This document shows, piece by piece, positions 1-64,000 of a stretch of DNA of 64,000 nt. A program made the position numbers and the translations under genes. Each line of letters begins with the position of its first letter. Positions within the stretch are counted from its first letter, which is position 1. Below the pieces are notes generated by a model, which was not told the DNA's origin, searched no databases, and saw nothing but the letters and a program-made list of their open reading frames with translations. Source of the stretch: Vulcanisaeta souniana JCM 11219 (GTDB lineage: Archaea; Thermoproteota; Thermoprotei; Thermoproteales; Thermocladiaceae); assembly GCF_026000775.1 (NCBI RefSeq), contig NZ_AP026830.1:891056-955055 (forward strand), written 5' to 3'.

Positions 1-1020
1 CATCTCATAAAGCGCAAATGTGACGTTCTTGCCAATTGTTTGGAATTCATACTCAAGGCCGAGCAGCGGCTCGCCTGTCTCCTCAACAATCTCACGCGCC
101 TCCGGAGTCATTAATTCAAGATAGCCCCAACTCTGTTCCGTGGTTTCAAAGGTGAAGTGCGGATTGACGGTTGACGTGAGACCAGGCCCTGAGTCGTCAA
201 TTACAATTAAGTGCGAATCATTAAATATCTGTACTGTGTAGTATGATAGTAATATCGTACCCACGCCACCGGCGCTTGATCCAGCGAGGACCACTTGCTT
301 CCAGGGTCCCTGGGCTGCTGCCCACCTCATTGCCATTATCGCATCGACAAAACCAACGTGATACGTCGTCACGCAGTCCATCATGCCGTTAATGCCAATC
401 CCGCAGTACTCCATGACCCTATCCCCAGAGAATACATCGCCTGTGTCGTATGGTATGAATACGTACGTCCAGTTCCTGAAGGGATTTAATGGGTTGCTTC
501 TATTGAGAATTCCCGTGTACGCGAATAGGTCGATCCAGATGTTTGGGTATGTAGCGTTCATAGTCAATACGGTACTGACGCCAGGCACTGGGTACCAACA
601 GGTGTAGTAATCTGTGCATGCACCACCGGGTTCCAGGAATATTAGTAGTTTGTCCTCCGTACCCCTACTCACGAGTATGTACGTCCTACTACCATTACCG
701 GCCCTGGCTGGGTCTGGGAGCCAAATCAACGTCCACCGAATCCCCTGACTTGGGTAATTAATGGGTAAACTACTCAGGCTTGGCATGCCGGCCAAGGATA
801 CATTGAATGGATTTGCGTAATATGGTATTAGGATTATCCTAAGGTCTGTGGTGCAGTTAAGAGGCATGGAGTTACACTCATAGGGGGCTAGCGTGAAGGA
901 TAAAAGCGTGTAATTCGACTGTACTGCATGGGCGCCGTGGGCTTGAGCGATTATTATCATTATTGCCAGTATTAACAACGCGGGAAGAGCCCTATAGATT
1001 CTGTAGTACATCATGGTCAT
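1..1020 (-). CDS. Secreted pectinacetylesterase-like hydrolase (partial)
   Basis: The minus strand is open from the ATG at 1020 to the left window edge (340 codons), so the C-terminus is missing. Residues 1-30 form a signal peptide (basic start, then a hydrophobic stretch ending AQAHGAHA). The mature part has an LEPGGAC oxyanion-type loop and a GSSAGG nucleophile elbow, the pair of motifs seen in the pectinacetylesterase/Notum alpha/beta-hydrolase family; the catalytic serine would be the one in GSSAGG. It is probably an exported esterase acting on polysaccharide substituents. The substrate is inferred only from the family. A TATA-like stretch lies just upstream, so the start looks leaderless. 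Confidence 0.72.
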   Translation of the reverse strand, partial: MTMMYYRIYRALPALLILAIMIIIAQAHGAHAVQSNYTLLSFTLAPYECNSMPLNCTTDLRIILIPYYANPFNVSLAGMPSLSSLPINYPSQGIRWTLIWLPDPARAGNGSRTYILVSRGTEDKLLIFLEPGGACTDYYTCWYPVPGVSTVLTMNATYPNIWIDLFAYTGILNRSNPLNPFRNWTYVFIPYDTGDVFSGDRVMEYCGIGINGMMDCVTTYHVGFVDAIMAMRWAAAQGPWKQVVLAGSSAGGVGTILLSYYTVQIFNDSHLIVIDDSGPGLTSTVNPHFTFETTEQSWGYLELMTPEAREIVEETGEPLLGLEYEFQTIGKNVTFALYEM

Positions 1021-1034
1021 TAATTCACGTCTTG

Positions 1035-1048
1035 TCTTTTAAACTTTA
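1035..1048 (-). promoter_or_regulatory. TATA box of the secreted hydrolase
   Basis: On the minus strand the stretch reads TAAAGTTTAAAAGA, centred about 22-25 nt before the ATG at 1020. This spacing fits a leaderless archaeal transcript and supports that start. Confidence 0.45.
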
Positions 1049-1220
1049 TCTATATTTACCCTAAATAGTGGGTAATTAATAAAAGATCTATTCCTAATAG
1101 GCAAATATTATTACTTAATAATCCATGGCAGGGTCATTAGGCATGTATCTAAGGTGGTTATCGAAGTAACTACATAAATTATGTATGTAAGCTAGGCTAT
1201 GGGTGCGCCGTGGATGTTGA

Positions 1221-1842
1221 TTATATGGGCTCTATGCTCTCAATAGGTCTTACCACGGCCCTATATATATTATTGAACTTCTCAATATTAATGTAATGTA
1301 GCCTTGATGGTGCTGTGTTTATTAATCCGTGTATGTAGCCCTCTGTGAATGATCCGTCTAGTTCCTCGTCGAATGGCTCCTCAAACTCAACCCTAACCTC
1401 GTTGTTCCTAATCTCGAGACCCCTGAAGGCAAGCCTGTTATAGGCTGTGGCCGTGTATAGGTACGTGCTTATAGTACTCACGGGATCACCCATCGGCATC
1501 TCCGTGGCCACCGCCCTCGCGTACTCATAACCAATCCTATACAAGGTACTGTTCAGGGCCTGGACACCTACCTGCTGTAGGACTGACTTAAGGGCGCTTA
1601 TGAACTGCTTTCTCGAGAAGGCTATGGACATCACGGATTCATTAATGACATTAATCAATTCAACACCCTCAGTGACAAGCTCATTAATGGCTAACGTCAG
1701 ATTCTCCACCGGCATCAAGCATTATGGCCCTAGTATTACCAATACCACTGGTTGCATCAAGACCAAGGCCGCCAACCACCAAGGTCAGGTCACGAAGCAG
1801 CCCAGGCCTATCCCTAACAACCCTATATAATAGCCAGGGCAT
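1221..1842 (-). pseudogene. ACT-V4R regulatory protein, frameshifted
   Basis: Two overlapping minus-strand frames together make one protein. Frame 1 starts at the ATG at 1842, 27 nt after a TATA box (1865-1874), and encodes an ACT-like N-terminus (RDRPGLLRDLTLVVGGLGLD) but stops at 1684. Frame 2 covers 1715-1221 and carries a V4R (4-vinyl reductase-type) domain with an IAFSRKQF...YRIGYEYARAVA pattern. Removing one base from GGTGGAG near 1703-1708 joins them in register. ACT-V4R proteins are usually ligand-sensing regulators; the ligand is unknown. It could be a real pseudogene, a sequencing error or two separately translated parts. Confidence 0.6.
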
Positions 1843-1864
1843 CAGGACATTTTTAATGAAGAAA

Positions 1865-1874
1865 CCTTTAAGCC
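1865..1874 (-). promoter_or_regulatory. TATA box of the ACT-V4R gene
   Basis: On the minus strand GGCTTAAAGG is centred about 27 nt before the ATG at 1842. It supports 1842 as the true N-terminus of the frameshifted gene rather than the later ATG at 1715. Confidence 0.45.
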
Positions 1875-1954
1875 TTACAATTAACAGACAAAGCTCTAAT
1901 TCATTAACGCCTCAATCCTTATGCACTTACTACTCTTAATATCATACTCGATGT

Positions 1955-2098
1955 TCACAAGTAATTCCCTAGTGTGTCTAGTGCTTTGTCCTTGTTTATT
2001 AGTCCCTTCTTGCCGAGTTCGATTATTTTCATGGCCTCTCTAATGAATTCATTTATTGAGACATTCATTAACTGCTCACCACGTTGGCTTCGAGTCAT
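1955..2098 (-). CDS. Small 47-residue protein, antitoxin-like
   Basis: This short frame starts at an ATG that overlaps the stop of the upstream AbrB-type remnant by the four bases ATGA, the usual sign of translational coupling. The product is helical and charged, with a VSINEFIREAMKIIELGKKG segment, as in the C-terminal half of small crenarchaeal antitoxins. I do not recognise a named family. Because the upstream partner is degraded, the gene may itself be a leftover. Confidence 0.45.
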   Translation of the reverse strand: MTRSQRGEQLMNVSINEFIREAMKIIELGKKGLINKDKALDTLGNYL

Positions 2099-2330
2099 TC
2101 AAAGCCCTCGCTTGGGCTTTGTTTATAAGTCTTTCTATTCCAGGTGATTGATGGCTTGACGCTTATTATCTCAATCTCACTCAATGGCTCAATGCCGTAC
2201 TCCTCCCTGGTTTCCCTCGGTATTGTGAATTGCCTGCTTGAACTACTGCTACGGTCACAAAAGCCTAACGCCACAAATCTTAACAGGCCTAAAACTATAC
2301 CTAATAACCGCATAATTAATCACCACCTAA
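2095..2330 (-). pseudogene. Decayed tandem AbrB/SpoVT-type DNA-binding protein
   Basis: The C-terminal swapped-hairpin half is readable (SRQFTIPRETREEYGIEPL then EIEIISVKPS) and closely matches the C-terminus of the intact gene at 38421-38747 (SRQFTVPRKVRETYGIRPGD then EIEIIEIKP). Upstream, another frame gives NYAVIRYSF...GVRLL, resembling YAVITVSY...GVKLL of the same paralog, but stops and a frame change separate the pieces. It is best read as a dead paralog of that regulator. The extent upstream of about 2330 is uncertain. Confidence 0.55.
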
Positions 2331-2605
2331 CGGCACTTAATGTGTTTGGCATTGCCGGTAGTACAGGGACATCCCACGCTAATTGGAACATTGTTTATGT
2401 TAATTAAGGGCTAGTTTAGAACCATCATTACTTAATAGCACTTAGATTATTGCTTCAATGTTTCTCTATAGACTTAAAGTTTGATGGTTTTGAAATAATG
2501 ATGATATTGCCTATAGGCCCATAATTGTCATAAGGTATTTATTATTGGCGATGTTTTAGTCATTGAATGGAGGTTAGGGCATTGATTTCCAGGGTTTATG
2601 AGTAG

Positions 2606-3373
2606 TTGAGCGATTTGAGTAGATTAGTGGAGATTAATGATGTGTTTCGGGAGTATGCCCTTAGGTGGTTACTCTACGCCGTACACCAGGACCTACTTGA
2701 TGCACTAGCTATGGTTGTTGCTGAGCTCGGTCTTAGGAAACCTCCCAGTTATGCTGGGTTGGCCGATGTGCTTCATGAGCGTAGATTAATAAGTGATGAT
2801 GTTAAGGAGTTGATTAGGCAGGTGGTAATTAATAGGAGTATGCTTGCCCATGCCTATAGGTCCTTCAGTAGGAGTGAATTGCTGGAGTTGAGGTCCTGGG
2901 TCCTTAAGAACGTGCCCAGCTTAGCGAACCAGTTGTTAAGGTTGATGGAGGAGAATAACGTGGATCCAGAGATGCCCGGTGAGTCGCTTGTCAGGGTTTT
3001 CACGAAGTATGGCGTGTTGTTGGCGTTTCTCTTCGGTAGTCGCGCCAGGGGTGATGTTAGGGAGGATAGTGATTATGATGTTGCCGTACTCATGAGGGAT
3101 CAATCCAATTATGAGAAGATGGTTAGTTTGATCAGGGATTTAGCGCAGGTGCTCGGTGCACCAGCGGATAAGGTTGACTTGGTTGACTTAAGTAAGGCGC
3201 CCAATGAGTTGGTATACGTGGTACTGAGGGACGGTGTACTCATTTATTCAGCTGACCCAGTACTTGCGCGGAGGTTGATTGCTCACATGTACGTCAGGGT
3301 ACTCGGTGAGTCTGACTTAGATCACGTGTATTACAGTATGTTTAGGGATAGAATTTCTAAAAAGCATTATTAA
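2606..3373 (+). CDS. Fused HEPN-MNT (HepT-MntA-type) toxin-antitoxin protein
   Basis: The 255-residue protein joins two partners that are normally separate. The N-terminal helical domain (about 15-90) has the HepT RNase motif RX4HXY at R77-Y84 (RSMLAHAY). The second domain (about 130-235) has the MntA minimal nucleotidyltransferase motif GSX10DXD at G144-D158. In the known system MntA adds AMP to the HEPN tyrosine and silences the RNase; fusion would make this intramolecular. The start is a TTG at 2606, with a stop just before it in frame. A PaREP1 gene follows after 21 bp, probably in one transcript. Confidence 0.75.
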   Translation: MSDLSRLVEINDVFREYALRWLLYAVHQDLLDALAMVVAELGLRKPPSYAGLADVLHERRLISDDVKELIRQVVINRSMLAHAYRSFSRSELLELRSWVLKNVPSLANQLLRLMEENNVDPEMPGESLVRVFTKYGVLLAFLFGSRARGDVREDSDYDVAVLMRDQSNYEKMVSLIRDLAQVLGAPADKVDLVDLSKAPNELVYVVLRDGVLIYSADPVLARRLIAHMYVRVLGESDLDHVYYSMFRDRISKKHY

Positions 3374-3394
3374 GCGACCTATGATGTTCCCAAT

Positions 3395-3925
3395 GTGGAG
3401 GTTGGTTACTTAGATTATAAGAGGGATCCCGTGGCGCATGTGTATGCCAAGGTCCTTGATGACTTGGTTGAGGCTAGGTTGGCATTGGAGATGCTGGGCA
3501 GGGACCTTATCCAAAACGCCTCGGCTAAGGCGTTCATGAGTGTTAAGTCCATAGTCAGCGCGTTGGTTGTTAAGAATTTTGCCAAAATCATTGAAGGGGT
3601 GGATGAGAGGAGGAGGACTTGGTATGAGGACGCGGGTTACTCAGCACCAACCACTGGGTTAATAGGTATTTCTAAGGACTTGAAGAAACTGGGTATAGAC
3701 GTAGAGGCTGCGGTAAAGACGACGTTGTTGCTTCATAGGTTCTCCTATAATGGCTTCGACCCAAACTTAGTCGATTATAGGGACCCTGACGAGGTTAAGG
3801 ACGACATTATTGAGGTTATTAGTTGGGCCTTAACAATTAAGGAGTTATTCAGGGACATTTGGGATGAGAGGTTGGAGCAGGAGGAACATGAGTTGATGAA
3901 GTTGCTTGAAAGATTCAAGGCTTAA
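3395..3925 (+). CDS. PaREP1 family protein
   Basis: This 176-residue helical protein shows the PaREP1 pattern: a start-proximal LDDLVEARLALEMLGR helix, NASAKAFMSVKS, and the late LLHRFSYNGFDP block. PaREP1/PaREP8 proteins are abundant in Thermoproteales, have a HEPN-like fold and no settled function. The likely start is the GTG at 3395. It lies 21 bp downstream of the fused HEPN-MNT gene on the same strand, suggesting co-transcription. A second, frameshifted family member is at 25538-26064. Confidence 0.75.
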   Translation: MEVGYLDYKRDPVAHVYAKVLDDLVEARLALEMLGRDLIQNASAKAFMSVKSIVSALVVKNFAKIIEGVDERRRTWYEDAGYSAPTTGLIGISKDLKKLGIDVEAAVKTTLLLHRFSYNGFDPNLVDYRDPDEVKDDIIEVISWALTIKELFRDIWDERLEQEEHELMKLLERFKA

Positions 3926-3933
3926 TGGATTTT

Positions 3934-3953
3934 TGAGATATAATTATTTCTCA
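3934..3953. repeat. 20-bp near-palindrome upstream of vapB
   Basis: The sequence TGAGATATAATTATTTCTCA matches its own reverse complement at 18 of 20 positions. It lies 41 bp before the vapB ATG at 3995 and 8 bp after the PaREP1 stop. It could be an operator for the AbrB-type antitoxin or a transcript end; nothing decides between these. Confidence 0.35.
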
Positions 3954-3994
3954 GAAATATTCATAAGCTTAGATCATTTAATAATAATTAAGGT

Positions 3995-4255
3995 ATGTTG
4001 GAGGTTAGAGTCAGGGTTTCTAAAAAGAATACAATTTACATACCTAAGGCAATTTCTGAGGCTGTGGGCATTTCTGAGGGTGATTATGTCATTTTGAGAG
4101 TTGATGGTAATAGGATAATTATTGAACGTGTTGAGGACCCGTTTGAATATGCTTTGAAGGTTAAAAAGTTCGCTGAGGTAACCTTTGAGGAATTCGAAAG
4201 GGAATCTGAGGAGGTACAGGATGAGTATTGGAGTGAGGCCTCGGATACTTCTTGA
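3995..4255 (+). CDS. vapB: VapB-type AbrB antitoxin
   Basis: The 86-residue protein begins with an AbrB/SpoVT swapped-hairpin domain (residues 1-48: SKKNTIYIPKAISEAVGISE, then GDYVILRV) followed by a charged helical tail that would wrap a PIN toxin. It should bind its own promoter and neutralise the VapC encoded by the overlapping gene. That toxin is cut off after about 48 residues here, leaving this an orphan antitoxin. Confidence 0.72.
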   Translation: MLEVRVRVSKKNTIYIPKAISEAVGISEGDYVILRVDGNRIIIERVEDPFEYALKVKKFAEVTFEEFERESEEVQDEYWSEASDTS

Positions 4256-4367
4256 TACAACTTATCTCCTACCCATCGTGGGTATTAACGTTAAGGGTCT
4301 AGATGAGGTACTAATTGCACTATCAAGGGTAAGAAGGAGGTTTAAGACTGAGTTCTGTTACACGTAA
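4221..4367 (+). pseudogene. vapC: VapC PIN-domain toxin, N-terminal fragment
   Basis: The ATG at 4221 lies inside vapB, as usual for vapBC pairs. The first residues match a PIN domain (RILLDTTYLLPIVGI, with the first catalytic Asp), but the frame stops after 48 residues where a PIN toxin normally has about 130. The remaining acidic residues are absent, so RNase activity is not expected. The next gene on the other strand begins its 3' end only 47 bp later, so the toxin body has been deleted. Confidence 0.65.
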
Positions 4368-4413
4368 TATGGTATTAGATAATTCGTAGGAACTCCCGCG
4401 ATTATAGCAATGA

Positions 4414-4779
4414 CTACGCGGTGGCTGTTACGAACAGCATATAGTACTCGGTCTTCTCAATCCTACCGGTTACTGGGTCAACCCTGAGCCCTAGGGTCTC
4501 CAGGGTATCAACACCGATCACCGGCATTGCACCACTAAACGCCAATATCCTAATCGGGCCCCTCCTACCTTCAATCTCGGCCTCGGCAATGAACACCCTA
4601 GCCCTCACCGTTCTGCCATCACCCAGCCTAACCTCAACCTCAAATGGAGTCTCTATGAAGTGCTCCTTGGCCAATTCTAGGGGCATTACGGTGAAGGAGG
4701 CGCCGGTATCCACGAGTACCCTCTCCATGGCAAACTCATCACTCCCTCTAAAGCGAACGCTAACAAAGACGTGACCCAT
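4414..4779 (-). CDS. Retropepsin-like (clan AA) aspartic protease
   Basis: A 121-residue single-domain protein with the aspartic protease signature LVDTGASFTVMP (residues 22-33), a flap-like middle region and a GVDTLETLGLRVDP segment near the C-terminus. Prokaryotic proteins of this size act as homodimers that supply one Asp each; their substrates are unknown. It is monocistronic. A decayed homolog with Asp-Ile-Gly in place of Asp-Thr-Gly is at 11304-11664. Confidence 0.7.
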   Translation of the reverse strand: MGHVFVSVRFRGSDEFAMERVLVDTGASFTVMPLELAKEHFIETPFEVEVRLGDGRTVRARVFIAEAEIEGRRGPIRILAFSGAMPVIGVDTLETLGLRVDPVTGRIEKTEYYMLFVTATA

Positions 4780-4822
4780 TTACCACGCTAATTCATATCA
4801 TGGCAGACCTAAAAATAAAGCT

Positions 4823-5890
4823 TTAGTAATTTGGAACGTTCAGTCTCATGGCAGCCTCCCTATACGTTGGGTCTAGAAATTCGTAATTCTCAATGATACT
4901 TAACCTCTCCAGGGTCTTTATCACATTGTTCAGCGATGTCGGCGATACCGTCGTGCCCTCGAAATCTTCCACGCACTTAACCACCTTGGACCATGTATTA
5001 CCACCACTGGCGACGCACCTAAGCACCAGCGCCGTCCTCCTGGCATTAACGGTTGAGTAACTCGCCTTAGCCCTTATGAGTCTCTCAAGCTCGTTCAGCG
5101 CCTCCCTAATCATTGATAAATCCCTAACGCCCCCTAATGTAGGCGTTGGCGGCATAAACAAGCCAACCAGGTATACCGTTAAACACATCCGCAATGGTCT
5201 CAATAACGTCTGTGGTAACCTCGACACCCAACTCCTTAAATCCTCTCCATAGGAAGTCGATGGATTCATCACGGGTGAACCTACCAATCCTCACCTCATA
5301 GAAGTACCTGCCGAACAATGGTGAATTTGGATCTTCAACGCTCATGAATTCATAGAGCAACCCAACCTCAGAGCCGCTGAGTATGAATGTTACATTCCTA
5401 TCGAAGTCATACGCGTGAGCTAGGGCATTAAGAACCTCACTTGACAACGGACCCCTCAGTCTCTGGGCCTCGTCAAACGCCATTACAACCCTCCTCTCAT
5501 TAAGTTCATTGAATAACCCGGCCAGGCTAACCTGTTCCCTACCCCTCCACCTGACCTCAATGGCGTTGCCCATGATCGAGACACCCCTAATCCTCCTTAA
5601 GACATAAATTAGCTTGTCAAGAGCTGATAATGAGACATTAAATATTAATCGATGTAGGTCAGACATACCATAGTTGCCCCTCAATGATCTGCAATCAATA
5701 CATATGGCGTCTCTGCCTCATTCGGCGACACATTAACTAATGACGTCTTATCAATCCTCCTAATTCCGTAAACCGTGATTATTCTATCACCCCCGTGTAT
5801 ACTATTCCTTAAATTCATTAAGTTCGGTCTCCCTATCGTAAAGGCCTTCTCTAGTTGCCTTGGGCTTTACACTGAATAATATGGCTAACT
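4823..5890 (-). pseudogene. Archaeal AAA ATPase, multiply broken
   Basis: Pieces in several minus-strand frames line up as one crenarchaeal ATPase of the PF01637 type. From the 5' end they are LFSVKPKATREGLYDRETEL, then RIITVYGIRRIDKTSLV (a P-loop whose usual GKT glycine is Asp), then 5684-5124 with Walker B VVMAFDEAQ and sensor FILSGSE, then the winged-helix tail in 5120-4823. Stops and frame changes occur near 5815, 5700 and at the five-G run 5130-5134. Nucleotide binding would be lost even if the frames were repaired. These ATPases are common mobile genes of unknown role in hyperthermophilic archaea. Confidence 0.65.
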
Positions 5891-6052
5891 CTCTCATTAG
5901 TTGCTAACCCCGGATTTGCTATTAATCCTTAGGAAACATTAGCACACGGTAATAAGTAATGCAATTGAACACAATGCACTAATCCATTGGTTAAGGGCTG
6001 AATCCTTTTTCATGTTAATAGAAACCTTTTTTGTATTTAAGTATGTTAAAAT
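5891..6052. other. AT-rich intergenic stretch
   Basis: It lies between the broken ATPase and the TnpB-type relic. No convincing coding frame is seen. T-rich runs (6007-6040) precede the relic. Confidence 0.4.
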
Positions 6053-6254
6053 TTGTTGATAAATGATGATCTCTCACGCCTATGTGGGCTATGCCCAAGG
6101 GGGAGTGAAAATTCCAGAGACGTGAGCCCCGTGCCGTTAGGCTCGAAGGAGTCCCATGACCCACCTACCGTAAAACTGGGTAGGTGGTTGAGGGCTAAGT
6201 CCCTACACTCGATCATGAATGAACACAAAATGAATGAAATGAAAGTGTAGGGAC
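6053..6254 (+). mobile_element. IS200/IS605 3'-end relic (TnpB tail/guide-RNA region)
   Basis: The plus frame 6053-6250 reads like the variable tail that follows the zinc finger of archaeal TnpB proteins (PPTVKLGRWLRAKSL), but no nuclease body precedes it. The DNA is strongly foldable: CTCACG/CGTGAG, CCACCTACC (6161-6169) with GGTAGGTGG (6179-6187), and a perfect 11-bp inverted repeat GTCCCTACACT (6199-6209)/AGTGTAGGGAC (6244-6254). In IS200/IS605 elements this region carries the right end and the omega RNA scaffold. I infer a truncated element or a non-autonomous derivative. Confidence 0.45.
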
Positions 6255-6356
6255 AAACGGTAACGAGTACGTGTCCAGTTTATGAGGGAAGGCTTGATTA
6301 AATTCAGGATTGTTCATTGCCCAGCATGCAATAGTATTGAATCGAATACTATGTAC

Positions 6357-6740
6357 TCAGGACTTAAGTTTATGGTAGAGGTCTAGCAGTTCATCGTCAA
6401 ATGTAATTAATGGTAAGCCTAATCTTCTTGCCGTGCTAAGCACTATCAAGTCGTTAAAGTCATCATAATGCCTAATGTAATCTTTATGATCAATAGCAAA
6501 GTATATATCCTGCACATTATTTTCAACAACCTTAATCTTAGAGTCCCGTAGAATCTCACTTATGATACCCACATCAATTTTATGCCTAATGAAGAAGTAA
6601 CTTAACTCGGCAATTACAATTATTGGCACGTAAGCTTCATTTAGGGAATCCCAAAGACTTACTGCCTTATCATGGCTCACATCATCCTCGGAGATCACAG
6701 CCACTATAAAGTTTGTATCAACTACAAAGCTCATAATCAC
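6357..6740 (-). CDS. vapC: VapC-type PIN-domain toxin
   Basis: A complete 127-residue PIN domain. It has the first Asp in FVVDTNFIVAV, a conserved Glu in IAELSYF and late acidic residues in HYDDFNDLIVLSTA. VapC toxins are Mg2+-dependent ribonucleases, usually cutting tRNA or rRNA. The start (GTG at 6740 or ATG at 6734) overlaps the vapB stop, so the pair is coupled. All catalytic positions seem intact, so this is probably a working module. Confidence 0.8.
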   Translation of the reverse strand: MIMSFVVDTNFIVAVISEDDVSHDKAVSLWDSLNEAYVPIIVIAELSYFFIRHKIDVGIISEILRDSKIKVVENNVQDIYFAIDHKDYIRHYDDFNDLIVLSTARRLGLPLITFDDELLDLYHKLKS

Positions 6741-6967
6741 TCCTTCTCAATCTCTTCCCTTATGGTCTCCTCAACATACCTCCAATCTATTTTTTTCCCC
6801 AACCTAATCCTTATTTCCGTGATGCTTCGTCTCTTTGGCTCAAGAATTATCCTCTCACCCTCAAGCCTAACTATGAGCGTATCCCCAACCCTTAAACCAA
6901 GCCTTTTCCTAATAGACGCCGGTATCGTTATTTGATAATTCCTAGTTACCTTAGTTTCATCAATCAT
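6737..6967 (-). CDS. vapB: VapB-type AbrB antitoxin
   Basis: The 76-residue protein has an AbrB domain (TRNYQITIPASIRKRLGLRVGD, then EGERIILEP) and a helical C-terminus that should block the PIN active site of the coupled VapC. A perfect 12-bp palindrome lies directly against its start codon and is a natural autoregulatory operator. Upstream TATA-like bases lie near 6990-7000. Confidence 0.8.
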   Translation of the reverse strand: MIDETKVTRNYQITIPASIRKRLGLRVGDTLIVRLEGERIILEPKRRSITEIRIRLGKKIDWRYVEETIREEIEKE

Positions 6968-6979
6968 ACTAGATCTAGT
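6968..6979. promoter_or_regulatory. 12-bp palindrome ACTAGATCTAGT, probable vapBC operator
   Basis: A perfect palindrome sits immediately upstream of the vapB ATG (6967), where the leaderless transcript would start. AbrB-type antitoxins bind such symmetric sites as dimers. A half-similar ACTAGACTAA follows at 6982. The function is inferred from position. Confidence 0.45.
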
Positions 6980-7061
6980 AACTAGACTAACTTTAGTATT
7001 TTAGTCTTACCTCGTAAACACAAACCTCATTACGCATTAATACACATAGTTGCTGACAACA

Positions 7062-7226
7062 TCAGCAGGGTTCCTGAGAACCAGATACCATGTTCGTTAT
7101 TAACATCGTGATCAAATAAATCAAGGTATACAATACTCCTGTGATCTTAAGCCCTTGAAACCTACCAGGGTACGCATACACCCAGAGTATGGTAAGTACG
7201 TAATGTACCAACGGACCTATTAACAC
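7062..7226 (-). CDS. Small hydrophobic peptide or membrane-protein remnant
   Basis: From a GTG at 7226 the minus strand encodes about 54 residues with two hydrophobic stretches (VLIGPLVHYVLTILWVY and VLYTLIYLITMLI). No family is recognised, and adjacent frames are full of stops. It may be the surviving part of a lost membrane protein. The rest of 6980-7327 shows nothing clear. Confidence 0.22.
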   Translation of the reverse strand: MLIGPLVHYVLTILWVYAYPGRFQGLKITGVLYTLIYLITMLITNMVSGSQEPC

Positions 7227-7327
7227 TAGATATTATGAGGATGATGAAATCCGTATAACCATCGTACTTAGGCCCAGGTTGACTAAAATGACCTACGTGA
7301 CCATGGCAACATGGCATTGAATTATCC

Positions 7328-8071
7328 CTACCCCTGACTGAGCATCTCACTGACTATTTTCTCTATCGACTTAATCAGCCTCTTATCCGCGCCACCGCTG
7401 CCTAGGGAGTTTATGAAGGAATTCAGGACCTCAAGGTCTACTCCGTATCTACCGTAGTAACTTGGTAGGTAATGAAGGACTATATTATCATCATACCTAA
7501 GCACCTGGAGAACCTTCATGAGTTTCAGGAAGTCTATTGAACCGTCAAATATTGGCAGACCAAAGTAACCGCTCTTCTTATTGCTAAAGTATATTGCCTT
7601 AACATAACCGCTTAACTCAACAAACCTCCTAATGAAGTCTCTCAAGCCCCTCTCCCTGGCTACATGGATGGCTAGGTTAAGCCTGTGTGGTGAGACCTCA
7701 TTAGCGAACTCAATTACTTCACTGGTGTTTGCCAAGTAATTACCAACTCCGAACTCCCAAATAATCCTAACACCATATGTTGATGCCTCATCAAGTATCT
7801 CAGCTAGGGTATTAACGTCGTTGATACCAGGCCTCGCCGTCATGGAGTCCACGTTCAGATAATCAAGTAACGAAATGAACCTCTCAGCATCGCCTCTCCT
7901 CCTTAGGTGACCAACCCTAACCTGGTTGACCCTAAGTCCGAGATCCTCAAGCTCCACGGCAAGGGCTGGCAGGAACTCATTAAGCCTGGGAAACCCCCCA
8001 ATGTCAAGTTCCACTTGTGCGTTCAATCTAGGTAAATCCCTAATTGGCCTAACGCTAATCAGTAAGTCCAC
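7328..8071 (-). CDS. TIM-barrel (xylose isomerase/AP endonuclease-like) protein
   Basis: A protein of about 247 residues with repeating beta-alpha units (VNQVRVGHLRRRG, ARPGINDVNTLAEIL, VRIIWEFGVGNYLA, VKAIYFSNKKSG, IVLHYLPSYYG) as in the sugar isomerase/endonuclease IV-like barrel superfamily. Metal ligands cannot be assigned with confidence, so the reaction is unknown. I prefer the GTG at 8071 as the start, because a TATA-like AATTAAAAAAC lies 25 nt upstream at 8091-8101. Confidence 0.5.
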   Translation of the reverse strand: MDLLISVRPIRDLPRLNAQVELDIGGFPRLNEFLPALAVELEDLGLRVNQVRVGHLRRRGDAERFISLLDYLNVDSMTARPGINDVNTLAEILDEASTYGVRIIWEFGVGNYLANTSEVIEFANEVSPHRLNLAIHVARERGLRDFIRRFVELSGYVKAIYFSNKKSGYFGLPIFDGSIDFLKLMKVLQVLRYDDNIVLHYLPSYYGRYGVDLEVLNSFINSLGSGGADKRLIKSIEKIVSEMLSQG

Positions 8072-8162
8072 AATGGTCAATAGTCGGACTAATTAAAAAA
8101 CTATTGTCAACGGGCAAGGGACCAAGTTTTTTAAACCCATGTAGATTATTACTTGATTTACC

Positions 8163-8531
8163 ATGGGCGTTGACGAGGAGAGGGAGAGGATAAGGATAAA
8201 AATAATGATGGAATTAATGAGCAAGGCCCAGCAGAAGGCAAGCACTAGGCAGGATTTGACGCGCGACGATGTGATTAGGTTGATTAGGCAAATAACGAGG
8301 GGCGACAGGGCGGAGGAAATAATAAACAATGCGCTTCAGTTATATGGCGACACGGCAGTCCAGGTGTTCAGGCAATTAGTGGAACTACACCTAAGTGGTA
8401 GATTAAGTGAGCTTCAGGACTATGAACTATACCAAGTACTCGAGAGAGTTGGGCTCCATGTTCCAATAAGGACCAGGATAAGGATTGTAAGGCATGGTAA
8501 GGAGGAAAACATAGGCTCATCCGATGAGTAA
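8163..8531 (+). CDS. PDCD5-family DNA-binding protein
   Basis: A 122-residue, very basic and helical protein with the PDCD5/TFAR19 layout: a charged N-terminal helix (EERERIRIKIMMELM), a three-helix core around QVFRQLVELHLSGRLSELQDYELYQVLERV, and a basic tail (RTRIRIVRHGK). Archaeal members bind DNA and are widely conserved; the cellular role is not settled. A TTTTTTAAACCC box at 8126-8137 is about 31 nt before the ATG. Confidence 0.78.
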   Translation: MGVDEERERIRIKIMMELMSKAQQKASTRQDLTRDDVIRLIRQITRGDRAEEIINNALQLYGDTAVQVFRQLVELHLSGRLSELQDYELYQVLERVGLHVPIRTRIRIVRHGKEENIGSSDE

Positions 8532-8695
8532 ACACACGAAAACCAATCAGCCGCATTCCCGTTAACCTCAGGAATACCTCAATGGTGAAAACAATAATCG
8601 CCATACTATACATAGTTTAAACCACTGTAAAGCCTGAGCCAATACAATCTATCCCTAATACCTTGAGACAAGGCTAAGTAATGCAACGGTGCGCA

Positions 8696-9286
8696 TTACC
8701 TCATGCGAAGCTTCATTACTATGTAGATCACTATCACAATCACAGCAATAACCGCAATAATATACAGATACCTATCAACTAGGCCTATTATGATTGACCA
8801 CTGAGTTGCGAACGCATAACCAATGTATACCAGGATTGAATCCCATATCAAATGCCCAAGGAACGTTACAACTACGAAGCCCACAATCCTCATACCAGCC
8901 AGACCCGCTGGAAAGGATATCAACGCCCTAAAGCCAGGCAGGAACCTAAAGCCAAACACCGCCGCTGCACCGTACTTACTAAACCACCTACTCAATGAAC
9001 CAAGCCTATTCTTATCAAGGCCAAATAACCTACCGTACCTAAGCAGGAATGGTGTGCCTAGGTAATAGGCTGTGTAGTAATCAATTAATGACCCAACGAG
9101 ACTACCAAGTGTACCAAGCAATAAACCAAGGACGGGGTCTATGAACCCCAGCGACGCGTAATAACCAACCAAGGGCATAACGACCTCACTGGGCACAGGT
9201 AATGAAACACCCTCAAGAACCATTAAAGCAAATACCAAGGCATAGCCGTATAGTCCCTTAAACACGTACCCAAGCATCATCAACAA
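8696..9286 (-). CDS. DedA-family membrane protein
   Basis: A 196-residue polytopic protein with DedA/VTT hallmarks: EGVSLPVPSEVVMPLVGY, a re-entrant glycine-rich stretch (LGTLGSLVGSLIDYYTAYYLG), and KYGAAAVFGFRFLPGFRALI followed by SFPAGLAGM. DedA proteins move polyprenyl or other phospholipids between membrane leaflets in bacteria; the archaeal substrate is unproven. A cluster of start codons at 9286-9277 leaves the exact N-terminus open. Confidence 0.85.
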   Translation of the reverse strand: MLMMLGYVFKGLYGYALVFALMVLEGVSLPVPSEVVMPLVGYYASLGFIDPVLGLLLGTLGSLVGSLIDYYTAYYLGTPFLLRYGRLFGLDKNRLGSLSRWFSKYGAAAVFGFRFLPGFRALISFPAGLAGMRIVGFVVVTFLGHLIWDSILVYIGYAFATQWSIIIGLVDRYLYIIAVIAVIVIVIYIVMKLRMR

Positions 9287-9398
9287 GGTTTGGCAAGACC
9301 CTAATAAGGGTTGTGCGGAATGTGCTGGGTGTTATTCAAACGTACAAAGTTCCAGTTAATCCAACGAGGCATTTTCACGGGAAACCCCTATTTGTAGC

Positions 9399-9713
9399 AT
9401 GCCTGCATGTACCGTGACCGGTATGGGGCCAATAAGATACATAATCACAGCCGCGGCACTAATCATTACGATAGCGGCACTAGTGGTAATGGCGCAGTCA
9501 CAATACGGCAATACTCAATCCACCATAAACACACACGATGCAACCAATACCACGCAGATAGCTAACTGCACGCAATACGGTGAGTTCCAGGTAGAGATTC
9601 AATGCGGTGAGCAGGTTGGCATTCAAACTAATGTAACTGCCCATAACGTGACCGGCGGATTGCCTTATCAGTATGAGGATGAGACTGAGTACGAGACGTC
9701 AATGGTGGATTAA
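9399..9713 (+). CDS. Small secreted or membrane-anchored protein
   Basis: A short N-terminus precedes a hydrophobic segment (YIITAAALIITIAALVVMAQS) and then a hydrophilic, Thr/Asn-rich part with several N-glycosylation sequons and a few cysteines. It looks like an anchored extracellular protein of about 95-104 residues. The ATG at 9423 could also be the start. No family recognised. Confidence 0.5.
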   Translation: MPACTVTGMGPIRYIITAAALIITIAALVVMAQSQYGNTQSTINTHDATNTTQIANCTQYGEFQVEIQCGEQVGIQTNVTAHNVTGGLPYQYEDETEYETSMVD

Positions 9714-9769
9714 GGAGTAAATTCATGTAAAAACTCTTAAAAATCGCTATATTATTTCTTTATTAATTT

Positions 9770-10213
9770 ATGAACAAACACTACATACTTGGCAAAGGCA
9801 AATGTCCTAGGTGTGGGATGGAGGGTACGGTATTACTCAGGGTTAGTGGCTCAAGACCCTATGTTTACGTCAGACATGGTAGGGTTTGGCATTATATAGG
9901 AACACTAGATAGGGTGAACCTTGAATCAATAATTACGAGTAAGGCTCATCCAGGGATTACCATTAAATATCATAACGTCATGTGCTCTAAGGCTGTGATT
10001 ATTGCCGTGCTTACCATAATGACGATCGTAATAACCACAGGTATTATTATGGGATACCTAACGCTTAATAATGTTAATATAAATGCTGATAGTATTAACA
10101 ATACCATAAACACCATCCTAATAAGCCATAGTAATTTCAACATAAGTGATGAGTTTATAATTACAAATCACAGTGAAATTAATATTTGCCCTCTCATTAA
10201 TGACATTGATTAA
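9770..10213 (+). CDS. Zinc-ribbon membrane protein with extracellular tail
   Basis: Residues 1-45 form an archaeal zinc ribbon-like module (KCPRCGMEGTVLLRV, then YVYVRHGRVWHYIG) of a type found in many crenarchaeal proteins. One membrane span follows (about 75-97), then a short Asn-rich extracellular tail. Only two cysteines of a four-ligand site are obvious in the first knuckle. It ends 3 bp before the MobA-like gene and probably shares its transcript. Function unknown. Confidence 0.55.
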   Translation: MNKHYILGKGKCPRCGMEGTVLLRVSGSRPYVYVRHGRVWHYIGTLDRVNLESIITSKAHPGITIKYHNVMCSKAVIIAVLTIMTIVITTGIIMGYLTLNNVNINADSINNTINTILISHSNFNISDEFIITNHSEINICPLINDID

Positions 10214-10216
10214 TCA

Positions 10217-10792
10217 ATGAAGATAGGCGCCATAGTATTGGCTGCTGGTGAGGGCAGGAGGTTTGGCGGTAATAAATTATTGGCTAAGGTCGGCGATGAG
10301 CCAGTTATACTGAGGGTTTTGAAGGCATTAAGTGGATTTGATAGGGTGGTTATTGTTGGGGCCTACGTCAATGAATTAATGCCCTACCTATCCAATGAGG
10401 TCATCATCTACAATCCATATTATAGGGATGGAATGAGCACCTCAATAAGGCTCGGTCTGCGCTTCTTCCAGGACTATGATGCAGTCCTCATAGTACTCAC
10501 GGACATGCCGCTGATAACCAACGAGGTAGTATCAAGGATAGTGAGTGCGTACCACGATGGGTGCAGTGCCGTTGTACCAACGCACAATGGCATCAGGGGA
10601 AACCCGGTGCTTATCCATAGAGTCCTATTCCCAGAATTAACGAGGTTAAGCGGTGATGTTGGCGCAAGAGAAATATTGAGGGGTAGGGTTGACGTGTGCA
10701 CCGTGGAGTGCGGCCCCGAGGTCTTAATCGACATAGACACGGTGAACGACCTAACCAAGGTCCTCAACATAGTCAATACCAATCGCCAGTAA
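10217..10792 (+). CDS. MobA/MocA-like nucleotidyltransferase
   Basis: A 191-residue nucleotidyltransferase with the N-terminal LAAGEGRRFGGNKLL signature for NTP binding and the LTDMPLIT metal/substrate motif. This size and motif set match enzymes that add CMP or GMP to molybdopterin (MocA/MobA). It is probably cytosolic and involved in molybdenum or tungsten cofactor maturation; the nucleotide cannot be told from sequence alone. Its 3' end overlaps that of the convergent membrane-protein gene by 42 bp. Confidence 0.75.
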   Translation: MKIGAIVLAAGEGRRFGGNKLLAKVGDEPVILRVLKALSGFDRVVIVGAYVNELMPYLSNEVIIYNPYYRDGMSTSIRLGLRFFQDYDAVLIVLTDMPLITNEVVSRIVSAYHDGCSAVVPTHNGIRGNPVLIHRVLFPELTRLSGDVGAREILRGRVDVCTVECGPEVLIDIDTVNDLTKVLNIVNTNRQ

Positions 10793-11203
10793 TATACTCC
10801 CAATGAATGCAATAATTGGTATTGCATTAAGTACAGCACCAATCTTAATGAGGAATCCCCGCTGTGCGGTTCTCCAGAAGAATAGGGAAATAGAAATATC
10901 CCCAAGGAAGATAATGCCCATACCAACCATGGAGATTAAGTAAGACATTGAGATGATATGCGTAACCAATATTACTAATGAACCAAGCATCAATAGAGCA
11001 GCGCCAATAGACCCAACACTTAGTGAATGAGAATACTCATTGAAGCCCAGATACATCATTATTGATGATAATAGGTAAGTCAATATAATTGGCAGGATGA
11101 AAATAAAGCCAAAGTATCTCGGGAATAGGATGAGTATGAAGTACAGGAACTCGGTTATGAACTCCAGGACCAAGCCGAACTTAATAAGTCCACGGTTAAG
11201 CAT
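10751..11203 (-). CDS. Four- to five-span membrane protein, unknown
   Basis: The product is almost entirely hydrophobic, with several predicted spans (FILILFPRYFGFIFILPIIL, GAALLMLGSLVILVTHIISM, GAVLNAIPIIAFIGSILLAI). The frame is open to 11350, but a TATA-like GATTTAAAAAGC at 11223-11234 lies 25 nt before the ATG at 11203, so I start there (150 residues). The longer frame would also overlap the retropepsin remnant on the other strand. No family recognised. Confidence 0.5.
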   Translation of the reverse strand: MLNRGLIKFGLVLEFITEFLYFILILFPRYFGFIFILPIILTYLLSSIMMYLGFNEYSHSLSVGSIGAALLMLGSLVILVTHIISMSYLISMVGMGIIFLGDISISLFFWRTAQRGFLIKIGAVLNAIPIIAFIGSILLAIGIDYVEDLG

Positions 11204-11303
11204 AGTAATAACTATCTGCACTGATTTAAAAAGCATAGGAAATAGAAAAAGCCAAAGAAAATAAAGAAATGAAGGTTTATATTCGGCATTTCCAACCAGA
11301 TTA

Positions 11304-11664
11304 ATGTGGGCCACAATATATGCTGACGTAACAATCAAGGGCAGGCTCAAGGATACTTAGGATACTCGTAGACATAGGCTCAGCACACATAGTACTAGAC
11401 CCAGACCTAGCCAGGTAGCTCAGCTTAATTGAAACTCCATACACCGTGGAATTAATAATGGCCAATGGCACTAGGGAGAGAATATATGTGGGCGAAGCCA
11501 AGATCAAGAGCAGAAAAGGGCCGGTGATGATCGCTGCCCTAAAGACACAAACACCATTATTTGGCATACACACCCCAGAGTCACTCGGGTTCAAGGTAAA
11601 CCCAAGGATCGGCGAACTCGATGAGATAGGACCAGAGGGAAGTTACTTACTTCAACTCACCTAA
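11304..11664 (+). pseudogene. Decayed retropepsin-like aspartic protease
   Basis: The ATG at 11304 begins a frame (MWATIYADVTIKGRLKDT) that stops at 11357. A second frame continues with ILVDIGSAHIVLDPDLAR, then an in-frame TAG near 11416, then IETPYTVELIMANG through to the C-terminal GIHTPESLGFKVNP block. This matches the intact protease at 4414-4779 along its length. The active-site Thr of DTG is Ile. With one frameshift, one nonsense codon and a changed motif it is almost certainly dead. Confidence 0.65.
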
Positions 11665-12613
11665 AAATACCCCTAAACTCAATCTCAACACCCCTCCTCT
11701 CCCTAACGGCCCTATCATAGATCAACTTGGCGAGTACCAAGTCCTCCACCGCAATGCCAAGGGACTTGAAGATGGTTACCGAGTCATCACCCTGCCTACC
11801 CCTAACCCTACCAACAATGACATCAGCCAGCGGGACAACCCTGGACCAGGCAGCGTCGCCAGCCATTATAAGGTCGCCCGCCTCCTCCCTGGCCTGACTC
11901 ACATCATCAGCCGCAATAATGTCGGCCTTAAGCACAGCATCCGGCGCTAACTCAGCCCTATTAGCCCAATTACTCCCTATGGCGTTCACATGCATCCCAG
12001 GCACTACGTAGGAACCGCGTATGAAGGGATCCTTAGAGTTAGTCGCAGTGACCAGGACATCGACACCCCTACAAACCTCCTCATAATCACCAGCAACCAC
12101 CGCGTCAAAACCCCTAGACTTTATGAAGCTAGCAAACTCCTCAGCATGCTCACGAGTCCTACTAAAGACCTTAACCAACTTAAGGTTCAAAACCCTACTC
12201 AGGGCCTCGAACTGAGCCCTAGCCTGAGTACCAACACCAACAATGCCAATCACCGACGAGTCCCTCCTGGCCATGTACTTCGTAGCCACGGCAGAGGCGG
12301 CCCCAGTCCTGAGCTGCCCAAGCCTATCAGCCTCAATAACGGCCAGTAACTCACCACTGTCGAGACCAAACAGAACAACCACAAACCTAGTACCATACCT
12401 CGCACTTAGGTATGTCTTAAGCCCAGCAACCCTGTAATCACCAAGGACAATGCCCTGAAGCACATGAAGCACCGCACCACTAACAATTGCCCTACGCCTA
12501 GGCAGGTTAACAGCATTACCACTTCCCAATAACCTAAATCCATCCTCAACAGCCCTAATTGCATCATCAAACGAGACCAACTCATTAACCTCAAACTCCC
12601 TAATTAACAGCAC
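11657..12613 (-). CDS. Ornithine cyclodeaminase/mu-crystallin family dehydrogenase
   Basis: A full-length 318-residue member. The NAD(P)-binding Rossmann fold begins at GIVGVGTQARAQFEAL, with the family lysine region GLKTYLSARYG before it and NAIGSNWANRAEL after it. Archaeal homologs include alanine dehydrogenases and ornithine cyclodeaminases, so a role in amino-acid deamination with NAD(P) is likely, but the substrate cannot be fixed. The start is a GTG at 12613, 24 nt after a CCCTTTAAAG box (12630-12640). Confidence 0.82.
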   Translation of the reverse strand: MLLIREFEVNELVSFDDAIRAVEDGFRLLGSGNAVNLPRRRAIVSGAVLHVLQGIVLGDYRVAGLKTYLSARYGTRFVVVLFGLDSGELLAVIEADRLGQLRTGAASAVATKYMARRDSSVIGIVGVGTQARAQFEALSRVLNLKLVKVFSRTREHAEEFASFIKSRGFDAVVAGDYEEVCRGVDVLVTATNSKDPFIRGSYVVPGMHVNAIGSNWANRAELAPDAVLKADIIAADDVSQAREEAGDLIMAGDAAWSRVVPLADVIVGRVRGRQGDDSVTIFKSLGIAVEDLVLAKLIYDRAVRERRGVEIEFRGIFR

Positions 12614-12759
12614 AAAGCATCAATTGCAAAACCCCTTTAAAGAAGTGCCCCGGCAACAAAGCCGAGTGAAGAAGTCAGAGTTAGCTGAGGAAGTGATGAT
12701 CCATTCATGAACGGATTACCCTAAGAAGACTAGGCTTTAACCTCACGTCCCTTCAAACC

Positions 12760-12971
12760 TTACCTCCTGATTACACCCTTTATGTCCGTATTCACAGCTC
12801 TGTAGAACTCCACATAAACAAGCCTATTTATATCGCAGTTCACAAACTCACCACGCTTAACAATAACCTCACTGGCGTCCGTATTAACCATAGTGACCTC
12901 CATGCCCTTAACGAACTTAACAGAGCCTTCCTAATCAAATCCTCCAGAGACCCACCTTCAAAACTAACCAT
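12760..12971 (-). pseudogene. Small unknown gene, frameshifted
   Basis: The ATG at 12971 opens a frame (MVSFEGGSLEDLIRKA) that continues sensibly only after a one-base shift near 12920, as SVKFVKGMEVTMVNTDAS through EFYRAVNTDIKGVIRR to a stop at 12760. The joined protein would be about 70 residues. It directly follows the ABC-ATPase remnant on the same strand and may have been its neighbour. Family not recognised. Confidence 0.35.
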
Positions 12972-13164
12972 TTACCTCACCCTTATCCGGCCTTAACCCA
13001 CCATAGACCTACCTAAGCAACGTAGTCTTACCAGCACCATTAGGACCAAGTACCGAAACAACCTCACCATAATCAACATGGATATTAACATCCTCATTAA
13101 CAACTAACGAATCAAAGGACTTCCACAAACCCTCAACCCAGACTATGGCATCTCTTGATTTCAT
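12964..13164 (-). pseudogene. ABC transporter ATPase, N-terminal remnant
   Basis: From the ATG at 13164 the frame reads MKSRDAIVWVEGLWKSFDSL and then the Walker A block VVSVLGPNGAGKTTLLR. A TAG follows at 13011-13009. Reading through it gives VYGGLRPDKGEVNG, which fits the next ABC segment, and then the homology ends at another stop. The Q-loop, signature, Walker B and H-loop regions are missing, so only a debris fragment remains. Confidence 0.65.
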
Positions 13165-13251
13165 TTCAATCAAACCCACTGAACATTTTTATTTTTATTC
13201 AGATACAAAACCCATACCCAAATATGGAACCCAAGCACACCCCTCCGCACT

Positions 13252-13995
13252 ATGGCAAATAAGCAAAACACCATAAATCAACATACCCACACTAGGCATG
13301 AACGCAACCTAAGACCCACTACCTTAATTTACCAAGTCCCTACCCAAAATAGCATGATTAACAGTGTGAAATACCTAAGTGGAAGCATAATAATCACGCT
13401 AAATCAGGAAGTAACAGCCCTAGCAAGTACTGTAGACGGAGGGCTAAGGAACGGCATTAAATACATAATACATCACCAAGTCCCAAAGGACTTCAATAAC
13501 GACCCAATCAAGGAAGTAACGAAGGTACACAGGGAATTATCAATAAGCAGTGACAAAGCAATAACCTTCCTAACAGCCACAGAACTACCAAGAAACCACA
13601 TAACACACAGGGAGGTAATCAACGACGCGGAAATTGAGGTATCAATAACTACGGGACTAACAAATCCATATAGGATAGAAAGGGGTAGTATAGAGGTGTG
13701 GGGCCTTCATGAATCGACAATAAACATGGCAATAATCATAAGTAAGCCATTGACGGTACAGGCAATGATAGACGCCATAATGTTAAGTTCGCAGGTGAAG
13801 GCGTTAACACTCGCCGAACTAACCAACGGCAAGATCCACGGAACAACCTCAGACGCGGTAGCGATAATAACTCCAATTAACGGCAATAGGGAATTATATG
13901 CAGGGCCGGCAACAACAATAGGCAAAGCTGTAACCCATGCAGTGTATAATGCAGTGATGAAGGCGTATGAGACCTACGTTAAGCCCAAACCCTAG
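13252..13995 (+). CDS. cbiZ: Adenosylcobinamide amidohydrolase CbiZ-like
   Basis: The C-terminal two thirds match the CbiZ family (ALTLAELTNGKIHGTTSDAVAI, then LYAGPATTIGKAVTHAVYNAV). CbiZ cleaves the aminopropanol side chain of adenosylcobinamide to adenosylcobyric acid, the archaeal route for salvaging cobamide precursors. The 247-residue length is normal. The true start may be a later ATG (13351), because the first 30 residues are polar and not family-like. No other cobamide salvage gene is adjacent. Confidence 0.7.
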   Translation: MANKQNTINQHTHTRHERNLRPTTLIYQVPTQNSMINSVKYLSGSIIITLNQEVTALASTVDGGLRNGIKYIIHHQVPKDFNNDPIKEVTKVHRELSISSDKAITFLTATELPRNHITHREVINDAEIEVSITTGLTNPYRIERGSIEVWGLHESTINMAIIISKPLTVQAMIDAIMLSSQVKALTLAELTNGKIHGTTSDAVAIITPINGNRELYAGPATTIGKAVTHAVYNAVMKAYETYVKPKP

Positions 13996-14013
13996 ACCAT
14001 TCGGGTTACCCTA

Positions 14014-14787
14014 TCAAATTCTCAATGCACCCTCCCTAACACACTTTGTAAGCACCAGGAACCCACGCCAGGCAATGTTTATTGCACCAATAACATCTCT
14101 ATCGCCCTTAAATCCACAGTAGTCGCAGGTCACTTTACCCTTAACCTTATCTAGGTAGGCACCGCACCTCGGGCATGTACTACTCGTATACTCAGGCTCG
14201 ACGAGTACTATGGGTATTGAGTCCTTGGTTGGTATCATAACCTCGCCCTCATAACTTATCCAGAACCAGGAGACTTTAACGGCGGAGCATTTACTCACGC
14301 CCTTGCTAAAATTACTCATCATTAAACCCCAGACTGCTCTTGCCTTAGCCAAGTCATGCTTATATCCATTAAACTGCCTGAGATCCTCAAGGACTAAACC
14401 AACAAGTGTCTTATGAATCCTTTGAACATTGTGAATAGCCCTAACCATGGCTCCTAGGGTCTTACTTACGATATTACCCGTCATCTCAGCACCACGATAC
14501 TTATCAACACCTGGATAACGTACATCAACCACATAGGCCCTAGTCACCGCGTCATATGTGCCCAACTGCATCAACGAAACACCATTCTGCCTACCGTATA
14601 TAACCACCAGGTCGCTAAGCAACCTAGCCCTCACACCAACAAACGCAAACACCGATCTTTTAACGCCAACATCGACACCAACCACCGTCACATCCAAAAC
14701 AGACACACCCCCCTTCTTCCCGTTCCTATCTGAACCTACCGTTTGAACCACCGTCAGGGCAGGACCACGGTTTTTACCCGTAGCCAC
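14014..14787 (-). CDS. TnpB-type RuvC nuclease lacking the N-terminal domain
   Basis: The 257-residue product contains only the nuclease half of an IS200/IS605 TnpB. It shows RuvC-I Asp39 (VGVDVGVK), RuvC-II Glu134 (LVLEDLRQF), a zinc finger with C205-C208-C221-C224 (CPRCG...CDYCG) and RuvC-III Asp231 (GDRDVIGAINIA). All catalytic residues are present. Full TnpB has roughly 150-190 residues of WED/REC domain before the first Asp; here only 38 unrelated residues precede it and no matching frame lies upstream. No TnpA is nearby. It is either a truncated relic or a stripped-down derivative. Confidence 0.75.
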   Translation of the reverse strand: MATGKNRGPALTVVQTVGSDRNGKKGGVSVLDVTVVGVDVGVKRSVFAFVGVRARLLSDLVVIYGRQNGVSLMQLGTYDAVTRAYVVDVRYPGVDKYRGAEMTGNIVSKTLGAMVRAIHNVQRIHKTLVGLVLEDLRQFNGYKHDLAKARAVWGLMMSNFSKGVSKCSAVKVSWFWISYEGEVMIPTKDSIPIVLVEPEYTSSTCPRCGAYLDKVKGKVTCDYCGFKGDRDVIGAINIAWRGFLVLTKCVREGALRI

Positions 14788-15012
14788 CGCCCCTATTGGC
14801 TTAACTGCGATGATGGGGCGGCCTGCCCCAACGGTGATTCAAACGGTTCTTAGTGTCAGTTTTCCTTGGTTAATCATTGCTCATTTCCTAGGGATTCATC
14901 ACGCCGTGTAACTCGGGATGCCCGAGATCCAAGCCATCGGCTTGGCTCTTCGGTATCCGTCATAATCCCTTTCCTTCTCCCCCTGTGTGGAGGATGGAAA
15001 AGGAAAGGGATT
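14738..15012. other. Structured non-coding block beside tnpB
   Basis: This stretch between the TnpB fragment and the next gene is dense in inverted repeats. A 26-bp pair (14738-14763 and 14822-14847, 23 matches) overlaps the tnpB 5' end. Then come TGGGGC/GCCCCA (14814-14830), CTCGGG-ATG-CCCGAG (14912-14926), CCAAGCC-ATC-GGCTTGG (14929-14945) and a perfect 13-bp pair (14964-14976 with 15000-15012). Small overlapping frames are hard to believe as proteins. A folded RNA or an element end is more likely. Confidence 0.5.
14964..15012. repeat. Perfect 13-bp inverted repeat, possible terminator
   Basis: Arms AATCCCTTTCCTT (14964-14976) and AAGGAAAGGGATT (15000-15012) enclose 23 bases and are followed by TTTAATGGGG. 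It sits 41 bp beyond the 3' end of the minus-strand ATPase gene (stop at 15053), so it could end that transcript or form the edge of the structured block. Confidence 0.45.
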
Positions 15013-15052
15013 TTAATGGGGTTTGTCTGCTTTGGATTTAACGGTGGTTGGG

Positions 15053-15907
15053 TTAATACTTGTTTAGTAGTTTGTTGCGTAGTTCCTTTATTTCGTGTAT
15101 TCTTATTTTCAATTGCTCGTTAATGCCAATGTACAAGGCCTCCCCTGGTTGTATTTGGTTTAGTATTTCTCTGTATCTTGAGTGCGTTTTTGCGATGCCG
15201 CTGTGGTTTGTTACTATTGTTGGTGTGTTTAGGTCCTCGATATTCAATCTCCCTATGCCGTGCAGTACCATCCATGTATTCGTTATTCCCCTCGTCATCC
15301 TAATAATTCTTAGGAGAGCTTCATCCCTTATTGGCAGTATTGTTATGTCATCCAGTATTAACACATTATTGATACTTTGGTGACACATGCTATTTAGTAT
15401 GAGTGCGGTGGTTAGGTATACTCCCCTAATGTCCCTGCCCTGGAGGTTAGTAACCACCTTACGATCCATGTTATTGCCCGCGTCTACGTCTGTTACGAAA
15501 TCACGTAGTAATGACACTCGCTCTAGAAGCCAAAGGGCGTGCACATTGCGTGGGTTTTTAGCCAGGTATCTCAGGTATTTTACGTAATTATTATAGGTCC
15601 TGAATCTATTGGCTATGGAGGCTAGTATCGTTATGCCTGGTCTCGCACTCAATTCCTCATATGAATCAAGCACCAAAAAGAGATTCTCTCGTATGCATTT
15701 CCAGGGTATCAATGGAGTAGTTAACGCCCCCATAACATCACTGGATTTCTGCGTTACATAGGTTATTGATGAACCCTCCAATACGTATTTCATAAGTCCC
15801 AATACCGTGATTATCGTAGTCTTACCAGAACCAGGTGGCCCTATTACTGTTAACGGCCTATCACCTAGGTCGAGAAGTATCTTTGTCAGTTTCTTCTCGA
15901 TATTCAT
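15053..15907 (-). CDS. Small P-loop ATPase, distantly HerA-like
   Basis: A 284-residue NTPase with Walker A GPPGSGKT at residues 23-30 and Walker B VLILDD at 182-187. The C-terminal layout (a TWMVLHGIGR strand, then the IQPGEALYIGI strand-turn) recalls HerA/FtsK translocases, where a similar GEA segment closes the core. It lacks the N-terminal HAS barrel and is far shorter than HerA. A TATA-like GATAAAG about 25 nt before the ATG at 15907 overlaps a GC-rich hairpin. It is divergent from two unknown genes. Function unknown; a virus- or plasmid-derived motor is one option. Confidence 0.5.
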   Translation of the reverse strand: MNIEKKLTKILLDLGDRPLTVIGPPGSGKTTIITVLGLMKYVLEGSSITYVTQKSSDVMGALTTPLIPWKCIRENLFLVLDSYEELSARPGITILASIANRFRTYNNYVKYLRYLAKNPRNVHALWLLERVSLLRDFVTDVDAGNNMDRKVVTNLQGRDIRGVYLTTALILNSMCHQSINNVLILDDITILPIRDEALLRIIRMTRGITNTWMVLHGIGRLNIEDLNTPTIVTNHSGIAKTHSRYREILNQIQPGEALYIGINEQLKIRIHEIKELRNKLLNKY

Positions 15908-15941
15908 TCCCCGGGCCTAGGGTTCGGGCTTTATCGCCTAT

Positions 15942-15980
15942 CGAGAGATCCCTGGGGCTTTACCCCGGAGAGAGCTCTCG
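15942..15980. repeat. Nested GC-rich hairpin in the divergent promoter region
   Basis: An outer stem CGAGAG (15942-15947)/CTCTCG (15975-15980) encloses an inner GGGG-CTTTA-CCCC hairpin (15954-15966). It lies between the ATPase start and the divergent unknown genes, next to CCCCGGGCCTAGGG (15909-15922). The GC richness stands out from the flanks. The remainder of 15981-16191 shows no gene. Confidence 0.45.
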
Positions 15981-16191
15981 GGCTCATATACCGTGAATTT
16001 ACTATACCCTACATTAATATCACCATGGTTGTTGGCACCCACCCTTGATTTAAACAATTACAATCGTTACTTCACCAATGCACCAAAACCGCCGCCCTAA
16101 TTAGGAGCTCAGCCTTTCAACACAAAGTTGCGCCTAGTTTAGCGCTTATCCGCGCATGATACCCCTATGCGTATGCGCACGGTTTATTAGG

Positions 16192-16204
16192 TTTAAAATA
16201 TACC
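16192..16204 (+). promoter_or_regulatory. TATA box of the unknown two-gene operon
   Basis: TTTAAAATATACC is centred 26 nt before the ATG at 16222, which supports a leaderless start there. Confidence 0.5.
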
Positions 16205-16221
16205 TTTTGTATATTTAGGCC

Positions 16222-16935
16222 ATGGCGTTGGGGCTCGTTGGATCAGGGAGTAGTCAGTATGTGGAGTTTACGTTGCCATATCTCAGTAGTTATAAGCCGT
16301 TTATCGCAGTTTATGATGCCAGGGGCGTCAGAATTATTGACGGTGGCAATGCAATTAGAGCCCAGGTCTTCGGTAATGATTATGCGGTGATTAAGGGATA
16401 CCTTGCTAATTCCAGGCCCTATGTTATGGACATTATTATCAACGGTGATGGCGTCAGATTCCTACCGGCGCTATTTAATCAATTAGTCAGTAAGGTGTCT
16501 CCGGGTAATGTGAGCGGCAATGCTGTGCTATATATTCTCGAGTTTAGGGTTCCTAATGATGTGGGTATTTCCGTAAGATTTCACAGGGAGATCAGGCAAT
16601 GCTTCTCGAAGTATGCCCATACATGGATTGGCCATGAAGTTTGTTTCGACTTAAATAAGTGGAAGGAGATATTCTCCAAGTATGAGAATGCCTTTATCCG
16701 TGCCTACCCTATATACGTTAGTACTAATGATGCTCTGCGCATTGTTGATTCCATAATCAACTCAATAAGGAGAAGGATTAACTACTTAAGCGAGGATTTG
16801 AGGTATGAGTTAAGGGGTTACCGCAGAACCAGATTGAGGAACCTAATTACGGAGTTTAATGAGTTATTGAATGGTTGGGAATCGTTTAGGGCATCATTGG
16901 TGAGAAACAATGCAAGTTATCAGGGACGCCAGTAA
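16222..16935 (+). CDS. Unknown protein, ATPase-divergent gene 1
   Basis: A 237-residue protein with an alpha/beta first half (VEFTLPYLSSYKPFIAVYDA, DYAVIKGYLANSRPYVMDII) and a basic, probably coiled C-terminal helix region (residues about 175-230, rich in Arg/Glu). Three Cys/His-containing spots (RQCFSKYAHTWIGHEVCF) could bind a metal. No family is recognised. It overlaps the next gene by 26 bp, so the two are translated from one message, and it is divergent from the small ATPase. Confidence 0.6.
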   Translation: MALGLVGSGSSQYVEFTLPYLSSYKPFIAVYDARGVRIIDGGNAIRAQVFGNDYAVIKGYLANSRPYVMDIIINGDGVRFLPALFNQLVSKVSPGNVSGNAVLYILEFRVPNDVGISVRFHREIRQCFSKYAHTWIGHEVCFDLNKWKEIFSKYENAFIRAYPIYVSTNDALRIVDSIINSIRRRINYLSEDLRYELRGYRRTRLRNLITEFNELLNGWESFRASLVRNNASYQGRQ

Positions 16936-17275
16936 TTGTAACGTTGTGATTAGAGAGTATCGTATTAACAATGAGCAGGGTAGTCCTAGCTCTATATTCG
17001 TTGACTTATCCATGGCTGATTACGTGGAGTTGATCATTAGGGACTCATCAAGTAACGGCCTTATTCATTATCCGTATAGGGTTATTTATACTAGTGATGG
17101 TGACCTATTGCTCATTAGGGCTGAGAATTATGGTGATAATAGGTTGAGGAAGCATAAGGCATCTGTTTGTCCCTTCAATAGATGTCGTTATCTGCTTGGT
17201 CCGTTGTCGGGTACACGTTTCGTAGTTAGGCTTGCGGGGTTTAGCAACGCTGATCCCGTGATTAGGATACCGTGA
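16910..17275 (+). CDS. Unknown protein, ATPase-divergent gene 2
   Basis: A 121-residue, beta-rich protein (VVIREYRI, YVELIIRDSSS, YRVIYTSDGDLLLIRAENYG, RFVVRLAGF) with a CPFNRC cysteine pair. No family recognised. Its start lies within the preceding gene in another frame. Together with that gene and the divergent ATPase it may form one functional unit, by context only. Confidence 0.55.
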   Translation: MQVIRDASNCNVVIREYRINNEQGSPSSIFVDLSMADYVELIIRDSSSNGLIHYPYRVIYTSDGDLLLIRAENYGDNRLRKHKASVCPFNRCRYLLGPLSGTRFVVRLAGFSNADPVIRIP

Positions 17276-17279
17276 TTGT

Positions 17280-17822
17280 TTAAAATACGCATTGTAATTC
17301 ATGACTTGATACTTCACTGTAATTGCTCCCCTTGGCGAGTATTAGGGAGACGCTATCAATTAATAATGATCTACCAGTGAGTTCTTCCTCAATTCCCATT
17401 TCACGCACCATCTCAATTAGATCCTGCGAATCTATCCTTTTTGATTTTATATACGCTATTGTTATGTGCGGCTTGAAATCCCCTAAATATTTGTCACTTA
17501 TTACCACACCAGAGTTCCTTAGCGCACTCAATATCGTTGACCTCAACCTGTTTAGTTGTTCGTTGTTGACAATCCCTACAGCAAGCACCCGCGGCTTTGT
17601 GGCGCTTGGTAATAGCGTTAATTGGCTTAGTTTTATCATGAAGCAGGGTACCTGGCTTATACCTGCCCCGATCTTGTTGTCAGTTTCTTGGCTTGGTCTT
17701 TTGTAGCCTATGTATACTATAGTCATGTGCATGTTTTCCGGCTCTATGGGTATTACGGGTAGCGCCTTGATCAGTGGCGTTATGTTTAGTTCCTTAATGA
17801 ATACGCCGTAGAAGTAACCCAC
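17280..17822 (-). CDS. thpR: RNA 2',3'-cyclic phosphodiesterase (2'-5' RNA ligase family)
   Basis: The 180-residue protein has the two signature HxT motifs of the 2H phosphoesterase superfamily, HMTIVYIG (near residue 33) and HITIAYIK (near 122), in the spacing of ThpR/LigT. Such enzymes hydrolyse 2',3'-cyclic phosphates on RNA and can join 2'-5' ends in vitro. It is cytosolic and ends 4 bp from the convergent unknown gene. Confidence 0.8.
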   Translation of the reverse strand: MGYFYGVFIKELNITPLIKALPVIPIEPENMHMTIVYIGYKRPSQETDNKIGAGISQVPCFMIKLSQLTLLPSATKPRVLAVGIVNNEQLNRLRSTILSALRNSGVVISDKYLGDFKPHITIAYIKSKRIDSQDLIEMVREMGIEEELTGRSLLIDSVSLILAKGSNYSEVSSHELQCVF

Positions 17823-17876
17823 GGGGATGATTCAGCTTACACCTAGTAAAATGCTTTCGCAGTAATAGGCGGGATA

Positions 17877-18869
<993 letters not shown>

Positions 18870-18900
18870 TAGTAAAACTTCTTCAATCCCAAATCAAATC

Positions 18901-19473
18901 CTAGTACTTACTCATTAATTCGTTGATTAACTGAAGTATTGAGTTAATGTTGTTATTAATCCCTGTGTTTGTTAATGTCGTCATTATGATTACGATCCTA
19001 ACAAGGTGCTTTAGGTCCTTGATACTGCCCCTAAACACCACCTTGGTGTTCTCCATGCTCAGCTCATTAGCGACCCAAACCTCCAAGTTGATGCCGTACT
19101 TCCTACTGACACCTTTTATGAGGTTTATAGTGTCGTTTTGGCAATTCGTCACATCAATTGCCACTAACCTGCTAGGTGGTTTATAGAGATCGTTGGTGAC
19201 CTCGATCCTCCTGCCCCCGCAATCAGTTAGACCCTGCGTATTGATGGGGAGGTCCGTTAACCCTAGTACTGTGCCGTTGCCCATTAGGTACATGGATACT
19301 GTCCTTGGCGTCTTATTGAAGAGCATTGGCGAGTTTGGGGATATTATTACTGTGCCCACCGCCTTAATGACCCTGCCCAGGGTGCTGTAGGCATAGACAT
19401 CACTAATACCCAGTGCGCTACCGTACTTATTGTGCAGGTCCAACACAAGCTCTATGAACCTTGAGGAATCCAT
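18901..19473 (-). CDS. Conserved-looking unknown protein
   Basis: A 190-residue protein without obvious membrane spans. It mixes beta-rich segments (AVGTVIISPNSPML, TVSMYLMGNGTVLGLTD) with a C-terminal helix region (IKDLKHLVRIVIIMTTL). No motif is recognised. It is convergent with the ferredoxin oxidoreductase gene, with 31 bp between the stops. Confidence 0.5.
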   Translation of the reverse strand: MDSSRFIELVLDLHNKYGSALGISDVYAYSTLGRVIKAVGTVIISPNSPMLFNKTPRTVSMYLMGNGTVLGLTDLPINTQGLTDCGGRRIEVTNDLYKPPSRLVAIDVTNCQNDTINLIKGVSRKYGINLEVWVANELSMENTKVVFRGSIKDLKHLVRIVIIMTTLTNTGINNNINSILQLINELMSKY

Positions 19474-19589
19474 TAGCTGGGTAAGGGCTAATGTGCCATT
19501 ATTTTTAACTTAACCCTGGTATTAACCATGGGTGGTACATGGTAGTACCATAACTTATTAGATTTAAGCGGTATAGGTAAATGATGCGT

Positions 19590-19814
19590 ATGAGTAATAC
19601 GAGGGGTTTATGGAGTATATCATGCTGGATATTACGTTTAAAGTACTTACATACATCATTATTTGCGCTATCTGGTAATGTGACCGAGTCGATGCTTTAC
19701 TTTATGGGGCTTGATGCTCAGTCCTGGTTTATGATTATTTTTGCGATCGTGGTTAGCAATATTTATGCCGAGCGACTTATAAGGGAGCGCATTGATGAAT
19801 TGCGGTCTGAGTGA
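19590..19814 (+). CDS. Small membrane-associated protein, unknown
   Basis: About 74 residues with one good hydrophobic span (WFMIIFAIVVSNIYA) followed by a charged C-terminal helix (ERLIRERIDELRSE). Starts are possible at 19581, 19584 or 19590; a TTAGATTTAAG box near 19558-19568 favours 19590. It is 32 bp upstream of an acidic small protein on the same strand. Confidence 0.4.
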   Translation: MSNTRGLWSISCWILRLKYLHTSLFALSGNVTESMLYFMGLDAQSWFMIIFAIVVSNIYAERLIRERIDELRSE

Positions 19815-19846
19815 GCTTTTTATTCGCCTATGGGAATACCTAGCCT

Positions 19847-20137
19847 GTGGAGGATTCAATTGAGGATTTGTTGGTTAGTGTTGAGGATGGTGATGTGGAG
19901 TCTTTCATGAAGTTGATTAGGTTTGTTGAGGATAATTATAGGAAGGTGCTCTACACAATGGGCTATGTTGAGCTTGGTGATTACATACTCATTAAGTCCT
20001 GCACATACATACTACTGGGCAGTGATGGTATGGCCTACGCATTGCTAGGTGATAATGACAGGCCTGAGGTTGTTAATCTTGAGACCAATGGCGATATTAA
20101 CGAGGTGATCGACGAGGTCTGTGGCTCGGAGGAGTAG
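19847..20137 (+). CDS. Small acidic protein, unknown
   Basis: A 96-residue, strongly acidic protein starting from a GTG at 19847. It ends with the segment INEVIDEVCGSEE. The same ending occurs in a broken copy at 21956-22107 (NEAIDEVCGPGEEE), so it belongs to a small local family. No known domain. Confidence 0.5.
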   Translation: MEDSIEDLLVSVEDGDVESFMKLIRFVEDNYRKVLYTMGYVELGDYILIKSCTYILLGSDGMAYALLGDNDRPEVVNLETNGDINEVIDEVCGSEE

Positions 20138-20310
20138 GTATTGATTGCCATGTTGTTTTTGTATAACGAATTTAATATTACTAAGGATTTATATTGCGGT
20201 ATTCAGTGTTATGTACGTGCCCTACCGTGGTTCTCGCCGTTAGGGTTAGGGGAATTAAGGGGAGGGCTGAGGTGCTGTATTAAAGAGTAGAACTATTAAG
20301 GTAAATGCCT
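20138..20310. other. Intergenic stretch with a possible antitoxin remnant
   Basis: A TATA-like GGATTTATATTG (20187-20198) is followed by a short frame around 20229-20281 (VVLAVRVRGIKGRAEVL) that resembles the N-terminus of ribbon-helix-helix antitoxins and then stops. No longer gene is visible. Confidence 0.25.
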
Positions 20311-20754
20311 TTAGGTTGGTGATACATACTCAGTTATATGCTTCACGTATTGGTTATTACCTAGCGACCTCACTAGTGCCTCATCCGCGGTGTACATGAT
20401 CGTGCCGAGCCTCATGGCGAGGTCCACATATACGGCATCGTATATCGATATGCCGTACTTAATGGATAACTCACTTGCACTGATTATGGATTCCCACGTA
20501 ATGCCATATATACTTAATAGACTATCCCTCAGTAAGTTTAATGCCCTCCTTAAGTAATCCTCACTTATTAACCCACGCAGGTAATACTTCCTCAGAGCAC
20601 TAGCCACTTCGGCAATTGCTATTGATGGAACAACGACTGTGATACGACCATTGAGGTGGCCAATACGTATCTTCTCGGCATAATCACTATAATCCTCCTT
20701 AATAACCCACTTAACAATGACACTGGCATCACACACGATCTGCCTACCTGGCAT
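20311..20754 (-). CDS. vapC: VapC-type PIN-domain toxin
   Basis: A 147-residue PIN protein with the first Asp in IVCDASVIVKWVIKED, a Glu in IAIAEVASAL, and the late pair in GISIYDAVYVDLAMRLG plus MYTADEALV. All four acidic positions of the nuclease site are visible. It overlaps the end of the RHH antitoxin gene by 11 bp. It is a probable sequence- or tRNA-specific ribonuclease, silenced by its partner. Confidence 0.8.
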   Translation of the reverse strand: MPGRQIVCDASVIVKWVIKEDYSDYAEKIRIGHLNGRITVVVPSIAIAEVASALRKYYLRGLISEDYLRRALNLLRDSLLSIYGITWESIISASELSIKYGISIYDAVYVDLAMRLGTIMYTADEALVRSLGNNQYVKHITEYVSPT

Positions 20755-20968
20755 TTCTATCCTCCCTAATGAACTCTACGGCCAGGTTACCCCTAATCAC
20801 TGGCGAGTCCCTCAGGAGCCCCTCATACTGAGCCTCAAGCCTCTTCGCCAACTCCTCACGAACTCTGCGCTCAAGGTACTCCTTAATCTCCCTCGAGTAA
20901 TCAATACCAAGTCTCTCCAACTCCTCCTTTAACCACTTAGGAACCCTAACAGACAGTACTACACTCAT
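20744..20968 (-). CDS. vapB: Ribbon-helix-helix VapB-type antitoxin
   Basis: The 74-residue protein opens with an RHH strand (SVVLSVRVPKWLKEELERLG), which pairs in a dimer to bind operator DNA, and continues with a long charged helix that would occupy the VapC groove. It differs in fold from the AbrB antitoxins elsewhere in the window. GCCTTATATT at 20991-21000 (minus strand) is a good TATA box 27 nt before the ATG at 20968. Confidence 0.72.
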   Translation of the reverse strand: MSVVLSVRVPKWLKEELERLGIDYSREIKEYLERRVREELAKRLEAQYEGLLRDSPVIRGNLAVEFIREDRNAR

Positions 20969-21206
20969 TGTAAACTATTTATTGAATACAAATATAAGGC
21001 TTACTTTCCAGGAAGACCGTAATGCGTGCTATGACTAAAACAAACAAATATAGTGAATGAATAATTAATCGACTAAGAAATTTAATGAATTGGTGGGAGA
21101 ATCAATAATAGGCTCAATGATCTAGGTAGGAGGGTTAATGACTTGATATAATAGTAGAATCAATAAAGTCAGTAATGGACTTGAACTCGACCTTAATAAC
21201 CACGTA
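20969..21206. other. Intergenic, apart from the vapB promoter
   Basis: Bases 21001-21206 show only short frames with many stops (such as ASN-rich fragments around 21050-21180). I see no supported gene or repeat. Confidence 0.3.
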
Positions 21207-21823
21207 TTAACTTATTTCGAGAACTATGGCAATGATAATAGAGGGCGACCTGATGCTGACGCTGACACGCTCACAGTAATAACTCAGTGACACTCTTAAT
21301 TTTCCAAGTCTCATATTCAGCGTCTCGTTGCCTATACTATTCATTGTCTCAACGATTATGAGATTCCCTGCAAAAATGCCCATCACGTTGTGTATTTTAA
21401 CCACGGCATTAGAAACGAGGGGTAATGTTAAGCAGAAGCTGCTACTCGCTGGGAATTGATAATACTTACCGGGCTGGTTATAGCCAACAACGTCCACAAT
21501 AACCTCAGTCACAACGGCATTCACGGTGTACCTACTACCATTGAAATAAACCGTCTCTGGTATTTTAAGTATGTTATGGGTAAAACCCCGTAGTGATAGA
21601 ACATGTATGATGGGTACTGTACAGTCACATTGACCGACTCACCATTAATAATGATTAGTGGATTGAAGAACCGCTGCCTCGGTATATTAACCACCATGCC
21701 AACCCATGAACCAGCCGATGATACACTTTGCGTACCCAAGGGTGCAATTAACGTCAGTATTGACATTAGTATGGGGACCACGCCGTCAGTCATAAATACG
21801 GCCACCAAGACCCTACTGCCCAT
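21207..21823 (-). pseudogene. Secreted beta-rich surface protein, frameshifted
   Basis: The 5' part (from 21823) has a hydrophobic N-terminus (VPILMSILTLIAPLG) and an extracellular domain ending at HYGVLPITYLKY before running out of frame. The 3' part continues in another frame as ILKIPETVYFNGSRYTVNAV and ends with a short hydrophobic tail (SIIIAIVLEIS). One extra G in the four-G run at 21586-21589 (C on the plus strand) restores a single frame of about 205 residues. The function is unknown. It may be a sequencing artefact rather than a dead gene. Confidence 0.5.
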
Positions 21824-21955
21824 TTAACTTTAGTGGCGGTCATAAGGCCTCTGACTACGTTTCTATGAAACCTATCTCGAGGAATTTCTCAGTTAACCCA
21901 GGACTTAGCCGTAGAATGCACTAGGAGGTAATAAGCGAGGGTAAAATCGAGAAGC

Positions 21956-22107
21956 TTGGGGATAGCCAGGGCAATGGCGAACTTAGCCTACCAAAACACA
22001 GGCACTAATGCATGGTCACCAGTCCTAGTTAATGGCATTGCATTGAATTCTTTAACGATTTTAATGAAGCAATTGATGAGGTCTGCGGCCCCGGCGAGGA
22101 GGAGTAA
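21956..22107 (+). pseudogene. Remnant of the small acidic protein family
   Basis: A plus-strand frame ends at 22107 with FNDFNEAIDEVCGPGEEE, matching the C-terminus of the intact gene at 19847-20137. Upstream, matches such as LGDSQGN and LVNGI fall in different frames with stops between them, so only debris of a second copy remains. Confidence 0.38.
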
Positions 22108-22180
22108 TTGCATTAGTCGTTTTCACGTTACGGGCTTTAACACGAGGAGAGAAGGATTTATACCTATGGTATTAATATGA

Positions 22181-22330
22181 GTGGAAGAATTCACCGTGAC
22201 ACGCATTAATAGGGATGGAGAGTTGCGGGAGAGACTGAGGAAGATAGCCAACGAGCTCAGGGAGTTACTTAATGATGTTAGTGTTGAGGAGGTTGTTAGG
22301 TTGATTAGGGAGGATAGGGATTCCAGGTAA
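22181..22330 (+). CDS. Small charged helical protein, antitoxin-like
   Basis: A 49-residue frame starts with a GTG at 22181, about 24 nt after the TATA box GGATTTATACC (22153-22163). The product has a short strand-like start (EEFTVTRINRDGEL) and a long charged helix (LRKIANELRELLNDVSVEEV), as in small DNA-binding antitoxins. No toxin gene follows; 22331-22432 is empty. The good promoter spacing is the main support. Confidence 0.45.
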   Translation: MEEFTVTRINRDGELRERLRKIANELRELLNDVSVEEVVRLIREDRDSR

Positions 22331-22432
22331 GGCTTGGTTATGACGTCATGGAGCGTTAAGGGGTAGACTATTTATGGTGAGGGGTTAGAGAAAGAAGGGT
22401 GTTGATTTTAAGGGCTTTGATTTTGGGTTTGG

Positions 22433-24070
22433 TTATCCTAACCAGCAGCTTGTTGTGTAGTAGAAGCCGTTGCTTGAGCTCCAGCCCGAGGCGGCTGGCG
22501 GGACTATGTACGCGCCGGAGCTATAGGAGGTCATTGCGACATTCGAATTAACCCAAACGTCCCAGTTTATGTCGTATGCTATGTGCTCAACCAAGGTGCC
22601 GCTTATTGGTATGAAGCCGAGTAGGTAATACGTGCACCCGTTCGTCTCATTAACAACGACTGAGGAGCCGGCGGGTATTGTGTATGCCGAAGACTGCGGA
22701 TTATAGGCAGGGCCCATGTATGTATAGCCCTCGCTCTCAACCCCATATATCTGCTCCTGCTCCGCATATTGCGTACTCTGCGGTGTAAAGACCCAGGTCT
22801 GATTATATGCGGATGGTCCCAATGGCGTAACCGCAGCTGGTTGACCATACAATGATATTGTATATTCTGGGCAGGAATAAGTCGTGCTAACGGAATTAGA
22901 AACCGTAATGCCCGTACCCGAGGTTGAGAAACCGGTAGCTAGGCTGATGCCGTACGATGTTGATTGCGTACATGTCTGTGCATGTGGGTCAGCACCGGCT
23001 GTGTTTGTCCAGTAGCCTGGTTCGTAGCCTCCACCACTTCCTGCTATAAACTCAACGTCCCCAGGTAATTGTGATGCGCTTATGTAGCCCATCTCATACT
23101 CATAGACCACGTATGATGCCAAGGCGTCCTGGAAGGACTTAAGATACTCAATCTGAGTGCCGGAGAACGGTGAATAAGCAATGTAATTATAGAGCTCGGC
23201 ATAGCCAGCCGAGTATCCATTATAATCATTATAGACAAGTACCGACCACGATAGGCAAAAGTCAACTACGAAGTTGCCAAGTGAATCCTCGTAGGATTGC
23301 TGACCATAGACAATTGCATACGCGGTACTACTGATTTGGGATGGCTGTTTAGTAGCCGATACGGACAGCTCCGCGCATAAATCGTCTGATGGGTCTGGTG
23401 TTGGTGTTTTTGTTATTATTGGTGTCCAGAACTTGCTTGCTATGTTTAGTGCCGCACTTAATGAGTGCGGTCCTATCACTAGTACTTTGTTGTTTCCGTA
23501 GGCAATCACATAGTCTAGGCCGTTTAGGTACTTGGGCACTGGTATTGCGATGATGCTCGTGTTGTAAGCCCTCGACCACGCAACAGCCAAAACCAACTCA
23601 ATAACCGACACCTCACTCGCATTACCGTGGATGACCACGAAGTCACCACGCTTAATTAACTCCCTGATTAGTTTGAAGTTTGTTGAGTTCACGTTCACGT
23701 GGACCAAGCCACTCACATTCGTGATCAAGCCAGGCCCAATTACAGACCAATCAATGACAACTAAGCTATTACCGGGCAAACTAGGCAACTCATTAACCGT
23801 CACAGGCTTGATCAGTGATTGATTAATGCCAGCACTAACCAGTCTCTGAACAAGCGTTGATGGGCCGACTACGTAGATTGGAATGTTCAGGCTAATTGGC
23901 AAACCAACAACGCCCTGGTTTGCCGTGGAGAATCCACTGGTTTTTGTATTACCAACCTTCACACCATGACTAACGAAGATCCTCGGCGGGGCAAGGAGTA
24001 CTGAGGCAACAACCACCACAATAACCACGGCAGTTATTAACAAGAGCCTCGATCTAGAACCCATAACCAT
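22433..24070 (-). CDS. Large anchored surface protein (paralog A)
   Basis: About 545 residues: an N-terminal signal anchor (SRSRLLLITAVVIVVVVASV), an alpha/beta domain (LPISLNIPIYVVGPSTLVQR, INQSLIKPVTVNEL, LVVIDWSVIG), and a long Ser/Thr/Tyr/Gly-rich beta domain with cysteines and N-glycosylation sites. The first 200 residues are clearly homologous to paralog B at 39840-41534; the rest has diverged. The frame is open to 24151, but the conserved upstream element at 24093-24114 shows the real start is the ATG at 24070 or 24064. Function unknown. Confidence 0.72.
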   Translation of the reverse strand: MVMGSRSRLLLITAVVIVVVVASVLLAPPRIFVSHGVKVGNTKTSGFSTANQGVVGLPISLNIPIYVVGPSTLVQRLVSAGINQSLIKPVTVNELPSLPGNSLVVIDWSVIGPGLITNVSGLVHVNVNSTNFKLIRELIKRGDFVVIHGNASEVSVIELVLAVAWSRAYNTSIIAIPVPKYLNGLDYVIAYGNNKVLVIGPHSLSAALNIASKFWTPIITKTPTPDPSDDLCAELSVSATKQPSQISSTAYAIVYGQQSYEDSLGNFVVDFCLSWSVLVYNDYNGYSAGYAELYNYIAYSPFSGTQIEYLKSFQDALASYVVYEYEMGYISASQLPGDVEFIAGSGGGYEPGYWTNTAGADPHAQTCTQSTSYGISLATGFSTSGTGITVSNSVSTTYSCPEYTISLYGQPAAVTPLGPSAYNQTWVFTPQSTQYAEQEQIYGVESEGYTYMGPAYNPQSSAYTIPAGSSVVVNETNGCTYYLLGFIPISGTLVEHIAYDINWDVWVNSNVAMTSYSSGAYIVPPAASGWSSSNGFYYTTSCWLG

Positions 24071-24092
24071 CAAGAGCGTAAAACCCACGGAC

Positions 24093-24114
24093 TTTTTTTT
24101 ACTTCGGGTGTTCA
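24093..24114 (-). promoter_or_regulatory. Conserved upstream element of surface paralog A
   Basis: On the minus strand this reads TGAACACCCGAAGTAAAAAA plus two further A residues, ending 23 nt before the ATG at 24070. The same 20 bases occur at the same distance from the start of paralog B (39797-39818). The A-tract lies at the TATA position; the GC-containing half lies where a BRE or an activator site would be. Confidence 0.62.
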
Positions 24115-24458
24115 CAAAAAGTGAGTCGAGCAAAATAGAAAGCAACCCCACCTTACCATGACGTGATGCATAGCCCTGACTCCGTGCACTGCGTGGCTTA
24201 AATTAGTATGTGTCGCTTGTGGCCGTTATTGATTATTGCCTGTGGTCGCTGGATAATAGCCGCTTTACTTTATAGGCCCTGGCTCGGCATACGTGTTGGT
24301 TGGCATACGTAATGTTCATTAGTATTGCATAGCGGTGCGTGGTTCTTAGCTAGAAATGGATATAAATGCTGTGGATTTTATTGGCTTGTGTGAAGATGAC
24401 CGCCATAACTGATGACGAGTGATGAGGAACTTGGGTTCTCGATGAGTAGTGCCCTAAC
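24115..24458. other. Intergenic stretch with an orphan promoter
   Basis: A TATA-like GGATATAAATGC at 24357-24368 is followed 26 nt later by GTGAAGATGACC (plus strand), but that frame stops after 10 codons. It may mark the start of a lost gene. A nine-base direct repeat GGCATACGT occurs near 24283 and 24302. Nothing else is convincing. Confidence 0.3.
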
Positions 24459-25412
24459 TCAATCATTACTTATTGATTTCGTGAATTCCTCATATAGGTT
24501 CTCCAGGGTCTTTATAACGCCGTCACTCAAGTAATCGCTGTCAGCCGTACCCACGTACTTCATTAATTCCTCGGCGTTGGTTGCCGTAACCATCACAGTG
24601 CTCACCGGGTAGGAGAGAACGTACTTAATGGCCAGGGTCTCCAGGTCCATGCCCAGGGATTGAGCAATGGGCTTTATCCTCGTGTTTGTAAACCCCAGAG
24701 CCTTCACGAGCCAGTTTCTGCTCCTCAAGTTTCTATGATCGCTAGGTCCAAAGTTTATTTCCTGCTTACTCGTTAATACATTCGATGCATGCGGAACCCT
24801 GGTTATCAAGCCCACGGACTCCTCAACACCACGCCTCATCAACGACTTGCCAGGCTCCTGCTCAAGAACATTAAACACGAACATTATTGACTCATAACCC
24901 TCATCAATCGCCGCCAAACCCTCATTGAGGACATTAGTCTCCGGGCCGAGGGCAACACCTAAGTGTTCGACATAGCCCTCCTCCACGAGCCTCAACAAAG
25001 CCCTATGTAATTCCTTATCCCTGATTACATTGATTGGTGGATTGTGAAGTTGAAGTAGTGTTATCCTCCTGCCCAACCTATTGAAGGACTCCCTGACCGC
25101 ATTAATGATATAGCTAACGCTGAAGTTCTGGACATGCCTACCATTAATTAATTTACCAACCTCATAACCAACCTTCGTGAATACATTAACGTCATAACCC
25201 CTAAGAGCCTCACCGAGTATTTTCTCGCTAAGTCCATCGCCATACATGTCCGCCGTGTCGAAGGTGTTTATTCCTAGGTCAAGGGCAGTCCTTATTAGGG
25301 CAATGTCTCGCTCCCTGTCATGGGCCCCATACATGTCCGTGCCAATGACCCAAGCCCCAAAACTAATCTCCGAAACCCTAATACCCGTCCTTCCAAGGGC
25401 CCTGTGATGCAT
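24459..25412 (-). CDS. Aldo/keto reductase
   Basis: A protein of about 317 residues with the AKR start (HRALGRTGIRVSEISFGAW), DTADMYGDGLSEKILGEAL (Asp and catalytic Tyr), FTKVGYE with the Lys, and LLQLHNPP with the His position. It should be an NAD(P)H-dependent carbonyl reductase in a TIM-barrel fold; the physiological substrate is unknown. ATG 25412 or GTG 25415 fits the CGTTTAAATG box at 25436-25446. Confidence 0.85.
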   Translation of the reverse strand: MHHRALGRTGIRVSEISFGAWVIGTDMYGAHDRERDIALIRTALDLGINTFDTADMYGDGLSEKILGEALRGYDVNVFTKVGYEVGKLINGRHVQNFSVSYIINAVRESFNRLGRRITLLQLHNPPINVIRDKELHRALLRLVEEGYVEHLGVALGPETNVLNEGLAAIDEGYESIMFVFNVLEQEPGKSLMRRGVEESVGLITRVPHASNVLTSKQEINFGPSDHRNLRSRNWLVKALGFTNTRIKPIAQSLGMDLETLAIKYVLSYPVSTVMVTATNAEELMKYVGTADSDYLSDGVIKTLENLYEEFTKSISND

Positions 25413-25537
25413 CACCAAGCCACTAATTAAATCGACATTTAAACGCTGACTTAATGACTAGGCACTTTAACTAGTGCTAGCCACACACTGCGTTATGCAA
25501 GGTTTATAATGCCGTTAATCGCCATTAACCCAGTCCC

Positions 25538-26064
25538 ATGGAATTGGGCAAGCCCTGGATTAATTTAGGTGAGTATAGGAGAACGCGACTAATGGAGGCG
25601 CGTTACGAGGCTGAGATAGCAATTAGAATGCTCGGTGAGGGCTTGAGCAGGAACGCGACCGGTAAGGCATTCCAGGCATGGAAGTCCTTCCTCGCGGCGA
25701 TATCCACCGGTATGATCAACGAGTTAAGCAAGGTATATAGGCGTAAGGTAAGGGTTAGGGGATTGAAGGAGAGGATTAATGAGGCATTGTACGTGGTGGC
25801 CTTCATGCCCATGACACGCGTGTTCGAGGTATCCAAGGTACTTGCCGCACTAAGCCCAATGATACCGTACCTAACCCTGGCATCCCTCGAACTACATAGG
25901 TACCAATACAATGGGCCGGATAGGGAGGGGTATTCAGCGTGTTTAGGAGTGATGATGACGCTAGGGAGTTCATATGCAAGTTCCTAACCGACATGGCAGT
26001 TATATACCGGGAATTAACCAAGGAGGAATTCATAGACCTAACACAGTGCAAGCCAAGCACTTAA
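25538..26064 (+). pseudogene. PaREP1 family protein, frameshifted
   Basis: The ATG at 25538 opens a typical PaREP1 sequence (EARYEAEIAIRMLGEGLSR, NATGKAFQAWKSFL, LELHRYQYNGPDREG). At the four-G run 25927-25930 the correct continuation moves to another frame (VFSVFRSDDDAREFICKFL and on to a stop at 26064). One extra G restores a 175-residue protein of normal family length. The uncorrected frame ends at 25987. It may be intact in the real genome if the run is miscounted. Confidence 0.65.
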
Positions 26065-26097
26065 GCCTGGTACTCCTTAATGATGGGCCCTCAACCA

Positions 26098-26712
26098 TTA
26101 CCTACCCTGACCACCGTCCCCAGCACTTCTTTCCTTCTCAAGCCTTGTCGCCCAGCCGATCCAGGCCACCGCGTACCAATAAATCTTCCACACGTCAGGA
26201 AACCTATACCTATACTCCCTAACCAACTTCCAGGCAAGCTCCTTAAACCTATACGCCTCTTCAAGCGTCAACTCATCCTTCTGAATATACCTCCTAATCT
26301 CCTCAAACTCCGCCTTCGTCAAAGGATTACCACTGATCCTGCTAGCCAAGGACTCAAAGAGCCTATTCAACTCGCCCCTAATGACTGAGGCTGCCTCAGG
26401 CCTTAACACGCCCTCGTAACTCAGCATCTCAATCATAAACTCCTGGGAGTTGCGTATGGTTGTTGTAAAATCAAGGAGAGACCTCCTAAGCCGTGAAATC
26501 CCATCCTCAACCTTCTCCAACCTAGCCTTGACATTACCTAATTCAACCTTTATGCCACTTAACTCAGACTCAACGCCACTTAACCCTTTCCTTAACTCAT
26601 TGAGCCTATCCTCAATGCCCCTAAATCTACTGCCCAACCAATATGCCGTAGACACCGCCGACACAACTACCGTGATCACCACGCCAATAAATCCAATAAG
26701 CACCTCATCCAT
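26098..26712 (-). CDS. Membrane-anchored coiled-coil protein
   Basis: From the ATG at 26712 the protein has one N-terminal span (VLIGFIGVVITVVVSAVSTAY), then a long heptad-type coiled coil (residues about 30-95: RLNELRKGLSGVESELSGIK and following) and a mixed helical C-terminus (about 205 residues). Such anchored coiled-coil proteins are frequent in Thermoproteales, often with no assigned role. A CCATATAAGCC-type TATA sequence lies at 26743-26754. The frame is open to 26832, but the extra residues look non-native. Confidence 0.55.
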   Translation of the reverse strand: MDEVLIGFIGVVITVVVSAVSTAYWLGSRFRGIEDRLNELRKGLSGVESELSGIKVELGNVKARLEKVEDGISRLRRSLLDFTTTIRNSQEFMIEMLSYEGVLRPEAASVIRGELNRLFESLASRISGNPLTKAEFEEIRRYIQKDELTLEEAYRFKELAWKLVREYRYRFPDVWKIYWYAVAWIGWATRLEKERSAGDGGQGR

Positions 26713-27017
26713 ACCCAAGCACTCTAAATTAACAAAAACAAAGCCATATAAGCCTTCCCAAAAGGCCAAGGGACAAGGCCTAGCGCACATGCTATATAGC
26801 CCGTGTAAACCATGGTTCAGGCCACTGAGCATTTAATCAATAAATAAACTATTTATTTAATCAATCATTATACATATAGTATCTATACCATAGCCCGGTG
26901 CGCGCGCCCGCACCTACTCGCACAGGGTCTTATTTCAATTACACATAAATGAGAATACTCGCATTCCAACAATTAACGCCTAGACTAATTAAACCTAGGT
27001 GACAAAAAGAATGACAA

Positions 27018-27050
27018 GTCTCGCCCTTCAGGGCGGGGAGGAGGTCAGAA
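27018..27050 (+). mobile_element. IS200/IS605-type end relic
   Basis: The sequence has CGCCC-TTCA-GGGCG (27022-27035) followed by GGGAGGAGGTCAG. A hairpin of this type with a purine-rich GAGG..GTCA tail is typical of the conserved right end and omega RNA scaffold of archaeal and bacterial IS200/IS605 elements. No transposase frame is attached, so it is a solo end left by an element. Confidence 0.42.
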
Positions 27051-27324
27051 GAACTTAAACGCATCCCTTATTATTACATAATATATACCATGATGACTGA
27101 TTCCTTATAGTTACTTAATATTAAAAACATCATGATATAGCTTTTCCTCAATTATTCATGCCTTGTGTGCGACGTAATAATTAAAGCAGGTCGTAATGAT
27201 GGGCAAGTTTAAACACCAAGTGACGATTAAGTGGACTTTGTGAGTTTTGCGAAAAGGACTAAACTAGGCATTTTCCATAATGCTGTGATGAAATAACAAA
27301 GATCTTAAACGAAACTTAAACTAA

Positions 27325-27334
27325 GCTTATAAAT
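27325..27334 (+). promoter_or_regulatory. TATA box of the surface protein at 27353
   Basis: GCTTATAAAT is centred about 24 nt before the ATG at 27353, consistent with a leaderless transcript. Confidence 0.5.
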
Positions 27335-27352
27335 TAGTATAAAGCGTTACTA

Positions 27353-28198
27353 ATGATGAAAAGATCATTTGTGATGACTGCATTGATGATAGCCGTGATC
27401 ATCATAGCCATAGCAATTGCCATATTAAGGTCATCAATGCAATCCACATTGCCTATGAGTTACGTCAATAAACTCAAGGAATTGCTGATTAATGGTTCCT
27501 TCACTGCGACGTACAATAGAAGTTTTATGGAGACAATAAAAACAAGTTATGGTTATCAGCGAACCGCGCAGTGCAATGAAACAATGCAGTATGGTATTGG
27601 GTCAATTAATGATGGTAGGATCTTCATCAACACCGAGGAAACTTCATGCATGCCCTCCAACATACCCATTCTACCTACGGTAGAATTGGCTTATTGGACT
27701 AACGGAACGAGTATGTGCTTTGCGGTATACTCAATGGTGAACAACCGTAGTGAGGGAACCATTAATTGCTACCCTCCTGGGACATACCCACTGCTTAGGG
27801 TGTTCATGCCATTTAATGAGTTTTTGGGTAATGCTACATTCAACCTAGTCACCAGTGGGTATAGTGCCAATTACTCGGTGATTACATACATACATTACGT
27901 AAATACCACCAAATGGAACGGTCAAGCAACCTACTGTTTCCAGGTAATTAGCAACATAACTTTATCGCAAAGTGTGGCGCAGGGTTATAGTAATATTGCT
28001 ATTTTAACCTCATTAACATGCCTACTACCCAATGGTTTACCAGCCATTACAATATTTAATGAGACAGTAATAACGAAGTCTTCGTCAAGTGCCGTTACGT
28101 ATACGATTATGCAGGGCAGATCTGAACTAATAAACTACACACTGAATTACTTCAACACAACGGCGTTTAATGAATTAATATCAAAAATAAGGAGTTAG
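27353..28198 (+). CDS. Membrane-anchored extracellular glycoprotein, unknown
   Basis: The 281-residue protein has an N-terminal signal anchor (FVMTALMIAVIIIAIAIAIL) followed by a polar domain with many NxS/T sequons and paired cysteines (AQCNETM, ETSCMPS, TSMCFAVY, TINCYPPG, ATYCFQV, TCLLPNG). This looks like a disulfide-stabilised exported domain, perhaps a solute- or surface-binding protein. No family recognised. It is monocistronic. Confidence 0.6.
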   Translation: MMKRSFVMTALMIAVIIIAIAIAILRSSMQSTLPMSYVNKLKELLINGSFTATYNRSFMETIKTSYGYQRTAQCNETMQYGIGSINDGRIFINTEETSCMPSNIPILPTVELAYWTNGTSMCFAVYSMVNNRSEGTINCYPPGTYPLLRVFMPFNEFLGNATFNLVTSGYSANYSVITYIHYVNTTKWNGQATYCFQVISNITLSQSVAQGYSNIAILTSLTCLLPNGLPAITIFNETVITKSSSSAVTYTIMQGRSELINYTLNYFNTTAFNELISKIRS

Positions 28199-28268
28199 GG
28201 AGGTTACCGTATGGCAGGCCTACATGATTATTTAAATACATAGTTTCACCTAAACCGTGAACTGCTAA

Positions 28269-29018
28269 TTAAGGATTGCACTTAATATTGATCAATTCTA
28301 CATTACCTGACCCATTAATCACTATCGCGGTATCCGTGGCGTTTATGAACCTGTTTAACCACGAACCCGTGTTAGCTATGCGTAGCTCATTATTTATATT
28401 AGGTACGTGTGTATGCCCAATCACGATCCAATCATCCCTCCCAGCCCTCACAGCCAATCTAACCAACTTATCGTATAAACCACTAAGTAATTTATTCATC
28501 AGGGATGCAATTAATCCATTCTTAACAACGTAATCACCATGCAGGAACCAAAAAGTCTTACTGCCCATGACCAGCTTCACCGCCCCACGAATCACCCTAA
28601 CATTAACATTATCAATGCTGTACCTAGTCTCTTTATGATAAAACCTTGGATCGTGGTCATGCATCGCCATTACATAGATCACTTCCCTCAATCCATTAAT
28701 GCCTGACAAGCTTAAGCGTTGTATTAATTCATGCATATGCAATTGACTCATCACTTGCCTGTGTGCCTTGTCGAATAGGTCTCCGTTAATAACCAGGTAA
28801 ATGTTTTCCTTGTCTAGGCTCCTCAGGTAATTGCCAATACAGCAGAAGTTCCTTTTGTTTGATTCTAGGTGTAGGTCTGATATGGCGATTATTAACGGGT
28901 CATTACCCAACTCTATTGTCGCCACATAAGCTTTTTCGTATATGAATGGCATTTCATAAATCAGTAATGTAATGATTAATCCCAGCACTAATGATACCAT
29001 AATCACCGCTTGATTCAT
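28269..29018 (-). CDS. Membrane-anchored calcineurin-like phosphoesterase
   Basis: A 249-residue protein with one N-terminal span (VIMVSLVLGLIITLLIY) and the complete metallophosphoesterase motif series: ISDLHL, INGDLFD, AMHDHD (in place of GNHD), FLHGDYV and IGHTHVPN. The order resembles LpxH-like pyrophosphatases, but that lipid A substrate does not exist in archaea, so the target is unknown; a phospholipid or nucleotide is possible. The catalytic domain position relative to the membrane is not certain. Confidence 0.75.
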   Translation of the reverse strand: MNQAVIMVSLVLGLIITLLIYEMPFIYEKAYVATIELGNDPLIIAISDLHLESNKRNFCCIGNYLRSLDKENIYLVINGDLFDKAHRQVMSQLHMHELIQRLSLSGINGLREVIYVMAMHDHDPRFYHKETRYSIDNVNVRVIRGAVKLVMGSKTFWFLHGDYVVKNGLIASLMNKLLSGLYDKLVRLAVRAGRDDWIVIGHTHVPNINNELRIANTGSWLNRFINATDTAIVINGSGNVELINIKCNP

Positions 29019-29231
29019 GATGCCTAACCTTAACGTGTATTGTTAAATATTTAATGGTCAGTGCTCCGCCGTTTGGCTTCATTGCTCATAGCCCTTAAAC
29101 TTCATCATCAATAATTGTTTAAAGGGACTTGCGGTTTTAAGGTTTTTGTCATGGGGCCCTAACCACGGAGCTCACGATGTATATTACCGTTTAATTTCGT
29201 GATTATCTATATTATCTATAACCTACGCAAT

Positions 29232-29242
29232 GCTTATAAATA
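29232..29242 (+). promoter_or_regulatory. TATA box of proC that overlaps an upstream ATG
   Basis: GCTTATAAATA lies about 23 nt before the TTG at 29260. The in-frame ATG at 29230 is immediately before this box and would not be transcribed, so the box decides the start. Confidence 0.55.
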
Positions 29243-29259
29243 GGTTGTCCAAGTTGTGC

Positions 29260-30099
29260 TTGGGTGGTTTTATTGCCAGGTACGCAATAATCGGGCTTGG
29301 TAAAATAGGGACTGCCATAGCCAAGTCCCTAATAAAGTCTGGCGTTGATCCTACAAGTATAAGCGGTAGTGTTAGGAGAGTTGAGAGCATTAGTAGGGTT
29401 GGGCATGAATTACCTGGCGTATTTGTGACTACGAACAATGCAGAGGTTGTTAAGGGTGCGGACATAGTAATACTAGCCGTTAAGCCCTACCAAGTCCTTG
29501 ATGCCCTAATGCCCATACGTGATCTGCTCAGTAGCGATCAGTTGCTTATTTCTGTAGTTGCTGGGGTAACTACGGGCATTATAGAGGGCTTCGTTCTGTC
29601 GAAGGTCATTAGAGCCATGCCGAACATAGGCATTGTGATTGAGAGGGGCGTAACTGCCGTTGCGCCTGGTTCAAGGGTTTCTGAGGATGATGTTAAGAGG
29701 GCCTGCGGTATATTTAGTTCCATGGGCAGGTGCGTCGTTGTTAATGAGCGTTACATGGATGCAATAACCGCTATTAGTGGTTCTGGGCCTGCCTTCATGG
29801 CTTTAATACTCGAGGCACTTTGGGAAGCCGGATTACTGCTTGGCATACCTACTGATATCTCCTGGGAATTAGCCGTGGGCACCCTGGAGACCAGTGCTGA
29901 GTTGCTTAGGTTTAGGAAACCGTGGGAAGTCGTTGAGGAGGTTACGACGCCTGGTGGCGTGACGATCAGGGGAATTAAGGTTGCTGAGGAGGGTAGCCTT
30001 AGGGGTTTGATTATGAGGATGATTGAGGAGACCGCGAGGAGAGGTGGTGAGATCAGTAGGGAAATCGAAGCAGGCATTAGGTCAAGAATTAATAATTGA
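29260..30099 (+). CDS. proC: Pyrroline-5-carboxylate reductase
   Basis: About 279 residues with the Rossmann start YAIIGLGKIGTAIAKSL, the VILAVKPYQV segment, the proline-binding SGSGPAFMALILEAL and the TTPGGVTIRGI signature. It reduces pyrroline-5-carboxylate to proline with NAD(P)H, the last step of proline synthesis. I start at the leaderless TTG (29260); extending to the ATG at 29230 adds ten residues encoded by the TATA box. It is followed by a PLP enzyme of Cys/Met metabolism. Confidence 0.85.
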   Translation: MGGFIARYAIIGLGKIGTAIAKSLIKSGVDPTSISGSVRRVESISRVGHELPGVFVTTNNAEVVKGADIVILAVKPYQVLDALMPIRDLLSSDQLLISVVAGVTTGIIEGFVLSKVIRAMPNIGIVIERGVTAVAPGSRVSEDDVKRACGIFSSMGRCVVVNERYMDAITAISGSGPAFMALILEALWEAGLLLGIPTDISWELAVGTLETSAELLRFRKPWEVVEEVTTPGGVTIRGIKVAEEGSLRGLIMRMIEETARRGGEISREIEAGIRSRINN

Positions 30100-30141
30100 T
30101 AGACGCAATATTTAACTACTTCTTTAAAATTGGAAGTCTTC

Positions 30142-31299
30142 GTGGGTAAGGGAACGAGGAGTGTGCGTGGCAGTACTAGGCATGTAAACGATGAGGCTGG
30201 GTCCGTTATTGAACCAATATACCAAACATCATTGTTCGACTTCAGGGAGCCTGAGGACCGGCCCTCACTGCACGGTGTTGTTCCGCTTAAGTATAGTAGG
30301 GAGGACAACCCAACCGTTTATGCCGTGGAGAGCAAGATGGCCGAGCTTGAGCACGGCGTTGATGCACTCGGCACTTCCAGTGGCATGGCGGCAATAACCA
30401 CATTAATGATGTCGCTACTCTCTAAGGACTCTACGGTACTCATGCCCCTCGACGTCTACGGCTCAACGCTAGTACTCATGGAGAGACTGAACAGGTTTGG
30501 TGTCAGGACCGTAATCACCGACCCAGGCACTAATAACGTCATTAACTCCCTAAGGAACAGCATTAATGTTGTGTTCATTGAGTCCGTCTCAAACCCACTC
30601 CTCAGGGTTTATGATGTTCCTGAAATAGTTAAGGCTTCCCACGAAGCTGGCGCCACGGTCGTAGTTGACAATACCTTAGCCACGCCAATAGGCCTAACCC
30701 CAATTAATCATGGAGTTGACTTCGTGATCCACAGCGCCACCAAGTACCTTAGTGGCCATAATGATGTCGTGGCTGGTTTCATAGTTGGTAATGATGATAG
30801 GATCAAGGGTGTTTGGGAATGGAGGAGGTTCCTTGGCACGATCATGGAGCCATTCACCGCATTCCTACTGAATAGAGGATTGAAAACACTTCACATCAGG
30901 ATGAGAACCCATGAGGAAAACGCCAAGGCAGTAGCCGAGTTCCTAATGAATCACCCAAAGGTCGAGAGAGTTTATTATCCATGCCTCAATAATCATGAGA
31001 CTCATGAAACAGCGAAGAAACTACTCAGTAACTGCGGTGGCATAGTTAGTTTTGAGGTCAGGGGTGGCTTGAAGGAGGCCATGGCCGTTTATAAACACGC
31101 TAAGATGATAATACCGAGCGTCAGCTTCGGAGGCACCGAGAGCATAATAACGCACCCAGCAAGCACAACACACGCACACTGGAGCCCCGAGGATAGGGCC
31201 AGGGCGGGCATTAAGGACAACCTACTTAGACTGAGCGTGGGCCTTGAGGACCCTGAAGACATAATCAACGACCTCAGCCAAGCACTTAATTATGCCTAA
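30142..31299 (+). CDS. Cys/Met metabolism PLP-dependent enzyme (cystathionine gamma-synthase type)
   Basis: A protein of about 385 residues with the family features: PIYQTSLFDF, GTSSGMAA phosphate loop, VVDNTLATP, the PLP lysine in HSATKYLSGHNDV and the C-terminal SFGGTESIITHPASTTH. Members make or break cystathionine or act as methionine gamma-lyase or O-acetylhomoserine sulfhydrylase; sequence alone does not choose. A TATA box ATATTTAACT at 30108-30117 favours the GTG at 30142 over the TTG at 30130. Confidence 0.85.
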   Translation: MGKGTRSVRGSTRHVNDEAGSVIEPIYQTSLFDFREPEDRPSLHGVVPLKYSREDNPTVYAVESKMAELEHGVDALGTSSGMAAITTLMMSLLSKDSTVLMPLDVYGSTLVLMERLNRFGVRTVITDPGTNNVINSLRNSINVVFIESVSNPLLRVYDVPEIVKASHEAGATVVVDNTLATPIGLTPINHGVDFVIHSATKYLSGHNDVVAGFIVGNDDRIKGVWEWRRFLGTIMEPFTAFLLNRGLKTLHIRMRTHEENAKAVAEFLMNHPKVERVYYPCLNNHETHETAKKLLSNCGGIVSFEVRGGLKEAMAVYKHAKMIIPSVSFGGTESIITHPASTTHAHWSPEDRARAGIKDNLLRLSVGLEDPEDIINDLSQALNYA

Positions 31300-31472
31300 G
31301 CCTAAATTAATTTATAAGAAATTAGTTAATAACTTAGTTAAAATTAATTCGAAATCATTTGCTTAATAGGATGTTATTGTTAAATCAGCTTTCCTAATTT
31401 TATGATGCTTTACAATAAAGATTTGTTATAAACACTTATGAAATTTATATACTCCCATCTTATTATTAATTG

Positions 31473-31874
31473 ATGCCACCTTACATAGCGGATCATCCCT
31501 TTCCTCCATTGGTGGTGCAAGCATACGTTATTGATATGATATTCACAGATATTACTTTACATAGAGTAGTTTATAATAGTAAGGAATTAGGAATAGATGA
31601 GGATACATTACAAAGATTATTAAGTACTGTAAAAGAGTTTCAAAAGAAGAGAATGCAGATATACATTAAATTAGCGGAAATAGTAGCTAAATATCATAAA
31701 AGTCTAATTGAAGGTGAAATTGAAGAGACATTAAATATTAAGAATAAAATTGTCGAATTAATTGATGAGTATATAAAATTAGTAATTGATACTAATTTTA
31801 TAATAAGAAATACTCTTAAAGATAAATGGAATAAGATTAAAGATGATTATATGAAAGAGAAAAAGAAATTTTAA
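31473..31874 (+). CDS. AT-rich helical protein of unknown, probably foreign origin
   Basis: A protein of about 133 residues, all helical after a short N-terminus (MPPYIADHPFPPLVVQAY), very rich in Lys/Ile/Glu. Codons are markedly A/T-ending (AAA, ATA, TTA), unlike the surrounding genes that favour AGG, GTT and GCC. TTTATATA at 31442-31449 is 27 nt before the ATG. No family recognised. The composition suggests recent transfer from an AT-rich source such as a virus or Sulfolobales-type plasmid. Confidence 0.55.
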   Translation: MPPYIADHPFPPLVVQAYVIDMIFTDITLHRVVYNSKELGIDEDTLQRLLSTVKEFQKKRMQIYIKLAEIVAKYHKSLIEGEIEETLNIKNKIVELIDEYIKLVIDTNFIIRNTLKDKWNKIKDDYMKEKKKF

Positions 31875-31924
31875 GCGCCATTCCTAATTTCATGAAATAG
31901 AGTTCATTTTATCGTGAAATTTTC

Positions 31925-32916
31925 ATGATTAAAACAGTAAGTAAAAAATACAACGTAATAGTTATAATTTATTTGCTATTGTTTTTGGGTAAATTTTTGT
32001 TTACGTATGTGTTTTTACGGGCTTTATTTACTGCGGGTTCTAATGGATTTAAGTTATTCCTATTGACTATTGCCTATTCGCTATCAAGCCTCGCCACTTT
32101 CGCGCTGGTTAGGGTTAGGACCGCCAGGGCTCTTTATCCCTTTACGTCCCTCCTCCTTCTCATTAACCTTCCTTACCTACGCTTATTCACCACCGCGCTG
32201 CTTATGGGTATGTTAAGTGTCCATACATCCTCAGTAATCCCAAGCTTAGTCAGTAAGGAGAGGCTTGGTCGTGTAAACTCAGAGAGGGTCATCATGGGCT
32301 CACTGGGTGACTTAATGGGCATTGTGATGGCTTTATTCATTAAGCCCACCTGGCTTTACCTAGCAATACCCCTTTACCTACTAGCGTTGTTGCTTCCACG
32401 GTTTGAGTATAGGAGGAGCGAGAGGCTCGTCTTTTCCGAGGCTAGGTTAATTTACCTTAACTCGTTTCTACTGGGTATAGCCTATAGCCTAACCCCAGCA
32501 CTGATGGTCATGTGGTCCAGGGGTAATACCTACGAATTAGCCCTAATATATTCAGCACCACCAATAAGTAGCATAATAAGTGGTTTCCTTGGCCGTAGAC
32601 CATTGAAACTGGGGCGTGAATTAATCATTGCTATAGCCTCCACAGTTGTTATGGCTGCGACCACCGGCCTAATGGGCGTCGTGGGCAATCCCGTAATTGC
32701 CTGGACCCTCGCCTTAACTCGCTGGTTCTTCATGGCTATGTTTGAAATAGCCATAACAACATTCATACAACTCAGGTGGAGGAGTGATGTACTACCCGGG
32801 CATTCCTGGTATTACCCTTAACATTGATGATTGTACAGTGGGCCTTCACAACTGCAGCCCTGATAACCCTAACGGCAGCACTCGTATTGCTGCCATATAA
32901 ACTTAATACTAAATGA
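31925..32916 (+). pseudogene. MFS-like multi-span transporter, frameshifted near the C-terminus
   Basis: The ATG at 31925 opens a hydrophobic protein with about eight spans (VIVIIYLLLFLGKFLFTYVF, PFTSLLLLINLPYLRLF and others), resembling a shortened major facilitator. At the three-G run 32798-32800 the frame goes to an early stop at 32821, while the -1 frame continues with another span (AFLVLPLTLMIVQWAFTT, ALITLTAALVLL) to a stop at 32916. Restoring one G gives about 330 residues. The transport substrate is unknown. Confidence 0.5.
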
Positions 32917-33102
32917 GTCCCATTAAAAATCAATTATTCTGTATTCTAGATGTTGCACATTACATTAATGATTATTGTTCTTCTACCTGAGCGAAACCTG
33001 GAATCAACGTTGAGTTATTGAGCAAAAATGCTGAAACCAATTTACGTCCATAGGTATGCTGAATTACTTAAAAACTATAAACTACTTAATGTGTTATCAG
33101 TA

Positions 33103-34005
33103 ATGCAAACGCAGAGGCTACAGAGACTTTCGGATAATGTTTACGTTGTGATTGGTAGAACGAATGCCGGCGTGTTGGTTATAGATAATAATGAGTGCGT
33201 GATAATTGATACGGGAATTGACGAGGACTCAGGACGTAGAATACTCAACGCTATTAAACCCCTAAACCTAAGGGTTCGCGCCATAATAAATACTCACCAT
33301 CACGCGGACCACATCGGCGGTAACGCATTAATTGTTAAGAGGAGCGGTGCCACCGTCTACGCAACACCGGAGGATAAACCCTTCATAGAGAGGCCCGTGC
33401 TCGAACCGCTTTATCTCTTTGGCTCCTTCCCACCTAAGTTACTTAGGACGAAACTCCTTGAGGCTGAGGGCGTAGTGGTTAGGGACCTGGACGATCTACG
33501 TAGGGAGGTGGGTTTTGAGGTGATGCCGCTACCGGGGCATACGATGGGTATGGTCGGGATAGCCTACGGAAATACACTGTTCACGGCTGACGCGTTCTTC
33601 CCGGTTGACGTCATACGAAAGTACGGAGCGCCATACCACTTAAATGCCGGCCTCGCGCTTGAAAGCCTTAGGAAGCTCTCCGAGGGCGTGACTAGGTATG
33701 AGTACGTCGTGCCTGCCCACGGCGATGTAATGAAGCCTCAAGATGCTATTAACGTAATTAATGAGAATATTAATGCAATAAATAGGTTGAGGGAGCTCGT
33801 CCTTAGTAATGTCAATGATCAAGTAGTACTTGAGGACTTAATTGTAAAGCTACTCTCATCGTTGGGTATAAACATTGATTCACCACACAATTACCTGCTG
33901 AACCGCTCCGCACTCCTCTCATACATTGCCTGGCTGGCTGATGATGGATTACTAACAATCAACGCCGTGGGCAATAGGCTGATCGTCTCTAGGGTGAAGA
34001 GGTGA
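33103..34005 (+). CDS. Metallo-beta-lactamase fold hydrolase
   Basis: A protein of about 300 residues with the MBL metal motif NTHHHADHIGGN, a later LPGHTMGMVG, TADAFFP and VPAHGDV, in the order expected for a dinuclear zinc or iron hydrolase. A winged-helix-like C-terminal extension (about 240-300) is typical of archaeal and LACTB2-like members. CTTAAAAACTATAAA at 33067-33081 places the start at the ATG 33103 rather than the in-frame ATG at 33028. Substrate unknown; thioesters or nucleic acids are options. Confidence 0.72.
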   Translation: MQTQRLQRLSDNVYVVIGRTNAGVLVIDNNECVIIDTGIDEDSGRRILNAIKPLNLRVRAIINTHHHADHIGGNALIVKRSGATVYATPEDKPFIERPVLEPLYLFGSFPPKLLRTKLLEAEGVVVRDLDDLRREVGFEVMPLPGHTMGMVGIAYGNTLFTADAFFPVDVIRKYGAPYHLNAGLALESLRKLSEGVTRYEYVVPAHGDVMKPQDAINVINENINAINRLRELVLSNVNDQVVLEDLIVKLLSSLGINIDSPHNYLLNRSALLSYIAWLADDGLLTINAVGNRLIVSRVKR

Positions 34006-34086
34006 TAATTTAACTGAACTGGCGATACCCTTCTCAACATCATTAACTTAAGATTCCACTTTATATTTACGTAGCCTAACCATGCC

Positions 34087-35268
34087 ATGATGGGCATGCC
34101 CCGCAAAAAGGTTGTCGTTATTGGCGGTGGAATCGCAGGATTAACAATTGCAAATACACTAATCGAAAAGGCCAAGGACTCCGTTGAAGTCACCGTGATA
34201 ACCAGGGATAGGCACTACATCGGTGGACCAACGAGACCATTACTACTAACTAACGAGGAGGAGTACGGCAGGATCATCAGGGGTTATGAGGAGGTTGGGT
34301 TGAAGGGCGTCAATGTTGTTATGGGCGACGTGATTAGTATTGACTCCAACAATAGAGTTGTTAATTACGCCGAGACGCTACTCGGCAACCGCGTAAAGAG
34401 TTTAAGCTATGACTACCTCGTGCTGGCGCCTGGCGTTGTTTTTGATGGCTCATCAATAAACGGCTATGATAAGTACTGGTACATGAATGCCAATGTTTAT
34501 GACCCAGGTAGGGTCCACGTTCTCAAGAATAGGGTATGGAATATTAATGGTGGTGCGGTAATAGTATACGCACCAAAGGCGCCCTACCGCTGTGCGCCTG
34601 GCCCCGTCGAATCAGCACTTCTCATCCATACAATACTTAAGTACAGGGGTGTTAGGGATAAGGTTAGGATTATACATATTGATGCGAATGATAAGACGCA
34701 ACCGCCCGTGATAGCTGATGTTGTTAAGTTGATTTACGATAAGGCGGGCATTGAGTTAGTCACTAACCAGGAAATCGTCGAGATGAATGATAGGGAGGTG
34801 GTTACGAAAAGCGGTGAGAGGTATAAGTACGACCTGCTGGCAATGCTTGAGCCCAACAGGGTTCCATCATTCATAAGGGACGCTGGGTTAGGCACTGACT
34901 GGGTTGAGGTTAGGTCACCAACAGACCTGAGAACTCCAAAGTTCGATGATGTACTCGCCGCCGGCGATGCTGCAAAATTACCATACCCAAAGAATCAAGA
35001 AATCGCGTTCGAGAGCGCACTATTTGCCACCAACAAGATCCTAGAGGACCTGGGCAGTGATGAGAGGGTGTCCGTGCAGTATGCATTTGTTGGTTGGGCA
35101 TACGTCGGTAATATTGAGGGTAAGTTGGAGACTGTAAGTGTTCAATTCGGCTTTGATTACACGCAACAACCACCAAAGCCGAGTAAGGATCCTGAACCGA
35201 AGAGGGACTACACTGTGCAGAAGGATAGGTGGATGCAGACGTACCTAAGGAGGTTGTTTGGCTACTGA
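34087..35268 (+). CDS. Sulfide dehydrogenase/SQR-like FAD oxidoreductase
   Basis: A 393-residue flavoprotein with the N-terminal FAD motif [17 protein letters not shown] and a second FAD-contact [15 protein letters not shown]. The [14 protein letters not shown] segment carries the conserved cysteine of flavocytochrome c/sulfide:quinone oxidoreductase enzymes. It probably oxidises sulfide or another sulfur compound at the membrane. The C-terminal part is polar, so membrane attachment would be peripheral. CTTTATATTTACG at 34059-34071 fits a leaderless start at one of three close ATGs. Confidence 0.78.
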
Positions 35269-35754
35269 GCAGCATTTACGTATTAACGCCTCAAACTTAT
35301 CATCCCCAAGTATCATTAGGTATGCGTCCTCACCATCGTTATAGTAACTCCTTAATACGCCATGCACGTCAAAACCAAGCTTCCTATAGAGCGTTATTGC
35401 CGGCGTGTTTGATACTCTGGCCTCAAGTATCACGTGGTCAATACCCCTCTCGGCCATTGAGCATATTGACCTACATATTAACGCGTTGCCAATGCCCATC
35501 CTCCTATAGTTACTGAGAACGCCGACGGATATCACGTGACCCTTACCGAGGCCCTCTATGCACGATATTATGTAGCCCACGGGCTTCCCATCCATAAATG
35601 CTATGTAGGAGTAATTAGTGCAATTCCTGCATAACCAATTAATGAAACCAAGGGTGTACTGCTCGCTTGGCTTGAATATCTCTCTCTCGAGATTCACTAT
35701 TATGTCCATGTCATTGTCAGGATCGCATCTCCGTAATTCTAGACTGCCCTTCAT
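35245..35754 (-). CDS. GNAT N-acetyltransferase (RimI/Ard1 type)
   Basis: A 169-residue GNAT fold with the acetyl-CoA loop [16 protein letters not shown] and the later [17 protein letters not shown] signature of RimI/Naa10-like N-terminal acetyltransferases. In archaea these acetylate protein N-termini, including Alba-type proteins. Its 3' end overlaps the convergent flavoprotein gene by 24 bp. Substrate specificity is not assignable. Confidence 0.8.
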
Positions 35755-35807
35755 TTAATCATAAGCCTGGAAAAGTAATTTAATAATTATACTTTACCAC
35801 CTATTAA

Positions 35808-36566
35808 ATGGTTGCTAGGATACTCGCCACAGCAGACATTCACTCGCCAAAGTACTTCCCAAGGTTCAGGGAAACCGTTAAAAACCTCGGCAAGTTCGAT
35901 GCCGTACTCATAGCTGGCGATTTGACGGAAAGCGGAAGCGTCGATGGGTTGAAGATATTAATCAACGAATTAAGGAGGCTTAGTGACACGATAATTGCGG
36001 TGCCGGGTAATGAGGATTATGATGAGGTCATGCCGAGGGCTAGGGAGCTGGGTGTCGTTAGGTGGCTTGATGATGAGGTCATTAAATTAACAATAAATGA
36101 TGTAACACTTAGGATAATTGGTTCGAAGGGGTCCCTGGAGAGGCCGACGACGTGGCAGTTGAGGCACATATCCAATATAGCGGACACGTATAGGCGCAGG
36201 GTTGAGTGGCTTAGGAGAACCATAAACTCATCTAGGGAGTTGACAATCCTCCTAATACACTACGCACCAACATTTAAGACACTTCAGGGTGAGGACCCGA
36301 GGATTTGGCCCAGCCTTGGGGTTAGGGATTTGGAGGGTGTGATTTTTAGTAATAATGTTATTGCTATACATGGCCACGCCCACAACTCGACGGTTAGGTG
36401 CATTAAGTCCGGTAGCTCCTACATAGTTAACGCTGCCTTCACAAATATTTGGAAGCCGGTAATACTTGAGGTTGGTAATGAAGGATTGAGGTCAATAAGT
36501 GTTAGTTGTCAGGAGGTTAAGCATGAGAAGGGTGGTGGGCCGTCAATACTTGACTTCATGAAGTAA
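35808..36566 (+). CDS. Calcineurin-like phosphoesterase
   Basis: A 252-residue cytosolic metallophosphoesterase: TADIHSP, IAGDLTESG, VPGNEDYD, LLIHYAPT and IHGHAHN. The usual GNHD motif is GNED here, a variant known in several archaeal members and expected to keep metal binding by other ligands. The substrate is unknown. It is followed 34 bp later by a DUF2079 membrane protein on the same strand. Confidence 0.75.
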   Translation: MVARILATADIHSPKYFPRFRETVKNLGKFDAVLIAGDLTESGSVDGLKILINELRRLSDTIIAVPGNEDYDEVMPRARELGVVRWLDDEVIKLTINDVTLRIIGSKGSLERPTTWQLRHISNIADTYRRRVEWLRRTINSSRELTILLIHYAPTFKTLQGEDPRIWPSLGVRDLEGVIFSNNVIAIHGHAHNSTVRCIKSGSSYIVNAAFTNIWKPVILEVGNEGLRSISVSCQEVKHEKGGGPSILDFMK

Positions 36567-36600
36567 TTACTTAATAAGTCCTTAACCACGAATTTCTGGA

Positions 36601-38424
36601 ATGAGAAGGTCAATCAGTGGCTTAGTGGTTTACCTTGGTATTGCGGCGTATATCGTAGTGATGTCGTATTATACATTGCTGAAGTACCTAACATTTCACA
36701 CCCACGCTGCGGACCTCGGGATATTCGCCCAGGCATTGGCGTCAACGCTGTATTACCACAGGCTGTTTTATGAGAGTGTTGATGTGGCGATAATACCCAA
36801 GCCCGGGCCCATAGGCTATAGTTTCCTAGACGTTCACTTCTCACCAACGTTATTCCTATTCCTACCCGTGTACGCCGTATACCCAAGTCCAGTTACCCTT
36901 CTAGTGGTTCAGACCGTGATTGTTGCCCTAGGTGCACTACCAATTTACTGGCTTGGTAAGCACTTGGATAGGGAATGGCTTGGTGTCTTCTTCGCAATTA
37001 TTTACCTACTTAACCCACTGGTGCAGGGTGCGAATTCCTTCGACTTTCACATGGAGACCATATTCATGCCTCTGTCGCTATACGCAACATACCTATTAAT
37101 AACGAGGAAATGGAAGATTTATTACCCAGTATTACTGCTCGCTCTGGGCACAATTGAATTTGCACCAATACCTCTCATGCTTCTTGGTCTTTATTACGTG
37201 CTGGTTAATGTGAGGAAAAAACGTGAATTAATGCATGGATTGGTTACTATTGCCTTGTCGATAATAATGCTGCTATTGGCTTTATGGATAAAGTCAGTAC
37301 TCAATCCAGTGGGTCCCACTACAGTGTCGCCATTGTCTGGGTTACCTGAGCAGTACGCATCCTCATTCAGTTTCGGCATACTAGTCTCAGTTATTAAAAA
37401 CCCGTCCTTAATACCAAGTCTCTACTCAGTGAATGGTACGGAGAAGTTCCTTTACTTCCTAGAGCTTTACGCGCCGACTGCCTTTACGGCCTTCCTAGAC
37501 CCATTGGTACTCCCGTCACTTGCATGGCCTCTGGCCTCCTTCCTAACAAGTGATGTAATTTATTATAACCCGTTCTTTCAATACAGCTCCTTCTCAATAC
37601 CCTTCATAATCATAGCGTCGCTGATGGCGTCATCGAAGATCCCCATAGATCAGATGAAGAGATTAATGGTATTAATACTCATATCGACCCTAATCGTATT
37701 CCTAGGTGTAGATCCACTCATACACTTTCAATACAAATTAACGGGTACTGATCACAAAATATGGAATGCACTAGGGTTAATACCCGACAATACAACGGTG
37801 CTTGTTCAGAACAATCTATATCCACCATTCTCAAACGACATAAATGCCTACACACAGTGGTACCCATGGCTAAAACCAGAATACATAGTGGCCCAACCAA
37901 ATAACCCGTGGTTCACCTGGTGGGGCACGCCATACAATGAGTACGTGAATGCCGCATTACAGGAGGGATACAGCGTATACATTACCATTGGTAACTCACT
38001 ACTCGTCTTAAGGGCAAATTACACGGGAAAACCAATAATCTGCGTACCAATTACCGTAAGTATGATACCCGGAAGTATAACCATAATAAATGGCTTATTA
38101 AGCAATAACAAGATTATACATACTCCAAGTGAGCCGCCTGGTACCTGGTTTGTGGCCAGCATTGAATTACCGCCAGGCCAATACAATATAACAATGTTAT
38201 ACTCATGGAGTGGACCCGAATACTTGAGGCAGCTAAACACTACATTAGCATACATAAGGGTTAACCAATATACAATAAACTTAACTACAGAAGAGAACAC
38301 AACATCATTAGTACTGTGGAATAACTATTACGGAGACGTCACGATAACAGCGTACGTTAATTATGTGGTGAATACGACAATATACATGAATCAAATAATA
38401 ATCACTGGGCCAACATGTAACTAG
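36601..38424 (+). CDS. DUF2079-family membrane protein
   Basis: A 607-residue protein with about nine membrane spans in the first 370 residues and a large polar C-terminal domain. The N-terminal HTHAADLGIFAQALAST, the DVHFSPTLFLFLP loop and SFDFHMETIFMPLS match the DUF2079 family, which looks like GT-C-type enzymes with acidic and histidine residues in the first extracellular loops. A lipid-linked sugar transferase role is possible but unproven. Its stop overlaps the convergent AbrB gene by 4 bp. Confidence 0.7.
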   Translation: MRRSISGLVVYLGIAAYIVVMSYYTLLKYLTFHTHAADLGIFAQALASTLYYHRLFYESVDVAIIPKPGPIGYSFLDVHFSPTLFLFLPVYAVYPSPVTLLVVQTVIVALGALPIYWLGKHLDREWLGVFFAIIYLLNPLVQGANSFDFHMETIFMPLSLYATYLLITRKWKIYYPVLLLALGTIEFAPIPLMLLGLYYVLVNVRKKRELMHGLVTIALSIIMLLLALWIKSVLNPVGPTTVSPLSGLPEQYASSFSFGILVSVIKNPSLIPSLYSVNGTEKFLYFLELYAPTAFTAFLDPLVLPSLAWPLASFLTSDVIYYNPFFQYSSFSIPFIIIASLMASSKIPIDQMKRLMVLILISTLIVFLGVDPLIHFQYKLTGTDHKIWNALGLIPDNTTVLVQNNLYPPFSNDINAYTQWYPWLKPEYIVAQPNNPWFTWWGTPYNEYVNAALQEGYSVYITIGNSLLVLRANYTGKPIICVPITVSMIPGSITIINGLLSNNKIIHTPSEPPGTWFVASIELPPGQYNITMLYSWSGPEYLRQLNTTLAYIRVNQYTINLTTEENTTSLVLWNNYYGDVTITAYVNYVVNTTIYMNQIIITGPTCN

Positions 38425-38747
38425 GAGAACCTAAAGGGCTTTATTTCTATTATCTCAATCTCATCACCAGGCCTAATCCCATAGGTCTCCCTAACCTTCC
38501 TAGGAACAGTAAACTGCCTAGAATCCGTATGCCTAGTCCTCAGCAACTTAACGCCCTTAACCGTAATTGGAATCCCATTGTACGAAACCGTGATGACAGC
38601 ATACTTAAGTCCAGAAATACCCAAAGCCCTAACTAGACTTGCGGGAATCAGAACCTGGTTATTCAGGTAAACCCTAACCTTATACGGTAATTTAGTAACT
38701 CCATAACCCGGCGCGCCACGCCCCTGCCTCAACTCCTGCCCATGCAT
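38421..38747 (-). CDS. Tandem AbrB/SpoVT-type DNA-binding protein
   Basis: The 108-residue protein has two swapped-hairpin units in a row: YKVRVYLNNQVLIPASLVRA with ALGIS, and SRQFTVPRKVRETYGIRPGD with EIEIIEIKP. Two units in one chain can make the barrel that normally needs a dimer. It probably regulates transcription. No toxin gene is adjacent. A TTTTTTATAC box at about 38770-38780 suits the ATG at 38747. A dead paralog is at 2095-2330. Confidence 0.68.
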   Translation of the reverse strand: MHGQELRQGRGAPGYGVTKLPYKVRVYLNNQVLIPASLVRALGISGLKYAVITVSYNGIPITVKGVKLLRTRHTDSRQFTVPRKVRETYGIRPGDEIEIIEIKPFRFS

Positions 38748-38945
38748 TACAAATGTTAAGGTTCAGGGAAGTATAAAAAATTAATGTTTAAATGTTTAAT
38801 AGAAAGGGAAACAAAATTGCAAAATCACGGCCGTGTTTATTAAAGTCAGCCTTTACCTGAAACTACCCACTACATGAAGGCCTTAAGGAATGGTGCTCCT
38901 TCGTGGCGAGTAGATTATGGTATTAGGACCACGAGTTACATCGGC
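38748..38945. other. Intergenic, only the AbrB gene promoter
   Basis: Apart from the T/A-rich box near 38775 I see no gene, repeat or stable hairpin. Confidence 0.3.
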
Positions 38946-39149
38946 CTAGGGGCCATGATGGGTAATAGCCATCTGCATTGTAATAATTGATCTCGTAAGC
39001 CTTACCACGAATACCATGAAGGGGCTTAGGCTGAATTGATGATTGAACGAGCACGGCGGAGTTATCAAGGCCATGCCAGTGATGAGTACGATTAACACGG
39101 CTTAACGTGACCTATCAATAAATAACCTCAATTTAGAACCCATACTCAT
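38946..39149 (-). pseudogene. Third surface-protein paralog, N-terminal remnant
   Basis: From the ATG at 39149 the minus strand reads MSMGSKLRLFIDRSR, a TAA, then AVLIVLITGMALITPP, which parallels the signal anchors of paralogs A (MVMGSRSRLLLITA...) and B (MMGMGSGSRLLFIAA...). The upstream bases CTGAAGTTAAAAGTCC are a worn version of the element conserved before both paralogs. Only about 65 codons survive, with an internal stop. Confidence 0.5.
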
Positions 39150-39288
39150 TAAATTCCTGACAATTCATGGACTTTTAACTTCAGACGCTTTTAAAAGTGA
39201 TACGAATAATATCAAGATTATTTTCACAATTATTATTGCGACTATCCAATCTAGGGATCATAAGGTGGTGAAGATTAATGATCCGTGT

Positions 39289-39365
39289 TGGAGCCCCGGC
39301 CGGGATTCGAACCCGGGACCTCCTCATTACCAGTGAGGCGCTCTACCAGGCTGAGCTACCGGGGC
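39289..39365 (-). tRNA. tRNA-Thr (GGT anticodon)
   Basis: The minus strand folds into a full cloverleaf without intron. Acceptor stem GCCCCGG/CCGGGGC, D stem GCTC/GAGC, anticodon stem CCTCA/TGAGG with loop CTGGTAA (anticodon GGT), T stem CCGGG/CCCGG with loop TTCGAAT. The discriminator base is U, as usual for archaeal tRNA-Thr, and the 3' CCA is encoded (39289-39291). Confidence 0.95.
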
Positions 39366-39796
39366 GGGGTTGAATCCCAATCTAGGGTTTTAAGCATTTC
39401 TCATGGAGAATCGCTTAACCGCATTGACGCAATGCCTTACTAACGAGCCACCCAACCTCATTCCACTAATGCCTTTGTAACCTATCCGCACCGGGCAGAG
39501 ATTGAGGAAGGCATTACTCAAAAGGTACCCGCAGAGTACGGTCGTGATATATTACAGAACCAAGGGGCTCGCCAGGTCGACCCAGGTGATGCGCCGTGGG
39601 CTCATTACATGTAGTTAACCATAGTTTATGGGCATACCGTTGTTACGGCAGCACTACAATCCCATGCAAGGATCCGTAACCCGGTGAGTATTCATTACGA
39701 GTGCGTAGCTTAGGGCCGGTATTGGCTCATTCACGTACCCGCAGTTCAACGACCATGAACTTAATGCACATTCAACCCCACTCGAGCTACTTTCTC
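39366..39796. other. Gene-free stretch between tRNA-Thr and surface paralog B
   Basis: Only short, interrupted frames are seen, for example one around 39491-39617 reading LRKALLKRYPQSTVVIYYRT. It could be debris of a lost gene, but no family is recognised. No copy of the tRNA 3' end was found here, so there is no sign of an attachment site. Confidence 0.3.
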
Positions 39797-39818
39797 TGAA
39801 CACCCGAAGTAAAAAAAT
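39797..39818 (+). promoter_or_regulatory. Conserved upstream element of surface paralog B
   Basis: TGAACACCCGAAGTAAAAAA followed by AT ends 22 nt before the ATG at 39840. It matches the element at 24093-24114 base for base over 20 positions and at the same distance, whereas the bases on both sides have diverged. Confidence 0.62.
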
Positions 39819-39839
39819 CCATAAATTTTATCACCCTTG

Positions 39840-41534
39840 ATGGGTATGGGTTCTGGGTCTAGGCTTTTGTTCATAGCCGCCGTGATCATCGCCGCTGTAG
39901 TTGCTACCTCAGTACTCGTTGCTTTACCGACGCCTTTAACTAACCATGGCGCCGTGGTTAGACCTAACGATGTTGTGAGCAATAAATTCGCAGACGCTAA
40001 CCAGGGTATTGTTAGTTTTCCAACGAGTCTTAACATGCCAATCTATGTCGTTGGCCTGCAAACATTAGCTCAAAAATTGATTAATATCGGCATTAATCAG
40101 TCGCTGATTAAGCCCGTGGGCCTTGATCAATTAGTGAGTCTACCAAACAACAGTGTTGTCGTTATTGATTGGTCCTTAATTAAGTCTAGCATTATTTCCA
40201 GTGGCCCATTGGGCAGGATAACCGTTAACCTAACGAGTCCGGTGATTCATGATTTAGCCATCGCCATTGCTAGGAACGACATAATCGGCATTTATGCGAA
40301 CGGTAGTGATGAGGGTGTCATCGAGTTCGTGCTAGCCTATTCATGGGCGGTGGCCACGAGCCATAAATTATTGCTCAACATAAATGAGCCAAGTAATGAC
40401 TACCTACTAGCCTACCCAATAATACCGGTGAGTAGGCATGAACCTGTGGTAATCGTGGTGAGGTGGGTTAAGCCATGGGGACTAATAATAGGGCCAGTGT
40501 ACCTAAGTCAATTAACAACGGTTATGGTAAACATGATGAGACCGACTACAACAGCGACAACAGTAAGTAGCAACGTAGACCCAGTGCAAGGCGAGGATCC
40601 ATGCTACGAGGGATACTCCGTCGAATTTAGCAGTGCCTCAAGTCCATCATCCGGTGTGTATGTGACGGGCACTACCACGTTTATATGGGCGGCACCAATG
40701 CTTTATTCAGGTTGGTACCAGTACGGCATACCGGGTTATTCTGACGGAAACGGCACGTATTACTGGGATACATGCTTATTGGCATCTAACGAAATCTTTG
40801 GTAGTGCACCACCATCAGTCCCCATAAACGTTATCGGTTATGAAGCATATTTAGAGAGTCCTACGATGTATGATAACGGTGGTCTTGAGGGTTACCAGGT
40901 GGGTGCCATTGATTACTACACTGGCTATCAGATGTATAAGGAAGGCAAAGTCAGCACATTTGTCGGCGATGGAGGTCCTACTCAATGGATTCCACAATCA
41001 ACAAGTAGCACGTCTAGTTACGAAATATACTTTGGCTTAGAGGTAGCAGGGCAGGAATTAATTCCGTTTATCGGGATTGGTATATCGTTACCTGCTGGTA
41101 CTAGCGAGATGATTTCCCTTTCTCAAAATCCAGGATATAGCACAAGCCTACCCAACGTACCCACTATAATACTGTCCAACATCACGTGGACATTCAGTGT
41201 AGGTGCCAGCGGTAGCTATGCGACATTCCCAAATGCTTTTGAGGACATATCACCAGCCAGCATATACTTACCGAGTTTATCCACGGAAAGCTATGCGGCA
41301 TTTCCGGTAGACTTTGAGAATAATGCAGTAACCTCCTGGGTATACTGTGCCCACTTTACTTACCAGACCATTTGGGTTAATGCCTGGTGGGTTATCGATG
41401 TTGTACCTTCATCAAGCAGTACTGTGGATCTTTCAAACACAGCCGCATACTGGAACCTTGCAAATGCACCACCTAGCTCTTACGTAAGTGGAGTATCGTC
41501 AGGCATAGTTTATACACCATGCACATATTCATAG
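39840..41534 (+). CDS. Large anchored surface protein (paralog B)
   Basis: About 564 residues with a signal anchor (SRLLFIAAVIIAAVVATSVL), an N-terminal domain homologous to paralog A (FPTSLNMPIYVVGLQTLAQK, INQSLIKPVGLDQL, VVVIDWSLI) and a long Ser/Tyr/Gly-rich exported part with few cysteines and many NxT/S sites. It probably stands on the cell surface. The shared element upstream supports ATG 39840 or 39846 as start rather than TTG 39837. Function unknown. Confidence 0.72.
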   Translation: MGMGSGSRLLFIAAVIIAAVVATSVLVALPTPLTNHGAVVRPNDVVSNKFADANQGIVSFPTSLNMPIYVVGLQTLAQKLINIGINQSLIKPVGLDQLVSLPNNSVVVIDWSLIKSSIISSGPLGRITVNLTSPVIHDLAIAIARNDIIGIYANGSDEGVIEFVLAYSWAVATSHKLLLNINEPSNDYLLAYPIIPVSRHEPVVIVVRWVKPWGLIIGPVYLSQLTTVMVNMMRPTTTATTVSSNVDPVQGEDPCYEGYSVEFSSASSPSSGVYVTGTTTFIWAAPMLYSGWYQYGIPGYSDGNGTYYWDTCLLASNEIFGSAPPSVPINVIGYEAYLESPTMYDNGGLEGYQVGAIDYYTGYQMYKEGKVSTFVGDGGPTQWIPQSTSSTSSYEIYFGLEVAGQELIPFIGIGISLPAGTSEMISLSQNPGYSTSLPNVPTIILSNITWTFSVGASGSYATFPNAFEDISPASIYLPSLSTESYAAFPVDFENNAVTSWVYCAHFTYQTIWVNAWWVIDVVPSSSSTVDLSNTAAYWNLANAPPSSYVSGVSSGIVYTPCTYS

Positions 41535-41599
41535 TATGTCCCAAGTGAACCAACCCGTCAAATACATGAGCGATAATTAGGCCCCGTGATTATTATTAA

Positions 41600-42166
41600 T
41601 CATACCCCGGAGGCATCCTTATAATTCATTAATTCCGCGGAGAAGGCCAGGGCCCAGGTTAGGTTTGGGTATACTATCATCCTCTCCATCCCGCCTGGGC
41701 CTAGGCCTAGGTACATGTGCATTATGTATAGTATTAGGGCTATGAGGCCAATAGTGCCTAGTATTGGCCATAGTACTCTCCCTGGGCTTCTTGATATCTT
41801 TATCGTTGGGTATGATGATATTGATGCAAATAGGAAGGCTATTAATGCGAAGATTAGGTGGAATGGGTGAACGGTCTCTGGGAATATGCCAACGCCCATT
41901 GCGCCAATGCCCGTTAGGGCTATCGTTACTGCAAAGACCTTACTAAGTTTCCATGTGAGTATTGCCGCGATTATCAGTAGGAGGCCCATGATTATTATTG
42001 AGGAGTTGAATATAACCGCCGTAGGCCCAACGCCCAAATCACTGATGTAATTCCTGGAGACCGAATACCCCGGATAAAGCGCCTCGGCGGTTAGCATCAA
42101 TAGTAGGAATTCGGCCACGCCAATGAATATTAAGAGCCCGGCCGTACTTAACCTATTGGTGGTCAT
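41600..42166 (-). CDS. DUF998-family membrane protein
   Basis: A 188-residue protein with about six spans and the DUF998 pattern: an early LYPGYSVSRNYISDLGVGP loop and the later GIFPETVHPFHLIFALIAF with conserved histidines. The function of the family is not known. It is convergent with surface paralog B. Confidence 0.75.
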   Translation of the reverse strand: MTTNRLSTAGLLIFIGVAEFLLLMLTAEALYPGYSVSRNYISDLGVGPTAVIFNSSIIIMGLLLIIAAILTWKLSKVFAVTIALTGIGAMGVGIFPETVHPFHLIFALIAFLFASISSYPTIKISRSPGRVLWPILGTIGLIALILYIMHMYLGLGPGGMERMIVYPNLTWALAFSAELMNYKDASGV

Positions 42167-42264
42167 CGTGTATAAATCATTCTTAACAGCTATTAATTTC
42201 TGTAATTATTTAGGTTATGTATATTATTGATTAAACGTTTATTAAGGGGGTTGCAGGCATTGGG

Positions 42265-43311
42265 GTGGTCATTAACGTGATCAGGGCGCCTCATGTGCCG
42301 ACAAGCGAGGAATTATGGAATGCGGTGGTTGGTGTATACTTTAGTCTTCAGGCTAGGAACCCAAGCATTGAACCTGGTATTGATAGATTGAGAAGACTCG
42401 AGTTAAGGAGGGTTAGGGAGACAAGGAAGTACTTGATTGATACTTTTCGTGATATAGCCCTTGGTATGCCCTTCCTGGACTCTCTGCACCCATTTTACAG
42501 GGAACTTATTGAGTTAATGATTGACAGGACCGTGTATAAGCACTCCCTGGCCAAGGTTGGTCACGCAACGAAGGCCCTATCATCCATTTACAGGGACACT
42601 ATATTATCCATTAGGTCTGCCACCACGAATTATGACATAATTAGAGCCAGAAAGAAATTCCTGAGTAGGGTCAGAGATCTCATCATGGATTTAAAGCCTG
42701 AGCTTGATTTCCTGAAGGGCGCTGCGGTTAGGCTTGATAAACTACCAAACATAGAACCTGGGTTATTCACGATTGTTGTTTCAGGCATGCCAAACGTCGG
42801 TAAGAGTAGTTTCGTTAGGTGCGTTAGTAGTGGTAGGCCCAGGGTGGCCGAGTATCCATTTACAACGAAGGAGCTTCATGTTGGTCATTTCACTGTACTC
42901 AACGATGTAAAGATCCAGGTAATAGACACCCCGGGGCTTCTTGATAGACCACTAAGTGAACGTAATAAGATAGAGCTACAAGCCATATTGGCGCTTAAGT
43001 ATTTGGCTAAGGTGATAGTCTTTATACTGGATCCTACTAGTCATAGTGGTTACTCATTGACAGAGCAAATAAATCTACTGAGGGAAATTCGGAGCGGTTT
43101 CAGCACGCCAACGCTCGTGCTAATTAATAAGATTGATATAGCTACGGAGAATGAGGTAGATGCTGCATTGAGTAATATAACCGTTATTGATGGCTCAATA
43201 CCCATATTCAAGGTATCAACAATTAACTGCAGTGGTTGTAAGGTCGTCATTGATCACATAGTTGATAATTACGTAATACCCATGCTCAAGGAATCATTAA
43301 GTAGACAATAG
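42265..43311 (+). CDS. Nog1-like GTPase
   Basis: The 348-residue protein has a helical N-terminal domain typical of NOG1 (residues 1-160) and an Obg/Nog1-type G domain: G1 GMPNVGKSS at 174-182, G2 region YPFTTKELHVGH, G3 DTPGLLD and G4 NKID. Nog1 acts in large ribosomal subunit assembly. It lacks the long C-terminal extension of eukaryotic NOG1. The next gene (LOG family) follows after 41 bp on the same strand. Confidence 0.82.
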   Translation: MVINVIRAPHVPTSEELWNAVVGVYFSLQARNPSIEPGIDRLRRLELRRVRETRKYLIDTFRDIALGMPFLDSLHPFYRELIELMIDRTVYKHSLAKVGHATKALSSIYRDTILSIRSATTNYDIIRARKKFLSRVRDLIMDLKPELDFLKGAAVRLDKLPNIEPGLFTIVVSGMPNVGKSSFVRCVSSGRPRVAEYPFTTKELHVGHFTVLNDVKIQVIDTPGLLDRPLSERNKIELQAILALKYLAKVIVFILDPTSHSGYSLTEQINLLREIRSGFSTPTLVLINKIDIATENEVDAALSNITVIDGSIPIFKVSTINCSGCKVVIDHIVDNYVIPMLKESLSRQ

Positions 43312-43352
43312 GGATTAAACATTATAAGTACCCTCAACTTGGCATAATTACA

Positions 43353-43886
43353 ATGCAAATAGCCATAGCAGCACATTCAAGCGCTGTGGATCCCAAGAGC
43401 GAGGCCATGGCTAGGGAATTCCTTAAGGAACTTCATTCCCAATGTCCAGCGGCTACGTTACTACTTGGTGGTTACTGGGGATTCATGAAGTCCATAGTTG
43501 ATGATTCATTGAAACTGGGATTCAGGATCGTTGTTATACTTCCCCTGGAGAGACATGATGCTGAGTTACCAAGTGGTGTTGTTAGGATCGACAGCGGGTG
43601 CGAGTTTAGGTGTAGATCCGTCGTCATGGTTAGGTCCAGTGATGTACTTGTGGCATTGGGTGGTGGCGCCGGCACAATGATTGAAGTACTACTGGCCTAC
43701 GCAATGGGTAAACCTGCTTATGTCTTGGTTGGGACTAACCTGAGTAGTGATGCCCTGCCCAAGGCATTTCCTGAATATGTTGATGATAGGAGGGTTGTCA
43801 GGATTAGGTACTTCGACGACCCAGTTAGGCTGGCTAGGGAGGTTTGTCGGGAAAGGATTACGAGTATTAAGACAATGTTTGGTTAG
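43353..43886 (+). CDS. LOG-family nucleotide-binding protein
   Basis: The 177-residue Rossmann-like protein has a GGYWGFMKSIVDDSL start motif and the LOG signature ALGGGAGTMIEVLLAYAMGKP (a PGGxGTxxE variant). LOG proteins cleave nucleoside 5'-monophosphates to base plus ribose 5-phosphate, and some were once misnamed lysine decarboxylases. The actual substrate here is unknown. Confidence 0.7.
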   Translation: MQIAIAAHSSAVDPKSEAMAREFLKELHSQCPAATLLLGGYWGFMKSIVDDSLKLGFRIVVILPLERHDAELPSGVVRIDSGCEFRCRSVVMVRSSDVLVALGGGAGTMIEVLLAYAMGKPAYVLVGTNLSSDALPKAFPEYVDDRRVVRIRYFDDPVRLAREVCRERITSIKTMFG

Positions 43887-43929
43887 TCGCAGATAAGGGT
43901 TTAAAAACCCATTAATTAATCATGATTCG

Positions 43930-45054
43930 ATGCCATCATTGCTGGATAAAATTAAGCCCATGAGTATTGGACAGGAGAGATTCCTAAACGCACTTAAGGA
44001 TTCAAGGAATGAGATAGTCGGTGCCTTTGGCCCAACTGGTACGGGCAAGAGCCTTATTTCATGCATTTACGGAATCTCATCAGTACTTGCCGGAACCTAT
44101 AAACGGTTCATAATAACTAGGCCGGTCGTTGATGTTGGCACCAGTAAGTCATTAACACCCGAGGAATTGGGTGACTTGTACTATAAAATCGCCTCGGCTT
44201 ATCTTGAGGACATTCTTGAGGGATTAATGGATAGGGAGGAGATAACGAGGCTTCTCCAGGAGGGTAAGGTAATGGTCACCGATGTATCCTACCTAAGGGG
44301 CAGAACGTTCGATGACTCGTTAATATTCCTAGACGATGCGCAAAACACCCAACCTGAGAACGCCGCGGAGATACTCATGAGGATTGGTAGAAACTCACGG
44401 CTAATAATTGCGGGTGACCCAGTACTACAGAAACCACTTGGTGCTGAGAAGGATGGTGCAACACTACTCAGGGAGGTTCTACTTAATGAGGAGAATGCGG
44501 TGGTTGTAGACCTAGGCCTTAAGGACATCGTTAGGCCAGGTGCCAAGAGAGGTGTTAAGGTGTCCTTCGAGTTGAGGATGAGGAAGAGGGAGTTGAGTAA
44601 TATGGAGAGGCAGATGCTTGACTTAGTAAGGGTTCATGCGCCAGACGCTGATGTGGTTACGGTGATTGAGTTTAAGCAGGAGAAGGAGAACCTCGGCATT
44701 AAGAGTGAGAGTGTGCCCGATGCATTAATAATTGCAAAGGAGGGTCACCTGGGCAGGGTGGTTGGTAAGGGCGGTGAGAGGATTAAGGCGATTGAGGGTG
44801 AGAGCAACCTGAGGGTTAGGACCGTGGAGATGAACCTCAACTTCAAGGAGTGGATTAGGGCGCTTCACCCGATCGGTTGGATCGGTAAGCATATTGTTGA
44901 CGTTGATTTTGCGGGACCTGAACTCATGATTATCGTGAGGAAGAGTGCCTTCGGGGCCTTTGTTGGTCAGAGGGGGATCTATGCCAGGTTAATTGATAGG
45001 GTTTTCAAGCGGTTGATAAATGTTGGTATTAGGGCCATGGAGAACGAGGAATAA
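43930..45054 (+). CDS. PhoH-like ATPase with C-terminal KH domains
   Basis: The 374-residue protein joins a PhoH-type P-loop ATPase (Walker A GPTGTGKS at 34-41, LIFLDDAQNTQPEN Walker B region, RLIIAGDP) to RNA-binding KH repeats (GRVVGKGGERIKAIEGES near 276-293 and a second degenerate copy near 340). This fusion is conserved in archaea and probably acts on RNA. GGGTTTAAAAACCC at 43896-43909 is the TATA box. Confidence 0.8.
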   Translation: MPSLLDKIKPMSIGQERFLNALKDSRNEIVGAFGPTGTGKSLISCIYGISSVLAGTYKRFIITRPVVDVGTSKSLTPEELGDLYYKIASAYLEDILEGLMDREEITRLLQEGKVMVTDVSYLRGRTFDDSLIFLDDAQNTQPENAAEILMRIGRNSRLIIAGDPVLQKPLGAEKDGATLLREVLLNEENAVVVDLGLKDIVRPGAKRGVKVSFELRMRKRELSNMERQMLDLVRVHAPDADVVTVIEFKQEKENLGIKSESVPDALIIAKEGHLGRVVGKGGERIKAIEGESNLRVRTVEMNLNFKEWIRALHPIGWIGKHIVDVDFAGPELMIIVRKSAFGAFVGQRGIYARLIDRVFKRLINVGIRAMENEE

Positions 45055-45058
45055 AAAC

Positions 45059-45673
45059 CTAGGGTATCTCTATATTTGCATGTCTCATTCTTATTTCGTC
45101 CTCCGTCTTCTTAAGTCTATACATTAACTCCGCAATTATAGCGTCAAGGAGAACTATTGCTGTATCCTCAAACAGGGTACCCAGTGGGGCCAGCGGTTCG
45201 TGAAGACCAAGTATTTGCCTAGCGAAGTAATCATCCATCTTGGCCACCTTTGTCCTACCAGGCACTTGTACCACTAAGTCAGCGTAACTAGCCAGCGGCG
45301 AATCTCTATAGCTTGTTATTGCGACTATCATGGCCTTCATTTTCTTGGCGGCCTCCGCAGCCGCCACGACCATAGTTGTTGTGCCACTACCGGATATGGC
45401 GACGACTAAGTCACCCTCGCCGACACTTGGCGTTATTGTTTCACCAAGCACGTAGGATCTGAAACCTAGGTGCATTAGTCTCATGGCGAATGCCCTACCA
45501 ACAAGCCCCGACCTACCTGCACCAACAACAAGAACCTTCTTATCATTCCTATACACATTTATTAATGTATCCACGAACGATTCTATTTCCTTAATATTAA
45601 CTGCATTAAGGGCATTTAGAATAAAATTTCCAATTTCTACATACGCACTCTTAAAATAGTTGAGATCCTCCAT
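45059..45673 (-). CDS. hxlB: 6-phospho-3-hexuloisomerase
   Basis: A 204-residue SIS-domain protein with the HPI features [30 protein letters not shown] and the C-terminal [20 protein letters not shown]. It interconverts hexulose 6-phosphate and fructose 6-phosphate in the ribulose monophosphate pathway, which archaea use to make pentoses. The synthase partner (HPS) is not adjacent. It is convergent with the PhoH-KH gene, the stops only 4 bp apart. Confidence 0.85.
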
Positions 45674-45832
45674 TTACTGAAAGATTAAACTTAAAGTATT
45701 TAACACTTATCCCGCATGGATACATTAAAAGATGGGTGCGGCGTATACGTATTCCCCAGGTAATACCATGGGCATGAAGGGGGATATGTTTATATAGGAG
45801 CTGGGCTCGTCTTTACACAAAAACGTTCAATA

Positions 45833-46276
45833 TTGGGGAAAATGATCACCCAAACCTTAACAGGGCCAGGGGGCAGGGAGGGGAATGCATTAGTGTATGG
45901 GGTGCACGTATATGGAAATCTATACGGATGCAACAAGGAATTGCTTAAGGATGAACTATACCTAACAAAAATAATTAAGGAGGCTGCTGATGTTGCAGGA
46001 GCACTGGTTGTGTCAACCTTCTACTACAAGTTTGGAATTAATGGCGGAATATCTGTAGTAGCCATAGTCGCTGAGAGCCACATCTCAATCCATACCTGGC
46101 CTGAGCATGAATACGCGACTGTCGATGTATATACCTGTGGTAACCATACAAGGCCTATGGCGGCCTTTGAGTACATAGCCAAGAGCTTAAATGCCAAGAA
46201 GGTTGAGGTCTTTGTGTCAGATCGGTCATACTACTCAAACATTAATGGTGAAACTAGGGGTGATGAAGTGAGTTGA
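45833..46276 (+). CDS. speH: Pyruvoyl-dependent S-adenosylmethionine (or arginine) decarboxylase
   Basis: The 147-residue proenzyme carries the self-cleavage/active site ESHISIHTWPE with the pyruvoyl-forming serine at residue 82, preceded by a glycine-rich YKFGINGGISVVAIVAE strand. It makes decarboxylated AdoMet for polyamine synthesis. Crenarchaeal arginine decarboxylases derive from the same family and look alike, so the substrate is not certain. Start is TTG 45833 or ATG 45842; the GTTTATATAG box (45787-45796) would leave a short leader. Confidence 0.8.
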   Translation: MGKMITQTLTGPGGREGNALVYGVHVYGNLYGCNKELLKDELYLTKIIKEAADVAGALVVSTFYYKFGINGGISVVAIVAESHISIHTWPEHEYATVDVYTCGNHTRPMAAFEYIAKSLNAKKVEVFVSDRSYYSNINGETRGDEVS

Positions 46277-46279
46277 ATA

Positions 46280-48403
46280 CTACCTATTGTCCGTACTTTC
46301 AAAATCATAATTGTTTTTCTCCATTATTAATTCCCTGGGAACAAATAACTGAACTAGCCTAGTGGGTTTAGGTTCACCTTGCCTCATCACCAATGCCTTA
46401 TACCTACCGCTAAGAAGCCAAAGGGCATCATCATTGCTAATACCACTAATGACAGGTAATAGGTGAGAAACATACTGGGAATTCCCCGAAAGCATCACCA
46501 GTGTACCCATGTTTTCCAAAACACTTGGATCAAGCACGTCAACCGGCGGTTGCATCAATACCCACAACGCAACACCGAACTTTCTCAACTCCCTAAGCAT
46601 CTTCTCAACCGGATTACTGACGCCCAACAACTTATACTCACTTGGAAGCCCAAGTACATTATGAGCCTCGTCAATTATAACCAGGTACTTCAATGGACAT
46701 GGTGGATTGCGACATTCCATAACCGCTCTCCTCATTACCGAGAGCAGTATAAGCATCGTTAAGTACCTCAATAGTTCATCATTAATTATTGAGCCCATCA
46801 TGAAAATAACGTCATCATTAAGTAATTGATTAACGTCCAATGGCTTAACCTCGCCATGATCATAGTAATTAAGCAGAAGAGCCAGGGAATTGTACAGGTT
46901 GTAATACGCTTCCTTTAATATAAGGTCATTCGCCAACTTCCTAATTCGACCCACCAAGTCATCAATACCCAAGACCTCACCATTACCCATACCCGCCATC
47001 CTCAATAAAGCACCTTCCGTACCTACAGAAAGTAATGGGTTTGACATTCGTATAGACTCAACCAACGTAGACAGATCACTGGTGATCACTTTTGTTCCTG
47101 CCAAATCAACCACGTTCACCCTCATTAATTTACCCAAGTGCTTAGTATGACCGTGAGGATCAATTATCAGTACCCTAACGGTACCTCCCAATTCCCTCTT
47201 TACCTGGTATGCCATGCTCATTGCCAGGGTTGTCTTACCAGTACCTGTTGGACCCACTATTAACATGTGGGGACTTAGTTTACCAAACACCCAATAAACA
47301 TCATTATTGTTAGTATCCCTACCTATCATAGCCAGTCCATGCTCTTCATTAACCAACGGAAATACAAACGGCGTAAGGAAAACCAGGTCCAGTTCCATTG
47401 ACCAGGCATAATCCCGCCTCACCCCAAGTACCCTGGAAAAAGGCGGTGCTTGTATTCTTCTCCACTTGAATGATGAGTTGAACCTGGCCGTACTAACCAG
47501 GTAAATGGAGTAAATACCTTCTCCTTGCTGAACCCTCCTTATCGCATTTTCAACACCCTTGTAACTGAGGAAGTACTTAACATGCCTAAAGGCAAGGAAG
47601 TTACTATACGCCCTACTGGCAATGCCCTTAATTCGCTCCTGCATTTCCTCACCGGGTAGTATAACCAGCATTACATCTGCACGGGCATTGCTAATTAGAC
47701 CAAAGGCGTTAGCCCTCAACGCAGTCATATCCAATGCCCTGGTCACCCTCGTGTCACTGATAGCCTCGTTATTAAAACCAAACTTGACCACATACCCCCT
47801 CTTCGGAAGATCCATTATAGAGTAAAAACCATAGAATATTAGAAAAACCAGCAACGCATACGCGGATGCAATGATTAGGATAGGCATTGGTATTAAAAGC
47901 AGTGGAAACCTAGCCATTGACCTATGCCTCACGTTAAGTCTCATAGCCCTAGCCAACTCAAAACCGCTTATTCTCCTGACCTCAACACCTAACCTGGTGA
48001 GTTCAGTTATGAAACCACGGTAAGATCCCTCCTCGATCCCAATAACGTAGCTTCCACCTGATGCCATTACCATGATTGCGCGGTATTTAGCTGATAATTT
48101 AATGAATGCCCGCGCTTTCGCCAACGCATCATCAAACGAAGAATCAAGCGTATATGGAACACTGAGCACCCGCAACCCAATTATTCTCCTACCATCAATA
48201 GTAACTCTAGCCAGGTCTATCTTAGCGAACCTCACTGGGTCGCCATTATTAATGAACAATCTAACCTGCTCCCTAAGGCTAATCAAATCCTTGATTAGTA
48301 TCAACGGCACTAATACATTCACCGCAATTAGGTACACCCTATGATCAAGCACGTAGGCAAGCAACGCCAAAACAATTGATATTAACAACCTAGTCCTCAC
48401 CAA
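46280..48403 (-). CDS. Membrane-anchored HerA/VirB4-type ATPase (CedB/TedB-like)
   Basis: A 707-residue protein with two spans near the N-terminus (about 5-40), two more at about 165-197, and a HerA/VirB4 motor: Walker A GPTGTGKT at 384-391, IIDPHGHTKHLG after it, Walker B YLVIIDEAHN at 573-582 and the arginine-rich LRKFGVALWVLMQPP stretch. Membrane-anchored motors of this layout drive DNA import in the crenarchaeal Ced/Ted systems. It overlaps the preceding ATPase gene by 14 bp, so the two are co-translated. The identity as a Ced/Ted motor is an inference. Confidence 0.7.
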   Translation of the reverse strand: MVRTRLLISIVLALLAYVLDHRVYLIAVNVLVPLILIKDLISLREQVRLFINNGDPVRFAKIDLARVTIDGRRIIGLRVLSVPYTLDSSFDDALAKARAFIKLSAKYRAIMVMASGGSYVIGIEEGSYRGFITELTRLGVEVRRISGFELARAMRLNVRHRSMARFPLLLIPMPILIIASAYALLVFLIFYGFYSIMDLPKRGYVVKFGFNNEAISDTRVTRALDMTALRANAFGLISNARADVMLVILPGEEMQERIKGIASRAYSNFLAFRHVKYFLSYKGVENAIRRVQQGEGIYSIYLVSTARFNSSFKWRRIQAPPFSRVLGVRRDYAWSMELDLVFLTPFVFPLVNEEHGLAMIGRDTNNNDVYWVFGKLSPHMLIVGPTGTGKTTLAMSMAYQVKRELGGTVRVLIIDPHGHTKHLGKLMRVNVVDLAGTKVITSDLSTLVESIRMSNPLLSVGTEGALLRMAGMGNGEVLGIDDLVGRIRKLANDLILKEAYYNLYNSLALLLNYYDHGEVKPLDVNQLLNDDVIFMMGSIINDELLRYLTMLILLSVMRRAVMECRNPPCPLKYLVIIDEAHNVLGLPSEYKLLGVSNPVEKMLRELRKFGVALWVLMQPPVDVLDPSVLENMGTLVMLSGNSQYVSHLLPVISGISNDDALWLLSGRYKALVMRQGEPKPTRLVQLFVPRELIMEKNNYDFESTDNR

Positions 48404-50111
48404 TCACCACCCTCGAAAGTAATCTGTAATACTCGGGATCCTTCCTAGCCGCCAATTGAATAATGGACCTAACATCATAACCCAACCTCCCACCAAGTTC
48501 AATAACCTGGGGAACCAATATGGGGTTTAGTGAACGCCCAAACCTCCTAATCATGTTGCTGACGTAATCCTGATCATCAACCTTCTCAAGCAGCCTCCTA
48601 TAAATCACGTCCGAACTAACCAAGTAATTAGCCCCTGGATTATCCATTATGTACACCTTAACAGTGATGTCATTACCATGGTAGTAGAACTCAAGGGGCT
48701 TCAACCTAATTATTTCCTCCTTATCAATACCAAGTAAATCCGCGGCCTCAACCGCCGACTTACCATTAAGCTTAAAGACCACGTAATGACCAACTATATC
48801 AAGCACATTCCGCTTGACATCAAGTGGGTTCTGGGTAACGAGAATAAGCGTGGTACCGTCATGCCTACCCTCCCTAATCAACCTCTCAATAATCGATTCA
48901 CCAATCACATACCTATTTAAGATCCTATGGGCCTCGTCAATTACGATAAAAGAGTTACTGAACATGCTGCTAAACACCTCAAGGAATGTCAACGTGAATA
49001 CTACCGCGGCGACTTGGGACACGAAATAAAGCGGTGCCATGTTTATAACCAACAACCTGGACCGAACAGCACTAGTACTCAACGCATTCCTCATTAGCGC
49101 GGCTATCATAACCTTCCTCAATCTACGCCTCACCGCAGAAATAGCATTCAGGTAATCATTCCTCCTAAACTCCTGCTCGAGATCATTCAACGCCATGTAC
49201 AAGTCCTTCAAGGTATTCCTATCACCAACTCTCTCAAGGGCCTTATCTAAAATCTCCAACTGAATGAATGAGAAACCGCCATTATCATTCTCACCATATA
49301 GGAGGGCGGCTGCTTGAATAGCCATTGAGAGAAGCTCGCTGGCTCTATGTCTCGATAACGTTAATGGGTTAACCGCAATGTCTATGCCAGGTATTGCTAT
49401 GTACCCGCGTCCCGTTAAAAATAATGAGTATTCTCCCGTTGGGTCAAAGATTATGATTCTATTGAATATATTTTTCTGAAGCGCATTAATTATTAGCGAT
49501 TTCACGAGCGTGGTTTTTCCCGACCCCGTGGCACCAAGTACCACTAAGTGTCTCGTGAGGTCTATGTCTATTGGGTAATAAATGGTCATGAACGTACTGC
49601 CTGGTCTTGGTGATGGCTTAAGTACCAGGTTTACGTTATCCCTGAGTTGCGGTAGGAACGCCTTATTATTGCATGAGAATAGGTCGGTTTTCCCGTGGGT
49701 ACTTCCTCTTAGGAATAATGAGTACTTTACTTGGTCATTGCTTAATCTGCATATTGTTATTATGCTGGGTGTTGAGCCTTGGCTCTCCAGTATCGCCTTA
49801 CCTGGTTTAACCTCCGAGAAGTTGGTTATTGCATTATCTATAATGCCCAGCGTTATTCCTGATGGTAGTGGTTCCACATAATCAACCCATCTACTGAGTA
49901 ATTGTCTCATTCTATCTCTATGTACATTTGTGAATAACGGAATATGCGTTGGTGTGTGTAGTATTATGAGCCCCACTTCATCCCTTATCACGGTAATCCT
50001 CAAGCCACTAAGTACCTGGACCAAGTCCAAGGCGTTAAATTCCTTCTTTACGCGGAGTCCAAGGATTAATCTATTACTTATCTTCAGTAAGTTCGAGCTC
50101 AAGCTCGACAT
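48390..50111 (-). CDS. HerA-like DNA-translocating ATPase
   Basis: A 573-residue soluble motor. Residues 1-180 form a divergent N-terminal domain; the core has Walker A GATGSGKT (193-200), IIIFDPTGEYSLFL, Walker B SFIVIDEAHRIL, an Arg-finger-like IIERLIREGRHDGTTLILVTQNP and a C-terminal helical tail. It resembles HerA more than FtsK. No NurA nuclease gene is nearby, unlike canonical herA loci. It heads, or is second in, an operon with the membrane-anchored ATPase gene. Confidence 0.72.
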   Translation of the reverse strand: MSSLSSNLLKISNRLILGLRVKKEFNALDLVQVLSGLRITVIRDEVGLIILHTPTHIPLFTNVHRDRMRQLLSRWVDYVEPLPSGITLGIIDNAITNFSEVKPGKAILESQGSTPSIITICRLSNDQVKYSLFLRGSTHGKTDLFSCNNKAFLPQLRDNVNLVLKPSPRPGSTFMTIYYPIDIDLTRHLVVLGATGSGKTTLVKSLIINALQKNIFNRIIIFDPTGEYSLFLTGRGYIAIPGIDIAVNPLTLSRHRASELLSMAIQAAALLYGENDNGGFSFIQLEILDKALERVGDRNTLKDLYMALNDLEQEFRRNDYLNAISAVRRRLRKVMIAALMRNALSTSAVRSRLLVINMAPLYFVSQVAAVVFTLTFLEVFSSMFSNSFIVIDEAHRILNRYVIGESIIERLIREGRHDGTTLILVTQNPLDVKRNVLDIVGHYVVFKLNGKSAVEAADLLGIDKEEIIRLKPLEFYYHGNDITVKVYIMDNPGANYLVSSDVIYRRLLEKVDDQDYVSNMIRRFGRSLNPILVPQVIELGGRLGYDVRSIIQLAARKDPEYYRLLSRVVIGED

Positions 50112-50229
50112 TGATAATCACCTCTTCAGGATCTTGACTCAACGGTTTAGTATTAGTGATCGCGGTATTTCCTTTATTGTCCTTGTTAATACCTATTAGT
50201 AATAGCCATGTTAAGATCCTTGAACCCAT
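50074..50229 (-). CDS. Small protein overlapping the HerA-like gene start
   Basis: An ATG at 50229 opens a 51-residue frame with a short hydrophobic segment (ILTWLLLIGI) and an acidic tail (DPEEVIINVELELELTEDK). It overlaps the start of the HerA-like gene (50111) by 38 bp. CTAAAATAATT about 30 nt upstream is a fair TATA box. It may be a leader gene of the operon or a small membrane partner, but a chance frame is possible. Confidence 0.38.
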   Translation of the reverse strand: MGSRILTWLLLIGINKDNKGNTAITNTKPLSQDPEEVIINVELELELTEDK

Positions 50230-50398
50230 GAAGTATTATTCAATCACCAATTATTTTAGTAAACTGTCCGTAATTTTGCCGATGCGCTAGGTTAGGTGTT
50301 TTTCAATGCCCTTGATTATTCTACACTGCGCATTCCACGTATTGTTTAAATTGTGCTTTGCCACAGTGGTACGACTTATCTCTGGTATTTTTGGTTAA

Positions 50399-50917
50399 TT
50401 AACGTAATAGTGAACGTAACCTTGCCATACATTTTTGGCAGTATCCTGGTCCTTTTCTGTCTGTGTCCTCTATTGTGTTGCTGAAGTACATGACGCACCT
50501 GGGGTCTGTGCAGTGGTCTAGCCCGAAGGTGTGCCCTAGCTCGTGGAGTACCTCCTTAAGTATTCTTGCGATGTGAAGTGATTGTTCTCCATGTAGTCTC
50601 TTCGTGAACACCAAGGCTAGTGCCCCACCTATCTTTGTAACACCGAATACGAAATTGAGTCCTTCCACGTAACCGTCATCATTTATCACAAGCACTATCC
50701 TGTCAAAGCCTTCATAACCCCTTACCCTGGGCTCGAGGTAATTGAGTAATGCATCAGCCCTTATCTGGCCCCTCCTTACGTCCCTGAATTGCGACTTTAA
50801 TCCCTCGAAGTCCGTATTCCGCGTCTCAACTTGGACTAGATTATCTAGGTAATGCTCGACTTGCGTAGGGAAGTCGCCCGGAAGCTCAACCTCTGTTAAT
50901 ATGAGGATCTTTTTCAT
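50399..50917 (-). CDS. amzA: Archaemetzincin (peptidase family M54)
   Basis: A 172-residue zinc protease with the full metzincin motif HELGHTFGLDH (residues 125-135) followed directly by the family-specific C136-x4-C141-x-M143 and the late CQKC pair (160, 163) that binds a second zinc. Archaemetzincins are found in most archaea; natural substrates are not known. It is a soluble, monocistronic gene. Confidence 0.92.
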   Translation of the reverse strand: MKKILILTEVELPGDFPTQVEHYLDNLVQVETRNTDFEGLKSQFRDVRRGQIRADALLNYLEPRVRGYEGFDRIVLVINDDGYVEGLNFVFGVTKIGGALALVFTKRLHGEQSLHIARILKEVLHELGHTFGLDHCTDPRCVMYFSNTIEDTDRKGPGYCQKCMARLRSLLR

Positions 50918-51045
50918 GGTTAAGTTACTTGTTATGTATTAATGCTTTAATGCCTAACCTCAGGATCAGTGGGGACGCAGGTTTGCCATTTCATTATCCG
51001 TCACGCTGGTGCTACATTGCTGGCAAGTGATTACCGGGATCTCCT

Positions 51046-51807
51046 TTAAGTATTTGATTCGAAGTTTATTCCGGCTTTTTTCATGGCCTTCAGCCCCTCA
51101 CGTACAACATCCCCCACCACTATTACCGAAGGGTTTTCCACATTGATCTGCCCCGTGGTTAATTTACTAACTGTTGTTATCATGACCTTGCTATCCTCCA
51201 TGTATGCCCTCGTTATTATCGCCACATAGGTGCCAGGGTCGATGCCTCCCTCAATCAATTCCCTAGCTATTTCATTTATTCTTGATGCACCCATCAGTAT
51301 TATGATTGTGTTAACTGCCTTAGCTAATTCTCTGAAGTTTACGAATGCCCTGCCCTTCCTGGGGTCCTCCATACCCGTCACTATGGCTACTGAACTGGAA
51401 ATACCGCGTAGTACGGGTGGTATTAGGTAAGTCTCCGGCGCGGCTATGGCTGATGTTACGCCGGGTATTACCTCACAGGGTATACCGACGCTTAGCACTG
51501 CGATGCACTCCTCGAAACCTCGGCCAAAGAGGAATGCATCCCCACCATGGAGCCTAAGCACTAACCTACCATTGCTTGCCTCGCGTATCATGATCCTTAT
51601 TATCTCGTCCTCCTCCATCGCATGCTTTCCCGGTTCCTTACCTGCGTATATTAATTCCGTACCTGGCCGTGCATACCTCAAGGCAGACTTGGGTATTAAC
51701 CTATCATAAATTATGACATCAGCACTTCCTATTACCTCAATGCACTTCAGTGTTAGTAATCCCTCATCTCCAGGTCCGCCTCCAGCTATCACAACTTTAC
51801 CAACCAT
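51046..51807 (-). CDS. cobA: Uroporphyrinogen-III C-methyltransferase (SUMT)
   Basis: A protein of about 253 residues with the SUMT motifs VIAGGGPGDEGLLTLKCIE, YDRLIPKSALRYARP, LRLHGGDAFLFGRGFEE and VIPGVTSAIAAPE. It transfers two methyl groups from AdoMet to uroporphyrinogen III, giving precorrin-2 for siroheme, heme d1-type or cobamide synthesis. The frame is open to 51894, but the family start is the ATG at 51807; the extension would overlap the divergent QueD-like gene. Confidence 0.88.
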   Translation of the reverse strand: MVGKVVIAGGGPGDEGLLTLKCIEVIGSADVIIYDRLIPKSALRYARPGTELIYAGKEPGKHAMEEDEIIRIMIREASNGRLVLRLHGGDAFLFGRGFEECIAVLSVGIPCEVIPGVTSAIAAPETYLIPPVLRGISSSVAIVTGMEDPRKGRAFVNFRELAKAVNTIIILMGASRINEIARELIEGGIDPGTYVAIITRAYMEDSKVMITTVSKLTTGQINVENPSVIVVGDVVREGLKAMKKAGINFESNT

Positions 51808-51859
51808 TCCAAACCTCTTTGGGGAAAATGTATTTTTAGGTATATTATCCCTAAGTGCT

Positions 51860-52282
51860 GTGGTTGAGAATACCTGCCTGTCAATGAGGTTCATGTTCTC
51901 TGGTGCGCATAGGGTTAGGTTTAGTGGCGTTTATGGTAATGTGCATGGGCATAATTACGATGTGACCATAAGGCTGTGTGTTGATGGAAGGAGTATGCTC
52001 GTGATTGATATTGATAGGGTTAGGCAGGAGGTTCAGGGCATAATTAATTCCTTCGAGGGAAAGTACATAAAGTCCAGCAAGGAGGAGTTACAGGGCTTGG
52101 CACCCGGTGAATTCGTTGAGATCCCCTGTATGCCTGAGGGCGCCACTGGGGAGTGCGTTGCTTGGTACTTCATGGATAGGATCCTTGAGATACTAAGGCG
52201 TATGGGTATTAATGAGACCACTGAGACCCAGGTTATTGTGTGCGACTCGCCTATAAATTGCTTTGAGGCTAGATCCTCTTGA
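51860..52282 (+). CDS. 6-pyruvoyl-tetrahydropterin synthase/QueD-like enzyme
   Basis: A protein of about 140 residues with the zinc-binding histidines of the T-fold family: FSGAHRV and VHGHNYDV. The region between the metal site and GATGECVAWYF carries the catalytic Cys/Glu variation typical of archaeal PTPS-III/QueD proteins, which make 6-carboxy- or 6-hydroxymethyl-pterin. The frame is open to 51713, but GTG 51860 with the GTATTTTTAGG box (51829-51839) fits a leaderless start divergent from cobA. Confidence 0.75.
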   Translation: MVENTCLSMRFMFSGAHRVRFSGVYGNVHGHNYDVTIRLCVDGRSMLVIDIDRVRQEVQGIINSFEGKYIKSSKEELQGLAPGEFVEIPCMPEGATGECVAWYFMDRILEILRRMGINETTETQVIVCDSPINCFEARSS

Positions 52283-53594
52283 TGGCATGCGATAGGCTCT
52301 CGCTGGTTAATTCCTGGATCCTTATTGTATCTATGTTGTCCTCAATAATGCCGTTTTCACCACCGACCAATAGCGCCTTGACGGACTTGAATACGGCCTT
52401 TGCCTTGTTGAATACTGATGGATCTATGTTGTCGTCTTCACCATCGGTTATTACGACCAGCTTGTACTCCCTTAGTGACGGCTTGTTCACTGCATCCTGG
52501 ATCGCCACACCCACTGCGTTTGTTATGTCAGTACCACCCAATGGTATTAATGAGAGTAACATCCGTACTATATCCTTCTTGTTGGTTAGTATTGGGTATG
52601 CCTGTTGATCGAAGAATCTGACGGCTAGACTACCACCCTTCATGGCCAGTATTACGGCCAGGGCCGTGGCCCAGGTAATCTTACTAATGGCGCCCACTTC
52701 AAATATGTTTATGTTAACTGTGTAGAACATGGAACCGCTCTTGTCAATGAGCATGTATATCTTGGGTTTCTTAATGGCTCTTCTCTCCCTAACCAGTACG
52801 TTGCCCACGGATAGCTTGTATGCAAAGATTGGTTTGGCGAATTTCATGAGCATCCTCTCGCTTGGTATCATGTCCCTGAGTTCCGAGGCTCTCGTCATCC
52901 GCTTAACGCCGCCAACGGTACCAACGCGTTCCGCATCTATGTCCTCAACAACATCCACAGTATATCTGGTATCCACGATTAGCCTAATCAGTGAGTTGAG
53001 CATGGAAATGAGCCTAAGCCTGTATGGGTCTATGTCGGTGCTTAGCAGTATGTCGGCTATTTCATGGCCTACGGAGTCTCCGAAGAGTGCCCTAACCTTA
53101 TTAACTGTCTCACTGACCTTCTTCATGTTGCCAACGTAGAAGTTAATTAGTGAACGAACCTCCCGCTCAAGGTTCATCCTATTCTCCCTTGATGAGCTGT
53201 TGTTTTGATCCATGGCTGACTCAACCATTTGCCTAAAGGCTTCGTTTCTATCCATCTTACTCAGGATACTGTTGTAAACCTTGAGTAGCTTGAGTGCCAT
53301 GACCCTTGAGAGCCTGCCGTTTAGCTTCGTTATCCTGGAAACATCGCTATAGGCTTCGCTCCTTATGTACGTGGATACCACGAACCTCCATAGTGACGTT
53401 TCCATATCCTCATTCCCAATGGGCATCCTTAGTATTGGTTGCCTGTAGTGTACGTAAAATGAGTCCGCTAGCACTCCCTGCTTCATCTTATCTATGTAAC
53501 CTATTGAGTGTTTACGGGCCTCAATAAGGACCTCCCTAATCCTATATCTCGTTAGTGATTCCTCGTAATCAACATTAGCTAGAATACCTGGCAC
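52269..53594 (-). CDS. VWA-domain protein (CoxE/MoxR-partner type)
   Basis: The 441-residue protein has a helical N-terminal region (1-270) and a VWA domain with an intact MIDAS site: DKSGSM at 284-289, the Thr of GGTDITNA and the Asp of TDGEDD. Such proteins usually work with a MoxR AAA ATPase to insert cofactors or remodel complexes, but no MoxR gene is adjacent here. It overlaps the 3' end of the QueD-like gene by 14 bp. Confidence 0.75.
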   Translation of the reverse strand: MPGILANVDYEESLTRYRIREVLIEARKHSIGYIDKMKQGVLADSFYVHYRQPILRMPIGNEDMETSLWRFVVSTYIRSEAYSDVSRITKLNGRLSRVMALKLLKVYNSILSKMDRNEAFRQMVESAMDQNNSSSRENRMNLEREVRSLINFYVGNMKKVSETVNKVRALFGDSVGHEIADILLSTDIDPYRLRLISMLNSLIRLIVDTRYTVDVVEDIDAERVGTVGGVKRMTRASELRDMIPSERMLMKFAKPIFAYKLSVGNVLVRERRAIKKPKIYMLIDKSGSMFYTVNINIFEVGAISKITWATALAVILAMKGGSLAVRFFDQQAYPILTNKKDIVRMLLSLIPLGGTDITNAVGVAIQDAVNKPSLREYKLVVITDGEDDNIDPSVFNKAKAVFKSVKALLVGGENGIIEDNIDTIRIQELTSESLSHAIKRI

Positions 53595-53655
53595 TACTCA
53601 TAGTTTAGTTAAGGCTGTTAATAAAACTTATTTGTTAATTTACTAAATATATTAC

Positions 53656-54729
53656 CTATATATTGTGTAAATTCAGTAGTAATTGTTCAAGTATTCCCCG
53701 CACTACATTGAACGCTCTTTCATAACCCATGTCAAGCATTAAGTACGCTGATTTGCCAAGCATCACCAAGGTATATATCGAGGAGTACCAATTCAATAAC
53801 TTAATCCCCCTCGTCAATATCTGAATACCCAGCGGTTTACTACCTCTATGCAGGGCCTTGGCTATGATGACCACGTCATCAGCCCGATAGGTAATCCTCG
53901 ATGAAGATAAATCCCTGAATACTGTGCTTAGTTCCCTCTTCGTTAACCCTATGGAGAGATAGGACCAATTAATGGAAAACCCGGTCTCTAGCCGTGGCAT
54001 TAATGGCAATGAATCAATGATGCCCAGGTCTCTCAACGCCAGCAGTTTACCCATCATGATTAATTGATGATCCCTATTAATAGTATACTCAATGCCGCTC
54101 AACGGGTCCCTAGTGATAAATCCTCTGCCAATCATCCAATCACCCCCGTTGGTACCACTTACTATGGGCTTTATCACCCCATAATCAGTGGTTATACACG
54201 TCTCAATACCCTGTGTCCTACTGACGGGTAATGACTTAAGTACGTCATCATCTAAGGCCATTAACAAACCGGGGCTGGTATGCCCACCCATGTCTGTTAT
54301 TAATAGTAATGATTCCGTGTTCTTACCAATGTCATTCCCATTAATTATGTAGTTACCCTGCTGCAGCGTAATCCTGTAAACACTCCCACAATCACCTGAT
54401 TCCCTTGGTACTGCCTCAGAGCCAACTATTACCCTATCATAATGGTACTTGGTGCCTTGATCGTTAAGTACTACGTCGTTTTTATCAATGACTACCGACT
54501 GGAGCCTTGCATTTACAATTCTTATCCCAAGTAAGTCCTCTAGGTATTTCCTGGTAAATAATTTTGTGGTTTCCTCATTCACGATACCCAGTAATGCATG
54601 TGGCACTAGGTCCATAATCTTAACATCATCCTGTGTCTCCGTGTATATGGTGACATCATGCCCATCCCTAGCCAGGTACTGCGCGTATATGGCTGTTCCT
54701 GGATTTAATCCAACAATCGCTAACCTCAT
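53656..54729 (-). CDS. Putative FAD/NAD-binding oxidoreductase
   Basis: A protein of about 357 residues that begins with a Rossmann strand and a slightly unusual glycine motif (RLAIVGLNPGTAIYAQYLARDG) and a beta strand ending VTIYTE, as in FAD-dependent oxidoreductases. A second segment YDRVIVGSEAVP fits the usual middle strand. No reaction can be named; geranylgeranyl reductase-like or lycopene cyclase-like proteins are possible relatives. The ATG at 54729 is 28 nt from the CGCTTAAATTA box (minus strand). Confidence 0.55.
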   Translation of the reverse strand: MRLAIVGLNPGTAIYAQYLARDGHDVTIYTETQDDVKIMDLVPHALLGIVNEETTKLFTRKYLEDLLGIRIVNARLQSVVIDKNDVVLNDQGTKYHYDRVIVGSEAVPRESGDCGSVYRITLQQGNYIINGNDIGKNTESLLLITDMGGHTSPGLLMALDDDVLKSLPVSRTQGIETCITTDYGVIKPIVSGTNGGDWMIGRGFITRDPLSGIEYTINRDHQLIMMGKLLALRDLGIIDSLPLMPRLETGFSINWSYLSIGLTKRELSTVFRDLSSSRITYRADDVVIIAKALHRGSKPLGIQILTRGIKLLNWYSSIYTLVMLGKSAYLMLDMGYERAFNVVRGILEQLLLNLHNI

Positions 54730-54739
54730 TAAATAATGC

Positions 54740-54762
54740 ATTATTTAATCCCGCTTAAATTA
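54740..54762. promoter_or_regulatory. Overlapping divergent promoters
   Basis: TTATTTAATC (54741-54750) is about 28 nt before the plus-strand ATG at 54773, and TAATTTAAGCG (minus strand, 54752-54762) is 28 nt before the minus-strand ATG at 54729. The two TATA boxes lie side by side, so the two genes compete for or share the same control region. Confidence 0.5.
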
Positions 54763-54772
54763 GGTATCCCTG

Positions 54773-55936
54773 ATGCGTAGGTTGAGCTTTAAGTCCTCGA
54801 TAGCGTTGGTGGGCCAGGACCTGGTTCCTGTCAGGGATGCCGTCATTGATGTTGCAGACGGCGAAATAACGGGTATCGGTAAAACCCCAGGTAACGTAAA
54901 CATTATTGACCTGGGTAACGTAATATTAATGCCTCAATTAACCAATGCCCATGTACACGTACTTGATTACTTCCTAATGGGACTATACGGAAAATACTAC
55001 ATTGATGATGTTGTTGGCGCACCATATGGCCTGAAGTACTATTATCTACGAAGAATCAAACCAAACTCACTAAGAGTGGGATTGGCAAATGTCTTCCGTA
55101 GGATCAGGGATTATGGAGTTGGCTGTTTATTGACGATTATTGAGTACGGGGCTGTATTTACCGACATAGTCATCGAGGAGGCAAAGAGGGTAGGACTATG
55201 CATCGTTCCCCTGGCTGAGCCCAGCTCCTTCAGGGTTTATGTTAAACCTGAGGAGGAGGAGGATGTCGATGAGAGGTTTGAGGAGGAAGTAAGGCAATTC
55301 ACTGATAGGGGGTTTGGCATATCATTGATATCACCACTTAACTATTCAATGGCTGAATTAAGGCTTGCGTCTAAACTCACTGGCTCACGGGGAGGGTTAA
55401 TAAGTATCCACGTCTCAGAGACCGAGGACACCTACCTAGATGGAGACTTGAACAGGGCCCTAGGCACCCTAGTAACCGGTAACACCCTCTTTGTTCATTT
55501 AACGCAGTTAAATGATGATGACGTGATGAAACTGCCAATGCGACCTGTGGCTGTATGCCCATGGTCCAATATGGAATTCATAGGCAAGTTGCCGAAGATT
55601 GGAATAATGACAAAGAGGGGCTTAAGGCCTTTGCTTGGTACCGATAACGTTGCCCTGGTTGAACCTAATCCCTGGGAAGAAATGAAATTACTCAGGGTTA
55701 TTATGGCAGGTACTGAATTGAGACCCATCGAGATCCTTAAGATGGCTACTTCATGGGCTTGGTCATGGGGGCTTGGTTACGTAATAAGCGAGGGCGCCCA
55801 AATGAGGGGCTTAGCCATGCGAATTGGTTATGAGAATCTGAGTATGGATTATGTACATGATTATGTGGTGACCCGGATATCAACAAAGGACATTACTTAC
55901 ATGATTAATGGACAAGAAGTGATAGAAATTAAGTAA
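54773..55936 (+). CDS. Amidohydrolase-family deaminase
   Basis: A 387-residue metal hydrolase with NAHVHVLD (H60/H62), the later histidines in ISIHVSETED and LFVHLTQ, and the C-terminal metal Asp in LLGTDNVAL, in the order of cytosine deaminase/SsnA/TrzA-like enzymes. It probably hydrolyses an amino or chloro group on a purine- or pyrimidine-like ring. The substrate is unknown. It is divergent from the putative flavoprotein, sharing a control region. Confidence 0.78.
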   Translation: MRRLSFKSSIALVGQDLVPVRDAVIDVADGEITGIGKTPGNVNIIDLGNVILMPQLTNAHVHVLDYFLMGLYGKYYIDDVVGAPYGLKYYYLRRIKPNSLRVGLANVFRRIRDYGVGCLLTIIEYGAVFTDIVIEEAKRVGLCIVPLAEPSSFRVYVKPEEEEDVDERFEEEVRQFTDRGFGISLISPLNYSMAELRLASKLTGSRGGLISIHVSETEDTYLDGDLNRALGTLVTGNTLFVHLTQLNDDDVMKLPMRPVAVCPWSNMEFIGKLPKIGIMTKRGLRPLLGTDNVALVEPNPWEEMKLLRVIMAGTELRPIEILKMATSWAWSWGLGYVISEGAQMRGLAMRIGYENLSMDYVHDYVVTRISTKDITYMINGQEVIEIK

Positions 55937-56039
55937 TTCTCACAAAAGATAAATTTCCATTTTTGAACAATAATGAATGAAACATGGCTAGACTTAGGTT
56001 TAGGTTAATATGGGTGCTGAATGACGGAAACAGGAAGAG

Positions 56040-57782
56040 TTAAACCCAGATTCTAATTGGCTTTTTGATTAGTGTTCTCGTTTTTGGCGTCAGTATTGAT
56101 ACGGTGATGTTACTAAGTCCATTTAATTTTACATACTCTGACGAGTTAACAGGGATCTTAATGCCTTGCTCCATGTATGATTCAGGCATCTCAATCCCTA
56201 TTATTAAGTTAGCGTCTTTAAACCACCTATTACTGACCATGAGTTCTGTACGATTATCCTTCTGTTGTATCTTCATGGCCAGCGAATCAAGGGAATCATC
56301 CACCTTCTTTATGGTATAGTAGGCCCACTTGCCAACATGTTCAATGTTAACAAACTCAGCCCAGTAGTAATCACTATCCAGGGCCATTGCTAGGGACATC
56401 ATTAAATCCTCATCCTCACCGAAGACCTCCTCATAAATCCTCCACTTACTTATGGCTATTTGAACTATGGTCCAAAGCCTCGATTGAACATCGGCTCTTT
56501 CGGTAACCCACTTCGTGGGTGAACCCAGCCACGAGGTTGTTGGTATTTCCCTAACTTCCTCATTGGCTTCCTTAATTAATGTTGACGGCTTTATGGGCAT
56601 TATATAACCATCTGCCTTAGAGCGTGATAGATACATGAGTATTTTCTCAAGGAGTAGGGCTGCGTATGGATTTGGTGATGGTAATATCATCCAGTTTTCG
56701 CCATCTAGCGCCATCGTTATGGTGCCGTTTTTGGCGTAGTTGGCCCTCATCATAAGTTCAATTATTAATCTCCGCGCATTGACATCAGCTTCCTGCGCAT
56801 TACTCGCCTTATTTAATTGAAAACTCAATAAATCACTAAGTGCGGTGTCTCGGAAGAGTATTGCCAAGCAATCATGTCTATAAATCCTATAGAGTGAACC
56901 TCTATCCTTAATGTTCTCACCAAGGTGATAAACACCATCAAGTACCACATACTCAATGCCCTCGTTACACAGTATATCCCTCAACCTCTCAGAAAAGTAT
57001 AACTCGGGTAGCCACATGCCAATGGCCTTAATGCCCAGCACCTTCTTGGTGATCTCTTTCCCCATGCTCAATTCCCACCGGAGCAGTTCATTTATACCGT
57101 ATTTCTCAATTAGGTAGCCTGCTATTGGATGCGCAAGAAAACTTGTTAGTACCTCTATAACGCCGTCACTAGCCAACTTAGAGTAGGTATTAAGGGCCTC
57201 CTTGATTAGGACTGCCCGTGAGTCCCAGGGACCCATATACTCAATGGAGTCCTTACCCTCAATGAAGACCCCGTTGTTTATTAAATCGTTCCATTGCCAT
57301 AGTAGGCTTGGGCTTAGGTTATACGTTATGGAGACCCTGTACCTATTCACCAACCTAGCGTGTAATAGGTAAGGACCTACATCATAAAGTGGATAGAACT
57401 CTGGGGACCAGGTGTGTTGGAATGCCCAGGGTCCGTGATATACACCGTTGGGGTACTTATGGATCGGTTGATGGTTATGAAAGACCATGACGAACCTCAC
57501 GGGCGACTCCGGTCTCTCTGCTACGAGTATGGGTGTCTTGCTTTCAATTCCGCAGCACTTGGCGATTATTTCATAAACCCCACCTTCACTTAACCTTATG
57601 TAATCCACTATCTCTGACTCAGGGGGTATTACCTGCATCATTCTTTTTATTACTTCCCGCGAATCCTTGATTATCATTAGTTCTATGTCCTCCCCACCCA
57701 TTAGCCCCCTGGCTACTATGTTTATGGATATATCCTCATTGGGTTCATAAAGCACCTTATTTGTTGTTAACTCTATCGACAC
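56040..57782 (-). CDS. Glycoside hydrolase family 57 enzyme
   Basis: A 580-residue protein with an N-terminal beta-sandwich (1-90) and a GH57 catalytic (beta/alpha)7 barrel. Family regions are visible: HNHQP at 102-106, AHPI at 217-220, WLPE at 257-260 (nucleophile Glu260) and ALDGENW with Asp360 (acid/base). GH57 enzymes are alpha-amylases, pullulanases or branching enzymes; subtype cannot be told. No signal peptide, so it is likely cytosolic glucan metabolism. Start GTG 57782 lies 25 nt from a shared TATA box. Confidence 0.88.
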   Translation of the reverse strand: MSIELTTNKVLYEPNEDISINIVARGLMGGEDIELMIIKDSREVIKRMMQVIPPESEIVDYIRLSEGGVYEIIAKCCGIESKTPILVAERPESPVRFVMVFHNHQPIHKYPNGVYHGPWAFQHTWSPEFYPLYDVGPYLLHARLVNRYRVSITYNLSPSLLWQWNDLINNGVFIEGKDSIEYMGPWDSRAVLIKEALNTYSKLASDGVIEVLTSFLAHPIAGYLIEKYGINELLRWELSMGKEITKKVLGIKAIGMWLPELYFSERLRDILCNEGIEYVVLDGVYHLGENIKDRGSLYRIYRHDCLAILFRDTALSDLLSFQLNKASNAQEADVNARRLIIELMMRANYAKNGTITMALDGENWMILPSPNPYAALLLEKILMYLSRSKADGYIMPIKPSTLIKEANEEVREIPTTSWLGSPTKWVTERADVQSRLWTIVQIAISKWRIYEEVFGEDEDLMMSLAMALDSDYYWAEFVNIEHVGKWAYYTIKKVDDSLDSLAMKIQQKDNRTELMVSNRWFKDANLIIGIEMPESYMEQGIKIPVNSSEYVKLNGLSNITVSILTPKTRTLIKKPIRIWV

Positions 57783-57803
57783 TAATCCTCACTGTTAATT
57801 AAT

Positions 57804-57815
57804 GATTATATAAAT
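57804..57815. promoter_or_regulatory. Symmetric TATA box between GH57 and wHTH genes
   Basis: ATTATATAAATG can be read on both strands. On the minus strand it is 25 nt before the GTG of the GH57 gene. On the plus strand it overlaps the first possible start of the wHTH gene, which suggests that gene starts further downstream. Confidence 0.45.
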
Positions 57816-58134
57816 GCTTTTGATTTTTCAATTCTTAATAAATGATCCAAGAACAGAGAAATTTATTAATGAGAAAATTGATCAAAACTACTCTGTGGAA
57901 GTTGGTTACGAATCGAAGATAAGGAACATAATGCAGGCCCTTCACTCATTAGCTGCAATTGACAGGGAAAGGGCTGTTAAGCTTGATGATTTAGCCAGAA
58001 TAGTTGGCCTAAGGGTAGACGAGGTTCGGAGTATAGTCGATAGACTCAAGGTGCTCGGTTACGTAAACACAATCAATGACTCCGTACACCTAACCTCGAC
58101 TGCAATAATTAAATTAAGCAGTATATACTGCTAA
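57814..58134 (+). CDS. Winged-helix transcription regulator
   Basis: Up to 106 residues. The C-terminal 70 form a winged helix (LHSLAAIDRERAVKLDDLAR, IVGLRVDEVRSIVDRLKVLG, YVNTINDSVHLT). It stands between the divergent GH57 gene and a glycosyltransferase-like gene 4 bp downstream, so it probably controls this glucan cluster. The ATG at 57814 overlaps the TATA box; a later GTG (57895) or ATG is possible. Confidence 0.6.
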   Translation: MLLIFQFLINDPRTEKFINEKIDQNYSVEVGYESKIRNIMQALHSLAAIDRERAVKLDDLARIVGLRVDEVRSIVDRLKVLGYVNTINDSVHLTSTAIIKLSSIYC

Positions 58135-58138
58135 TCCC

Positions 58139-58753
58139 GTGGTTAAGGTACTCCATATTACCACTGAGTATCCGCCGCATAGAACCGTAGGATCATTAGC
58201 AATCCAAGTTAGGGATTTGGTGATCAAATTATCAAGTAATCACGAAATCTATCTGGTGCACCCGGCAGGTTTTGAGGGTAGTTACATGGATGGGAACATA
58301 CGCATATGTACGGTAATAGATAGGTGGTTCAGTGATGTTGTTGCCTACATGCATTTCCTACTCGTTGAAGTTCTGTCCAGGATACCATATGTGATACCTA
58401 GGGACATGGAGCTTATTCATGCCCATGACTGGATAGCCTCAGTGATAGCCAGGGTTATCTCCCAAAGGCTTAAGGTACCCTACATAGCCAGTGTATACTC
58501 AACTGAACCACTTAGATCCGGCAACGCCATGAACCTAATAAACCTAACAATAAGGGATTGGGAAAAATATGCCTTTTCCTCGGCAAATTACGCGATCGCT
58601 CACAATAGACCCACATATGAATCCCTGGGTAGGGATTATGGTATAAATGCCATGGAAGCAAAGTCAATTGATGATATTGAAGCGATATATAAAGATATCA
58701 GCCACCAACGCGTACATCATGGTCAGTCCGTCGTCAGTTCATCACGCACATAA
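58139..58753 (+). CDS. Glycogen synthase-type glycosyltransferase, N-terminal half only
   Basis: The 204-residue protein matches the N-terminal Rossmann domain of GT4/GT5 enzymes: VLHITTEYPPHRTVGSLAIQ at the start and LIHAHDWIASVIARVISQRL with VPYIASVYSTEP later. The C-terminal nucleotide-sugar-binding domain (KPEGLEP-type E7E motif) is absent, and no such sequence follows before the Sir2 gene. GTG start 4 bp after the wHTH gene. It may be a half-enzyme needing another subunit, or a truncated one. Confidence 0.68.
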   Translation: MVKVLHITTEYPPHRTVGSLAIQVRDLVIKLSSNHEIYLVHPAGFEGSYMDGNIRICTVIDRWFSDVVAYMHFLLVEVLSRIPYVIPRDMELIHAHDWIASVIARVISQRLKVPYIASVYSTEPLRSGNAMNLINLTIRDWEKYAFSSANYAIAHNRPTYESLGRDYGINAMEAKSIDDIEAIYKDISHQRVHHGQSVVSSSRT

Positions 58754-58809
58754 TGCCTAGCCTCTTATGGTATATAAATACCTAAAGCATTATAAATGCT
58801 TATTAAGTT

Positions 58810-59610
58810 ATGGCTAGAAACCATAAGTGGTTAATCATGAATGAGACACAGTGCAATAGTGAAAACGTAGAGAGGGCGGCGGATATCCTAGTAAATGCTC
58901 ATCATGCAATTGCCTTTACAGGCGCTGGAATCTCCACGGAGTCAGGCATACCTGACTTCAGGGGTCCTCAAGGGCTGTGGAGACAGTACAACCCGGAGAT
59001 CGCCACGATAGATTATTTCCTACAACACCCCAAGGAGTTCTGGTTGTTTTACAGGATGAGATTGAGTACGTTATTCACGGCAAAACCAAACAGGGCGCAT
59101 ATAGCACTGGCGGAACTTGAGAAAATGGGAATAATAAAGACCATAATCACGCAGAATATCGATGGTCTTCACCAGGCGGCTGGTTCTAATAATGTAATTG
59201 AGCTTCACGGCACCATGAGGAGAGCCGTATGCCTTGCATGCGGTCATACATACCCAATGGATGCAGTGATTAAGAAGATAGATAGTGGGCAAGTACCACC
59301 GCTCTGTGATGGATGCGGTGGTATTCTTAAGCCTGATACTGTATTGTTTGGTGAGTCCGTGAAGGATTTCGAAAGAGCCAGGGAGTTGGCTCTCATGAGC
59401 GATGCTGTTCTTGTGGTTGGTTCCTCACTATCTGTCTATCCAGCTGCATACATACCGTTGTTTGTTAAGGAGATGGGTGGCAAGGTGATCATAGTTAATA
59501 TGGAGCCCACGGAGCTTGATTATATAGCTGATGTGATTATTCAATGCAAGGCTGGGGATGCAATGTCACTACTACTCGATGCCGTTAAGAAAAAACTCAG
59601 TATGAAATGA
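58810..59610 (+). CDS. Sir2-family NAD-dependent protein deacylase
   Basis: A 266-residue sirtuin with all motifs: GAGISTESGIPDFRG (38-52), TQNIDGLHQAAG (115-125), catalytic His133 (ELHG) and a zinc ribbon C141-C144-C166-C169. It removes acyl groups from lysines using NAD; the archaeal target known best is the chromatin protein Alba. GGTATATAAATACC at 58769-58782 is a candidate TATA box. Confidence 0.9.
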   Translation: MARNHKWLIMNETQCNSENVERAADILVNAHHAIAFTGAGISTESGIPDFRGPQGLWRQYNPEIATIDYFLQHPKEFWLFYRMRLSTLFTAKPNRAHIALAELEKMGIIKTIITQNIDGLHQAAGSNNVIELHGTMRRAVCLACGHTYPMDAVIKKIDSGQVPPLCDGCGGILKPDTVLFGESVKDFERARELALMSDAVLVVGSSLSVYPAAYIPLFVKEMGGKVIIVNMEPTELDYIADVIIQCKAGDAMSLLLDAVKKKLSMK

Positions 59611-59690
59611 TAGTATTCTTGTAATACTTAGTTGGTGAAATAATGTATACGTAAACTTTATGTATACAGAGACATCATAATATTGATATA

Positions 59691-60869
59691 TTACTCTGGG
59701 ATTATTAGGGACCATATACCATTGCTCAATAAATCATCCAGTGGCATCTTGAAGTTAGTCTCCAGCGATTTATTAAATTCCTCGATATTATGTTTACCCA
59801 ACTTTAGTTCCATGTAAGTCATTGACTCTGCTATTTGAAGAGGTCTTCTCATGTAATCGCTCATTAAGTACCTGAAGTACCTTAGTCTCTTTCTTAGGTA
59901 GTCTTCGTCATTAAAGATCTCGTTAATGTTCAGGAGGGCATTAGTTAATTCCTCCTTAACCATGTCAATGCTTTTCTCGTTAATTGCAGATATGACTATT
60001 TGATAATAATATGCGTTAGGCAGGAAATCCCTATCTGCGTCTATTGCATACGTCAAGCCGCCTTTTCTGAACCTAGACAATAAGTATGAGCTAAGCCCAC
60101 TTACTAAATGGAAATCCAGTAATGATGACTTAACCATAGCCATATACGGATCCTGATTATTAAAATACCTGTACCAGGAATAAGATAAATAGGCGGAATC
60201 CACTGATTTTCTGATGACTATTGGCGCTCCCCTACCCATCGTTGGCGTCTTCTTGCGTTTTGATTTACCGCTCCATCCACTGAATATTTCAGTTATCTTA
60301 TTAGTTGGCATGCCTATAGGACCCCAAATACTAATTACAGTATTATCTGGCGTATAATATGACTCCAGGAAATCCATTAGGTCCTTAACCATTATAGAGG
60401 AAACACTTTCGTCAGTACCAATGACTGGGTCGCCATAGTCACTATCACCAAATAACGATTTAGGACCTAGGTCATAGATCAAGGTACCGGGATCATCATT
60501 CCTCATCTTAATTTCCGACAAAATTACCTGCCTCTCCTTCTCCAGGTCTTCACTATCTATTTTTCTATTACTAAGTAACCTATAGATTAGTCTCAGCAGG
60601 TTTTCTAGTTCACTTGGTATAATTTCGAACAAGTACATGGTTAATGTACGCTCAGTATAGGCATCAGATACACCACCCAGTCCCTCTATTTCTAGATCAA
60701 TGTTAGGATGAGCCCTGTAAACAACGTGCTCAGCGAAATGACTTATACCCCTCATGTTTTTGTCTTCGTATATCGAGCCGATACCAACACCAACGGCTAT
60801 ACCTACAGTGGGCGCCTCGGTCCTATTCATAATTAGCCTAAGTCCATTATCTAGGACGTGGTACTCCAT
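59691..60869 (-). CDS. M16-family zinc peptidase
   Basis: A protein of about 392 residues with the inverted zinc motif HFAEH (H44, E47, H48 from the chosen start) and the distal glutamate in VILSEIKMRNDDP, as in pitrilysin/PqqF-type peptidases. The second half is the inactive homologous domain. The frame is open to 60911, but a minus-strand CTGTTAAAATC box (60886-60897) supports the ATG at 60869. It lies just downstream of the tRNA-binding protein gene on the same strand. Confidence 0.82.
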   Translation of the reverse strand: MEYHVLDNGLRLIMNRTEAPTVGIAVGVGIGSIYEDKNMRGISHFAEHVVYRAHPNIDLEIEGLGGVSDAYTERTLTMYLFEIIPSELENLLRLIYRLLSNRKIDSEDLEKERQVILSEIKMRNDDPGTLIYDLGPKSLFGDSDYGDPVIGTDESVSSIMVKDLMDFLESYYTPDNTVISIWGPIGMPTNKITEIFSGWSGKSKRKKTPTMGRGAPIVIRKSVDSAYLSYSWYRYFNNQDPYMAMVKSSLLDFHLVSGLSSYLLSRFRKGGLTYAIDADRDFLPNAYYYQIVISAINEKSIDMVKEELTNALLNINEIFNDEDYLRKRLRYFRYLMSDYMRRPLQIAESMTYMELKLGKHNIEEFNKSLETNFKMPLDDLLSNGIWSLIIPE

Positions 60870-60918
60870 TACTACCCAGGGTTTCGATTTTAACAGGAAC
60901 TTAAAAGACAAATGCCCC

Positions 60919-61275
60919 TTAGCAAACCCTCTTGCCTATTTGTTCGTCCTGTGGCTTATCGATTGTTATTATAGTGGGGTTCTTCTCATCACATGATGCA
61001 AGTATCATCCCCTGGCTATCATAACCAAAGATCTTCCTGTTCTCCAGGTTAGCCACAACCACAACGTACTTATTAATTAAGTCCTCAGGTTTGTAGAACT
61101 CGGCAAGCCCAGTAATTATTTGCCTCCTCTCATCACCTATGTCAACAACTAGTCTTAGGAGCTTCTTTGATCCCTGAATCCTCTCTGCATGTATCACCTT
61201 ACCAACCTTAAGCACGACTTTTTCAAAATCTGCCCTTGTTATTATTTCTGCGGACACAGTACTCACCTCAAGCAC
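60919..61275 (-). CDS. tRNA-binding OB-fold protein (MetRS beta subunit type)
   Basis: A 118-residue protein with the EMAP/Trbp111 OB fold: FEKVVLKVGKVIHAERIQGS, LLRLVVDIGDERRQIITGLA, YVVVVANLENRKIFGYDSQGMILA. This module binds the outer corner of tRNA and in archaea is often a separate beta subunit of methionyl-tRNA synthetase. No MetRS catalytic gene is in the window. Start is a GTG at 61275. Confidence 0.82.
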   Translation of the reverse strand: MLEVSTVSAEIITRADFEKVVLKVGKVIHAERIQGSKKLLRLVVDIGDERRQIITGLAEFYKPEDLINKYVVVVANLENRKIFGYDSQGMILASCDEKNPTIITIDKPQDEQIGKRVC

Positions 61276-61336
61276 TCACTATTAAATATTGAGGCACATG
61301 CTAAACACTTATTAGTGGGTCTCTGAATTAATAAAT

Positions 61337-61855
61337 GTGGTTAAGAGATACTTCCTCAGCAATAAGGACATTAAGGAGCTAAGCAATGCAGTGGGTGAGT
61401 TAGGGTCATTGTTCAGGAATGCCAAGAAGGTCGAGGTTTATGAATTAAACGAGGCGGTCACCGTGTACATAATAGATGATAAACCACTCGTGGCTAAACT
61501 AATGATAAAAATGGACACAGGCACAAAGGAATACATAATACCACTACTAACATACTTCTACATCAACCCAGCCTATATGCCTAATTATCCAGTGATTACT
61601 GTCGATGATGGCGCAGTGCCCCACATCGTCAACGGAGCTGATGTAATGAGACCAGGCATTAAGGAGATCAGTGGTAACTTCAATACCGGTGATGTATTAC
61701 TAATAAGGGACCTAAAGGGCAGATACATAGCCATTGGAGTATCGTTAATGTCGGTAGATGAAATGAGAAACACAACTAAGGGTAAGGTCATTAAGGTAAT
61801 ACATCATCTTAATGATAAACTGTGGAGTCTCGCAAAGGAATTAATCAAGCAATAG
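61337..61855 (+). CDS. PUA-domain RNA-binding protein (MCT-1/Tma20-like)
   Basis: A 172-residue protein with an N-terminal pre-PUA domain and a C-terminal PUA domain (PVITVDDGAVPHIVNGADVM, RPGIKEI, DVLLIRDLKGRYIAIGVSLM). The layout is that of archaeal relatives of the translation factors MCT-1/Tma20 and of tRNA-modifying enzymes. It probably binds tRNA or the ribosome. The start is the GTG at 61337; the ATG two bases earlier is in another frame. Confidence 0.8.
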   Translation: MVKRYFLSNKDIKELSNAVGELGSLFRNAKKVEVYELNEAVTVYIIDDKPLVAKLMIKMDTGTKEYIIPLLTYFYINPAYMPNYPVITVDDGAVPHIVNGADVMRPGIKEISGNFNTGDVLLIRDLKGRYIAIGVSLMSVDEMRNTTKGKVIKVIHHLNDKLWSLAKELIKQ

Positions 61856-62172
61856 AATCGAATTAGTCGCTTAACCTTCTATTCTCTTTAGAGGAATCTA
61901 AGGCGTTTCCTCATCATGGGTTTTTAATTATTGGAGCGCCTATACCTACATGCATCCATGGTGCGTGCTTGTTCCCACGGTTAATTTACCCAAGTGATCA
62001 TTGTTTTAGTGATTACGTTCAATTATTAATTAATATATCTACGACTGATCCTCAGTTGATCTATGGGTATTGATCTAAACGAGAAGGTTATAATTAATTT
62101 GGCCTTTTCCCAGCCCAGAAGGGGTGAGGCCTGTTAGTTTTTGCCACCTTACTATTTAGTTGTTCTTAATTT
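61856..62172. other. Intergenic stretch with a terminator-like hairpin
   Basis: Bases 62101-62131 form GGCCT...AGGCC with inner CCC/GGG pairing, followed by TGTTAGTTTTTG, resembling a stem plus T-run. A short frame (62064-62138, MGIDLNEKVIINLAFSQPRR) covers the same place and may be gene debris. Nothing else is supported. Confidence 0.35.
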
Positions 62173-63735
62173 TTACAGTTTATTAATTATAAAGTATTCA
62201 TTTATAATATTGTTAATATTATTTATGTTATGCAAATCAATATTAATTATTTTTGATGGTATTGGTATTTCTAGGTAGTCCTCCTCCAGTAATCTTGTCC
62301 ATGTTTGTGATATTTTCCTACCGAATACAGTCAGTATTTCCCTGAATATTGTTGAGTTGTACCAGGCCACGATCATTGGGTTATCAGTTCTTATTATGTA
62401 GAAGTTCTTTGAGGCGCATAGGGGCTTGCTGCTGTAGTTGGCGATTATCTTGTGCCTTGCTAGGTCCACCTTATCGTGGATGAACACATGACCGAAGGGC
62501 ATCTTAGACCTTAACTGCATCCACACATGCCGGTACCACTTATTGCCGAACTTCAGGGCTGGCACTTTCAACTCCTCACCCCACTTAACATACCTTAGCG
62601 CGTCACCGCCTGGCTCATCGCTTATAGCGAACACGTAAAACCCAGGGTCCCGAATTAAGACCTCATCCTCGTAATACTCAGGTCTCCTAAGGCACGGTAT
62701 CAAGTGTCTCCTTGGTAGCTCCAACTGCTCATTGTTATTGGCAATAACCACGTAGTCGCGGGACTCCTCAATAATCCTCCAGTACCTATTCGGTATGAAG
62801 AAGAAGTCTGGGCCGTACATCTCAACGCCCCTGACTATTTCGTGTCTCCCTAGGTAACGTAGTAAACCGTTATCTAGAGCTTCCTCGATTATTGAAATAA
62901 GCCTACTTGCTCTATCATAATTAAATAAACTAAGCCAATTCCTATCTGCAAAGGCAGGTAACTTATGTAGCTTCACAGTCCCTATCCTTCTTAAGCTTCC
63001 TTCATAATAGTAAATATTCGTCTCAATGCCTGAGCTATCAATGAAGCTTAATAATCCGTCTCTCTTTTTAATGAAGATTATTAATTCCTTAAAGCCACTA
63101 CCATCGCTAAACGATGGTCCCATCCTATTCTCCACAAGACCAATCACGTCATACCTCAACTTCAACAACCTCTTCACGCCCTCACCCTGCTCCGTGTAAA
63201 AGGTGGACGCTGGTATCACTAGGATTGCATAACCACCATCCCTGAGCACGTGGTCTATTAGGAAGAAGGATAGGACGTGAAGACCCGGGTCCCTTCTAAC
63301 AATGAGTTTTCCGTAACCCATCGAGTCCATCATACTCAGTAACTCATCCCTATTACGCACGAGGTGCCACCTAACGAAGGGTGGGTTCGTAACAATGACA
63401 TCGGCCTTATACCTCCATGCGACCTTAAACGCATCGCCGCAAATAACCTCGACATCGCTGTAGAGCGAGGATAAAATCCTACGGGTTAACTCGCAAGGGC
63501 CTTCATTAATCTCTATTGCCACGACCTTCCTGGGCTTAACAAGGTCATTAATAGCTGATAGGGTAACCCCTGAACCTGCGAAGGGATCCATAATGACACC
63601 CCTCCTATACTCCCCACCCAATTCCTGAAGAAAGTCCCTAATTACGGCTAGGCCGTCACGGTTCGTGTAATACGACGAAGTACCCTTCCTATCCACAGTC
63701 CTCTGAACCTCATATTGCCCATCAATCAAATACAT
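62173..63735 (-). CDS. N6-adenine DNA methyltransferase, stand-alone
   Basis: A protein of about 520 residues with motif I MDPFAGSG (50-57), the acidic strand KVVAIEINEG, GDAF for the third strand and the catalytic NPPF (118-121), all typical of N6-adenine methylases in the gamma order. The C-terminal 200 residues look like a target-recognition domain (CLRRPEYY, VWMQLRSKMPFGHVF, ARHKIIANYSSKP). No restriction endonuclease motif or neighbouring nuclease gene is visible. It could be an orphan or type IIG-derived methylase. The ATG at 63735 is preferred over the TTG at 63738. Confidence 0.8.
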   Translation of the reverse strand: MYLIDGQYEVQRTVDRKGTSSYYTNRDGLAVIRDFLQELGGEYRRGVIMDPFAGSGVTLSAINDLVKPRKVVAIEINEGPCELTRRILSSLYSDVEVICGDAFKVAWRYKADVIVTNPPFVRWHLVRNRDELLSMMDSMGYGKLIVRRDPGLHVLSFFLIDHVLRDGGYAILVIPASTFYTEQGEGVKRLLKLRYDVIGLVENRMGPSFSDGSGFKELIIFIKKRDGLLSFIDSSGIETNIYYYEGSLRRIGTVKLHKLPAFADRNWLSLFNYDRASRLISIIEEALDNGLLRYLGRHEIVRGVEMYGPDFFFIPNRYWRIIEESRDYVVIANNNEQLELPRRHLIPCLRRPEYYEDEVLIRDPGFYVFAISDEPGGDALRYVKWGEELKVPALKFGNKWYRHVWMQLRSKMPFGHVFIHDKVDLARHKIIANYSSKPLCASKNFYIIRTDNPMIVAWYNSTIFREILTVFGRKISQTWTRLLEEDYLEIPIPSKIINIDLHNINNINNIINEYFIINKL

Positions 63736-63805
63736 CAATCCACCCCATCCTCAGTTTTCCATAAAATCCTTAGGTTTAGTTTTATAGTTACATTGTATTT
63801 AAAGT

Positions 63806-63835
63806 CCATCCTTTAGGGCGTAATGGGGTCAGGGT
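63806..63835 (+). mobile_element. IS200/IS605-type end-like sequence
   Basis: CATCCTTTAGGGCGTAATGG followed by GGTCAGG resembles the conserved 3' scaffold of IS200/IS605 elements, of which a better copy is at 27018-27050. The stem is imperfect (CATCC...GGGCG) and no transposase is attached. This is a weak relic call. Confidence 0.28.
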
Positions 63836-63874
63836 AAAAATCTATTGAAATGAATTAACTCCATAACCTAGGCC

Positions 63875-64000
63875 ATGGACTACCCAAGGTTAAGTAACAT
63901 GAGTATATGGATGAAGTCAGTATTGCTCCTAGTAGCTTTATACCTCCTGATGGCGTTGCGTAATTCATCGAAGTTTATGTTCACGCCTATGACTGACCTA
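63875..64000 (+). CDS. Membrane protein, N-terminal part (runs off the window)
   Basis: The ATG at 63875 is open to the window end (42 codons). A short polar start is followed by a hydrophobic span (WMKSVLLLVALYLLMAL) and then SSKFMFTPMTDL. Too little is present to name the family. Confidence 0.45.
   Translation, partial: MDYPRLSNMSIWMKSVLLLVALYLLMALRNSSKFMFTPMTDL

Follow-up and report, generated by a model that had tools for sequence, protein, structure and literature searches.

A 47-bp promoter-like element precedes unrelated exported-protein genes across the archaeal genus Vulcanisaeta

The 64,000-nt stretch of the Vulcanisaeta souniana genome analysed here (the window) carries two distant genes for exported proteins of one group (family A), which are 35% identical to each other, and each gene is preceded by the same exact 20-mer, TGAACACCCGAAGTAAAAAA (Table 1). 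The end of the 20-mer lies 24 nt (ATG at 24070) and 23 nt (ATG at 39840) from the first ATG, and its T is followed by an A-tract of 8 nt in copy 1 and 7 nt in copy 2. With up to three mismatches, the 20-mer is expected 0.01 times in the window, and two copies arose in none of 100 shuffles; both occurrences originally noted, one per strand, are thus real, although their end coordinates had been drawn 2 nt beyond those of the 20-mer. The host genome is a single contig of 2,432,148 bp, throughout which TGAACACCCGAAGTAAAAAA occurs exactly in two places, both inside the window; five more genome sites resemble it at one to three mismatches, and the reversed 20-mer, used as a control, has none. The surrounding non-coding bases had been described as different, which holds for the spacer preceding the ATG and for sequence beyond about 40 bp 5' of the A-tract, but not for the 20-25 bases just 5' of the 20-mer, which are also conserved (CTCGAnTCACTTT). 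The window further encodes, at 20311-20754 (-) and 38421-38747 (-), a protein with a PIN domain and one that resembles MazE/AbrB-type antitoxins, which lie a few kb from the two surface genes and are possible toxin-antitoxin parts.

Table 1. Window copies of the element with their genes, and the 17 sites in the host genome (G000)
Feature	Position	Strand	Basis or remark
Window coordinates
Element copy 1 (full 47 bp)	24093..24139	(-)	model R1 match, E=1.0e-14; G000:C1:915148-915194
Exact 20-mer TGAACACCCGAAGTAAAAAA, copy 1	24095..24114	(-)	sequence match
TCACTTTTTGTGA, TCAC-N5-GTGA inverted repeat in copy 1	24112..24124	(-)	sequence
CCGAAGT, copy 1, BRE position	24101..24107	(-)	directly 5' of A-tract; putative role
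A-tract AAAAAAAA, TATA-box position, copy 1	24093..24100	(-)	start 30 nt before ATG
Element copy 2 (full 47 bp)	39771..39817	(+)	model R1 match, E=1.6e-13; G000:C1:930826-930872
Exact 20-mer TGAACACCCGAAGTAAAAAA, copy 2	39797..39816	(+)	sequence match
CCGAAGT, copy 2, BRE position	39804..39810	(+)	putative role
A-tract AAAAAAA, TATA-box position, copy 2	39811..39817	(+)	start 29 nt before ATG
Gene 1, exported family A protein, 545 aa	22433..24070	(-)	N-terminal membrane anchor; start MVMGSRSRLLL
Gene 2, exported family A protein, 564 aa	39840..41534	(+)	N-terminal membrane anchor; start MGMGSGSRLLF
Genome coordinates
Sites before family A intact genes	261694, 265372, 342687, 915194, 930826, 970484, 1896112		model matches
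Site before family B intact gene	2096872		model match
Sites before family D intact genes	290203, 816398, 2229047		model matches
Site before orphan intact gene, 319 aa	984444		model match
Site before frame-disrupted family D relative	381433		71% identity over 573 aa
Family A relic (L110)	192654-192698		element joined to last ~30-40 codons, apparently by deletion
Family A relic (L113)	1960188-1960214		element joined to last ~30-40 codons, apparently by deletion
Sites without recognisable gene	848644, 2376425		model matches

The 20-mer belongs to a longer element, of which it is the core. An alignment of 39 distinct copies, found via search patterns in this genome and those of genus mates, runs without gaps across about 47 conserved columns and yields the consensus TTCAAYCCYRCTCGAnTCACTTTYTnTGAACASCCGAAGTWAAAAAA, so the shared element is real but measures about 47 bp rather than 20. 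Its first nine columns are less conserved than the remainder, a few further sites carry 1-nt indels, and outside the block most columns are at or near background, apart from slight conservation close to the start codon. Because the distal part (5' of TCACTTT) was absent from the search patterns, its conservation constitutes independent evidence. The string CTCGANTCACTTT occurs exactly eight times in the 2.43-Mb genome, each time within a known element copy. Permutation tests of internal symmetry were non-significant except for one 10-bp inverted repeat, which was equalled in 2 of 60 permutations, uncorrected; this repeat aside, a palindromic or direct-repeat operator was rejected on these tests, and column counts show the TCAC-N5-GTGA of copy 1 reduced to TCA-N7-TGA in most copies.

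The proximal end of the element, CCGAAGT followed by WAAAAAA, occupies the BRE and TATA positions expected for a leaderless mRNA, and the remaining ~33 bp are located 5' of the BRE, which they abut at the constant spacing given by the gap-free alignment. From the A-rich end, where the TATA box would start, the distance to the ATG is mostly 27-33 nt (49 copies). A TATA box at this distance from the ATG fits a transcription start at or near the ATG, and it is from this position that we infer promoter use and leaderless mRNA. Two earlier proposals are thereby upheld, namely that the A-tract sits at the TATA position, from which the spacing to the ATG is 29-30 nt in the window, and that the conserved block is longer than a BRE, extending ~33 bp beyond the BRE/TATA part.

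Many of the genes concerned also begin alike: 40 of 71 element-controlled genes, including those starting at 24070 and 39840 in the window, open with ATG-NNN-ATG (MxM, usually MxMG), a start that is common to unrelated families and could reflect cassette descent or a feature of translation start.

A sequence-only model built from 36 copies, with own-genome matches counted at E<0.12, finds 17 sites in the host genome, 12 of them before intact genes, three before broken or truncated genes and two without a recognisable gene. All 12 intact genes encode proteins with an N-terminal membrane anchor, and the element stands before all seven intact family A genes and all four family D unit heads. Counting every copy examined, an N-terminal membrane segment is encoded by 70 of the 71 open reading frames downstream, compared with 9 of 63 in the window; the lone exception is a frameshifted copy. 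BLAST comparison of the downstream proteins, after removal of their first 45 residues, separates at least nine groups that show no mutual similarity. Those genes that can be recognised at the matches are thus unlinked, non-homologous exported-protein genes or their relics, and no element-like sequence was seen before the other window genes with intergenic starts. The well-scoring sites of the genome scan are all promoter-like or decayed relics, which bears out the expectation of a link to surface-protein genes, but these genes represent at least nine unrelated exported families and not the single paralogous family first envisaged.

Searches of the downstream proteins against Pfam, NCBIfam and PDB sequences gave no convincing match, and the gene 1 protein has no match in Pfam. 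A structure of the gene 2 product predicted from a two-sequence alignment has a mean pLDDT of 39, with moderate confidence in the anchor helix and an alpha/beta region (residues 66-235) alone, and a fold search of the PDB with it was empty at E<=0.001. One element-controlled protein of genome G004 (L129:1044-2642 (-)) carries the residues NWAGY...AYWVGLDPP, which by eye recall peptidase family G1, and has no match in Pfam or PDB sequence searches.

Three complete Vulcanisaeta genomes contain 17 (the host), 16 (G004) and 18 (G008) model matches, and the element is present at high confidence in 9 of 12 genomes of the genus. The sister genus (g4) has one strong copy in G014 and another in G020 that is weaker but correctly placed. 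Conservation spans about nine species-level genomes and partly also the sister genus. The element is absent from the congener G011 (99% complete), from genus g2 and, beyond the family, from every one of 56 genomes of the class. G011 and g2 nevertheless have family A genes that lack the element, as do several in G004, which argues that the element is lineage-specific wiring rather than an intrinsic part of the gene; those of G011 and g2 indicate that regulation through the element and membership of the protein family need not go together. Viral mimicry was rejected, with no exact match of TGAACASCCGRAGTWAAAAA among 2.9 million viral contigs.

Comparison between families gives 73% identity for the element and 26.8% for the 64 nt upstream of it, against 26.1% for shuffled sequence. 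Since identity in the flanks is no more than random, the whole region cannot have been duplicated, an event that would have undermined the idea of a common regulator. Where the 20-nt ATG-adjacent spacer is less than 30% identical, as in 306 cross-family pairs, element identity still stands at 70%, and it is nearly flat across spacer-identity bins; such identity beside a diverged spacer points to selection and not to shared recent descent. These pairs largely refute the idea of descent alone, in which a 5' segment of promoter, spacer and leader codons was copied by recombination and has not diverged, with no common regulator; retention of the element in those nine or so species-level genomes and partly in the sister genus also speaks against it, and we regard it as unlikely. 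What does favour copying is that some cross-family pairs share the spacer and the first ~15 codons (family A L128 and family D L126, both in G004; family A L005 and family B L004 in the host; family A L150 and family C L151), with the similarity gone by about codon 25, and that the S5/S6 pair of the host is alike in promoter and N-terminus and different in body. Promoter and leader therefore seem to move together now and then, as a 5' cassette, from one surface gene to another, a process that adds to selection on the element and cannot replace it. Two convergent family A genes of the host (L010, G000:C1:256000-270000; 5765-7336 (+) and 7657-9306 (-)) have promoter and N-terminus in common but differ in body, which suggests ectopic conversion between surface genes.

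Cassette sharing, the many broken copies and the two deletion relics (192654 and 1960188), in which the element is joined to a family A 3' end, would also suit a homology block or recombination site that swaps promoter-leader cassettes as a diversification device, the promoter role being secondary. The fixed placement of the element at the core-promoter position makes this quite unlikely, as does the finding, contrary to frequent exchange, that most intact copies have no common spacers. Nor is the element readily reduced to a strong standard core promoter of BRE and TATA with an incidental remainder. The proximal 14 bp do match these positions, and at sites 984416 and 2229021 essentially the proximal half alone remains; however, conservation extends over 25 or more columns farther upstream, the other window genes with intergenic starts have no such sequence, and a promoter of this kind would also precede housekeeping genes, of which none was found, so that this explanation is highly improbable.

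We conclude that the element is probably (at about 0.78) the promoter, comprising operator and core, of a genus-level surface-protein regulon. An upstream operator of ~33 bp, TTCAAYCCYRCTCGAnTCACTTTYTnTGAACAS, would be fused without variable spacing to the BRE CCGAAGT, and an A-rich TATA box, WAAAAAAA, would drive leaderless transcription of exported, membrane-anchored surface-protein genes. Our best mechanistic guess is that a sequence-specific activator sits on the operator directly 5' of the BRE, over CTCGANTCACTTT...TGAACA, and, in the manner of characterised archaeal activators, recruits TFB and/or TBP to the non-canonical A-rich core promoter, which would result in joint expression of all these surface proteins. 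Archaeal activators typically bind 5' of the BRE (PMC5512572, PMC5937170); we infer activation rather than repression, with which the arrangement would also be compatible. The two distant window genes would share a switch because both use the 47-base promoter that V. souniana, a hot-spring archaeon, and closely related species place before many unrelated exported proteins, and the sequence evidence points to one control system for a changing set of surface proteins. More tentatively, the 47-bp operator-promoter, the spacer and ~15-25 signal-anchor codons may form a transferable 5' cassette that was recombined onto unrelated extracellular-protein genes in Vulcanisaeta, placing each at once under common, dedicated control read by an undescribed factor.

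The regulator was not found, and the one candidate examined, a divergent TFB paralogue (274 aa, G000:251905-252726), failed on co-occurrence. It would read the element as an alternative BRE factor, is present in all element-rich Vulcanisaeta genomes, where it adjoins a T2SSE ATPase gene, and has an altered C-terminal helix-turn-helix sequence. A profile search, however, also detected it in G011, G010 and genus g3, all of them element-free, and missed it in G014 and G020, the sister-genus genomes that carry the element, and a TFB leaves the far-upstream conservation of the element unexplained; this very unlikely candidate is therefore not claimed. An apparent co-occurrence of 9/9 versus 0/3 in a TFIIB Pfam search, contradicted by the profile of this TFB, was a detection-threshold artefact, and TFIIB gene counts, at two to three in nearly all genomes, show no correlation with the element. 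The TFB locus (L256, G000:C1:246000-262000, 3526-6727 (-); homologues L257-L264) encodes a protein with a shortened linker region and lies directly 5' of a type II/IV secretion ATPase (PF00437) and a membrane-protein gene, an order kept across Vulcanisaeta. The pairing of TFB and ATPase also occurs in genus g3, the TFB of L257 has as its neighbour a gene with a match to RNA polymerase subunit G (RpbG), and the region upstream of the operon has a conserved CACTGGACTTATTA; a comparable TFB/ATPase operon exists in Pyrobaculum-Thermoproteus (PMC4858521).

Several known archaeal promoters share parts of this architecture. The ups and UV-inducible promoters of Sulfolobus acidocaldarius carry a 6-bp A(N)TTTC hexamer at -39 to -44 relative to the TSS (PMC5817253), a non-palindromic motif 5' of the BRE that, as here, is common to many promoters, including those of pilus genes. 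The Vulcanisaeta element likewise includes ACTTTC or ACTTTT, but this ACTTTY lies within a 47-bp block about 46-51 nt before the ATG, its final C is T in most copies, and the genes are those of orphan exported proteins in a different taxonomic order. At the TFB-RF1 (PF1088) promoters of Thermococcales, a 13-bp palindrome, TCTGAANTTCAGA, precedes a weak BRE in two operons (PMC5937170). There, too, the operator stands at a fixed distance just 5' of BRE/TATA, where the activator recruits TFB; in contrast, neither the motif columns nor the symmetry test reveal such a palindrome in the Vulcanisaeta block, which is long, without clear symmetry and present at many scattered genes. EarA sites in the fla promoter of Methanococcus maripaludis are repeated 6-bp sites in one operon (PMC5512572), where the operator abuts the BRE of an A-rich core promoter and controls a surface-structure gene set, unlike the single long element here, which recurs at twelve or more loci in a genome. 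The ara-box of Sulfolobus, whose factor is unidentified, is an upstream box that also adjoins the BRE but is shorter and serves a metabolic regulon (PMC5512572, PMC5817253). The element thus resembles archaeal operator-BRE-TATA promoters, yet is longer, lacks clear symmetry and serves unrelated orphan surface genes. Our literature search found no paper on the 47-bp motif, and element and regulon are previously undescribed as far as the searched literature shows.

To our knowledge, few regulons and regulators of the Thermoproteales are known. The present work yields a nearly complete list of targets that can be tested in cultivated type strains, provides a sequence tag for orphan surface proteins that protein databases leave unnamed, and offers the 47-bp element as bait with which the regulator might be isolated. 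If the idea of a cassette is true, it would also show how archaea put new surface proteins under existing control.
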